Origin: Alphaproteobacteria bacterium
Lineage (GTDB): Bacteria; Pseudomonadota; Alphaproteobacteria; ATCC43930; CGMCC-115725
Length of the DNA: 39,420 nucleotides
Direction: 5' to 3'
Assembly: GCA_030041385.1 (NCBI GenBank)
Contig: JASHNY010000219.1
Span: 1-39,420 of the forward strand
The notes beneath the pieces are model-generated. The model ran no database searches, was not told where the DNA came from, and saw nothing but the letters and a program-made list of their open reading frames with translations. The translations under genes were made by a program, and so were the position numbers. Below, in pieces: positions 1-39,420 of the stretch (position 1 is its first letter; the number at the start of each line of letters is the position of its first letter).

Positions 1-508
1 CGATCACGTCGCCCTGCAGGCCGTTGAAATCGAGATGCGTCGGCCGCACCGGGTCGGCCAGCGCGGCGTGCCAGGCATGGCGCAGCAGGCGCGGCAGTTC
101 CACGGTCGAATCGACCGGCGCCGAAAACTTGGTCACCGCCGAAAACAGCGGCGCGTGCGCAATCTCCTGGTAGGAATTGCGATGCTGGAACGACGGCTCC
201 TTGCGGCCGGTCAGGGCGATGACCGGGCTGCGGCCGAGCCAGGGGTCCTGCAATCCCGAGGCGAGGTTGGCGGCGCCGACCGATTGCGCCATGCACACCC
301 CCGGCCGCCCGGCGACGCGGGCGTAGCCGTCGGCCATGTAGGCGGCCGCCTTTTCCGAATGCGCGAGGACCGGCTTCACCCCCAGATCCTCGAGGTTTAG
401 CAGCGTGCGGCGCATGCACGACTCGACGAAAAACACATGGGTCATTCCGGTCCCGGCGAGCGCATGCGCGAGCCACTCATAGCCGTTCATCGTCGCCGTT
501 TCGGCCAT
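1..508 (-). CDS. Thiamine-pyrophosphate-dependent enzyme, N-terminal part (cut by window start)
   Basis: The visible 169 residues are the N-terminal (PYR/TPP-binding) domain of the acetolactate synthase/benzoylformate decarboxylase superfamily. The stretch HSEKAAAYMADGYAR matches the family motif that carries the catalytic glutamate contacting N1' of the aminopyrimidine, and that Glu is present with normal spacing to ADGYAR. It is followed by the usual region ending SPVIALTGRK. The ATG at 506-508 is preceded by GGAGGAAACC on the minus strand, a strong ribosome binding site. It lies 67 nt downstream of the SDR gene on the same strand, so they are probably co-transcribed. The central and PP domains lie outside the window, so whether it is a carboligase, a decarboxylase or a sulfopyruvate/phosphonopyruvate-type enzyme cannot be told. 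Confidence 0.85.
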   Translation of the reverse strand, partial: MAETATMNGYEWLAHALAGTGMTHVFFVESCMRRTLLNLEDLGVKPVLAHSEKAAAYMADGYARVAGRPGVCMAQSVGAANLASGLQDPWLGRSPVIALTGRKEPSFQHRNSYQEIAHAPLFSAVTKFSAPVDSTVELPRLLRHAWHAALADPVRPTHLDFNGLQGDVI

Positions 509-575
509 TGGTTTCCTCCGTTGGACGGCGGCCGTCCCGGCCGCATGCGGGCGAGAGGCCCGCGTTCCTTTGTCA

Positions 576-1337
576 CTACAACGTCAGCCCGCCATCGACG
601 ATCAGCGTCTGCCCGGTGACCATTGCGGCGCCCGCGCACAGAAAGAAAATCGCCTCCGCAATATCTTCCGGTTTGCAGGCGCGTTTCAGCGGCGTGCGCG
701 CGACCGACTCGGCCTTGCGGTCGGCCGGCCACTCGCGGTTCCACGGGCTGTCGACAAAGCCGGGCGCGACGGCGTTGACGCGGATTTCCGGCGCCAGCGC
801 ACGCGCCAGGCTGCGGGTCAGATTGATGACGCCGGCCTTGCTCGCCGCATAGGGGATCGAGCTGCCGCTGCCCTGCACCCCGGCGATCGAGGCGGTGCTG
901 CAGATGGCGCCGCACGCCGCCTTCAATGCCGGCGCCGCCGCATGGGTACAGCGGAACGGCCCGATCAGATTGGTGTTGAGGATCGACTGCCAGAACCCCT
1001 CGGTCAGCCGGTCGAGCTCGGCGAACGGGATCGGCACCGGGGTCGCCGGGGTGCCGGCGTTGTTGACGAGAAAGTCGAGCCGCCCGAGCGCCTCGATCGC
1101 GCGGATCGCCATCGTCTCGGCCTCGACCGGCTGGGCCACGTTGCCCGGTGCGGCGACGATCTTGTGGCCGAGGGATTTCAGCCGAGCCACTTCCGCGGCG
1201 CCGCGCGGATCGTCGAGCAGATGGTTGAGCGCGACCGTAGCGCCGCAGCGCGCGAAAATCTCGACCGTGGCGAGCCCGATGCCGGAGGCGCCACCGGTGA
1301 CGAGAACAGTCTTGCCGGAAAGGTCGGCGGAGATCAT
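576..1337 (-). CDS. SDR family NAD(P)-dependent oxidoreductase
   Basis: A 253-residue classical short-chain dehydrogenase/reductase. The Rossmann glycine motif TGGASGIG lies at residues 14-21 and the structural NNAG at 92-95. The catalytic set is Asn123, Ser150, Tyr163 and Lys167, with the normal 13-residue Ser-Tyr spacing and YxxxK. The C-terminal IVDGG signature is at 246-250. The chosen ATG at 1335-1337 follows GAGGAA with about 8 nt spacing; a reading frame extending further upstream has no comparable site. It would oxidise or reduce a hydroxyl/carbonyl substrate in the cytoplasm. It sits between a VOC protein and a TPP enzyme on the same strand, which suggests a shared degradative pathway. 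The substrate is unknown. Confidence 0.93.
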   Translation of the reverse strand: MISADLSGKTVLVTGGASGIGLATVEIFARCGATVALNHLLDDPRGAAEVARLKSLGHKIVAAPGNVAQPVEAETMAIRAIEALGRLDFLVNNAGTPATPVPIPFAELDRLTEGFWQSILNTNLIGPFRCTHAAAPALKAACGAICSTASIAGVQGSGSSIPYAASKAGVINLTRSLARALAPEIRVNAVAPGFVDSPWNREWPADRKAESVARTPLKRACKPEDIAEAIFFLCAGAAMVTGQTLIVDGGLTL

Positions 1338-1400
1338 GTCGCGGATTCCTCGAAAACCGGTTATTGCGACCCGCGGACCCAGACCCGCGGGGAAGCAACC

Positions 1401-1440
1401 CCGCACGGATTGCTTCGTCGGCCGCGCCTCCTCGCAATGA
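1401..1440. repeat. REP-like intergenic inverted repeat
   Basis: The stretch between the VOC and SDR genes contains ATTGC at 1409-1413 and its inverse complement GCAAT at 1434-1438, around CTTCGTCGGCCGCGCC. This arrangement (GGATTGCTTCG ... CTCGCAATGA) resembles the short palindromic elements scattered between genes in many alphaproteobacteria. Family membership is recalled from general pattern and was not tested by search. Confidence 0.4.
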
Positions 1441-1455
1441 TGGAGGTGGGGAGAG

Positions 1456-2061
1456 CTAGTGTCGGCTCAGCATGTCCCAGGGGGTCTTGCCTTCGGGCAG
1501 CGGCGGGATGCGCAGCAGGCTTTCCATCGCCTCGCCGGATTCGTAGCGGCGGCACAATTCCTCCGGGTCGTAGGTCACCCCGACCGGGTTGTCGGCAAAG
1601 GCCTGGCTGTGGAAATAGGCGTCGAGCTCCTTGGGCGTCTTGAAATTGTCGATCTGCAATTCGACCCGGTTGTTGTCGGGATCGCGGTAGTACATCGACG
1701 TGGTGACGCCGTGGTTGATCGGCCAATGCGGCAGGATGCCGGCGGCCTTGAGCCGGCGGTAGGTCGACAATAATTCGCCGAGGTCGTTGTAGCTGTAGGC
1801 GACATGATCGGTGCCGGTCGAATCCGGGTCGCGCACCCCGTGGCCGGGAATGTTGATCAGCGCGAGGCGGTGATGCTCGTCGTCATACGACAGGAAGCAC
1901 AGCATCTGGTCGCGAAACACGATCCGCGCGGCGAGCACGGTCTGATACCACGCGACCATCTTGTCGATCTGACTCGTGCGCAATACGAAATGGGCGAATT
2001 TCGCCGGGCTGATCGGCTGCGATGCCGGAGCGAGCTTGCGGAGCGGAGCCACATCGTTCAT
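1456..2061 (-). CDS. VOC-family (extradiol dioxygenase/glyoxalase-like) protein
   Basis: A 201-residue vicinal-oxygen-chelate protein. The fold is recognisable from the pattern HFVLRT, DHVAYSY and MYYRDPDNNRVELQ. The three metal ligands expected for type I extradiol dioxygenases are visible as His24, His86 and Glu134 (H-H-E), so a divalent metal, probably Fe(II) or Mn(II), should bind. The C-terminal 65 residues beyond the core (YFHSQAF, GVTYDPEEL) resemble those of catechol 2,3-dioxygenase-like VOC proteins. Start ATG at 2059-2061 follows GGGAGGACCCG on the minus strand. Its neighbours (SDR, TPP enzyme, transglutaminase-like protein) point to a catabolic operon, possibly of an aromatic or vicinal-diol substrate; that assignment is inference. 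Confidence 0.88.
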   Translation of the reverse strand: MNDVAPLRKLAPASQPISPAKFAHFVLRTSQIDKMVAWYQTVLAARIVFRDQMLCFLSYDDEHHRLALINIPGHGVRDPDSTGTDHVAYSYNDLGELLSTYRRLKAAGILPHWPINHGVTTSMYYRDPDNNRVELQIDNFKTPKELDAYFHSQAFADNPVGVTYDPEELCRRYESGEAMESLLRIPPLPEGKTPWDMLSRH

Positions 2062-2150
2062 CGGGTCCTCCCTGGGCGTGGTTGCCGGCAAATTATACCG
2101 CGACGGCCCAAAAATGCAGCCGAATGCCGCGCGACGCCCGCCCCTGCCGT

Positions 2151-3191
2151 CTACGCCGCCTCCCGCGAGGAGATCGCGTAGGCAAAGCCCTTCGGGTCGA
2201 GCCAGTCGACGATCTTGTCGGGGGCTTCGGCATAGGGATACATCAGAAAGCCGATCGGGCCGTCCTTCTGTCCCGGCAGCGTGAAGTCGCGGGCATAGTT
2301 GAACGCCACCCAGTTCATCTCCCAATTGCCGAACAGTCTCTCGCGCAACGCCTTGATCCGGTCGTTGTCGAGCGGGAGGTTTTCTTCGAGCATGACCTTG
2401 CGCACGTCGGCCGGATCGACCGGCAGCCAGCCCTGGCCGGCGATGTGGACCTCGGCGCGGCAATGCTGCGCCCCGGTGATGTTGCCTGACTTGCCGAGCG
2501 ACTTGGCGATCTTCGAATCGGCCACACGGATGCCGAACACATCGCGCGCCGGCAACCCCGACGCCCGCGCCAAGGCCACGTAAAGCGAGCTGATATCGGC
2601 GCACTTGCCGCCGAGATCGCCGCTTTCAAGCATGAACGCGACGTTGCCGAGGCCGCAGCCGCGCGTCGCGGCGCGGCGAAAGGTGTTGTCGACGACCCAG
2701 TCGTAGATCGCCCGCGCCTTGTCGAGCGGCCGGGTGCGCGCGCCGACGATCTTCTGCGCCGTTCTCAGCACGATGCCGTCGGTCGGCGAGCTGGCGGTCG
2801 GCCGCAGATACTCGGCCAGCTCCTCGGGCGAGCCTTCGGGCGAGAAACCTGCTCGGTCGCGCGTCGCCGCGCGCGCGGTCACCACGATTTCGCGCGGGAC
2901 GGCCTGGTCCGGCCAGGCGGCCGAAACGATCGGCGCCCGTGCCGCCGTCGCCCACAGCAGCGAGGCGGGAGCCGGCGACTGCCAGGTCAGATCGACGGCA
3001 CGCTGGTAGTCGAGCGCGTCCTGAGGCACTGGCAGCCACAGCCGCGCCGGTATCTTCGGATCCTGCAACCTCACCGTGTAGGTAAGGTCGAATTGCCGCC
3101 AGCCCGCAGGAACCGCGGCCTCAGCCCGTCGGCCGAAAGCCGCAAATCCGCCGGCCGCCGCCATGGTAGTGATGAATTCGCGCCGCAGCAT
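2151..3191 (-). CDS. Transglutaminase-like domain protein with Tat-type leader
   Basis: A 346-residue protein starting MLRREF followed by a hydrophobic AAAGGFAAFG segment and an Ala-rich cleavage region near residue 26, which is a twin-arginine-type export signal. The catalytic triad of the transglutaminase-like superfamily is visible: Cys197 in GGKCADIS, His243 in QHCRAEV and Asp259 in LPVDPAD. Members of this superfamily are mostly cysteine proteases or amidases rather than true transglutaminases. The start at 3189-3191 follows GAGGAGGCGAAGCT; an upstream in-frame extension exists but precedes the leader. It is probably the first gene of the minus-strand group ending with the TPP enzyme, and it diverges from the TauD-like gene over a 134-nt gap. 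Export of one member of an otherwise cytoplasmic group is unusual. Confidence 0.87.
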   Translation of the reverse strand: MLRREFITTMAAAGGFAAFGRRAEAAVPAGWRQFDLTYTVRLQDPKIPARLWLPVPQDALDYQRAVDLTWQSPAPASLLWATAARAPIVSAAWPDQAVPREIVVTARAATRDRAGFSPEGSPEELAEYLRPTASSPTDGIVLRTAQKIVGARTRPLDKARAIYDWVVDNTFRRAATRGCGLGNVAFMLESGDLGGKCADISSLYVALARASGLPARDVFGIRVADSKIAKSLGKSGNITGAQHCRAEVHIAGQGWLPVDPADVRKVMLEENLPLDNDRIKALRERLFGNWEMNWVAFNYARDFTLPGQKDGPIGFLMYPYAEAPDKIVDWLDPKGFAYAISSREAA

Positions 3192-3325
3192 AGCTTCGCC
3201 TCCTCGCGCCGGCGCACGTTGCGGCGCACCGGCAGCCTGTTTCGCAAATCGGGTGGAATGACTAGATTCCCTGGGGAAGGGGCGCACACGGCGGCCCTTC
3301 GCGTCGGATCGGCGGGAGAACGATA

Positions 3326-4264
3326 ATGCCGGACAGCACTTCTGTCACCACGACGGCGTCAGGGTTGACGGTCACGCCGACCGGCGAAACCCTCGGCGCG
3401 ACGATTTCCGGCATCGACCTGGGGCGGCCGCTTGACGACCGCGCCTTCGCGACCATCCTTCGCGCCCTCGGCCGGCACGGCGTTCTGCGCTTTCCGAAGC
3501 AGAGGCTCGATGCCGTGCAGCAGATGGCGTTTTCCGCGCGGTTCGGCTCGCTCGAGATCAACGTCGCCGGCGCCTATCAGGAGCCGGGGCATCCCGAGGT
3601 GATGATCCTCTCCAACATCGTCGAAAACGGAAAACCCATCGGCGCGCGCGACGCCGGCCAGGATTGGCACACAGACATGTCGTACAGCGCAACGATCGCC
3701 TTCGCCAACGTGCTCTACGCGCTGAAGGTGCCGCAGCGCGAGGGCAAGCCGCTCGGCGGCACCGAATTCGCCAATATGCGTGCGGCCTATGCCGACCTGC
3801 CCGCGGAATTGAAGACCCGCCTTGCCGGTATGACCGTGCTCCACGACTTCAACAAGTTCTGGGAGATGATGCGGCGGCGGCCGGGTAGCTGGCGCAAGCC
3901 GATGACCGCGGAACAGCGGCGCCAGAAGCCGCCGGTGTCGCACCCGATCTTCCTTAACCACCCGATCACCGGCGAAAAGGTGCTTTACGCCAATCCCGGC
4001 TATGCGATCCGCATCAACGAGTTGCCGGAAAAGGAAAGCGAGGAGACCCTCGAATTCCTGTTCGCCCACCAATTACAGCCGAAATTCCGCTATCTGCACC
4101 GGTGGAGCGAAGGCGACCTCTTGCTGTGGGACGATATCGGCACGTTGCACAACGCCCAGGCCGATTACGGCCCCGACGAGCCTCGCCTGATCAAGCGCTG
4201 CCAGGTCATGGCCGACCGCATCTTCGACCCCGGTTTCGTGCGGGCCGCGCTGGCGGCGGCCTGA
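3326..4264 (+). CDS. TauD/TfdA-family Fe(II)/2-oxoglutarate dioxygenase
   Basis: A 312-residue non-heme iron oxygenase. The iron-binding facial triad is His115-x-Asp117 (DWHTDMSY) and His275 (IGTLHNA). Arg287 and Arg291 lie in the segment that binds the 2-oxoglutarate carboxylate. Length and motif order match TauD/TfdA enzymes, which hydroxylate taurine, aryloxyacetates, sulfate esters and similar compounds using O2 and 2-oxoglutarate. Start ATG at 3326 follows GGGAGAACGATA. It is transcribed away from the transglutaminase/VOC/SDR/TPP group and converges on the Ugp-like transporter operon, with only 9 nt between stop codons. The substrate cannot be read from the sequence. Confidence 0.92.
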   Translation: MPDSTSVTTTASGLTVTPTGETLGATISGIDLGRPLDDRAFATILRALGRHGVLRFPKQRLDAVQQMAFSARFGSLEINVAGAYQEPGHPEVMILSNIVENGKPIGARDAGQDWHTDMSYSATIAFANVLYALKVPQREGKPLGGTEFANMRAAYADLPAELKTRLAGMTVLHDFNKFWEMMRRRPGSWRKPMTAEQRRQKPPVSHPIFLNHPITGEKVLYANPGYAIRINELPEKESEETLEFLFAHQLQPKFRYLHRWSEGDLLLWDDIGTLHNAQADYGPDEPRLIKRCQVMADRIFDPGFVRAALAAA

Positions 4265-4273
4265 CGGCGTCCG

Positions 4274-5413
4274 TTACGCGCCGCGCGCCGCGGCCGGCTG
4301 AAGCGGCGGAGAGATTTCGCGCGGGTTCGACGGCTCGGCGTCGCCCGGCGTGCTGCCGATCCGGCGGCCATCAGCGTCGAACAGATCGAGCCGGGACGCC
4401 GCGGCGTCGATCCATACCTTGCCGCGGTCCGGCAATTTGCCGTCGACGGCGACCCGCGCGACCAGCTCGCCGTCGGGCCAGCGCGCGTGGACCAGCACTT
4501 CCGCGCCCAGCGGCTCGATCAGTGCGACATCGAGCGGTAGCGATCCGGCTACCGGATCCGGCGAGAACCGTAACCACTCCGGCCGGATCCCGACCTGGAC
4601 CGGACCGCCGGGGCCGCTCGCACCACCGGTCGGAAACACGGCAACCGGGGTCCGCACGGTGCCGCCGGCGATCTCGCCGGCGAGCAGATTGAGCCGCGGG
4701 CTCGACAGAAACTGGGCCACGAACAGCGTCGCCGGCAAGCGGTAGACGTCGAGCGGGCGGCCGACCTGTTCGAGCCGACCCAGGTTCATGACGGCGAGCC
4801 GGTCGGCGAGGGTCATCGCTTCGACCTGGTCGTGGGTCACGTAAAGCGTCGTGACACCGAGGCGATGCTGCAATTCCTTCAATTCAGCGCGGGTATTGGC
4901 GCGCACCTGGGCATCGAGGTTCGACAGCGGCTCGTCCATCAGGAACAACAGCGGCTCGCGCACGATCGCCCGGCCGAGCGCGACGCGCTGCTGCTGGCCG
5001 CCGGAAAGCTGGTGCGGCTTGCGATCGAGCAATTGCTCGATCGCAAGCATGCGCGCGACCCGCTCGATGCGGCCACCGATCTGGTCGCGCGGCACGCGGT
5101 GGCGCTTCAGGCCGAAGGCGAGGTTGTTGCGCACCGTCATATGCGGGTAGAGCGCATAATCCTGGAACACCATCGCGATGTTGCGCGCCTCGGCGGGCAC
5201 CGAGGTGACGTCGGACCCGCCGAGCGCAATCCGGCCGGAATCGGGATCGCTCAACCCGGCGACCATGCGCAGCAAGGTCGTCTTGCCGCACCCCGATGGG
5301 CCGAGCAGCACGAAGAACTCGCCCTCGAAAATCTCGAGATCGAGCCCGCGGACGACGGCATTAGACCCGTGCGCCTTGGCGATACCGGCAAGGGCGAGCG
5401 CGACCTTTCCCAT
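4274..5413 (-). CDS. CUT1-type ABC importer ATP-binding protein (UgpC/MalK-like)
   Basis: A 379-residue ATPase that energises the importer encoded just upstream. The Walker A motif GPSGCGKTT is at residues 38-46. The ABC signature LSGGQQQR and Walker B FLMDEP follow, and the H-loop is in VTHDQVEA. The C-terminal TOBE/OB region (VQVGIRPEWLRF onward) is typical of MalK/UgpC. The start overlaps the preceding stop by one base (TAATG at 5411-5415), so translation is probably coupled to the binding-protein gene. A long open frame runs upstream of this ATG opposite the binding-protein frame, but it is not a fusion. Confidence 0.95.
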   Translation of the reverse strand: MGKVALALAGIAKAHGSNAVVRGLDLEIFEGEFFVLLGPSGCGKTTLLRMVAGLSDPDSGRIALGGSDVTSVPAEARNIAMVFQDYALYPHMTVRNNLAFGLKRHRVPRDQIGGRIERVARMLAIEQLLDRKPHQLSGGQQQRVALGRAIVREPLLFLMDEPLSNLDAQVRANTRAELKELQHRLGVTTLYVTHDQVEAMTLADRLAVMNLGRLEQVGRPLDVYRLPATLFVAQFLSSPRLNLLAGEIAGGTVRTPVAVFPTGGASGPGGPVQVGIRPEWLRFSPDPVAGSLPLDVALIEPLGAEVLVHARWPDGELVARVAVDGKLPDRGKVWIDAAASRLDLFDADGRRIGSTPGDAEPSNPREISPPLQPAAARGA

Positions 5414-6681
5414 TACTGTGCCATCGCCGCGTTCGCCTCCGCGGTCGCTTTCTTCGCGCCCGCCACGAGCGGTTCCTTGTTGGCGAGCACGGCCTTGATC
5501 AGCCCGTTGAGGATGTCGCGGGCCGGCGCGTATTTGGGCGAAGCCGGTTCGGCCTTGGCGTCCTTGAGCTGCTCCTTGGTGACCAGCACGTCCGGGTGTT
5601 TTTTGACCAGCGCCTGCATCTCCGGCTCGTTCCAAGCGGCCATGCTGGTCGCCAGATAGCCCGACGCAGCGCTCCAGCGTGCGGCCTGCGCCGGGGCGCT
5701 GAGCCAGGTGATCAGCGTCCACGCCGCCTTCTGCTTCGCCGGGTCGGTATCGTACAGCATCATGTTGGCGCCGCCCGAAGGGGGACCGAACTGGACGTTC
5801 TTCGGCAGCCGGCCCATGCCCCAGTGGAACTTGACGTGCTGGCGCATGAAACTCTGCGACCCGGTCGAGTGCCAGATCATCGCCGTCCGGCCGGCGACGA
5901 ATTCCGGCGGCCCATCGTTCCAGGGCGTGTAGGCGGGGGTCACCTTGTACTTGTTGACGAGGTCGTACCAGTATTGCAGCGCCCCGATATCCTTCGGCTG
6001 ATCCCACAAGACATGGGTGCCGTCGGCGCTGAGCGATTGGCCGCCGTTCTGGTAGACGAGCGCGTAATAGAACCAGTTGAACGCTTCGAGCGGCAATTCG
6101 ACGCCCCACCGCGTGACCCTGCCGCCATCGCGCTTGGTCAATTTCTCCGCGTCGCTGGCCATCTCGGCCCAGGTCTCGGGCGGCTTGTTCGGGTCGAGCC
6201 CGACCTCCTTGAAGGCGTCCTTGTTGTAGTAGAGCACCGGGGTCGAACGCTGGAACGGGATGCCATAGACTTTGCCCTGGTAGCGGGAGTTGAGGAGCAT
6301 CGACGGCCAGAACTTGTCGAGGAACTTGGCGCCGCCCGAGCCGGCAATCAGCGTGTCGAGCGGCTGCGCGGCACCGAGCGAGGCGAGAACCGGGACCGAG
6401 CTGATTTCCGTCACCCCCACGTCGGGCAGGGTGCCGGCGAGCTTGCCGGCCTGGATCTTCTGCAAGGTCACGTCGTAATTGCCGGTATAGACCGCGGTTA
6501 CCTTGATTCCCGGATGGGTCTTGTTGAAATCGGCCATCAGGCCGTCGACGATCTTGGTGAGACCGCCGCCGACATCGACCGGATACCAGAAGCTCAACGC
6601 GACCGGATCGGCATTGGCCGGAATCGTCCACCCCGCGATCGCCGCAATCGCCGCGGCAACCAGTACTCTACCGAACCTCAT
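5413..6681 (-). CDS. Extracellular solute-binding protein, family 1 (UgpB-like)
   Basis: A 422-residue periplasmic binding protein. Residues 1-25 form a Sec signal peptide (RFGRVLVAAAIAAIAG, cleavage near ANA|DP). The mature start with LSFWYPVDVGGG, MADFNKTHPGIKV and VYTGNYD closely resembles UgpB-type proteins that bind glycerol-3-phosphate or its diesters, though sugar binders share the fold. The start at 6679-6681 follows GGGGGGGAGTGCC. It is third in the four-gene operon, after the two permeases, and 18 nt downstream of the second. Its position between permeases and ATPase differs from the ugpBAEC order of E. coli. Glycerophosphodiester uptake is a reasonable guess and not established. 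Confidence 0.93.
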   Translation of the reverse strand: MRFGRVLVAAAIAAIAGWTIPANADPVALSFWYPVDVGGGLTKIVDGLMADFNKTHPGIKVTAVYTGNYDVTLQKIQAGKLAGTLPDVGVTEISSVPVLASLGAAQPLDTLIAGSGGAKFLDKFWPSMLLNSRYQGKVYGIPFQRSTPVLYYNKDAFKEVGLDPNKPPETWAEMASDAEKLTKRDGGRVTRWGVELPLEAFNWFYYALVYQNGGQSLSADGTHVLWDQPKDIGALQYWYDLVNKYKVTPAYTPWNDGPPEFVAGRTAMIWHSTGSQSFMRQHVKFHWGMGRLPKNVQFGPPSGGANMMLYDTDPAKQKAAWTLITWLSAPAQAARWSAASGYLATSMAAWNEPEMQALVKKHPDVLVTKEQLKDAKAEPASPKYAPARDILNGLIKAVLANKEPLVAGAKKATAEANAAMAQ

Positions 6682-6699
6682 GGCACTCCCCCCCGTTTT

Positions 6700-7524
6700 T
6701 CAGCGCTTAAGTCCAGCATTTACATGGCTGCGAATGAAATAGCGCTGCGTCAAAAAGAACACGATCAGCACCGGGCCGGCAACAAACAGGGTGGCGGCCA
6801 TCAGCAGGTTCCAGTCGGTCGTGACCTCCTGGCTCACGAACATTGCCAGCCCGATCGGCAATGTGCGGATCTGGTCGCGGTTGGTCACGATCAACGGCCA
6901 GAAATAGTCGTTCCAATGCGCGACCAGGGCGACCAGCACGAACGCGACCACGGTCGGGCGCGCCAGCGGCAACAGGAAATGCCACAGAAATGCGAGGCCG
7001 GTGCAGCGGTCGAGCCGCGCGGCATCCTCGATCGCGTCGGGGACTGCGAGAAAGGCCTGGCGCAACAGAAACGTGCCGAACGCACTCGCGGCGAACGGTG
7101 CGATCAGCGCGCCGTAGCTGTCGAGCCAGCCGAAATGCTGCAACGTGATGAAATTGGCGAGAAACGTGACCTGGATCGGGATGATCAGCGCGCCGATCAC
7201 CGCGAACAGAATAAAGCCGCGCCCGACAAAGCGCCGTCGCGCCAATGCGAAGGCCGCGAGGCTCGACGTGACGAGCTGCAAAAACAGGATCGCCGCGGTC
7301 ACCCCGACGCTGTTGATGAAATAGCGGCCGAACGCGGCGCCCTCCCAGGCATTGACGAAATTGCGCCACTCGATGCGGCCGGGAAGCCAGCGCGGCGTCG
7401 CCGTGAAAATCTCGCTGCTCGGCTTGAGCGCGCTGACGACGAGCCAGTACATCGGCATCGCCACGAGCGCCGCCGCGATCAGCACGGCGGCATAGAGCAG
7501 TATGCGCCCGACGACCCGCTTCAT
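6700..7524 (-). CDS. CUT1-type ABC permease (UgpE/MalG-like)
   Basis: A 274-residue inner-membrane permease with about six transmembrane helices, beginning with LLYAAVLIAAALVAMPMYWL. The EAA loop that docks on the ATPase is at residues 166-188 (EDAARLD, then FLLPLARP). The invariant glycine of that loop (EAA-x3-G) is replaced by Arg173, encoded by CGC at 7006-7008, one base from the usual GGC. The other parts of the loop are normal. The start overlaps the preceding permease stop by four bases (ATGA at 7521-7524). It should form a heterodimer with that permease. The substitution may weaken coupling to the ATPase, or may be an assembly error. Confidence 0.93.
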   Translation of the reverse strand: MKRVVGRILLYAAVLIAAALVAMPMYWLVVSALKPSSEIFTATPRWLPGRIEWRNFVNAWEGAAFGRYFINSVGVTAAILFLQLVTSSLAAFALARRRFVGRGFILFAVIGALIIPIQVTFLANFITLQHFGWLDSYGALIAPFAASAFGTFLLRQAFLAVPDAIEDAARLDRCTGLAFLWHFLLPLARPTVVAFVLVALVAHWNDYFWPLIVTNRDQIRTLPIGLAMFVSQEVTTDWNLLMAATLFVAGPVLIVFFLTQRYFIRSHVNAGLKR

Positions 7525-8405
7525 CGGCTGTACCACAGGCTGATCAGGCCCGAGAGCGTATAGACCAGCACGAACATCACGACCGCGATCGCGCCGGCAA
7601 AACCCAGCCGGAAATACTGGAACCCGTTCTGGTAGACATAGAAAACCAACAGGTTGGTGGCGTTGCTCGGCCCGCCCTGGGTCATGATGTTGACAAAGTC
7701 GAAGGCCTGAAACGACAGGATCAGGGCGATCACGATGGCGAACCAGGTGGTCGGGCGTAAGAGCGGCCAGGTGACCGACCAGAACCGGTCCCACGGCCGC
7801 GCGCCGTCGAGCCGCGCCGCCTCGAGCACCGATTGCGGCAGGGATTGCAGCGCCGCCAGGTAGACCAGCATGAAATAGCCGAAGGTCTTCCACACGCCGA
7901 CCGCGATCAACGACCCCAACGCATATTCGGAATCGGTCAGCCAGCCGATCGGCGGCAGCCCGATGAGACCGAGAAGGTAATTGGCGAGGCCGTAATCGGT
8001 GTTGAAAATCCACAGCGCGACCGTTGCCCCGGCGACGGTCGGCAACACTACCGGCGTGTAGAGCAGCGTGCGCAGCAGGCGGGCGCCGCGGAGCCGCTGA
8101 TCGAGCGCCAGCGCCAGCGCCAGCCCGAGACCGATGCTGAGCGGCACGACCAGCCCGGTATAGATCGCGGTATTGCCGAGCACTCGCCAGAACAGCGGGT
8201 TGGCAAACAATTCGCGATAATTGGTGAGCCCGACCCAGCGCGGCATCGGCGCCGAGGCACCGAGCCGGTGCAGCGACAGATGGATCAGGTAGACGAGCGG
8301 GTAGTAGTTCCACAGACCCAGCAACAGGAGTGCCGGCAGCACATAGAGGTAGGGCGCGAGCCTCGCCCGGGCTCGCGTAGACGCGCCTGCGGCAACCGCC
8401 GTCAT
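7521..8405 (-). CDS. CUT1-type ABC permease (UgpA/MalF-like)
   Basis: A 294-residue permease, first gene of the importer operon. A short basic N-terminus precedes YLYVLPALLLLGLWNYYPL and about six predicted helices. The EAA loop is intact (EAARLDGARPWDRF then WPLLRP), in contrast to its partner. The ATG at 8403-8405 is preceded by a G-rich stretch (GGGGGGACGGGAG). The reading frame is open for another 23 codons upstream, but that extension lacks membrane-protein character and a better start. The operon promoter should lie in the 141-nt gap to the N-formylglutamate amidohydrolase gene; I see no clear -35/-10 pair there. Confidence 0.93.
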   Translation of the reverse strand: MTAVAAGASTRARARLAPYLYVLPALLLLGLWNYYPLVYLIHLSLHRLGASAPMPRWVGLTNYRELFANPLFWRVLGNTAIYTGLVVPLSIGLGLALALALDQRLRGARLLRTLLYTPVVLPTVAGATVALWIFNTDYGLANYLLGLIGLPPIGWLTDSEYALGSLIAVGVWKTFGYFMLVYLAALQSLPQSVLEAARLDGARPWDRFWSVTWPLLRPTTWFAIVIALILSFQAFDFVNIMTQGGPSNATNLLVFYVYQNGFQYFRLGFAGAIAVVMFVLVYTLSGLISLWYSR

Positions 8406-8546
8406 CTCCCGTCCCCCCGCCAAAGACCGAGGATGGCAGTACATACGAACAGAATCAACCGCATGAAATGCCATCCGGCACCGCGCGCTCCCGGCTGCGT
8501 CGGAGCGCCGCAGCAGAGCGAGCTGCCCGCCGGCCCGCCCGCGTCT

Positions 8547-9425
8547 CTATGAGCGATGAAGCGTGGACGCCCGGGTGCCGACGAACTCGCCGAGCGCCGC
8601 GGCCAGGCGCGACAGATCGGCCTGCACCCGGTCGAACTCCGGCAGCTTTTCCAGCGTGCGCTGATCCATGTAGAGCGAGCGGTCGATCTCGATCTGCAGG
8701 CTGTGGCGGTTGTGGTGGGGGCGGCCCTGGCGGCGGACGATCTCGACCCCCTTGTAGCCTTCGTTGACGCGCACGTCATAGCCGAGCCGGCGCAGCGTGC
8801 CGGCGACGAATTCGGTGAATTCCGGTCCGCAGGTGGTGCCGTCCCGGTCGCCGAGCACGAAGTCGCCGTGTTCGCCCTTGCGCCCGTCGCGGCGGCTGCC
8901 GCGCGACGGCATCGAATGGCAGTTGACATGCCACACCGCGCCGAACCGGCCATGCAGCCGGTCGCAGGCCTCGTCCAGCGCGCGGTGATACGGCGCATGA
9001 TAGCGCTCCACCCGGGCGGCGATCTCTGCCGCATCGAGTTTGCGGTCGTAGATCGGCATGCCCGGCCTGGCATAGCGGCGGACGAGCCCGACCCGCGTCG
9101 TCGGCCGCGGCGTCAGATGCGGCGGCAATTTGCCGTGCACCAGCGCGGGGTCGAGATCGTCGATGGCGCGGTTGACATCGAGATAGCTGCGCGGAAACGC
9201 TGCCGCGATCAGGGTGGCGCCATGCTCCGGCACCGCCGCGAACAATTCGTCGACATAGCAGTCTTCGGCCCGGCGCAGGTTCAGCAGTGGACAGGCAAAG
9301 GCGAAATCGTCGGGGTATTGCGACCCGCTATGCGGCGAGTCGAACACCAGCGGCAGTTCGTCGGCCTGCGGGTCGCGGCGCCACAACACGCCGGGTATTT
9401 CAAAGCCCAACCGGAAGCTCCGCAC
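8547..9425 (-). CDS. N-formylglutamate amidohydrolase family protein
   Basis: The protein matches the N-formylglutamate amidohydrolase family (HutG-type, hydrolysing N-formyl-L-glutamate to glutamate and formate). Visible landmarks are FDSPHSGSQYP, DVNRAIDDLDP, WHVNCHSMPS and the acidic/His motif HNRHSLQIEIDRSLYMD near the C-terminus. The frame is open upstream to 9560. I chose GTG at 9423-9425 because family similarity begins at FEIPGVLW a few residues later, but no strong ribosome binding site precedes it; ATG at 9483-9485 is the alternative. No other hut gene is present, so it need not act in histidine degradation. It diverges from a second acyl-amino-acid hydrolase, which suggests related substrates. 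Confidence 0.88.
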   Translation of the reverse strand: MRSFRLGFEIPGVLWRRDPQADELPLVFDSPHSGSQYPDDFAFACPLLNLRRAEDCYVDELFAAVPEHGATLIAAAFPRSYLDVNRAIDDLDPALVHGKLPPHLTPRPTTRVGLVRRYARPGMPIYDRKLDAAEIAARVERYHAPYHRALDEACDRLHGRFGAVWHVNCHSMPSRGSRRDGRKGEHGDFVLGDRDGTTCGPEFTEFVAGTLRRLGYDVRVNEGYKGVEIVRRQGRPHHNRHSLQIEIDRSLYMDQRTLEKLPEFDRVQADLSRLAAALGEFVGTRASTLHRS

Positions 9426-9562
9426 CTTGCAGGTCTGACCGCACTGTCGGGCTACTGTGGCTGACGGCGCCGCCCGTGGCAACATCGGGCGAGCGGCGCG
9501 TGCCGCAGGTGACCCGGCGGCCAAACGCGGGCAATATGGCGGCCCGACGAGGGGGAACAAGG

Positions 9563-10525
9563 ATGCCGACCGAACCGACCTATGCGGTGGAGCTGACCGC
9601 GCCCGATATCGAGCCCTACCGGGCCGGCAATACCGGCATCGCCTATGTCACCACCTTTGCTGCCGCAGCGCCCGGCCCTCATGTCGTCGTCGCGGCGCTG
9701 ACCCACGGCAACGAGATTTGCGGCGCGATCGTGCTCGACCGCCTGTTCAGGGCCAATATCCGCCCCCGCCGGGGCAAGCTGACCCTCGCCTTCGACAATG
9801 TCGCGGCCTATCACGAGTTCGATCCGCGTATGCCGATCGCCTCGCGCTATATCGACGAGGATTTCAACCGGCTGTGGGCGCCGGCGACGCTCGACAGCCC
9901 GCGCCAATCCGCAGAACTGGCACGCGCTCGTGCGCTGCGCCCGGTCATCGACGCGGCCGATTACCTCCTCGACCTGCACTCGATGCAGCACAGGACGGCG
10001 CCCTTGATGCTGGCCGGATTGCTCGACAAGTCGCGGGCGCTGGCGCGCCGGGTCGGCATTCCCGAATTGATCATGTGCGACGCCGGCCACGCCGCCGGGC
10101 CGCGCATGCGCGATTATGGCGGGTTCGGCGACCCGGCCTCGCCCAAGACCGCGCTGCTGATCGAGTGCGGCCAGCACTGGGAGCGGCGCGCCGCCGAAGT
10201 GGCGAACGATGTGACGTTGCGCTTCCTGATCGCGCTGGGCGTGGTGACGCGCGACGACGTCGCCGCGCTGGGCGGCCCCGATTTCGCCACGACGCCGCAT
10301 CAGCGCGTCATCGAGGTGACCGAGGCGGTGACGATCTCGGGCGAGCGGTTCGACTTTGTCGAGACCTACCGCGGCCTCGAAGTGATACCGAAAAAGGGCA
10401 CCGTCATCGCGCATGATGGCGCCCGCGAGGTACGTACCCCCTACGACGACTGCGTGCTGATCATGCCCTCGCGCCGGCTGCTGCGCGGGCAGACCGCGGT
10501 GCGCCTCGGCCGCTACGTCGACTGA
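9563..10525 (+). CDS. AstE/aspartoacylase-family zinc deacylase
   Basis: A 320-residue member of the succinylglutamate desuccinylase/aspartoacylase family of M14-like zinc hydrolases. Zinc ligands are His48 and Glu51 in THGNE and His139 in LLDLHSM. The catalytic glutamate is Glu201 in LLIECGQHW, and the substrate-binding DFNRLW is at 100-105. These enzymes cleave N-acyl groups from amino acids. Start ATG at 9563 follows GGGGGAACAAGG. It diverges from an N-formylglutamate amidohydrolase across 137 nt. Its stop overlaps the presumed start of the glycosylase gene (CTGA at 10522-10525). The acyl donor is unknown; AstE itself is unlikely because no ast genes accompany it. Confidence 0.9.
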   Translation: MPTEPTYAVELTAPDIEPYRAGNTGIAYVTTFAAAAPGPHVVVAALTHGNEICGAIVLDRLFRANIRPRRGKLTLAFDNVAAYHEFDPRMPIASRYIDEDFNRLWAPATLDSPRQSAELARARALRPVIDAADYLLDLHSMQHRTAPLMLAGLLDKSRALARRVGIPELIMCDAGHAAGPRMRDYGGFGDPASPKTALLIECGQHWERRAAEVANDVTLRFLIALGVVTRDDVAALGGPDFATTPHQRVIEVTEAVTISGERFDFVETYRGLEVIPKKGTVIAHDGAREVRTPYDDCVLIMPSRRLLRGQTAVRLGRYVD

Positions 10526-11037
10526 GCGACGCCAACGCCATATCGCCGAAGCGCAGCTTTCCGCCGGTCGCGGATGCGCGCTCGCGGGCGCTGGTGCTGG
10601 GCACATTGCCCGGCGAGGAATCGCTGCGCCGCCGGCAATATTACGCCCATCCGCGCAACCTGTTCTGGCCGATCGTCTTCGCCTTGTTCGGCGGCGCGCC
10701 GAGCGCGGATTACGAGGCCCGGCTCGGCTTCGCGGCGGCGCAGCGGATCGCGCTGTGGGACGTCTGCGCGGTGGGCGAGCGCGACGCCAGCGCCGATGCG
10801 ACGATCCGCTGCGAAGAGCCCAACGACATTGCCGGGTTGATCGCGGCCCATCCCGGCATCCGCGCGGTCGCGTTCAACGGCACCACCGCGCGGCGGCTCT
10901 ACGACCGCCATTTTCCGCGGCTTCCCGGGCTTCTCTATCTGGCGCTGCCGTCCACCAGCCCCGCCCATGCGCGGCTCGGCTTCGCCGCCAAATTGGCGGA
11001 ATGGCAGGCGCTGCGGCGGGCCGTCGAGGGCGGCTGA
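10522..11037 (+). CDS. DNA-deoxyinosine/uracil glycosylase (UDG superfamily), apparent CTG start
   Basis: The protein matches the hypoxanthine/deoxyinosine-type branch of the uracil-DNA glycosylase superfamily, which excises deaminated bases. The landmarks are LGTLPGEESL, QYYAHPRNLFWP, the central AFNGTTARRLY and the C-terminal LPSTSPAHA. The first GTG (10594) would give 147 residues and remove most of the first beta strand. The frame is open upstream and reads SFPPVADARSRALVLGTLPG, which looks like the normal family N-terminus, so I place the start at CTG 10522, inside the preceding stop (CTGA). This gives 171 residues. There is no ATG, GTG or TTG in frame between 10441 and 10594. The family call is firm and the start uncertain. 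Confidence 0.85.
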   Translation: MSDANAISPKRSFPPVADARSRALVLGTLPGEESLRRRQYYAHPRNLFWPIVFALFGGAPSADYEARLGFAAAQRIALWDVCAVGERDASADATIRCEEPNDIAGLIAAHPGIRAVAFNGTTARRLYDRHFPRLPGLLYLALPSTSPAHARLGFAAKLAEWQALRRAVEGG

Positions 11038-11049
11038 CCGCGGTCAGCC
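11032..11049. terminator. Palindrome across two convergent stop codons
   Basis: GGCTGACCG followed by CGGTCAGCC is a perfect 18-bp palindrome. It contains the TGA of the glycosylase gene and, on the other strand, the TGA of the RpfC-like gene. It could form a short hairpin in either transcript and act as a weak bidirectional terminator. No T-run follows on either side, so this is uncertain. Confidence 0.35.
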
Positions 11050-13389
11050 CCGCATTGCGCCGGGCTGCGGCAGGTATTCGAGGAGCGCCGCTTCGAGGCG
11101 GGCGAGCTCGGCGCCAAGGCGCTGCACGATCGCTGCGCCCTGCTGCTGCAGTTCCGGCTCGGAGACCTCGCGCAACAACATCGCCAATTCGCCTAATTGG
11201 CCGCCGCCGACCGTTGCCGAGCAGCGCCGCAGCGCATGGACGGCGCGGGTGAAGCCGGCCGCGTCGGCCGCATCGGCGGCGGCGGCGACGCGCTCCATGA
11301 TCTGCCGAGCATCGGCACGGAAGCTGTCGATGACCTCGTACAGAAAATCGCCGCTGCCGAGCGCGCGCAGTGAGGCGACGACGCGGGCATCGACCACGGC
11401 CGCGGTCTCCGAGGCGAACCGCGGATGTGCGGCGATCGGGATCACCCCATCCGCCGCCGCGACGGGCGCGTCCGCCGCCATCGGCGGGCGGGTGCCGTCG
11501 GCAACGGCGGGGCTCGCCGCCGTCGCTGCGGCCGGCGCCAGCGGCAATGCATGCAATGCGTTTTCCAGCAGCTCGGCGTCGAGCGGAGCCGGCAATAGCG
11601 CGGCCAATTCGCCGTCGGCCAGTTCGGCGAGGTTTGCGCGCTGGGCGAAATCGACAATGAACAACACGAAAGGCGGCTCGGCCCGCGCCAGCGCGGCGCG
11701 ATGCACAAAGCTCAGCGCCGGGATCGCGCGGCGACGGCCATCGACGATGACCACCGGATTGAGCGGGGTGTCGAACCGCTCGACATAGACCAGCGCGTCG
11801 TCGAGCCCGCCGACCCAGCGCAGATCGGCATTCCAGGCGGCGAGCGGCTCGGCCAGTTCGGCGGCGAGCCTCGCGTCTTCGGTCGCGATCAAGACCGGGT
11901 GCCGGGCGAGATCGAACGGCGCCTGCGGCGGCGCGGCATCGACCGTCAGCGGCAGGCGCACCGTCCACCCGACCCCGCGGCCGGGATCGGCGGCGGCGAG
12001 CAGCCGGCCGCCCATCAATTCGACAAGCCGCCTTGCCACGCCGAGGCCGAACCGGTCATCGTCCGGCTGGGCGGCGGCTCCTTCGCGGCTGCGGATGTCG
12101 AGGCGCAGCTCCACGCTGCCACGGTCGCGGCGATCGGCGGCGAATTCGATGCGGAGTGTGCCGGCGCCTGACGCGGCAATGGCGGTAACCACCAGGCTGT
12201 TGACGATTTGCGCCAGTTGCCGCGGCCAGCCGCACAGCCGGTACGGCAGATGCGGGTCGATCCGCAATGCCAGCGCGATGCCCCGCTCCCCGGCGGCGGC
12301 GCGCAATACCGAAACGGCGTCGTTGACGATGGCGTGAAGGTCGAACGCCTCAACCGCCGGCGCAAACTCGCCCGCCTCGATCGCCGCCAGGTCGAGCACC
12401 TCGCTGATCTGCGACAGGAGCGCGCGGGCAGGCAGCGGCAGAGCGGGCGCCGCTTCGCCGGCGTCCGCTTCGATGGCCGGCACGGCGCCGGAAACGATCC
12501 GCCCCATGGCCGAGACCGGCGCGCGCAGGCCGCGCCCGAGCTCGGTCACGAACCGGGCGCGCGCCGCACTTGCCGCCGCCGCCTCGGCCCGTGAGCGCGC
12601 CGCTGCGCGAACCAGCAGGGCAAGGCCCGCCGGCGTCGCCGCAAGCGCGACCACGAGCCCCGCCGCCAGCCCTGGCTGCCCGCGCCAGAACGGGGTCGTC
12701 GCCACCACCGCCGCAAAGCCGACGACCCCGCTGGCCGCCGATACCGCCAGCGCACCGGGGCCGAGCCACAACCCGGCGCAGCAGATCGCTGCGAAGTAAA
12801 GGGGATAGCACGCGGCGGTCGCCGCCGCGCCGAAATGCAGGAAGGCCGAGAGCAGCGCGCAATCGAGCGCGATTGCCGCGTTGCGCCGCCATGGCGACGG
12901 CGTCCGGCTGATGATCGCCAGCAGCAGAAAGCACCACCCCGAGACGAGCGCGAGCATCGCGACCAGAAGGCTCGGCGCGGCCGCCGCGCCCGCCCGCACA
13001 ACGGCGACGGCGTAGAACAGCACCAGGACTTGCACGAAAATGCGTCCGATCGCGTGGCCGTGCTCCCCGTCCCGCCGGGCACGCCAATCGCGGCATAGCT
13101 GCGCCAGCCCCGACATTGTCGTCGCCGCCGCGACCGCCCCCGGCGCCAGAAGCAAGGCCGCGACCAGCGAGACCGCTGTCGGCCGCGGCCCGATCGCCAG
13201 CAGACCGCCGGGCAGGGTGACGACCGCGACGGGCGCCAGCAGGGCGGCCAGCACCAGGGTCGCGGCTGCGGCCAAGGCAGGGCGGCCGGCTCCCCGCCCG
13301 GCAGCAGCGGCGGGCAATGCGTTTGGCACCACGATTCGGGCGCGCCGCAACCGGTCGGTACTGCGCCGCAACGGCATCCTCGCCGACAA
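11044..13389 (-). CDS. RpfC-like membrane sensor with degenerate kinase core, receiver and HPt domains
   Basis: A 781-residue protein. The membrane region at about residues 40-262 resembles the DSF sensor RpfC: RRDGEHGHAIGR before the helices, PSPWRRN in the middle, and PFWRGQPGLAAGL before the last one. The kinase core follows but its active residues are gone. The phospho-accepting His of the H-box is Arg286 (ELGRGLRAP), the N-box asparagines are Ser398 and Thr402, and DxGxG is absent (IRSREGAA at 432-439). Only the FGLG of the G2 box remains. A receiver-like domain at about 498-612 keeps Asp550 but has Ala601 for the Lys. The C-terminal HPt domain keeps His718 (VHALRRCS). It starts at TTG 13389, after AGGA, 9 nt from the upstream stop; ATG 13377 is an alternative. 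It probably acts as a pseudokinase that relays or senses rather than autophosphorylates. Confidence 0.85.
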   Translation of the reverse strand: MSARMPLRRSTDRLRRARIVVPNALPAAAAGRGAGRPALAAAATLVLAALLAPVAVVTLPGGLLAIGPRPTAVSLVAALLLAPGAVAAATTMSGLAQLCRDWRARRDGEHGHAIGRIFVQVLVLFYAVAVVRAGAAAAPSLLVAMLALVSGWCFLLLAIISRTPSPWRRNAAIALDCALLSAFLHFGAAATAACYPLYFAAICCAGLWLGPGALAVSAASGVVGFAAVVATTPFWRGQPGLAAGLVVALAATPAGLALLVRAAARSRAEAAAASAARARFVTELGRGLRAPVSAMGRIVSGAVPAIEADAGEAAPALPLPARALLSQISEVLDLAAIEAGEFAPAVEAFDLHAIVNDAVSVLRAAAGERGIALALRIDPHLPYRLCGWPRQLAQIVNSLVVTAIAASGAGTLRIEFAADRRDRGSVELRLDIRSREGAAAQPDDDRFGLGVARRLVELMGGRLLAAADPGRGVGWTVRLPLTVDAAPPQAPFDLARHPVLIATEDARLAAELAEPLAAWNADLRWVGGLDDALVYVERFDTPLNPVVIVDGRRRAIPALSFVHRAALARAEPPFVLFIVDFAQRANLAELADGELAALLPAPLDAELLENALHALPLAPAAATAASPAVADGTRPPMAADAPVAAADGVIPIAAHPRFASETAAVVDARVVASLRALGSGDFLYEVIDSFRADARQIMERVAAAADAADAAGFTRAVHALRRCSATVGGGQLGELAMLLREVSEPELQQQGAAIVQRLGAELARLEAALLEYLPQPGAMRG

Positions 13390-13398
13390 GCCTGCGTC

Positions 13399-15003
13399 CT
13401 ACAGCCGCCGGCTCGACCCGCCGGCGGCAGCGATGGCCGCGGGCGGCGCCTCCGAACGCTCGGGCGGAAAAGCGACCGTGACCGTCGTGCCGGTGCCCTT
13501 GGCGCTGTGGATCGTCAGCGTTCCTCCGTGCAATTCGGTCAATCCGATCGCCAGCGGCAGGCCGAGCCCGGTTCCCGGATGCCGCCGGCTCCACGCGCTG
13601 GCGATCTGTCCGAACCGGCTCGTCGCCAATTCCACCTCGTGCGGATCCATGCCGATGCCGCGATCGGCAACCGAGACCGCCACGCCGCCGCCCTGGATGC
13701 GCAAGGTGATCTTGATCTCGCCGCCGGGGTGGCTGAACTTGATCGCGTTGGTCAGAAGGTTGAGCACGATCTGCTTGAATTTGCGGGAATCCGCGATCAG
13801 CCGCGGCACCGTTCCCTCGCTGCGCAGGTCGAGGCGGATGTCGCCGGCCCGCGCCTTGCCCTCGACCAGCAGCAGCACGTCGCCAACCGCCTTTGCCGGG
13901 TCCACCGTCTCCTCGAACAGGTCGAGCTGGCCGGCTTCGAGCTTGGACACATCGAGGATGTCGTTGATGATGCCGAGCAGGTGTTCGGCGCTGGCCAATA
14001 CATCGCGCGCATAGCCGATATATTTCTGGGTCGCGATCGGACCCAGCATTTCGCCCGCCATGATCTGCGAAAAGCCGATGATCGCGTTCAGCGGCGTGCG
14101 CAGTTCGTGGCTCATATTGGCGAGAAACTCGGTCTTGCTTTTGTTGGCGAGTTCGGCCTGTTCCTTGGCCGCGACCAGTTCCTGCTCCGCCTGCTTTTGT
14201 TCGGTGACATCGACCGACACGGTCACGACGATCGGGTCTTCGCCGTCGTCGCCGTGAAACAGCGTTTTGGTGGTCTGCAAGACCCGGCGCCGGTCGCCGT
14301 CGATCACGAACTCCTCTTCGAACGAGCCGGTCTGCACCTCACCGGCGATCAGGCCGGCATCGGCCTGCGCGAGGCGCCGCGCAAACGGCCCGTCATGGGC
14401 ATCGACCGGATGCCAACCGACAAGCTGCTTGGCCCGGCGCCCGACAAACGCGGCAAAGACAGTATTGACGAAGAGGTAGCGCCCGTCCTTGCCGGTCGCG
14501 CAGACGAGCGCCGGAATCGCGCCCAGCACCCGCAGCAGCCGCTCGTGCGCCTCGACCAGGGCGGGCCGCTGCGGGGCCTCCGGCGAGGCGCCCGGCTCCT
14601 CCTCCGTCGCCGCGCCCGGCTGCCGCCGCAATTGCAACAGGTTGCCGATGCGGGTGCGGAACTCGTGATGATCGACCGGGCTCAGCAGGTGGTCGGCGGC
14701 GCCGGCGGCCAATGCCCGGTCGATGCAGTCGCGGTCCTCGTAGGGGGCGATGACGACGACCGGAACCTCGGCGCAGCCCGGCAAGGCATGCAGCAGCGGG
14801 ATCAGGCGGGCCGCCTCGCCCTCCCCGCTTTCCCCGGCCATCGCCACCAGGTCGGGGCGCCGCTCGCGGCACAATTGGAACGCATCCGCCGATGCCCGGA
14901 AGGATTTCGCCTCGATCCCGCCGGCAAGCGAGGCCGCCAATCGCTCCAGAATTTTCAGATTGGTGATGCTGCTGTCGATGATCACCATCAGCGGCGATGG
15001 CAC
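13399..15003 (-). CDS. Hybrid sensor kinase: degenerate receiver - PAS - HisKA - HATPase
   Basis: A 534-residue soluble protein. Residues 1-127 form a receiver-like domain (MVIIDSSITNLKIL, RPDLVAM, AGAADHLLSPVD). The phosphoacceptor Asp is Ala56, the second acidic residue is Ser11 and the conserved Lys is Ser108, so it cannot be phosphorylated in the usual way. A PAS domain lies at about 150-268 and a short coiled coil at 268-290. The kinase core is complete: His299 in NMSHELRTPL, N-box LNLLTNAIKF, DRGIGMD and GTGLGLPLAIG. There are no membrane helices. The GTG start at 15001-15003 is used; ATG at 14988 is possible. It ends 9 nt before the RpfC-like gene, so the two are surely co-transcribed. 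It has an active kinase but no usable receiver or HPt, which its neighbour retains. Confidence 0.9.
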   Translation of the reverse strand: MPSPLMVIIDSSITNLKILERLAASLAGGIEAKSFRASADAFQLCRERRPDLVAMAGESGEGEAARLIPLLHALPGCAEVPVVVIAPYEDRDCIDRALAAGAADHLLSPVDHHEFRTRIGNLLQLRRQPGAATEEEPGASPEAPQRPALVEAHERLLRVLGAIPALVCATGKDGRYLFVNTVFAAFVGRRAKQLVGWHPVDAHDGPFARRLAQADAGLIAGEVQTGSFEEEFVIDGDRRRVLQTTKTLFHGDDGEDPIVVTVSVDVTEQKQAEQELVAAKEQAELANKSKTEFLANMSHELRTPLNAIIGFSQIMAGEMLGPIATQKYIGYARDVLASAEHLLGIINDILDVSKLEAGQLDLFEETVDPAKAVGDVLLLVEGKARAGDIRLDLRSEGTVPRLIADSRKFKQIVLNLLTNAIKFSHPGGEIKITLRIQGGGVAVSVADRGIGMDPHEVELATSRFGQIASAWSRRHPGTGLGLPLAIGLTELHGGTLTIHSAKGTGTTVTVAFPPERSEAPPAAIAAAGGSSRRL

Positions 15004-15195
15004 GGAAACGACCCCAACGGGTAACTGCGTGGCCCGCTACTCTATACAGGCTACCCGGTACACCCAAATCTGCCGCGCGTGGGTTGTGGATCGGCCGTCC
15101 GAACTATCGGAAATCGCAGGAAATCGGGCGACGCGACCGGGTCCGGTACGGCGCGCTTCGGCGACGCTATCCATGGTGCGATTCGGCGTCACGGG

Positions 15196-16128
15196 TCACA
15201 AACGATAGAATCGAGCAGCGTTGCGCCAGAAAAATTGTTCGCGCGCTTCCGGCGGTCGGTCGGCCAGCATCCGGCTGAGCGCCGCGACCAGAGCGCCGTA
15301 ACCGATGCGTAGTCCCGCCACCGGGAAATTGCTGGCGAACATCGCCCGCTCGATCCCGAAAATCGCGATCGCATCGAGCACGATGCCGCGGTTTTCGTGA
15401 TAGTCCCACGCCCGGTTCTTCAGCCCGAATTCGGAGATTTTGACGCACACGTTGGGTTCGCGCGCGACCGCCTCCATGCCGCGGCGCCAGGCCGCCAATC
15501 CTTCTTCGCTGCGATCCCACGGAAACCCGGTGTGGTTGAGCACGATCGGCGTGCGCGGAAACGCCCGGGCCACCGCCGCCGCTTCTTCGAGATGCCAGAA
15601 CGGCACCCGCAAATCCCACGACAGTTTGTACTTTTCGAGCAGCGCAAAGCCCTTGAGCCAGGCATCGTCCTGCATCGTGCCGGGCGCTCCGGCGATGCTG
15701 TGGCCCGGCGCGGCGGCGGTGACCGGCTTCGAGCGGATGCCGCGGACGAGCGGGCACGCCGCCTGGGCGGCGATGATTTCCTCGGCGTTCGGGGTGTGAA
15801 ACCAGGCATGGGCGACGATCGCGCCGGGAAACCCCTGTTGCGCATGGATCGCGGCGATCCAGCGCGTCTCGCCAAGCTGATCGGCGCGGTCCCATTCGGC
15901 CTCGCAATGCACGGTGGTCAGGACGTTGTGGCCGGCGGCGTCGCGGCGGTAATCCTCGGGCAGGTAGTTGCGGCGCAGCGCGCTGTCGTCGCCCATAAAG
16001 AAATCGCCGCGCGGCGGGCCGATCAGGTTGGGGTGTTTGCCCATCCCCAGGTCCCAGAGATGATGGTGCGCATCGATCAGGCTGATCGCGTCGGGCGCAT
16101 CGCTCCAGCGGGAGTGGATCGTTTCCAT
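15196..16128 (-). CDS. Amidohydrolase (L-fuconolactonase/TIM-barrel lactonase type)
   Basis: A 310-residue amidohydrolase_2-type TIM-barrel enzyme. It begins with the metal-binding strand IDAHHHLWDLG at residues 18-28. It continues with VLTTVHCEAEWD, WDLRVPFWH, PIVLNHTGFPWDRSEE and ends with AMFASNFPV, the conserved C-terminal strand with the usual Asp replaced by Asn. Relatives hydrolyse sugar lactones or pyrone/lactone intermediates such as 2-pyrone-4,6-dicarboxylate. The ATG at 16126-16128 has no strong ribosome binding site, but similarity begins right after it. It diverges from an enoyl-CoA hydratase gene across 79 nt. The substrate is not identifiable. Confidence 0.88.
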   Translation of the reverse strand: METIHSRWSDAPDAISLIDAHHHLWDLGMGKHPNLIGPPRGDFFMGDDSALRRNYLPEDYRRDAAGHNVLTTVHCEAEWDRADQLGETRWIAAIHAQQGFPGAIVAHAWFHTPNAEEIIAAQAACPLVRGIRSKPVTAAAPGHSIAGAPGTMQDDAWLKGFALLEKYKLSWDLRVPFWHLEEAAAVARAFPRTPIVLNHTGFPWDRSEEGLAAWRRGMEAVAREPNVCVKISEFGLKNRAWDYHENRGIVLDAIAIFGIERAMFASNFPVAGLRIGYGALVAALSRMLADRPPEAREQFFWRNAARFYRL

Positions 16129-16207
16129 CGGCAGTGCTCGCGGTACAGAAGTTGCCTGGCCGGCGGCGAAGTATAAGCTAGCGCCAATTCTGGTGGAGTC
16201 TGCGGAT

Positions 16208-16999
16208 ATGGCCGAATACGAAACCATCCGGGTCGACGACCGCGGCAACGGGCTGCTGCTGGTGATGTTGAACCGGCCGCAATCGGCCAATGCGATGAAC
16301 ACGCAGATGGGGCGGGACCTGCTGGCTTTGTTCGACGCGATCAACGCCGACCCGCTCGCCCATCGCTGCATCGTCGTGACTGGGGCCGGCGACAAGGCGT
16401 TTTGCGCCGGCGGCGACCTCAAGGAACGCCAGGGCATGAGCGACGAAGCGTGGCAGGCCCAGCACCTCTTGTTTGAGCGCATGATCCGCGCCGTCATCGC
16501 CTGCCCGGTGCCGGTGATCGGCGCGATCAACGGCGCCGCCTATGCCGGCGGCTGCGAGATCGCGCTGTGCTGCGATTTTCTCTATGCCGCCGAGACCGCG
16601 CGCTTCGCCCTGACCGAGGTGACGCTTGGCATCATGCCCGGCGCCGGCGGCACGCAGAACCTGCCGCGCGCGGTCGGCGAGCGGCGGGCGAAGGAGATCA
16701 TCCTGACCGGGCGGCCGTTTTCGGCAGGCGAGGCCTATGATTGGGGCATGGTCAACCGGCTGTGCACTCCCCAACGGCTGCTGGAAGAAACGATCGAGAC
16801 CGCCCGCCGCATCGCCGACAACGCACCGATCTCTGTGCGCCAGGCGAAACACGCGATCCATTACGGGCTGCAGATGGACCTGGCGAGCGGCATGATGCTC
16901 GAGATCGAGGCCTACAACCGCATGGTCCCGACCGAAGACCGCCGCGAGGGGATCGCCAGCTTCAACGAAAAGCGCAAACCGGTGTTCAAGGGACGGTAA
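16208..16999 (+). CDS. Enoyl-CoA hydratase/isomerase (crotonase family)
   Basis: A 263-residue crotonase. The first oxyanion-hole segment is KAFCAGGDL, and the second, INGAAYAGGCE, carries Glu117. The second catalytic glutamate is Glu137 in LTEVTLGIMPGAGGTQ. The 20-residue spacing equals that of Glu144 and Glu164 in rat enoyl-CoA hydratase, so hydratase activity is expected. The ATG at 16208 follows GGTGGAG at good distance; an in-frame GTG at 16193 lies inside that site. It is followed by a hairpin repeat and an MmgE/PrpD gene on the same strand, which could act on its products. It lies about 1.2 kb from the RpfC-like locus, but nothing marks it as the DSF synthase RpfF. Confidence 0.94.
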   Translation: MAEYETIRVDDRGNGLLLVMLNRPQSANAMNTQMGRDLLALFDAINADPLAHRCIVVTGAGDKAFCAGGDLKERQGMSDEAWQAQHLLFERMIRAVIACPVPVIGAINGAAYAGGCEIALCCDFLYAAETARFALTEVTLGIMPGAGGTQNLPRAVGERRAKEIILTGRPFSAGEAYDWGMVNRLCTPQRLLEETIETARRIADNAPISVRQAKHAIHYGLQMDLASGMMLEIEAYNRMVPTEDRREGIASFNEKRKPVFKGR

Positions 17000-17003
17000 G
17001 ATG

Positions 17004-17091
17004 CCCTCACCCTTCCCACGCCTTCGGCGCGGGCCCCTTCCCTCTCCCGCAATGCGGGAGAGGGTGGCTCGCACAGCGGGGCGGGTGAGGG
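17004..17091. repeat. REP-like palindromic element with perfect hairpin
   Basis: The element starts CCCTCACCC and ends GGGTGAGGG, forming outer inverted ends. Inside is a perfect 11-bp stem at 17040-17050 and 17054-17064 (CCCTCTCCCGC / GCGGGAGAGGG) with a 3-nt AAT loop. The composition resembles the abundant CCCTCACCC...GGGTGAGGG elements known in many proteobacterial genomes. It may terminate or protect the crotonase mRNA, and it ends just before the ribosome binding site of the MmgE/PrpD gene. Confidence 0.7.
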
Positions 17092-17121
17092 CTCGGGAGC
17101 GTGATCGAAAGGAGGAACGCG

Positions 17122-18486
17122 ATGGGCGGCAGCGCGGTCGCTAATGCCACCAACCTCACCCACAGCCTCGGCGAGCGGGCGGCTTCCGTTGCCTACGACG
17201 GCTTGCCCGATGATGTCCGCACGCTGGCGCGGCAATGCGTGCTCGATTATTACGGCTGCGCGATCGCCGGCGCCGGCGATCCGCTGGTGCAGATTCTCGC
17301 CGAGGAGATGCAGGAAGCGGACGGTCGGCCCCGGGCGAGCCTGATCGCCCGGCCGGCGCGGATGCCGGCGCTGGCCGCAGCGCTCGTTAACGGCGCCGCC
17401 GCCCACGCGCTCGATTACGACGATGTGAACCTGGCGATGCCGGGCCACCCCTCGGTGGCGATATTGCCCGGGCTCGTTGCCTTGGCTGAGGAGCGCGGCA
17501 GTTCCGGCCCTGAGCTGGTCGCCGCCTTCGTCGCCGGCTACGAGACCGCCTGCCGGATCGGCATGGCCCTGCGCCCGGGCCATTACAACCGCGGCTTCCA
17601 CGCCACCGGCACGGTCGGTGCGTTCGGCGCCGCGGCGGCGTGCGCGCGATTGCTCGGCCTCGACGCCGAGGCGACGGCGCGCGCACTCGGTATCGCCGGC
17701 ACCCAGGCGGCGGGGCTCAAATCGCAGTTCGGGACGATGTGCAAGCCGTTTCACGCCGGCAAGGCGTCGCAGAACGGCCTCCTCGCGGCGCGCCTCGCCG
17801 CGCGCGGGTTTTCGAGCCGCCCCGACCTTGTCGAGTGCGAGCAGGGCTTTGCCCTGACCCACAGCCCCGATTTCGCGCCCGAAAAAGCGCTGGTGCCGCC
17901 GAAAACCGGGTTTTACCTGCACGCCAATCTCTTCAAATACCATGCCGCCTGCTACATGACGCATGCGCCGATCGAATGTGCGCGGGCGATCCGCGAGCGC
18001 CACCATCCGGCGGTCGGTGACATCGCGGCGATTACGCTGTCGGTGCATCAGGCGTCGGCGCGCATCTGCAACATCGCGGCCCCGACCGACGGGCTCGAAG
18101 CCAAGTTCAGCCTGCGCCAAACCGTGGCGATGGCCCTCGCCGGCATCGACACCGCCAGCCTCGGCACCTATAGCGCCGCGACCGCGACCGATCCCGAGCT
18201 GGTCCGGCTGCGCGAGCGGATCGAGCTCGATTTCCGCGGCGATTGCCCCGAGGCGGGGGCCACGCTGGCGATCACCCTGCGCGACGGCAGCACGGTGCAG
18301 GCGACCCACGATGCCGGTCTGCCGACGACCGACATTGCCGATCAGGGAGGCCGCCTCGCCGCCAAGTTCGACGCATTGGCCGAGCCGGTTCTGGGTGCGG
18401 CACGAACTCGCGAATTGCGCGGCCTGATCGAGGGGCTGGACGCGCTTGCCGATATCGGCGCGCTGGCGCGGCTGGCGGCGGGATAG
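17122..18486 (+). CDS. MmgE/PrpD family protein
   Basis: A 454-residue protein of the MmgE/PrpD family, which includes 2-methylcitrate dehydratase, cis-aconitate decarboxylase and iminodisuccinate epimerase. Family landmarks are VLDYYGCAIAGAG near residue 47, NGAAAHALDYDD near 91, a GHPSVAILPG segment that carries an active-site His, RGFHATGTVGAFGAA, and GLKSQFGTMCKPFHAGKAS. The ATG at 17122 follows AGGAGG with 6-nt spacing, better than the upstream GTG at 17101. It is preceded by a crotonase and a hairpin repeat. No prpB or prpC is adjacent, so the methylcitrate cycle is not implied. The substrate is unknown. Confidence 0.93.
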   Translation: MGGSAVANATNLTHSLGERAASVAYDGLPDDVRTLARQCVLDYYGCAIAGAGDPLVQILAEEMQEADGRPRASLIARPARMPALAAALVNGAAAHALDYDDVNLAMPGHPSVAILPGLVALAEERGSSGPELVAAFVAGYETACRIGMALRPGHYNRGFHATGTVGAFGAAAACARLLGLDAEATARALGIAGTQAAGLKSQFGTMCKPFHAGKASQNGLLAARLAARGFSSRPDLVECEQGFALTHSPDFAPEKALVPPKTGFYLHANLFKYHAACYMTHAPIECARAIRERHHPAVGDIAAITLSVHQASARICNIAAPTDGLEAKFSLRQTVAMALAGIDTASLGTYSAATATDPELVRLRERIELDFRGDCPEAGATLAITLRDGSTVQATHDAGLPTTDIADQGGRLAAKFDALAEPVLGAARTRELRGLIEGLDALADIGALARLAAG

Positions 18487-18495
18487 GCGCTGCGC

Positions 18496-20256
18496 TTACA
18501 GCCGCCCGGCCGCCTCGTGCTGGCGGCGCAGCATGCGGCTGTAGGCGCCGTTGCGGTGCAGCAATTCCGACGGCGGGCCGTCCTCGATGATGCGGCCCTG
18601 ATCGAGCACGACGATGCGGTCGAACGCCTTCAGCGTCGACAATCGGTGCGCGATCGCGATGACCGTGCGGCCGACGACGAGCCGGGCCAGCGCCTCCTGG
18701 ATGGCCTGTTCGGATTCGGTGTCGAGCGCGGACGTCGCCTCGTCGAGCAGGATGATCGGCGCGTCGCGCAATAGCGCGCGGGCGATCGCCAGGCGCTGGC
18801 GCTGGCCGCCCGAAATCTTCATGCCGCGCTCGCCAAGGATCGTGTCGAACCCCTGCGGCAGGCGGTCGACAAACTCGGTGCAGCGGGCCGCTTCCGCGGC
18901 GCGGTAGACCTCCTCGTCGCTGGCCTCGGGCTTGCCGTAGCGCAGATTCTCCAGCATCGAGCGGTGAAACAGCGAGATGTCCTGCGCCACCACCGCGATC
19001 GAGCGGCGCAGGCTGTCCTGGGTGACGTTGGCGATGTCCTGCTCGTCGATCGAGACGTACCCGCTGTCGGGGTCGTAGAGCCGCTGCACCAGGGCCAGGA
19101 TCGTCGATTTTCCGGCGCCCGATTTGCCGACGAGCCCGACCTTTTGGCCGGCCGGAATATGCAATGAGATGTCGTTCAGTACCCGCTTGCCCTCGCCATA
19201 GCCGAAACGGACATTGACCAGCGACACCGAGCCGCCAAGGTTGATCAGCGGCTTGGCGTCGGGCTCGTCGGTCATCTCGTGAGGCAGCCCGAGAACCCGG
19301 ATCGCCTCGTCCAGCTTGGCGAAGTGCTGCAGGATATCGACCATCGCCATCGCGAAGTCGCGCGAGGCGTGCAGCACGGTAAAGCCGAGCGTCGTCGCCA
19401 ATACGACATCGCCGACCGTGACCCGGCCGGCCTGCCACAGCAATACCGACCAGCCGAGGACGCCGGCGGTCACCAGAAACACCGTGACCGCGTGAAACAG
19501 CCGCAGCTTTTCGAGCGCCAGCAGGCTGTCGCACTGCGCCGCGATTTCCCCCTGGATGCCGACACGCAGGCGGGCGTGCTCGCGCCGCGCCGTGCCGAAG
19601 GCGCGGACCAGGCCGATATTGCCGATCACGTCGGCGATGTCGCCGGTCACCGCGGCCGCGCGCTCGGCAAAGCGGTCGCGCCGCGGGCGGCTGCGCGCCG
19701 CCAGCTTGGCGATGATGACCGCGAGCACGGCGACGATCACCGCCAGCACGATCGCCATCTTCAGATTGACGATGCCGAGCAGACCGATGCTGCTGAGCAC
19801 CGCGACGCAGGGCGGGATCGTCGTCCATGCCAGCGAGCTTTCGATGGTCCAGACCGCGTTGCCGGCGGTGGCGATGCGGCCGGCGAGCGCGCCCGGAAAG
19901 CGGTCGGTGAAATAGCGCGTGCCGTGGCCCGAAAGATGCTCGAACAGGTCGAGGCGCAGGTCGCCGCCGACCGCGGTGAACGCGCGCGCCGCCACCCAGC
20001 CGGCCAGCCGCCACAGCAAATTGTCGCCGGCGACGAGGGCCAGCAGGGTCGCGACCGCGCTCCACAGCACCACCGAACTCGGGTGCGCCGAACTCAGCAC
20101 GTCGACCAAGTGCTTGATCCCGTATTGCGACCCGATGGCACAGCCGACGGCGGCCAGGACGGCTGTCAATACGACCGCATGGCTGCCTATTCGGCGGCGG
20201 ACGTAATGAAACAGAAAACGGGTGGGGCTGACGGAGGCGTGATGGGGGAAGGGCAT
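18496..20256 (-). CDS. ABC exporter, fused membrane and ATPase domains (MsbA/ABCB type)
   Basis: A 586-residue half-transporter. The first ~310 residues hold six predicted helices of the type I exporter fold. The ATPase domain follows, with Walker A GKSGAGKST near residues 377-385, signature ISGGQRQR, Walker B IILLDEATSALD and H-loop IAHRLS. It would work as a homodimer exporting a lipid, peptide or drug. The ATG at 20254-20256 is preceded only by a weak TGGACCG site; upstream in-frame ATGs at 20292 and 20343 lack better sites and would add residues outside the family N-terminus. It converges with the MmgE/PrpD gene 9 nt away. A paired TTGCGCAA site lies 69-89 nt upstream. Confidence 0.93.
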   Translation of the reverse strand: MPFPHHASVSPTRFLFHYVRRRIGSHAVVLTAVLAAVGCAIGSQYGIKHLVDVLSSAHPSSVVLWSAVATLLALVAGDNLLWRLAGWVAARAFTAVGGDLRLDLFEHLSGHGTRYFTDRFPGALAGRIATAGNAVWTIESSLAWTTIPPCVAVLSSIGLLGIVNLKMAIVLAVIVAVLAVIIAKLAARSRPRRDRFAERAAAVTGDIADVIGNIGLVRAFGTARREHARLRVGIQGEIAAQCDSLLALEKLRLFHAVTVFLVTAGVLGWSVLLWQAGRVTVGDVVLATTLGFTVLHASRDFAMAMVDILQHFAKLDEAIRVLGLPHEMTDEPDAKPLINLGGSVSLVNVRFGYGEGKRVLNDISLHIPAGQKVGLVGKSGAGKSTILALVQRLYDPDSGYVSIDEQDIANVTQDSLRRSIAVVAQDISLFHRSMLENLRYGKPEASDEEVYRAAEAARCTEFVDRLPQGFDTILGERGMKISGGQRQRLAIARALLRDAPIILLDEATSALDTESEQAIQEALARLVVGRTVIAIAHRLSTLKAFDRIVVLDQGRIIEDGPPSELLHRNGAYSRMLRRQHEAAGRL

Positions 20257-20622
20257 CGGTCCATTTACGCGACTGTGTCGGTCCGCCGGCATAACGGGGG
20301 GCCAGCACGCAAACTTCCGCCGCCTTGCGCAACTTTTGCGCAAAATAACGGTTTCCTCAAAAAACTCAGCGGCTTAGAGAGCGACCTGGCACCTGACGGC
20401 GCTGATTTTCCAACATCGCGCCCCGGCGATGGTTCCGATCCGGCGCCGTACCGAGGGCAGAGCGGCGGCATTTCGCGGCACTATCGCGGCCGAATCCAAC
20501 CATCACGAGCAGATTTTGCGCCATGACGAACGCGTCGCGCGGAGTGTGGCTTGACTCGGCGCGGGTCGGCGCGTTTCCCTAATGTGGCGGAATGTCGCAG
20601 AGAAAGCCTCGGAGACTGCAAC
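20257..20622. other. Divergent intergenic region, no gene seen
   Basis: This 366-nt stretch separates the ABC exporter and the four-helix membrane protein, which are transcribed apart, so it must hold both promoters. It contains the tandem TTGCGCAA palindromes at 20325-20345. A TTGACT at 20551-20556 could be a -35 for the plus-strand gene, but I see no good -10 at 16-18 nt. No protein-like reading frame with a ribosome binding site was found. Confidence 0.6.
20325..20345. promoter_or_regulatory. Two TTGCGCAA palindromes one helical turn apart
   Basis: TTGCGCAA occurs at 20325-20332 and again at 20336-20343, start to start 11 bp. Each copy is its own inverse complement. The second is the core of the perfect 12-bp palindrome TTTTGCGCAAAA at 20334-20345. 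Two symmetric sites on one face of the helix, in a divergent promoter region, look like a cooperative repressor or activator site. The bound protein is unknown. Confidence 0.45.
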
Positions 20623-21474
20623 ATGGACGCTCGCACCGACCCGCCACCGGCCGACGCGGTAACGCCGCCCGAACCTGCCGCAATCCGGCCGCCGGCAGCG
20701 GCCGAGCCCGAGGTGCCGCCGCGCCCGCCGGTATTGAGGGACGCCGGTTTCGGCGCGGCATTGGCGCTGCTTAAGAGCGTGCAGCGAACGATCATCTTCG
20801 AGAATGTCAAAGTCGATCCAGCCGACCAACCCTTGCTGGACCTGGGCGATCTGAATGTTTTGCAGATGACCTCGGACACCAGCAACGCCAACGCACGGCG
20901 CGCCTACGTTACGGAATGGGCAGAGGTCGAGGGTCGGCTGCGGAAATTGATAAAATACCTGTCGGATCGGCAGATCGCCAAAATCCAGCTGAACCAGGTC
21001 ACCGGCTTATTACTGCTGTATCCGATTTATCTGCTGCTGTTCTCGATCGGATCGCTGGTCGGCTTCGTGTCTGCAGACGACAGCTGGAAGGTGCCGCTCT
21101 TCATCTGCTGGCTGGCGACGACCGGAGGCCTGGGGTCGGCGGCATTCATCTATGTCAATGCGCTGTCGATCCAGGTGGACCCCACCGTCGATTTCATCTC
21201 TTCCGGCATGGTGCAGATGCGGGTCGTCCTCGGCATGCTTTTCGCCGTGGTTCTGGCGCTGCCGTTCGGGTTCCAGGCGTTCCAGACCTTCGTCGCGAAC
21301 CTGCTGCCGAAGACTCCGGCAGGACCGCTCGACGTCAAGGACGGGCTGCTGCTGCTGCTTCCGTTCATCCTCGGGTTCAGCACCCCGCTCGTGCTGTCGA
21401 TCCTGAACCGGTTCGTCCAGAGCGCGCAGACATTCTTCGGCGTGCAGCCGGACGGCGGCAGGCGCGCTCAATAG
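20623..21474 (+). CDS. Hypothetical four-helix membrane protein
   Basis: A 283-residue protein I do not recognise. Residues 1-40 are rich in Pro and Ala and likely disordered in the cytoplasm. Residues 41-126 are a soluble segment with a basic amphipathic stretch (VEGRLRKLIKYLSDRQIAKIQ). Four predicted membrane helices follow at about 127-149, 157-180, 200-222 and 241-264. The ATG at 20623 follows GGAG with 8-nt spacing. The gene diverges from an ABC exporter and overlaps the convergent acyl-CoA dehydrogenase stop by 7 nt. No catalytic motif is visible. Confidence 0.75.
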   Translation: MDARTDPPPADAVTPPEPAAIRPPAAAEPEVPPRPPVLRDAGFGAALALLKSVQRTIIFENVKVDPADQPLLDLGDLNVLQMTSDTSNANARRAYVTEWAEVEGRLRKLIKYLSDRQIAKIQLNQVTGLLLLYPIYLLLFSIGSLVGFVSADDSWKVPLFICWLATTGGLGSAAFIYVNALSIQVDPTVDFISSGMVQMRVVLGMLFAVVLALPFGFQAFQTFVANLLPKTPAGPLDVKDGLLLLLPFILGFSTPLVLSILNRFVQSAQTFFGVQPDGGRRAQ

Positions 21475-22664
21475 CTGCGCGGCATGCCCAAGACGTGCTG
21501 GCCGATATAGGCGAGGATCAGGTTCGTGGAGATCGGCGCGGTCTGGTAGAGGCGGCATTCGCGCCATTTGCGCTCGATGTCGTATTCGCGGGCATAGGCG
21601 AACCCGCCATAGGTCTGCATCGTCGCCTCGGCCGCGTGCCAGGTCGCCTCCGAGGCCAGGAGCTTGGCCATGTTGGCGTCGGCGCCGCATTCGTGCCCGG
21701 CGTCGAACAGCGCAGCGGCGCGGCGGCAGATCATGTCCGCGGCTTCGAGCTCAGCCCAAGCGCGCGCCAGCGGAAACTGCACCCCCTGGTTCTGCCCGAT
21801 CGGCCGGTCGAAGACGACCCGCTCCTTGGCGTATTCGATGCCCTTGCCCAAGAGCCAGCGGCCGTCGCCGATGCATTCCTGCGCCACCAGGATGCGCTCG
21901 GCGTTCATGCCGTCGAGGATGTAGCGGAACCCTTTGCCTTCTTCGCCGATCAGGTTTTCCGCCGGCACTTTCAGATTGTCGAAGAACACTTCGGTGGTGT
22001 TGTGGTTGATCATCGCCTCGATCGGGCGGATTTCGACTCCGTGCCCGAGGCTTGCCTTCAAATCGACGATGAACACCGAGAGCCCGTCGGTGCGGCGCTT
22101 CACCTCTTCGACCGGGGTCGTGCGCGCCAGCAACAGCATCAGGTCGGAGTGGCGGGCGCGCGAAGTCCACACCTTCTGGCCGTTGACGACGTAGTGCGAA
22201 TTACCCTCGCGCACGGCCCGCGTCTTCAATTTGGTGGTGTCGGAGCCGGTGGTCGGCTCGGTGACGCCGAACGCCTGCAGGCGCAGTTCGCCGGAGGCGA
22301 TCTTGGGCAGGTAGCGGCGCTTCTGTTCCTCGCTGCCGTGCCGCAACACCGTGCCCATGATGTACATCTGGGCATGGCCCTGGCTGGCGGTGCAGCCCGA
22401 GGCGTTGATCTCTTCGAGGATCACCGCGGCGGCGCGGATCGGCAATCCGGAGCCGCCATATTCCTCGGGGATCAATGAGGCGAGAAACCCGCCTTCGGTC
22501 AATTCCTTGATGAATTCGGTCGGGTAGGCCTGCTCGTCTTCGAGCTTGCGCCAATAGGCGCCGGGATATTTCTCGCAAATCTTGCGCACCGACTCGCGGA
22601 GCTCGGGGTAATCCTCGCCGAGCGCCAGCATGACCGGCTCGTCGGATGGGTCGCCATAAGGCAT
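21468..22664 (-). CDS. Acyl-CoA dehydrogenase
   Basis: A 398-residue flavoprotein of the acyl-CoA dehydrogenase family, which introduces a 2,3-double bond into acyl-CoA esters. Landmarks are LIPEEYGGSGLP, the FAD-contact AFGVTEPTTGSD, FDNLKVPAENLIGEEGKGF and the C-terminal QTYGGFAYAREYDIER. The usual catalytic Glu of the C-terminal YEG motif is missing (RLYQTAPIS). Glu256 in GMNAERIL occupies the helix-G position used as base by isovaleryl-CoA and long-chain enzymes, so it may serve here. Start ATG at 22662-22664 follows AGGA at about 8 nt. It diverges from the MazE/MazF pair; the shared 115-nt gap holds a 14-bp palindrome. Confidence 0.93.
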   Translation of the reverse strand: MPYGDPSDEPVMLALGEDYPELRESVRKICEKYPGAYWRKLEDEQAYPTEFIKELTEGGFLASLIPEEYGGSGLPIRAAAVILEEINASGCTASQGHAQMYIMGTVLRHGSEEQKRRYLPKIASGELRLQAFGVTEPTTGSDTTKLKTRAVREGNSHYVVNGQKVWTSRARHSDLMLLLARTTPVEEVKRRTDGLSVFIVDLKASLGHGVEIRPIEAMINHNTTEVFFDNLKVPAENLIGEEGKGFRYILDGMNAERILVAQECIGDGRWLLGKGIEYAKERVVFDRPIGQNQGVQFPLARAWAELEAADMICRRAAALFDAGHECGADANMAKLLASEATWHAAEATMQTYGGFAYAREYDIERKWRECRLYQTAPISTNLILAYIGQHVLGMPRSY

Positions 22665-22750
22665 TGGGGGAATCCTGTGTAATCGCGGCGGCCAGCATAA
22701 TTCCTTTCTGCCAACGCCTCGATCCTGGATTCTCGGCAGCGGCGTCATTA

Positions 22751-22764
22751 TGTTACATGTAACA
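22751..22764. promoter_or_regulatory. 14-bp palindrome upstream of mazEF-type genes
   Basis: TGTTACATGTAACA is a perfect palindrome ending 15 nt before the antitoxin ATG. Antitoxins of type II pairs usually repress their own operon through such sites, so it is a good candidate operator. It is AT-rich against a GC-rich background. Its overlap with an earlier in-frame ATG at 22750 argues for the start at 22780. It could also affect the divergent acyl-CoA dehydrogenase promoter. Confidence 0.55.
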
Positions 22765-22779
22765 ACTGCGAGACCGTTG

Positions 22780-23013
22780 ATGCCGATATCGCGACAGCCG
22801 CACTCGACACGCGAGCGGGTCGAGACCTACCGCCAGCGCTTGCGGCGGCAGGGCCTGCGCCCGCTTCAGCTCTGGGTCCCGGATACCCGTTCGGCCGGCT
22901 TCGCCGATGAGGCCCACCGGCAATCCGCCGCAATCGCGAACAGCGCGGGCGAAGCCGACGACCAGGCGTTCATCGACAGCCTCTCCGCTCCGGCGGCTCC
23001 GGCGGAGCGATGA
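22780..23013 (+). CDS. MazE-type antitoxin (DUF3018-like)
   Basis: A 77-residue protein with the pattern of the MazE-family antitoxins that carry a DUF3018 motif: RERVETYRQRLRRQGLRP, then LQLWVPDTRSAGFADEA and DDQAFIDSLS. The basic N-terminal segment would bind DNA and the acidic C-terminus would wrap the toxin. An in-frame ATG at 22750 is rejected because it falls in the palindrome and adds residues not shared by the family. The next gene starts inside its stop (ATGA at 23010-23013), the usual coupling of antitoxin and toxin. Confidence 0.85.
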   Translation: MPISRQPHSTRERVETYRQRLRRQGLRPLQLWVPDTRSAGFADEAHRQSAAIANSAGEADDQAFIDSLSAPAAPAER

Positions 23014-23366
23014 GGCGCGGCGAGGTGTGGACGGCGTCGGGAGGCCCGGATTACGCGGGAAAACCGCGCCCCGTGGTGATTGTGCAGGACGACCGGTTCG
23101 ACGCGACCGCCTCGGTGACGATCTGCGCCTTCACCACCAACCCGACCGAAGCGCCACTGATCCGGTTGCCGATCGTGCCGACGCCGGAAAACGGGCTGCG
23201 CGAACCGTCGCGGCTGATGGTGGACAAGATCACGACGATGCCGCGCGCCAAGCTGGGCGCCTGCCTTGGCCGTTTGAGCGACCCGGAGGTCGCGCGCCTG
23301 AACAGCTCGATCCTCGTCTTTCTCGGCCTTGCCGACAGTCCTCTGCGGAAGGCCAGATCGAGATAG
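23010..23366 (+). CDS. MazF/PemK-type endoribonuclease toxin
   Basis: A 118-residue protein of the PemK/MazF family. MRRGEVWTA and the KPRPVVIVQDDRFD strand are characteristic. The conserved Arg of RPVVIVQ and the Thr of CAFTTN form the usual RNA-cleavage site, and LMVDKITTM and LGACLGRLSD are the later family segments. It should cleave mRNA at short sequence motifs when freed from the antitoxin. It overlaps the antitoxin gene by 4 nt. It ends 3 nt before the stop of the convergent sugar-transport ATPase gene. No frameshift or lost residue is apparent, so it looks functional. Confidence 0.9.
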   Translation: MRRGEVWTASGGPDYAGKPRPVVIVQDDRFDATASVTICAFTTNPTEAPLIRLPIVPTPENGLREPSRLMVDKITTMPRAKLGACLGRLSDPEVARLNSSILVFLGLADSPLRKARSR

Positions 23367-23369
23367 GGA

Positions 23370-24125
23370 TCACCCCGCCCGCGCAGCACGGTATTCGCGG
23401 CGCACGATCTCCAGCAATTCCTCGGCCGAGGTCGCGCCCGCCGGGCTTTCGAAGGTGATCTCGCCGTGCTGGACGAGGATCACCCGGTCGCAGATTTCGA
23501 GGGTCTGCGCGTAATTGTGCGCGATCATCGCGATGGCGATGTCGCCGCGCGACTTCAGCCGCTCCACCAGGTCGATGATCAGCCGCGCCTCGCGTGCGCC
23601 CATCGCCGCGAGCGGCTCGTCGAGCAGCAGGATGCGGGCGTTGGTCGAGACCGCGCGGGCCACCGCGATCGCCTGGCGCTGGCCGCCCGACAGCGCGCCG
23701 ACCTCAAGATCGACCGAGGCCACGGCGATGCCGATCTCGGCCAGTGCCGCCGCGGCACGGCGCCGCATCTCGCGGTGGTTCAACAATTTGAGCGGGCCGC
23801 CCCACAGCAATTCCCGCTTCAGGAACATGTTGTGATAGATGCTGAGCCCGTTGACCAGGGCCAGGTCCTGGTAGACGCATTCGATGCCATGCGCCCGGGC
23901 GTCGTCGACCGAGGCGAAATTCACCGGCTTGCCATCGACATACACCTGCCCGGCATCGGGCCGGTGATAGCCGGTCAAGATCTTGATCAGGGTCGATTTG
24001 CCGGCACCGTTGTCGCCGAGAATGCCGAGCATCTCGCCGCGCGCGACGCTCAGCGACACCCCGTTGAGGGCGACGACATTGCCGAAGGTCTTGACCAGCC
24101 CTTCGGCGCGAATGGCCTCGGTCAT
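23370..24125 (-). CDS. CUT2-type sugar ABC importer ATP-binding protein (single ATPase domain)
   Basis: A 251-residue ATPase with Walker A GDNGAGKST, signature LSGGQRQA, Walker B ILLLDEP and switch His in MIAHNYAQT. Most CUT2 importers (RbsA, XylG) have two fused ATPase domains of about 500 residues; this one has a single domain, like the fructose transporter FrcA of rhizobia. Two copies should pair in the complex. Its ATG overlaps the permease stop by 4 nt (24122-24125), and it is the last gene of the operon. Confidence 0.94.
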   Translation of the reverse strand: MTEAIRAEGLVKTFGNVVALNGVSLSVARGEMLGILGDNGAGKSTLIKILTGYHRPDAGQVYVDGKPVNFASVDDARAHGIECVYQDLALVNGLSIYHNMFLKRELLWGGPLKLLNHREMRRRAAAALAEIGIAVASVDLEVGALSGGQRQAIAVARAVSTNARILLLDEPLAAMGAREARLIIDLVERLKSRGDIAIAMIAHNYAQTLEICDRVILVQHGEITFESPAGATSAEELLEIVRREYRAARAG

Positions 24126-25108
24126 CGCGCCCCGCCGCCGCGCAGCCGTGCCAGATGGATGTTCGCCGCCATCGCGATCAGGATCGCGGCGCCGATGATG
24201 ATGTCGAAGGTGAAGGCGTTGATCCCCTGAAGCGTGAACCCGTCCTGCATCACGCCGAGCATGATCCCGCCGACGAGCCCGCCGACGATCGTGCCGGTTC
24301 CGCCGGCGATTGCGGTGCCGCCAATGACCCCGCTGGCAACGCCGAGAAACATGATGTTGCTGCCGCCGGCGAGCGGGTCGATCGAGCCGACGCGAAACGC
24401 CTCCAGCAGCCCGGTCAATCCGCCCAATGTGCTGGTCAGCACGAAATTGCCGATCTTGATGCGGTTGATGGCGATGCCGGCCTCGGCGGCGGCGACGATG
24501 TTGCCGCCGATCGCGATCGTGTGCAGCCCCCAGCGGGTGTGGCGCAAGACCACGTGCATGATCGCGACGATGGCGAGCGCCCAGAGGATTTCGGAATAGG
24601 CCCAGGTGCCCATGATGCCGGTCAGCAGCGGCCCGCCGGAAGTGTTGGCGGGATAGCCGCGCGAGATCGTCAAGGTGAGCCCGGTGATCAGGAACAGCAT
24701 GCCGAGCGTGGTGATGAACGACGGGATGCTGAGCTTGATCGTGATCAGCCCGATGACGAGGCCGATCAGCGCGCACACCAACAGCGCCGCGACGATCGCC
24801 AGCGGCTCCGGCACGCCGATATCGTTGACGTTCTCCATCAGGAACGGCGCCAGCGCAAAGACCTGCCCGACCGACAGGTCGATCTCGCGGCAGATCAGCA
24901 GCATGATCTCGCCGCAGGCGATGATCACCGGGGCGGCGACGAACTGCGACAGGGTCTGCAGGTTGGCGTTGGTGATGAAATTGCGGTTGGCGAGCTCGAA
25001 ATAGGCGACGAGCGCCACCGACACGACGATGACGCTCGCCTCCGGGCGCAACAGGAAACTGTGGGCCCGCCTCGCGAAACTGCTTCTGGCCGCGCCCTCG
25101 GCCACCAT
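24122..25108 (-). CDS. CUT2-type sugar ABC permease (RbsC/FrcC-like)
   Basis: A 328-residue inner-membrane permease with 8-10 predicted helices. Family landmarks are the REIDLSVGQVFAL segment near residue 73, the long LITIKLSIPSFITTLG and the glycine-rich loop ASGVIGGTAIAGGTGTIVGG. The ATG at 25106-25108 lies 2 nt from the stop of the binding-protein gene (TGATCATG), so translation is probably coupled. Only one permease gene is present, as expected for CUT2 systems, which use a homodimer. Confidence 0.94.
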   Translation of the reverse strand: MVAEGAARSSFARRAHSFLLRPEASVIVVSVALVAYFELANRNFITNANLQTLSQFVAAPVIIACGEIMLLICREIDLSVGQVFALAPFLMENVNDIGVPEPLAIVAALLVCALIGLVIGLITIKLSIPSFITTLGMLFLITGLTLTISRGYPANTSGGPLLTGIMGTWAYSEILWALAIVAIMHVVLRHTRWGLHTIAIGGNIVAAAEAGIAINRIKIGNFVLTSTLGGLTGLLEAFRVGSIDPLAGGSNIMFLGVASGVIGGTAIAGGTGTIVGGLVGGIMLGVMQDGFTLQGINAFTFDIIIGAAILIAMAANIHLARLRGGGAR

Positions 25109-25110
25109 GA

Positions 25111-26190
25111 TCAGTCGCCGATCGGCCCGCTTCGCGGCACGATCTCGGGCGCCTTCGCGCTGCCTTCGTATCGGGTCTTCGTGTTCATGTACTGGCCGAC
25201 CGCGTCCTTGGTGACGAATTTGAGCCCGGTATTGATGTCGGCCGGCCCGATCAGCCCGCCCGAGACCTTGTACGCAAACATTTCCATGACCGTGTAGAAC
25301 CCCTGCAGATAGGGCTGCTGGTCGATGACGAAATCGAGATAGCCGTCGCGGACCGCTTCGAGCGAGCGCGGCAGCAGGTCGTACCCGCCAGCGTGGACGC
25401 CTTTTTTCGGCAGATTGTATTGCCGGCTGATCAGCCCGCAATTCATCGTGTCCCCGCCGCTGACCCCGAACATCCCCTTCACATCCTGGTTGCCGAGGTA
25501 ATAGGCCTGGGCCTTCGACAATGCGGCATTGGCGCTCGGGTCGGTGGCGATCATCGTCGCCTGGATGTTGGCGCCGGATTTCTTGATCGAATCCATCGCG
25601 CCGTCGACCCGCGGCTGAAGGTTGAGCTGGCCCGGCGTAGCGATGAAGATCGCCACCTTGCCCGAGCCGACCAGCTTGACGATGCGCTCGCCCATCATCT
25701 GCCCGGAAAGGAACAGGTCCTGGCCGATATAGGAGAGGCGTTTGTTGGTATGCGAATCGGCGTTGTAGCTGAACACCGGAATGCCGGCCGCGAGAGCCTT
25801 CTCGACCGGGCGGTCGAACCCTTTCGGATCGACGAGGCATACCGCGATCGCATCGGCCTTGCCGGCGATCGCCGTGTTCATCGCGTTGACCATCTGGGCG
25901 ACGTCGGACGTCTCCGACCCGGTCCACTGGTAATCGACGCCCAGTATCGCGCAGGCATCCTGGATGCCGTACTGGGTCGGCACGAAAAACGGGTTGGAGG
26001 TCACATGGTTGACGAACACGAACTTCCAGCGCGGATGCGGCGGGAACGGCCCTGCATCGGCGGCCCGCGCGCGGCCGGGAGCGGCGGCCAGCAGTGCCGC
26101 GATCGACCCCGCACCGACGCCGCGCATCAAGGCGCGGCGCGGCAATGCGGCCGCAATTCGCGCCGCGGCCTCGGGTGAATTTTTGGTCAT
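25111..26190 (-). CDS. Sugar-binding periplasmic protein (Peripla_BP_4 type)
   Basis: A 359-residue binding protein, first gene of the CUT2 operon. Residues 1-45 form an export leader with a twin-arginine-like PRRALMRG and the hydrophobic GAGSIAALLAAA, cleaved near ARAADA. The mature part has the two-lobe pattern of ribose-type binding proteins: FVFVNHVTSNPFFVP, DAIAVCLVDPKGF, GIPVFSYNADS and FGVSGGDTMNCG. The start at 26188-26190 follows GGGGGAGGCC. The Asn/Asp residues in the ligand cleft suggest a sugar or polyol, and no specific one can be named. Confidence 0.93.
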   Translation of the reverse strand: MTKNSPEAAARIAAALPRRALMRGVGAGSIAALLAAAPGRARAADAGPFPPHPRWKFVFVNHVTSNPFFVPTQYGIQDACAILGVDYQWTGSETSDVAQMVNAMNTAIAGKADAIAVCLVDPKGFDRPVEKALAAGIPVFSYNADSHTNKRLSYIGQDLFLSGQMMGERIVKLVGSGKVAIFIATPGQLNLQPRVDGAMDSIKKSGANIQATMIATDPSANAALSKAQAYYLGNQDVKGMFGVSGGDTMNCGLISRQYNLPKKGVHAGGYDLLPRSLEAVRDGYLDFVIDQQPYLQGFYTVMEMFAYKVSGGLIGPADINTGLKFVTKDAVGQYMNTKTRYEGSAKAPEIVPRSGPIGD

Positions 26191-26286
26191 GGCCTCCCCC
26201 CTCCCGGCAAAGTCGTTTGTCGCGCACCTTAGAGCAGACAAGGCGTAAATTACCACGCAGAACAGCGCGGTGCGGGTTGCGGCGGG

Positions 26287-26379
26287 ATGCTGAAGGCGGA
26301 ATCAGGCCTGATCGTTTCGGTGCCGCAGGCCGAGGCGCTGGTGCGACCGTTTCGCGACCGTTACGACCCCGGCGCCGAT
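26287..26379 (+). pseudogene. Remnant resembling the N-terminus of a 2'-5' RNA ligase-family protein
   Basis: Starting at ATG 26287, the first 31 codons read MLKAESGLIVSVPQAEALV then RPFRDRYDPGADP. This looks like the opening of 2'-5' RNA ligase (LigT-like) family proteins, which continue with an HxT motif. Here the frame continues with unrelated sequence and no HxT follows, so only a start fragment is left. The recognition is from memory of the family pattern and the piece is short. The remaining sequence at 26191-26286 and 26380-26486 shows nothing else convincing. Confidence 0.35.
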
Positions 26380-26486
26380 CCATGCGAGCGCGATGCCGCT
26401 CGGCTGATCGAGATTGCTTGGCCCTGTCCGCGATCGGCACGCTATAAACCGGCACCGGCCTCCTCTTCGTGCCTTTGGGTGACCCG

Positions 26487-27620
26487 ATGTCCAGCACCGC
26501 TCCCCTGTCCGGAATCGTCGTCGTCGAGATCGGCCATTCGATCGCTGCGCCCTATGCGGGGATGATCCTCGGCGAGCTTGGCGCCGACGTGATCAAGGTC
26601 GAGAACCCCAAGGGCGGCGACGCCTGCCGCGGCTGGGGTCCGCCGTTCGCCGAGGGGGCGGCGACCTGCTTTCACGCGGTCAACCGCGGCAAGCGCGGCA
26701 TCACGATCGACCTCGCCGACGCCGACGATGCAGCGCGGCTCAAGGCGCTGATCCTCGAACGCGCCGATGTCGTGATCCACAACCTCAAATACGGCGCGCT
26801 CGACAAATACGGGCTCGGCGCCGACGCGCTGGTCGCGGCAAAGCCGAGCCTCGTCTGCTGCAACCTCGCCGCGTTCGGCCATACCGGGCCGCTGCGCGAG
26901 CGCCCCGGCTACGACCCGATGATGCAGGCCTATTCGGGGCTGATGAGTTTGCTCGGCGAAGACGGGCGTCCGCCGGTCCGCGTCACCGCCTCGGTCGTCG
27001 ACATGGGTGCGGCGATGTGGTCGGTCATCGGCATTCTTGCGGCATTGCGCGAACGCGACCGCATCGGCGCGGGCGGCATCGTCGATGCCTCGCTCTACGA
27101 GACCTCGCTCGCCTGGATGAGCATCATGCTGGCGGGCTATCTCGCCGACCGCCAATTGCCGGCGCGGCACGGCTCGGGCGTCGAGATGATCGTGCCCTAC
27201 CAGGCCTTTGCCGCCGCGGACGGCTACCTGATGGTGGCGGCCGGCAACGACAATTTGTTCCGCCGGCTTGCCGCCGCGCTGGGCCGCCCCAGCCTCGCCG
27301 AAGACCCGCGCTTCCGCACCAACGGCGACCGCGTCGTCCACCGCGCCGAGCTGGTGCCGATCCTTGCCGACATCATCGCCGGCGAGCCGCGCGCGCACTG
27401 GGCGAAATTGCTCGACGCGGCCGGCATCCCGAACGGTCCGATCAACACCCTCGACCAGGTCGTCGCCGACCCGCAGACCCGGGCGCTGGACCTCATTCAG
27501 CGGCAGCAGGGCAACGAGCTGGCACTGGTCGGCATGCCGCTGTCGTTCGACGGGGTCCGCCCGCCTTTCGCCAAACGCGCGCCGGCGCTCGGCGAAGACA
27601 ACGAGACCGTGCTCGGGTAA
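26487..27620 (+). CDS. CaiB/BaiF family III CoA-transferase
   Basis: A 377-residue class III CoA-transferase, which moves CoA between carboxylic acids through an aspartyl-CoA thioester. Landmarks are VVVEIGHSIAAPYAG, LGELGADVIKVENPKGGD, RGKRGITIDL and the catalytic Asp172 in SVVDMGAAMW. The C-terminal half has the expected AADGYLMVAAGND and PRFRTNGDRV. The ATG at 26487 is preferred over the GTG at 26469, though its ribosome binding site (GGGTGA) is weak. It is the first gene of a four-gene operon; its stop overlaps the lipoprotein start by one base (TAATG). It would activate an acid in a pathway that also uses the downstream acyl-CoA synthetase. Confidence 0.93.
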   Translation: MSSTAPLSGIVVVEIGHSIAAPYAGMILGELGADVIKVENPKGGDACRGWGPPFAEGAATCFHAVNRGKRGITIDLADADDAARLKALILERADVVIHNLKYGALDKYGLGADALVAAKPSLVCCNLAAFGHTGPLRERPGYDPMMQAYSGLMSLLGEDGRPPVRVTASVVDMGAAMWSVIGILAALRERDRIGAGGIVDASLYETSLAWMSIMLAGYLADRQLPARHGSGVEMIVPYQAFAAADGYLMVAAGNDNLFRRLAAALGRPSLAEDPRFRTNGDRVVHRAELVPILADIIAGEPRAHWAKLLDAAGIPNGPINTLDQVVADPQTRALDLIQRQQGNELALVGMPLSFDGVRPPFAKRAPALGEDNETVLG

Positions 27621-28612
27621 TGCGGATGCCGGCCCCGACCCGACTCCTCGCCGCGGCCGCACTCGCCGCCCTGCTGTCCGGCTGCATCGGCCCGTTCACG
27701 CCCGGCCCGAGCGGAGAGGAGAGCCCCGGCGCGATCTCGGTAACGCGCGAGCAAGGCGGGCGGTTTCTCGCCTTTGTCGGGCCGCGCTCGCAGCACGACC
27801 CGCTGTTTCTGGGCGTGCCCGACACCAATTATGACGTGCTGCGAAGCTGGCTCGACACGCGCTCCGGCGAGACCGCCCATCAGATCTACGTCGAGGACAG
27901 CTATACCGGGTCGCCGCGGAACTGGGATGCCGCGCAGGACCAGAGTGGCACGCGCCTGCGCTTCATCGCGATCAGCACGAACAAGATCACCTGCGACCGC
28001 GGCTGCTCCTATGCCGAGGAATTCGCCGCCGCATTGCCGGAACCGGTGTTGCGGGCCAGCACTCAGGGCGGGCTGACGGTCTTCTTCCGCGCCAAATCGG
28101 GCGCGCAGATGACGATCCACATTTCTGGCGAGGAGATCGCCAACCAGCTTGCCGCCGTCGCCTCGGCGCGGGCGGGGATTGCGTCTCACCCGGCTTCGGC
28201 GCCGGCAAAGCCCACCTCGCTGGTAACCGCCCCACCTGCGGCAACCGCGCCGACGCCGTCGGCCGCGCCGACACCGGCACGACCCGCTGCCGCCACGCCG
28301 ATGCAACCGGCTGCCGCCACACCGATGCAGCCTGCCGCCGCAACACCGATGCAACCGGCTGCCGCAACACCGATGCAGCCTGCTGCCGCCGCGCCGATGC
28401 AACCTGCCGCCGCCGCGCCGCCGCCGACATTCGAGCCCGGGCCGCCGGCCGAACCGGAGGCCGTGCCGCCGGCGGAATACGAGTCTTCGCCCTACGGAGG
28501 AAGCGAGACGGAACCGGCGACGGAAGCCGAGCCGCCGCCTGCCGAGGAGACGGAGCCCGGCGCCGCGAGCGGCACAGCCATGCCGACCCCGCCGCAGTCG
28601 AGTGGACGCTGA
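27620..28612 (+). CDS. Repeat-containing lipoprotein, function unknown
   Basis: A 330-residue protein with a lipoprotein signal peptide: basic start, LLAAAALAALLSGC with the acylated Cys at residue 22. Residues 35-185 form a compact domain (GGRFLAFVGPRSQHDPLF, RSWLDTRSGETAHQIYV, TCDRGCSYAEEF) with two cysteines that could form a disulfide. The C-terminal 130 residues are Pro/Ala-rich, with five near-perfect PAAATPMQ repeats and an acidic end, likely an extended spacer. Its start (TAATG) and stop (TGATG at 28610-28614) each overlap a neighbour by one base. It is thus fixed inside an acyl-CoA operon, an odd place for a surface lipoprotein. I do not recognise the family. Confidence 0.82.
   Translation: MRMPAPTRLLAAAALAALLSGCIGPFTPGPSGEESPGAISVTREQGGRFLAFVGPRSQHDPLFLGVPDTNYDVLRSWLDTRSGETAHQIYVEDSYTGSPRNWDAAQDQSGTRLRFIAISTNKITCDRGCSYAEEFAAALPEPVLRASTQGGLTVFFRAKSGAQMTIHISGEEIANQLAAVASARAGIASHPASAPAKPTSLVTAPPAATAPTPSAAPTPARPAAATPMQPAAATPMQPAAATPMQPAAATPMQPAAAAPMQPAAAAPPPTFEPGPPAEPEAVPPAEYESSPYGGSETEPATEAEPPPAEETEPGAASGTAMPTPPQSSGR
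28283..28402 (+). repeat. Five in-frame 24-bp tandem repeats encoding PAAATPMQ
   Basis: Units start at 28283, 28307, 28331, 28355 and 28379. The first four encode PAAATPMQ and the fifth PAAAAPMQ. A degenerate sixth follows. Third-base differences between units (for example CAA versus CAG) show they are not a recent identical duplication. The repeats sit in the linker of the lipoprotein and are a likely site of length variation between strains. Confidence 0.9.
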
Positions 28613-29613
28613 TGCGGGCGCTCGTTCTGCACGCTCACGGCGGCCCCGAGGCGCTGACCTACGAGACCGCCTATCCCGACCCGAGCCCCGGCCGCGGCGA
28701 GGTTCTGGTCAAAATTCACGCCTGTTCACTGAATTACCACGACGTGTTCACCCGCCGCGGCATGCCCGGCATCAGGGTGCCGCTGCCGGTCGTGCCCGGG
28801 CTCGACATCGCCGGCGAGGTCGCCGCGCTCGGTGCCGGAGTCGAAGGCTGGGTGGTGGGCGCGCCGGTCCTCGTCAACCCGCTCTACCCCGGGGTCGGCT
28901 TGATGGGCGAGATGCGCGACGGCGGCCTCGCCGAATACTGCACCCCATCCGCGCAGCAATTGCTCCCGATCCCCGCCGGCGTGTCGTTTGCCGAGGCGGC
29001 GGCGATCCCGGTCGCCTATGGCACCGCGCACCGCATGCTGGGCAACAACCCGATCGAGCCGGGACAGCGCGTGCTGGTGCTGGGCGCCAGCGGCGGCGTC
29101 GGCACCGCGGCAGTGATGCTCGCCAAACTGGCCGGAGCCGAGGTCATCGCAGCCGCCGGCTCCGACGACAAACTGCAACGGCTGAAAGAGCTTGGGGCCG
29201 ATCACCTGATAAACTACACGAAGACCGATTTCGTCAGCGAAATCCATGCCCGCTATGGCCGGCCGCAGCGCCGCAGCTACGACGGCGGGGTCGACGTGAT
29301 CGTCAACTACACCGGCGGCGACAGCTGGGTGCCGTCGCTGAAGGCGTTGAAGCGCGGCGGCCGGATGCTGGTGTGCGGCGCCACGGCCGGCTTCGCGCCG
29401 GCCGAGGATTTGCGCTACATCTGGACCTTCGAGTTGCGCATTCACGGCTCCAACAGCTGGACCCCGGCCGATCTCGAAACCCTGCTCGGCCTCGCCGCGT
29501 CGCGGCGGCTGGTGCCGGTGATCGACCGCATCCTGCCGCTGTCGGAGGGGCGGGAGGCGATTGGATTGCTCGAAGACCGCAAGATTTTCGGCAAGGTGGT
29601 CGTCACCCCGTGA
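28612..29613 (+). CDS. Quinone reductase-like medium-chain oxidoreductase (MDR family)
   Basis: A 333-residue medium-chain dehydrogenase/reductase. The catalytic domain shows CSLNYHDVFTRRGMPG, and the nucleotide-binding domain shows VLGASGGVGTAAVMLAK at about residues 161-177. The zinc-ligating residues of alcohol dehydrogenases are not conserved, so a zinc-free NADPH:quinone or enoyl reductase type is likelier. The start overlaps the lipoprotein stop (TGATG) and the end overlaps the acyl-CoA synthetase start (TGATG at 29611-29615), so translation of the operon is tightly coupled. The substrate is unknown. Confidence 0.92.
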   Translation: MRALVLHAHGGPEALTYETAYPDPSPGRGEVLVKIHACSLNYHDVFTRRGMPGIRVPLPVVPGLDIAGEVAALGAGVEGWVVGAPVLVNPLYPGVGLMGEMRDGGLAEYCTPSAQQLLPIPAGVSFAEAAAIPVAYGTAHRMLGNNPIEPGQRVLVLGASGGVGTAAVMLAKLAGAEVIAAAGSDDKLQRLKELGADHLINYTKTDFVSEIHARYGRPQRRSYDGGVDVIVNYTGGDSWVPSLKALKRGGRMLVCGATAGFAPAEDLRYIWTFELRIHGSNSWTPADLETLLGLAASRRLVPVIDRILPLSEGREAIGLLEDRKIFGKVVVTP

Positions 29614-31112
29614 TGCGGACCAATCTCGGCGATCTGTTCGACCCGGCCCGCGACCCCGGCAAGATCGCGCTGATCGCGACCGACGGCGCCGGCGGCTACC
29701 GCGAGTTCGCCTATGCGGCGCTCGACCGGGCGGTCGCCGCGCTCGCCGCCGCCCTGACCCGGCGGGGATTGCGGCGCGGCGCTAGGATCGCGTTGATCGG
29801 CGCCAATTCGGCCGAATATCTCGTCGCCTATCTCGCCATCATGCGCGCCGGGTTCGTCGCCGTACCGGTCAACACGCAGCTCCCGGCCGCGACGATTGCC
29901 TTCATCCTCAACGATTCCGCGGCCGAATTGGCTTTCGTCGAAGACGCGCATCGCGCCGCCTTGCCGCCCAGCCTCGCGGCCGAGCCGTTCCCGGCGATCG
30001 TGCCCCGCGAAGATGCGCCGGATTGCACCGCCACCGTGCCGGAACCGCACGAGCTGGCGATGATCCTCTACACCTCCGGCTCGACCGGGCGGCCGAAAGG
30101 CGTGTGCCTGTCGCATGAAGGGCAGCTGTGGGCTTTGTCGGCGCGATTGGCCGCGCTGACCGCGCCGGCGCGCGAGCGCTTTCTGGTCGCCGCGCCGCTC
30201 TATCACATGAACGCGCTGTTTGCCGCCAAGACCGCGCTCGCGGCGATGGCGACGCTGGTCCTGCTGCCGCGGTTCTCGCCGCGATCCTACATCGACGCGA
30301 TTGCCGAGTTCGGCTGCACCGCGCTGACCTCGGTGCCGACAATGATCGCGCGCGTGGTCAAGGAGGAATCTCATCTCGCCCGCGTCGATCTGTCGTCGGT
30401 GCGGCGCCTGACGATGGGCTCGGCACCGCAGACCCAGGCGCTGTGGGACAAGGCGCGGCGCGCCTTTCCCGGCGCGCTGCTGGTGATGGGCTATGGCACG
30501 ACCGAGCACGGCCCATCCACCTTTGGGCCGCATCCGCGCGGTCTCAGGACGCCGGATTTATCGCTCGGCCACCCGCTGCCCGGCAACGAGGTGCGCCTCG
30601 CCAGCGGCGCGACACAGGATGAGGGCGTGCTCGAAGTGCGCTGCCCGGCGGTCATGGAGGGATACCTGAACCTGCCCGCCGTCACCGCGCAGGTTTTGCA
30701 CGACGGCTGGTACCATACCGGGGACCGGGTGCGGCGCGACGCCGACGGCTTTTATTTCTTTGTCGGCCGCGCCGACGACATGTTCGTCTGCTCAGGCGAA
30801 AACATCCATCCTGGCGCGGTTGAGGGTTTGCTCGAACGCCACCCGGCGGTTCACCAGGCCAGCGTCGTTCCGGTCGCCGACGACGAGCGCGGCCAGATCC
30901 CGGTCGCGTTTATCGTATTGCGGGCGGGCGCCGCGGCCAACGAAGCCGAGATCAGGGCCTTCGCCCTCGCCCATGCGCCGCCGGTTCAGCACCCGCGCCG
31001 CGTGTGGTTCGTGGCCGAATTGCCGTTGACCGGCACCAACAAGATCGACCGGCGCGCGCTCGCGGCTGAGGCTGCGCTCAGGATTTCGGCGGAGGCGGCC
31101 GGTCGGGGTTGA
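29613..31112 (+). CDS. Acyl-CoA synthetase (AMP-dependent synthetase/ligase)
   Basis: A 499-residue adenylate-forming enzyme that activates a carboxylic acid to its CoA thioester by way of an acyl-AMP. The P-loop-like motif is at residues 153-163 (YTSGSTGRPKG), and GYGTTE, YHTGD and the hinge GRADDMFVCSGENI follow in order. The catalytic Lys is in GTNKIDR near residue 477. It is the last gene of the CoA-transferase operon. Its end overlaps the convergent periplasmic-protein gene by 35 nt. It resembles the caiC/fadK-like group; acid specificity cannot be told. Confidence 0.94.
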   Translation: MRTNLGDLFDPARDPGKIALIATDGAGGYREFAYAALDRAVAALAAALTRRGLRRGARIALIGANSAEYLVAYLAIMRAGFVAVPVNTQLPAATIAFILNDSAAELAFVEDAHRAALPPSLAAEPFPAIVPREDAPDCTATVPEPHELAMILYTSGSTGRPKGVCLSHEGQLWALSARLAALTAPARERFLVAAPLYHMNALFAAKTALAAMATLVLLPRFSPRSYIDAIAEFGCTALTSVPTMIARVVKEESHLARVDLSSVRRLTMGSAPQTQALWDKARRAFPGALLVMGYGTTEHGPSTFGPHPRGLRTPDLSLGHPLPGNEVRLASGATQDEGVLEVRCPAVMEGYLNLPAVTAQVLHDGWYHTGDRVRRDADGFYFFVGRADDMFVCSGENIHPGAVEGLLERHPAVHQASVVPVADDERGQIPVAFIVLRAGAAANEAEIRAFALAHAPPVQHPRRVWFVAELPLTGTNKIDRRALAAEAALRISAEAAGRG

Positions 31113-31734
31113 ATTGCGGCCGCTTGCCGATCCACAGCACGATGGCATCGGCCGCCAGCGTCGGATCGGCGCGGATCGGCGCGATGATGTGGGCCGTCGC
31201 CAGCGCCGCCTTCAGCTCGGTCGCGGCCGGCGGCGGCGCCCCGGCGTCGCGCACCAGCACGGCGACTCCGCGCATTTCGGCAACCGGCGGCAAGGTTTTG
31301 CGGCTGATCTGGTTGCCGCTGATCTGCCAGCCGACCATCGACAGCGGCGCGGCGATGCTGGTGCCGTAGCCGACGGCATCGCCCTCCACGGGGTCGGCGA
31401 CGATCGCGATCGTGCCCGTCGGCTTGCCGTAAAGGCTGGTGATGACCAGTTGGCGGCCCACCGGGTCGAGCGCGCGCGCCACCCCCGGGGCCGGGGCCGG
31501 TTCGATTTCGGCGAGCTTGTCCAATACCTGCTGCGGGTCGAGCCGGCGCTCCAGGATCGTCGTCAACACATCGGCAAGCTGGGCGCCGAAGGCGGGCGAG
31601 ACCGCCGGGCACGCCAGCGTCACCGGGTCGCTGCCGGCCACCGAGCAGCCGGGCGCCGCCGGCCTGTTCTCTGCCGCCGATGCGGCGATAACCGGCAGGG
31701 CGGTCAGCCCAAGCACAAGGAGGAGCCGCTTCAT
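31078..31734 (-). CDS. Hypothetical periplasmic protein
   Basis: A 218-residue protein I do not recognise. Residues 1-20 form a Sec signal peptide (MKRLLLVLGLTALPVIA, cleavage near ASA|AE). The mature part has two cysteines at 30 and 42 that could pair, a helical segment (LADVLTTILERRLDPQQVLDKLAEI), and a beta-rich region with VGRQLVITSLYGKP and IAIVADPVEGDAVGYG. The C-terminus is PQFNPDRPPPPKS. The ATG at 31732-31734 follows GGCGGGATC. It converges on the acyl-CoA synthetase, overlapping it by 35 nt, and diverges from the ICL-family lyase. Confidence 0.72.
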   Translation of the reverse strand: MKRLLLVLGLTALPVIAASAAENRPAAPGCSVAGSDPVTLACPAVSPAFGAQLADVLTTILERRLDPQQVLDKLAEIEPAPAPGVARALDPVGRQLVITSLYGKPTGTIAIVADPVEGDAVGYGTSIAAPLSMVGWQISGNQISRKTLPPVAEMRGVAVLVRDAGAPPPAATELKAALATAHIIAPIRADPTLAADAIVLWIGKRPQFNPDRPPPPKS

Positions 31735-31820
31735 GATCCCGCCGCAGCCGTTCGTACGCGATCGCCGAACCCTATGGCGCGATGGCTTAATAAATTGTTC
31801 ACCCACCGCCGCGGGGCCGA

Positions 31821-31826
31821 TTGACA
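31821..31826 (+). promoter_or_regulatory. Possible -35 element (TTGACA)
   Basis: A perfect TTGACA lies 61 nt upstream of the ICL-family lyase gene, in the divergent gap at 31735-31887. Sequence at the expected -10 distance (31843-31850) is GC-rich and does not match TATAAT; alphaproteobacterial -10 elements are often weak. This is a guess from one hexamer. Confidence 0.25.
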
Positions 31827-31887
31827 ACCCCGCCGCGCGCTGCTCCGCTCGGCGCCAACGAGGCGGCAGAGGCGGAAGGATGCGGAG

Positions 31888-32760
31888 ATGACACCACGCC
31901 AGGCATTGCGCCATCTGATCGCGCGCGGCGACTATACGATGGCGCCGGGCGCCTATGACACGCTGACCGCGCGGCTCGTCGAGCAGGCCGGGTTCGAGGC
32001 GGTCTATCTGACCGGCGGCGGCTATTCGCGGGCCAGCGGCTACCCCGATATCGGGCTGTTGACGCTGAGCGAGAATGTGCGCTGGATCGGCATGACGGTC
32101 GAGGCCGTCGGCATCCCGGTCATCGCCGATGCCGATACCGGCTACGGCAACGCCGTCAACGTGATCCGCACGGTGCGCGAATACGAAAAATCGGGGGTCG
32201 CGGCATTCCACCTCGAAGACCAGGTGGCGCCCAAGAAGTGCGGGCACTACGAGGGCAAGGAGGTCGTCCCCCGCGCCGAGATGGTCGGCAAGATCAAGGC
32301 TGCGGTCGACACCCGCCGCGATGCGGACATGGTCATCATCGCCCGCTCCGACGCGCGCGCGATCGAAGGGCTCGAGGCCGCGATCGATCGGGTCAACGCC
32401 TATCTCGAAGCCGGCGCCGATGTCGGCTTTGTCGAAGCGCCGCAATCGGTTGAGGAATTGCGCATCGTCGCCCGCAGCGTCGCCGGTCCGGCGCTCGCCA
32501 ATGTGTTCGAGGGCGGCAAGACGCCGATGCTGGCGGCGAGCGAACTGGCCGCCATGGGGTTCCGGCTCGGCATCTACCCGTCGCAGACCCAGCGCGCCGC
32601 GATCCGCGCCGCCCAGCGCGTGCTCGCGGTGCTGAAGGAAGACGGAAACACGATCCGCATCGAGCGCGAGCTGGCGACGTTCCAGGAGCGCGAAGCCGCA
32701 GTCGGCACCGCGGAATGGCGCGCGCTGGAGGAAAAATATCTGCGGCTTGCTGGCGAATGA
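31888..32760 (+). CDS. Isocitrate lyase/PEP mutase-family C-C lyase (methylisocitrate lyase or oxaloacetate decarboxylase type)
   Basis: A 290-residue TIM-barrel enzyme of the isocitrate lyase/PEP mutase superfamily. Metal-binding acids are in VIADADTGYGN (Asp81, Asp83) and HLEDQ (Glu110, Asp111). The catalytic loop reads KKCGH with Cys118, as in 2-methylisocitrate lyase, where the usual form is KRCGH. RSDARA and VFVEAP-like strands follow. Enzymes of this length include PrpB, carboxyvinyl-carboxyphosphonate mutase and oxaloacetate decarboxylase. The Cys favours a lyase acting on an isocitrate-like acid. Start ATG at 31888 follows AAGGATGCGGAG. A MmgE/PrpD gene is present 13 kb away but no prpC. 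Confidence 0.92.
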   Translation: MTPRQALRHLIARGDYTMAPGAYDTLTARLVEQAGFEAVYLTGGGYSRASGYPDIGLLTLSENVRWIGMTVEAVGIPVIADADTGYGNAVNVIRTVREYEKSGVAAFHLEDQVAPKKCGHYEGKEVVPRAEMVGKIKAAVDTRRDADMVIIARSDARAIEGLEAAIDRVNAYLEAGADVGFVEAPQSVEELRIVARSVAGPALANVFEGGKTPMLAASELAAMGFRLGIYPSQTQRAAIRAAQRVLAVLKEDGNTIRIERELATFQEREAAVGTAEWRALEEKYLRLAGE

Positions 32761-32766
32761 CCCACG

Positions 32767-32804
32767 GCCAGCGCCCCGTCCCCAGGCGGGGAGAGGGCGC
32801 TGGC
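32767..32804. terminator. Hairpin between convergent genes
   Basis: A perfect 9-bp stem pairs GCCAGCGCC at 32767-32775 with GGCGCTGGC at 32796-32804. An inner CCCCG/CGGGG pair at 32774-32778 and 32787-32791 could alternate with it. The position, 6 nt past the lyase stop and before the convergent D-aminoacylase stop, suits a terminator. There is no T-run. The GGGGAGAGGG string also recalls the repeat at 17004-17091, so it may be a degraded copy. Confidence 0.5.
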
Positions 32805-32826
32805 AAGAGGGTCTCGGCCCGGCCGG

Positions 32827-34590
32827 TTACGCGCGGGCGCCCTGATACAGCGGGCCGCGGATGATCTGCCCGGGCAGGGCGTCGGTCAGCACGCCGTGGT
32901 CGAGCAGCACCGTGCCGTTGACGATGACGTGGTCGATGCCCTCGGCCTCGCGCTTTACCTGGACGCCGCCGCCCGGCAGTGACGCAACCGGCTCGCGCGC
33001 CTTGGGCGCGATCGTGTCGGGATCGAAGATCGTGATGTCGGCCGCCTTCCCCGCCTGCAAGAACCCGCGATCGTGCATGTCGTGCATCAGCGCGGTCTTG
33101 CCGGTCAGGCGATAGACCGCTTCTTCAAGCGTGAGCGCCTGTTCTTCGCGCACCCAATGCCCCAGGAGCTGCGTGCTCGTCTCGTGCCGGTCGGCGGTGT
33201 GCGGCCGGCCGCCGCCGTCGCTGGTGCCGATGACGGTGAATTGCGAGCCGAGGATGTGCTTCTGCGTCTTCGGGTCGTTGTTGCGGTCGACCGTCTGGAA
33301 GCAGGTCTGCAGATCCTCGTCGAGCGACAGATCGAGGAAGGCATCCATGATGCTTTTGTTCTGCTCCTTGGCGATCTGCTCAACGCTTTTGCCTGAGAGG
33401 TGCCGGTTCTGCCCCTTCGCGGTCATGAACACCGTGACGAGGTCCCAGCGCCGGTTGAACAGGCCGCGCGCCCGGCCGCGCCGGTCGGTCACGCCGCCTT
33501 GCTGCGCGACGGTGCCCTCGACCGCCTCGGCCGACAGTGCCTTGCGGATTTCGGGGTCGCGGAAGGCGCGCATGCGGTCGGCATAGGGCAGGGCCATGAC
33601 CCGGTCCCAGGTCGGCATGCCGCGGAAGAAGCCTTGCGGATCGGTGATGTCCTCGTCCTGCGGCACGTTGAGCCCGCGTTCGAGGTTGAAGATCGCGCCG
33701 GCGACGGTCGACAGGCACGAGCCATAGCAGCGTGCGCCGCTCTTGAACCCGTCCTCGAGCCATTTCAGGTGCTCGACCCATTCGTCCGGATTGCCGATCG
33801 GATCGGACATCAGGTTGTAGATCGACGGGCGGCCGGTGCGCGCCGCCAGTTCGCGGGCGACGGCGCGGGTCTGCTTGGTGCCGCCCGGGGCGCCGCCGGC
33901 GACCTGGAAGACCCCGGTGCCGAGATCGCCGAGCACGCTGGCGAGCGCCCAGCGCTCGTCGTCGTCGCAATGGCCCGCCGGGTCGCCGCGGTCCTTCGGC
34001 GCCGTCGAAAACCCGAGCGCGCCGTCATACATCGCCTCGCGAATGAGGCGCTGCATCGTCGCCAATTCTTCGTCGGTTGCCTTGACGCGCTCGCTAGAGG
34101 CCTCGCCCATGACATAGCGGCGAATACCCGAATGGCCGACCAGGGTTCCGACATTGATCCCGCGCTTTTTGCCGAGCGCGTTCAGGTAGTCGCCGACCGA
34201 CTCCCAGGTCACGTCGACGCCGGCCTTCAGCACCGGCAATGGGATCTGCTCGGCATCGGAGAAGAATTCGAGGTACCACTCGCCGTCGCCGGGCCGCACC
34301 GGTGCGATGACCTGACCGCACTGGCCGACGATGACCGTCGTGTGGCCGTTGTGCAGCCACGAGCCGCAATAGGGGTCCCACACGGCTTGCGGGTCGAAAT
34401 GGGTGTGGTGGTCGATAAAGCCCGGCGCGACCACCCGCCCCGCCGCGTCGATGGTGCGCTTGGCCGCGGCGCCGTTGGCGCGGCCGACACCGACGATGCG
34501 GCCGTCCTGCACCGCAATATCGGCATGGAAGGCGGGTGCGCCCGAGCCGTCCACCACACGACCGTTTTTGATCAGCAGATCGTAAGCCAT
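32827..34590 (-). CDS. D-aminoacylase-like amidohydrolase (amidohydrolase family 3)
   Basis: A 587-residue metal-dependent amidohydrolase. It starts with the small beta domain of the family (YDLLIKNGRVVDGSGAPA), followed by the metal-binding HxH in FIDHHTHFD (His62, His64). The Cys that ligates zinc in D-aminoacylases is Cys91 in VGQCG, where relatives usually have Asn before the Cys. GTLVGHSGIRRYVMG and GTSDGGG are further family segments. The C-terminal DITIFDPDTI and GIDHVIVNGTVLLDHG close the beta domain. Such enzymes cleave N-acyl-D-amino acids. The ATG follows CAGGAGGAAACGCG. It is alone in its transcription unit, or it follows the ACMSD-like gene after a 181-nt gap. Confidence 0.92.
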   Translation of the reverse strand: MAYDLLIKNGRVVDGSGAPAFHADIAVQDGRIVGVGRANGAAAKRTIDAAGRVVAPGFIDHHTHFDPQAVWDPYCGSWLHNGHTTVIVGQCGQVIAPVRPGDGEWYLEFFSDAEQIPLPVLKAGVDVTWESVGDYLNALGKKRGINVGTLVGHSGIRRYVMGEASSERVKATDEELATMQRLIREAMYDGALGFSTAPKDRGDPAGHCDDDERWALASVLGDLGTGVFQVAGGAPGGTKQTRAVARELAARTGRPSIYNLMSDPIGNPDEWVEHLKWLEDGFKSGARCYGSCLSTVAGAIFNLERGLNVPQDEDITDPQGFFRGMPTWDRVMALPYADRMRAFRDPEIRKALSAEAVEGTVAQQGGVTDRRGRARGLFNRRWDLVTVFMTAKGQNRHLSGKSVEQIAKEQNKSIMDAFLDLSLDEDLQTCFQTVDRNNDPKTQKHILGSQFTVIGTSDGGGRPHTADRHETSTQLLGHWVREEQALTLEEAVYRLTGKTALMHDMHDRGFLQAGKAADITIFDPDTIAPKAREPVASLPGGGVQVKREAEGIDHVIVNGTVLLDHGVLTDALPGQIIRGPLYQGARA

Positions 34591-34697
34591 CGCGTTTCCT
34601 CCTGATTGCCCGCCCCTGTGCGGGCTGTGCGGCTGTCGCGGGAACGCTGGGTTCGGCGCGCTGGGCCGCCCCTCTTTTTGTTTATCGAAGTCTATTC

Positions 34698-34714
34698 CTG
34701 ACTCTGCGAGTCAG
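34698..34714. promoter_or_regulatory. 7-3-7 palindrome upstream of the D-aminoacylase-like gene
   Basis: CTGACTC, TGC, GAGTCAG is a perfect inverted repeat located 108 nt upstream of the D-aminoacylase start. The 181-nt gap (34591-34771) also has a T-rich stretch at 34673-34684 and a 6-bp hairpin at 34608-34625. It may be an operator for the D-aminoacylase-like gene or a weak terminator of the gene before it. No regulator gene is adjacent. Confidence 0.35.
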
Positions 34715-34771
34715 CCATGCGCAGCACGCGCCTCAGGGTTGCGCGGCAACGTTCCGGGCCAGCGCGTGCGG

Positions 34772-35920
34772 TCAGGCGCTTTTAAAAAACCGCGCCGCGT
34801 TGTCCCACAACAGCTTCTTGCGGGTATCGGGCCTGAGGCTGCCCCAGGCGAAAATATTGTCGACCGATTCGGGAAACTGGCATTCGGAGTGCGGATAGTC
34901 CGAGGCGTACATCAACACGTCGTCGCCGAAAAAACCGGTGACCGCGGCGAACATGTCCTCACCTTCCTGGTGCTCGATGCTGCAGAAGAAGCGGCCGCCC
35001 GTCAGGTACTCGCTCGGCCTGTGTCTCAGCGCCGCGGTGCTGCCGACATATTCGTACTGCTCGTCCATCCGGCGGCCCCAGAACGGCAGCCAGCCGAAAC
35101 CGCATTCGAGCACGCCCATGCGCAGGTCCGGGTAGCGGTCGAAGACGCCGCCGCCGATGAAGGATGCGACAAACCGCATCGCGCCCCATGGGTGCGAGGC
35201 CATCCGCCCGAGGAAGATGTTGTCCCACATGTCGCGGTAGCCGGGGTAGTAAGGCGGGTTCCAGGTCGAGCTGTGGTGGACGATCGGCAATCCGTGCTCC
35301 GCCGCGGCGCGCCAGATCGGGTCGAGGGAGGGGTGGTCGGCCGGAATGTCGGTGCCGAGGGAGGGTTTCACCGCGACCGCCCAGCTCGAATTGCCCCAAC
35401 GATGGATTTCGCCCACCGCGTCGTCGACGGCGCGGCCCGAGGCCATGATCAGGCCTTTGAGCCGGGTCGGAAACTGCCCGCAGAAATCCGCCATGTGCCG
35501 GTGAAAAGCGCGGATCATGCCGCATTCGAGTGTGGGGTCGGCGAGCCCGACGATGCTGACCCACGAGCTCGGGATCAGGAACTGGACGTCGGTGCCCTCG
35601 TCGTCCATATCGCTGACCCGGTTGCGGGCATCGTCGTCCTGCACCCCGGGCCGCGGCAGTTTGCTGCCGCGCCAGCGCGACTCCCGGCCGCTATGGTTGT
35701 CGCGCGGCTCGGCCTCGCCGAGGATGCGGCGGTAGTATTTGGTGGCGACGCGATAGTAGTGGCGGTCGGCGGCGCCGTCCTCGCCGCGTCTTATCGGCAC
35801 CCGGTACGGCGCCAGTTCGGCGAGGCGCGGGCGGAATTCCGGATCGACGTAGCGCTCCAGAATCTCGGCGGCGGGCAGGACATGCGTATCGGAATCGTAG
35901 ACGCGAAACCCGTGCCTCAT
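34772..35920 (-). CDS. Amidohydrolase family 2 protein (ACMSD-like)
   Basis: A 382-residue TIM-barrel metal hydrolase/decarboxylase. It begins with the metal-binding YDSDTHVLP (here DxDxH instead of HxH). IVHHSS carries the middle His, FGWLPFWGRRMDEQYE lies in the later barrel, and MYASDYPHSE carries the conserved Asp. These landmarks match the ACMSD/amidohydrolase_2 group, which includes o-pyrocatechuate and other decarboxylases. The ATG follows AAGGAGCGGAGCG. It ends a three-gene minus-strand group with an LLM oxidoreductase 16 nt upstream and a crotonase. This combination recurs in alicyclic or aromatic acid degradation, but the substrate here is unknown. Confidence 0.9.
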   Translation of the reverse strand: MRHGFRVYDSDTHVLPAAEILERYVDPEFRPRLAELAPYRVPIRRGEDGAADRHYYRVATKYYRRILGEAEPRDNHSGRESRWRGSKLPRPGVQDDDARNRVSDMDDEGTDVQFLIPSSWVSIVGLADPTLECGMIRAFHRHMADFCGQFPTRLKGLIMASGRAVDDAVGEIHRWGNSSWAVAVKPSLGTDIPADHPSLDPIWRAAAEHGLPIVHHSSTWNPPYYPGYRDMWDNIFLGRMASHPWGAMRFVASFIGGGVFDRYPDLRMGVLECGFGWLPFWGRRMDEQYEYVGSTAALRHRPSEYLTGGRFFCSIEHQEGEDMFAAVTGFFGDDVLMYASDYPHSECQFPESVDNIFAWGSLRPDTRKKLLWDNAARFFKSA

Positions 35921-35936
35921 CGCTCCGCTCCTTTCC

Positions 35937-36965
35937 CTACCGGAAATGCGGCATCACCTCCTTGGCAAAGCGGGTCATCGTGTGGCGCACCAGTTCCGGG
36001 GCCATGACCCCGCCCTGGTTGAAATAGCAGATGAACTCGTCCATGCCGTATTGCCGCTGCAGTTCCCGCACCCGCTCGATGCAGTAATCGGGCGGGCCGA
36101 ACACGCCCATGTCGCGGTCCATGTCGGCAAAGGTGACCTGTTCGATGCGGGCGACCACGGCGCGGAACGCCTCGAAGCTCTTGACGTCGGCCTGGCCCAG
36201 CGGCCGCAGCCGCTGCGCCGCCTCGCGCAGAAAGCGCAGCAATCCGGCCTCGCAATCGCGCCGCGCCGCCTCCCGGCTGTCGGCGACATGCACCGGAAAC
36301 GCCAGCGCGGTGTCGCCGTGCGGCAGGCTCTCGCGATAGATTTTAAGCCCGGCCAACAATTTGTCGGGCGGGTTGATCAGCGGCGTCGCGAAGATCGGAA
36401 ACTTGCGCCGGGCCGCAAACGGAAACGTGTCGGGGCTGTTGGCGGCGATCCGCACGGGCGGGTGCGGCACCTGCACCGGGCGCGGCACCAGGGTCAAATC
36501 CTGGGCGTGGAAATATTTGCCGCTGAACGAGAATTTGTCGTGGGTCCAGGCCGCGAGGATGTAGTCGAGCGCCTCGTCGAAGCGCTCGCGGCTTTCCTCC
36601 ATCGGGATGTCATAGCCGGCGTAATGCACCGGCGCGGTACCGCGGCCGACGCCGAACTCGATGCGCCCGTCGCTGAGGATGTCGGCGACCGCGGCCTCCT
36701 CGGCGATCTTGACCGGGTTGTGCAACGGCAGCAGCGTCACCGCCGTGCCGAGGCGGATATGCCGCGTGCGCTGCCCCGCTGCGGCCAATACCATCAGCGG
36801 GTCGGCCAGGGTCGAAAAGCTGCGGCTGAAATGCAGTTCGCCGAGCCACACGGTGTCGAACCCGGTCTCGTCGCCCAATTCGATCTGGGCCATGAAATCG
36901 CGATAGCGCTGGCGCTCGGTGAACCCTTCGGCGCACGGCAGCTGGTCGAAAAACCCGAACCGCAT
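35937..36965 (-). CDS. LLM-class flavin-dependent oxidoreductase (luciferase-like)
   Basis: A 342-residue bacterial-luciferase-like monooxygenase with the TIM-barrel pattern FGFFDQLP, DTVWLGELHFS, IRLGTAVTLLPLHNPVKIAEEAAVADILSDGRIEFGVGRG and later FGPPDYCIERVREL. It would use reduced FMN delivered by a separate reductase. No reductase gene is nearby. The start is the ATG at 36963-36965, 8 nt from GGAGG; the GTG just before it is possible. It lies 27 nt downstream of the crotonase and 16 nt upstream of the ACMSD-like gene, so the three are probably one operon. Confidence 0.92.
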   Translation of the reverse strand: MRFGFFDQLPCAEGFTERQRYRDFMAQIELGDETGFDTVWLGELHFSRSFSTLADPLMVLAAAGQRTRHIRLGTAVTLLPLHNPVKIAEEAAVADILSDGRIEFGVGRGTAPVHYAGYDIPMEESRERFDEALDYILAAWTHDKFSFSGKYFHAQDLTLVPRPVQVPHPPVRIAANSPDTFPFAARRKFPIFATPLINPPDKLLAGLKIYRESLPHGDTALAFPVHVADSREAARRDCEAGLLRFLREAAQRLRPLGQADVKSFEAFRAVVARIEQVTFADMDRDMGVFGPPDYCIERVRELQRQYGMDEFICYFNQGGVMAPELVRHTMTRFAKEVMPHFR

Positions 36966-36992
36966 CACGGTGTCCTCCCGGGCGTCCTTTGC

Positions 36993-37763
36993 CTATGCCA
37001 GCCTGCGTCCTTTGCGGGCGATGAATTCGGGAAAGGCGTCCTCAGCCTTGGCACCGCGCACGACATGCGTCGTGAAATGGCGCTCGGCCTCGTACTGCTC
37101 TTCCAGGTTCTGGTTCATCTGCTGCAACAACAGCGCCTTGATGCCCATCACCGCGGCACGGTTGTTGCCGGCGATCGCCCTCGCCAGTTCCATCGTCTTG
37201 GCGCGCAACTCGGCGCGCGGCACCAGGTGGTTGAGCAGGCCGATGCGGTACGCCTCGTCGGCCTCGACAATCCGCGCCGAAAACAGGAGTTCCTTGGCGA
37301 TCGGCCAGCCGACCTGGTTGGGCAGGGTCCAGGTGCTGTTGATCCGGCCGTAGGCGGCGGCGAGAAAGCGGAACCGGGTGTTCTCGCAGCCGATGCGCAT
37401 GTCGAGCGAGGAGGCCAGCACCGCCGCGCCGCCATAGGCGAGGCCGTTGATCATGCCAATCGTCGGTTTCTTGCTGGCGGCGATCTCGTAGCTGCCGCGG
37501 GTGCGGCGGGAGTCGAGCTCCTCCTGGGTGTAGTGGCGATCGTCCTCGCGCTGCTCGTGGATGTCGCCGCCGGCGGAAAACGCCTTGTCGCCGGCGCCGG
37601 TGACGACGATGCAGCCGATCGCATCGTCCCCGTCCATCTCCTTGACCGCGTCGCGCAACTCCTGCGACAGAAGCCGGTTCATCGCGTTGAGCTTGTCGGG
37701 CCGGTTCAGCGTCAGGATGCCGACCCCCTCTTCCCGCTCGACCAGGATATGCTCGTAGCCCAT
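36993..37763 (-). CDS. Crotonase-family protein lacking both catalytic glutamates
   Basis: A 256-residue member of the enoyl-CoA hydratase/isomerase family. The oxyanion-hole segments are kept (KAFSAGGDI; INGLAYGGA). Aligned with the other crotonase in this window without gaps, the two hydratase glutamates become Val115 and Ala135. Simple water addition is therefore unlikely. Family members with other chemistry include dienoyl-CoA isomerase, decarboxylases, ring-opening hydrolases and thioesterases. It starts at 37761-37763 after GGAGGAGAGC, a strong site, and is the first gene of the group with the LLM oxidoreductase and ACMSD-like protein. A divergent GFA-family gene lies 115 nt away. Confidence 0.9.
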   Translation of the reverse strand: MGYEHILVEREEGVGILTLNRPDKLNAMNRLLSQELRDAVKEMDGDDAIGCIVVTGAGDKAFSAGGDIHEQREDDRHYTQEELDSRRTRGSYEIAASKKPTIGMINGLAYGGAAVLASSLDMRIGCENTRFRFLAAAYGRINSTWTLPNQVGWPIAKELLFSARIVEADEAYRIGLLNHLVPRAELRAKTMELARAIAGNNRAAVMGIKALLLQQMNQNLEEQYEAERHFTTHVVRGAKAEDAFPEFIARKGRRLA

Positions 37764-37878
37764 GCTCTCCTCCGCTTGCGCCGGCCGCCATCCTCCGATG
37801 GTTTCGGCGACGGCGCCAGCGGCGATTTTCCGCCGCCGTCATGACGGTATAGTGGGCCCGACGAAGCGGAGGAGTGCG

Positions 37879-38358
37879 ATGGCGTCGATACGGACCGGCG
37901 GCTGCCTGTGCGGGCGGGTGCGCTACGAATGCGCGGGCGAGCCCGTGTTCTCATTGCGCTGCCACTGCCGCGACTGCCAGCGCCAGAGCGGCAGCGGCTA
38001 TATCGCGGCGGCGCGGATGCCGGCCGCCGGGTTCCGCATCACCGCGGGCGAGCCGCGGCGCTACGTGGCCAAATCCGATGCCGGCAACGAGATCATCCGC
38101 GTGTTCTGCGGCGATTGCGGCAGCCCGCTCTACATCCAGGTCGCCACCCGGCCCGATCTGATCGGCTTGCGGGTGACGAGCCTCGACGACCCGAGCTGGT
38201 TCCGGCCCGATGCCGACATCTTTACCAGGAGCGCCCAGCCCTGGGACCACATGGACCCCGCCATCCCGAAATTCCCGACCTATCCGCCCGGCCAGGCATA
38301 CCCGACCGCAGCGCCGTCATCCCGGGATGGCCCGCCGGGCCAGGCCGGGGATCGATGA
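37879..38358 (+). CDS. GFA-family zinc protein (glutathione-dependent formaldehyde-activating-like)
   Basis: A 159-residue protein of the GFA/CENP-V fold. Zinc-binding cysteines are Cys9 and Cys11 (GGCLCG), Cys28, Cys30 and Cys33 (CHCRDC), and Cys77 and Cys80 (FCGDCG). Family members bind S-hydroxymethylglutathione or have unknown thiol functions. The ATG at 37879 follows GGAGGAGTGCG. The C-terminal ~14 residues (from about APSSRDG) are encoded by an intergenic repeat, so the ancestral stop was probably earlier or lost. It is followed by a GST, which may indicate a shared glutathione role. Confidence 0.9.
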   Translation: MASIRTGGCLCGRVRYECAGEPVFSLRCHCRDCQRQSGSGYIAAARMPAAGFRITAGEPRRYVAKSDAGNEIIRVFCGDCGSPLYIQVATRPDLIGLRVTSLDDPSWFRPDADIFTRSAQPWDHMDPAIPKFPTYPPGQAYPTAAPSSRDGPPGQAGDR

Positions 38359-38439
38359 ACACCGGCTCGCGCCGGCTTGTCATAGGTCCGTATTCCTGGG
38401 TTCCGGGCGCCCACGCGCCGCGCGGTCCCCGCAATGACG
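38315..38439. repeat. REP-like palindromic element overlapping the GFA gene end
   Basis: The element runs from CGTCATCCCGGGATGG to GCAATGACG, with CGTCAT at 38315-38320 and ATGACG at 38434-38439 as inverted ends, extended imperfectly by GCGCC/GGCGC. Internal ...TCATAGG and ATTCCTGGGTTCCGGG parts resemble the CGTCATTCC...AATGACG elements common between genes in alphaproteobacteria. Its first 44 bases lie in the GFA coding region. Confidence 0.6.
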
Positions 38440-38467
38440 CGGCGCTTGAAACGTGGAGGCTGAACCG

Positions 38468-39052
38468 ATGCTGACCCTGTATTTCTCCCCCGGTTCGAGC
38501 GCGATGGCGACGCACATCGCGCTTCACGAAATCGGCGTGCCGTTTGAGCGCAAGCTGGTCTCGCTTGCCGCCGGCGCGCAGCATGCGCCCGAATACCTGG
38601 CGATCAACCCCGAGGGAAAGGTGCCGGCCCTGGTGATCGACGGGCGGGTGCTGACCGAAGTCGCTGGGACGCTCTATTACCTCGCCCGCCGCTACCCTGA
38701 GGCAAGGCTGTGGCCCGAAGGCGGGATCGAGGACGAGGCGCAGGCGATCTCGTGGATGTCGTTCATCGCCTCGACGATCCATCCTGCGCGGCGTGCCGGC
38801 GATGAGCGCTGGAAAGAGGTGTTCGTGCTGGCCGAGCAGCGCCTCGGGGGCCGCAAGTGGACGGTCGGCGGGCGCTGTTCGATCGCCGACATCCACCTGT
38901 TCCGGCTCTACTGGCGCTTTGTCGACACGCTCGGCCCGATGCCGGACGCCTATCCCGGCCTCACCGCCCATTACGAGCGCATGATGGCGCGCCCGGCGGT
39001 CAAGAAGACGATCGAGGTCGAAAGCGCGATCGGCTATCAGCTACCGCGCTAA
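38468..39052 (+). CDS. Glutathione S-transferase family protein
   Basis: A 194-residue GST. The N-terminal thioredoxin-like domain starts LTLYFSPGSSAMATHIALHEIGVPFE, with the active-site Ser/Tyr region at residues 4-10. The cis-proline that contacts glutathione is in GKVPALVIDG, and TEVAGTLYYLA follows. The helical domain has the N-capping motif SIADIHLFRLYWR. The ATG at 38468 follows GTGGAGG with 8-nt spacing; that site also contains an in-frame GTG. It resembles beta- or Ure2p-type bacterial GSTs and may conjugate or isomerise electrophilic substrates. It converges with the TauC-like permease, overlapping by 4 nt. Confidence 0.92.
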   Translation: MLTLYFSPGSSAMATHIALHEIGVPFERKLVSLAAGAQHAPEYLAINPEGKVPALVIDGRVLTEVAGTLYYLARRYPEARLWPEGGIEDEAQAISWMSFIASTIHPARRAGDERWKEVFVLAEQRLGGRKWTVGGRCSIADIHLFRLYWRFVDTLGPMPDAYPGLTAHYERMMARPAVKKTIEVESAIGYQLPR

Positions 39053-39420
39053 ACCGTCGTCGGGTCCTGCGCCTCCTGGTGCCAGACGAGAAGGCGGCGG
39101 CGCAGTATCGAGATGCCCTTGACGAGGCAGAACCCGGCCACCGCGATCTCGACGATGCCGGCAAAGACGCCGGGCGAATCGGCAAAGCGCGAGGCGTTGA
39201 TCATCGCCCCGCCGATGCCGGCGCCGCCCATCAAGATCTCGGTGACGACCGCGACGATCATCGACACCGGCAAAGCCACCTGCAACCCGGTCAAGATCTG
39301 CGGCAAGGCCGCGGGCAACACGATCTCCCACAACAGGCGCCGCTCGCCGGCACCGAGGCTGCGCGCCGACCACAGCAATTCCTTGTCGACGCCGCCGGTG
39401 CTGGTGACGGTGGCGGTGAC
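39049..39420 (-). CDS. NitT/TauT-type ABC permease, C-terminal part (cut by window end)
   Basis: The visible 123 codons are the C-terminal end of a TauC/SsuC-like permease. The frame enters from beyond 39420 and reads STGGVDKELLWSARSLGAGE, followed by LLWEIVLPAALPQILTGLQ, the EAA-type coupling loop. Two or three membrane helices follow, with MGGAGIGGAMINASRFADS as the usual family segment, and it ends QEAQDPTTV. Its start and partner genes lie outside the window. Relatives import taurine, sulfonates, nitrate or pyrimidine precursors. The stop overlaps the convergent GST stop by 4 nt. Confidence 0.9.
   Translation of the reverse strand, partial: VTATVTSTGGVDKELLWSARSLGAGERRLLWEIVLPAALPQILTGLQVALPVSMIVAVVTEILMGGAGIGGAMINASRFADSPGVFAGIVEIAVAGFCLVKGISILRRRLLVWHQEAQDPTTV

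Follow-up and report, generated by a model that had tools for sequence, protein, structure and literature searches.

Organization of the locus

The window, by which we mean the whole 39,420-nucleotide stretch of DNA analyzed, carries on its minus strand an uninterrupted open reading frame with a TTG start codon (Table 1). Its product, the protein studied here, begins with a membrane input region that is an RpfC-type module with extra N-terminal helices ahead of it. The gene next to it encodes HK2, a histidine kinase with intact kinase motifs, and the 9 bp spacing suggests that the two are co-transcribed.

Table 1. Features of the RpfC-like gene and its partner in the window
Feature	Window positions	Strand	Residues and remarks	Basis
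Kinase-dead RpfC-lineage hybrid sensor	11044..13389	-	781 aa	ORF, domains, orthologues, tree
Membrane input region	12604..13284	-	36-262	Alignment with membrane region of RpfC-type proteins L120-L124; AlphaFold helices
Counterpart of RpfC DSF hook RxDSExxQ	13054..13077	-	RRDGEHGH, 105-112	Alignment
Degenerate DHp/HisKA	12355..12603	-	His replaced by Arg286 (12532-12534)	Family alignment
Degenerate catalytic domain (CA)	11926..12354	-	N-box Ser398/Thr402	Pfam and family alignment
REC1 pseudo-receiver	11530..11916	-	Asp550 (11740-11742) kept	Family alignment; structural match
Conserved linker motif with HPRF, directly before HPt	11404..11448	-		Alignment
HPt domain	11080..11403	-	His718 (11236-11238) kept	Pfam, alignment, AlphaFold
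HK2 partner kinase, REC-PAS-HisKA-HATPase	13399..15003	-	Directly upstream, same strand, 9 bp gap
HK2 receiver (rpfG-type)	14620..14997	-	Phospho-acceptor Asp replaced by Ala56 (14836-14838)	Alignment

The first-pass annotation had placed Arg286 at the H-box histidine and Ser398 and Thr402 at the N-box asparagines, and had reported the DxGxG box as absent; the translation and a family alignment agree on every one of these positions. Its conclusion that kinase chemistry is lost also stands, as the histidine, both asparagines, DxGxG and GxGxG are all replaced or missing, and the ATP-lid region is shortened. Despite this degeneration, the CA fold is still recognizable in an AlphaFold model and by structural matches. 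Pfam detected the HPt domain (E 5e-6) and, below threshold only, HATPase_c, and detected neither HisKA nor Response_reg in the protein.

The domain that follows CA, REC1, has the strands and helices of a receiver in the AlphaFold model without the key catalytic residues, and is in this sense a pseudo-receiver. The Asp-Gly pair at residues 550-551 is invariant, the conserved lysine is Ala601, and the Thr/Ser is also absent. All members of the same family, whether intact or kinase-dead, lack this lysine and keep the aspartate. The annotation was right that Asp550 and His718 are present, but the domain around Asp550 is a pseudo-receiver. A canonical receiver, with acidic pair, Asp, Thr/Ser and Lys, was not found in the protein; REC2, which sits upstream of the HPRF linker motif in intact relatives, is missing.

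The AlphaFold model has a mean pLDDT of 73, with the HPt domain a confident helical bundle of high pLDDT; because the overall pTM is only 0.45, domain packing cannot be read from it. Among its best matches to solved structures are ShkA, GacS, RetS and DivL, with full-length ShkA on top, and these are kinases regulated by protein contact or by a pseudo-receiver (PMC12632262, PMC4211667, PMC12148439). The DSF hook of Xanthomonas RpfC needs R15, D17, S18, E19 and Q22 (PMC5391125). In the alignment, three of these five essential residues remain in the window protein (Arg, Asp and Glu), while Ser is replaced by Gly and Gln by His.

Distribution of the kinase loss

We searched 61 related genomes for homologues; nearly all of the genomes compared appear to be metagenome assemblies, and some contigs stop near the locus, so that a gene not found may fall in a gap. 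Orthologues from the same genus are 40-46% identical to the window protein, a scan of named genomes found no relative closer than about 45% identity, and longer homologues, of about 950 aa, occur in other genera of the family. Contigs permitting, the positional orthologues mostly have HK2, uracil-DNA glycosylase and AstE-like genes as neighbors.

In a tree built with the kinase motif columns left out, 11 kinase-dead proteins form one clade (support 99/99) whose sister group consists of 11 proteins from the same family that are intact. In the window's group, the HisKA histidine, at least one N-box asparagine and DxGxG/GxGxG are gone from all 11 proteins, with a few single letters surviving. By contrast, every kinase motif (H, N, D and G positions) is kept in all 17 intact homologues outside the clade. 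A strain-specific pseudogene, which the annotation had named as an alternative, is rejected because the loss is common to the 11 proteins of this single clade. No orthologue carries the same Arg/Ser/Thr set that the annotation had proposed to look for in others; each has different residues at these positions, a pattern that would be expected after release from constraint. Intact boxes in close relatives, which it had weighed against its own reading, are absent from the same genus, where all orthologues are dead, and present in other genera of the family.

Other parts of the protein have changed within the clade as well. The HPt histidine is kept in only two of the eight positional orthologues, those of the window and of G007, and is replaced by Q, R, V, V, E and Q in the other six. 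REC2 is absent from the genus orthologues and from G017, and in G062 it lacks its aspartate. The DHp domain is shortened in some orthologues, and the N-termini are variable. Nonetheless, G062 and each of the six same-genus genomes with the gene have it long and in frame. Two further genomes of the genus, G002 and G004, yielded no RpfC-like gene; the absence from G004 may be a gap, since the partner gene there sits at a contig end.

Three same-genus genomes, including that of the window (G000:C215), have a second kinase-dead copy, which is a separate paralogue in the tree. This copy (L046:7723-10071 in the window's genome; also L043 and L044) lies inside a conserved flagellar cluster with flagellin, FliD, FliS and a double HTH regulator. 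The copy in the window's genome has lost most of its membrane helices.

Descent from an RpfC-type receptor

Intact homologues combine HisKA, HATPase, REC1, a canonical REC2 and HPt domains in one hybrid kinase. Close to most of them are a gene for an RpfF-type crotonase, identified by matches to RpfF structures and to the RpfF model of NCBIfam, and a gene whose product begins with an rpfG-type receiver. Two genomes with a crotonase above the curated RpfF cut-off have the order rpfG (REC-HD-GYP), rpfC, rpfF. The membrane module of the window protein aligns with those of RpfC-type proteins encoded beside rpfF and rpfG (L120-L122), which belong to the same lineage in the tree. Given this gene order in relatives and the aligned membrane module, we conclude that an RpfC-type receptor was the ancestor of the window protein, a kinship that the first-pass annotation had proposed from the membrane part.

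Near the rpfC-like genes, the rpfG-type receiver is fused to various outputs, namely PAS-GGDEF-EAL, HD-GYP and PAS-histidine kinase (L067:1133-3331, L120:2098-3264, L051:10002-11987). One RpfC-type protein, L120:3218-5989, has its membrane module, including a DSEH motif, twice in tandem.

We did not find rpfF, the gene for the DSF synthase, in any of the eight genomes with the dead gene, including that of the window. The crotonase encoded at 16193-16999 was rejected as a candidate DSF synthase because its scores are those of an ordinary enoyl-CoA hydratase, unlike the RpfF proteins of relatives, which match RpfF structures and the RpfF model of NCBIfam. Between this hydratase gene and HK2 lies an amidohydrolase gene (15196-16176, minus strand); in L066, the hydratase gene directly adjoins HK2. 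Plasmid records with an RpfF relative, considered as a source of RpfC proteins for comparison, have EAL proteins or unrelated genes beside rpfF, and no RpfC. Since the joint loss of RpfF and of the kinase is one event in the tree, and since G012 (99% complete) has an intact kinase yet no RpfF that we could find, this pairing does not count as independent evidence.

Selective constraint by domain

Within the genus, every segment of the gene shows far stronger conservation at codon position 2 than at position 3 (composition-corrected,.51 versus.16 overall), and neutral randomization of at least 30% of sites would leave on average at least six stop codons. Given this difference between codon positions and the level of identity among positional orthologues (40-46%), chance is excluded. 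With its autokinase residues lost and its gene conserved, the protein resembles histidine pseudokinases of the RetS/DivL kind; the observations that bear on regulation of another kinase by contact are its co-occurrence with HK2 and the paired losses.

As a yardstick for the individual domains, we used intact relatives with matched divergence of the HK2 kinase, and compared mean amino acid identity within the genus with that across the intact deep split. In the RpfC-like protein, DHp stands at.43 in the genus versus.73 in intact relatives and CA at.37 versus.63, REC1 at.46 versus.42 and HPt at.51 versus.52; the membrane region shows a moderate drop (.44 versus.53). The corresponding values in HK2 are.87 versus.86 for DHp,.72 versus.69 for CA,.59 versus.60 for PAS and.54 versus.76 for the receiver. 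Constraint fell mainly in the phosphate-handling domains, while REC1, the HPt fold and the PAS and kinase domains of HK2 are conserved as in intact relatives. The codon-position constraint and this per-domain pattern bear out the annotation's claim of domain-specific selection over uniform decay. Sequence comparison establishes the losses, their distribution in the clade, the co-retention of the two genes and the constraint pattern.

The partner kinase HK2

HK2 is present in all 19 family genomes with an RpfC-like gene, and the window copy stays beside it wherever contigs allow a check. None of the seven HK2s found in the genus has the receiver aspartate (A, S, A, A, A, A, A in its place). It is kept in g11 (G062 and G017), even though the kinase of the RpfC-like protein is dead there, so HK2 may have had another donor in that group. 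In G014, which belongs to another genus, the receiver aspartate of HK2 (L142, G014:C52, 6435-8033) is replaced by Asn, and no RpfC-like gene was found. The aspartate was thus lost twice independently, in the genus and in G014; coupling of the losses rests on these two events, too few for a statistical test. With the aspartate gone where no RpfC-like gene was found, the loss in G014 fits an HK2 receiver that had been fed by the RpfC-like protein. By parsimony, loss of the HK2 receiver aspartate would have followed that of the kinase motifs.

Proposed function and alternatives

We propose, with a probability of about one half, that the gene, the positional orthologue of RpfC-type hybrid kinases but stripped of kinase chemistry, now encodes a phosphorylation-independent membrane regulator of HK2. 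In the ancestor, phosphate would have passed from the protein's own DHp via REC2 and then HPt to the neighboring HK2, at its receiver, a route that we infer from the domain order and the RpfC-RpfG paradigm. The clade would have lost autophosphorylation first, and then REC2, most HPt histidines and, in the genus, the HK2 receiver aspartate; rpfF was not found there either. The membrane module would still respond to some input, and two conserved parts, the REC1 pseudo-receiver and the HPt fold, may contact HK2, perhaps through its phosphate-free receiver, and thereby control how active its intact kinase is. This contact, its direction and the ligand are what we infer. REC1 and HPt are the proposed surfaces because DHp and CA are the relaxed parts, and DHp heterodimers of the RetS type are disfavored because DHp is shortened in some orthologues. 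The fast evolution of the protein, at about 43% identity within the genus and with long branches that fit relaxed selection, speaks against a regulator, as does the pairing of a dead kinase with an intact HK2 receiver in g11.

The rate of evolution is a strength of the main rival, slow decay of a receptor gene in a clade that lost rpfF and DSF signaling, which we consider rather unlikely. Under this reading, the gene stays open because GC content is high and it shares an operon with HK2. Decay would account for the failure to find rpfF in all eight genomes with the dead gene, for the low identity and long branches, for the lost REC2 and variable N-termini, and for the lack of the gene in G002 and, with the caveat of the contig end, in G004. 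It is harder to reconcile with codon-position constraint in every segment, with conservation of REC1 and HPt at the level of intact relatives, and with long in-frame genes in six of six same-genus holders and in G062, along with a duplicate copy kept in three genomes.

Less probable still is a stand-alone fatty-acid or membrane sensor that acts on other targets, such as motility, independently of HK2. The second kinase-dead copy, beside flagellin, fliD, fliS and an HTH gene with no HK2 next to it, points that way, but it is a separate paralogue, and the window copy keeps its place beside HK2. The relay role suggested by the first-pass annotation, in which His718 and perhaps Asp550 accept phosphate from a different kinase and pass it on to some other receiver, is the least likely of all. 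Both residues are present in the window protein, the model predicts the HPt fold confidently, and a pseudo-receiver that retains its aspartate can keep weak activity (PMC12632262). However, the histidine is gone from six of the eight positional orthologues, REC2 is missing, REC1 has neither Lys nor Thr/Ser, and all seven genus members with HK2 have lost its receiver aspartate.

Returning to the regulator of HK2, we suggest more tentatively that what was once a fatty-acid phosphorelay of two proteins has lost phosphate chemistry from each of them (DHp, CA, receiver and, mostly, HPt in one, the receiver in its partner) with the receptor body and partner kinase kept under selection, and that protein contact is now the circuit's only means of signaling. 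Among bacteria, pseudokinases and pseudo-receivers are widespread. The literature searched, with subscription journals mostly outside its coverage, contained no kinase-dead RpfC. To our knowledge, the stepwise conversion of a phosphorelay to a phosphate-free circuit has rarely been caught. Here, related genera provide intact versions, intermediate ones with a dead kinase but an intact receiver in the partner, and fully stripped ones, all beside the same partner, so that the sequence of losses can be read and every stage can be tested with the proteins themselves.

Comparison with known systems

The window protein resembles RpfC, the DSF receptor hybrid kinase of Xanthomonadaceae, in its membrane input module with an RxDxE hook region, its DHp-CA-REC-HPt layout, the order of rpfG-type gene and rpfC in relatives, and an HPt domain with its histidine, though only two of the eight positional orthologues share the last. 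Unlike RpfC, it has no kinase motifs and no canonical receiver, has an added REC1 pseudo-receiver, and has two of the five hook residues changed. Its partner is a REC-PAS-histidine kinase, not REC-HD-GYP; no linked rpfF was found, and the rpfG-type receiver of HK2 has no aspartate.

Pseudo-receivers are known to control the kinases ShkA and CikA (PMC12632262, PMC7010744). As in ShkA, a Caulobacter hybrid kinase (PMC7010744), the CA domain is followed by a pseudo-receiver, and an intact orthologue aligns with ShkA over DHp/CA, REC1 and REC2; unlike the window protein, ShkA is an active kinase with REC2. DivL and RetS, which match the window protein in sequence and fold, are atypical histidine kinases that regulate another kinase by contact; they have different input domains, and contact in our case would be made through REC1/HPt. 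DivL (PMC4211667) and a ChrS variant (PMC9491836) are precedents for a kinase-dead partner. The ChrS pseudokinase, although dead in CA, continues to act as a regulator and pairs with a paralogous kinase in heterodimers, but it is a single laboratory-evolved protein with no paired loss in its partner.
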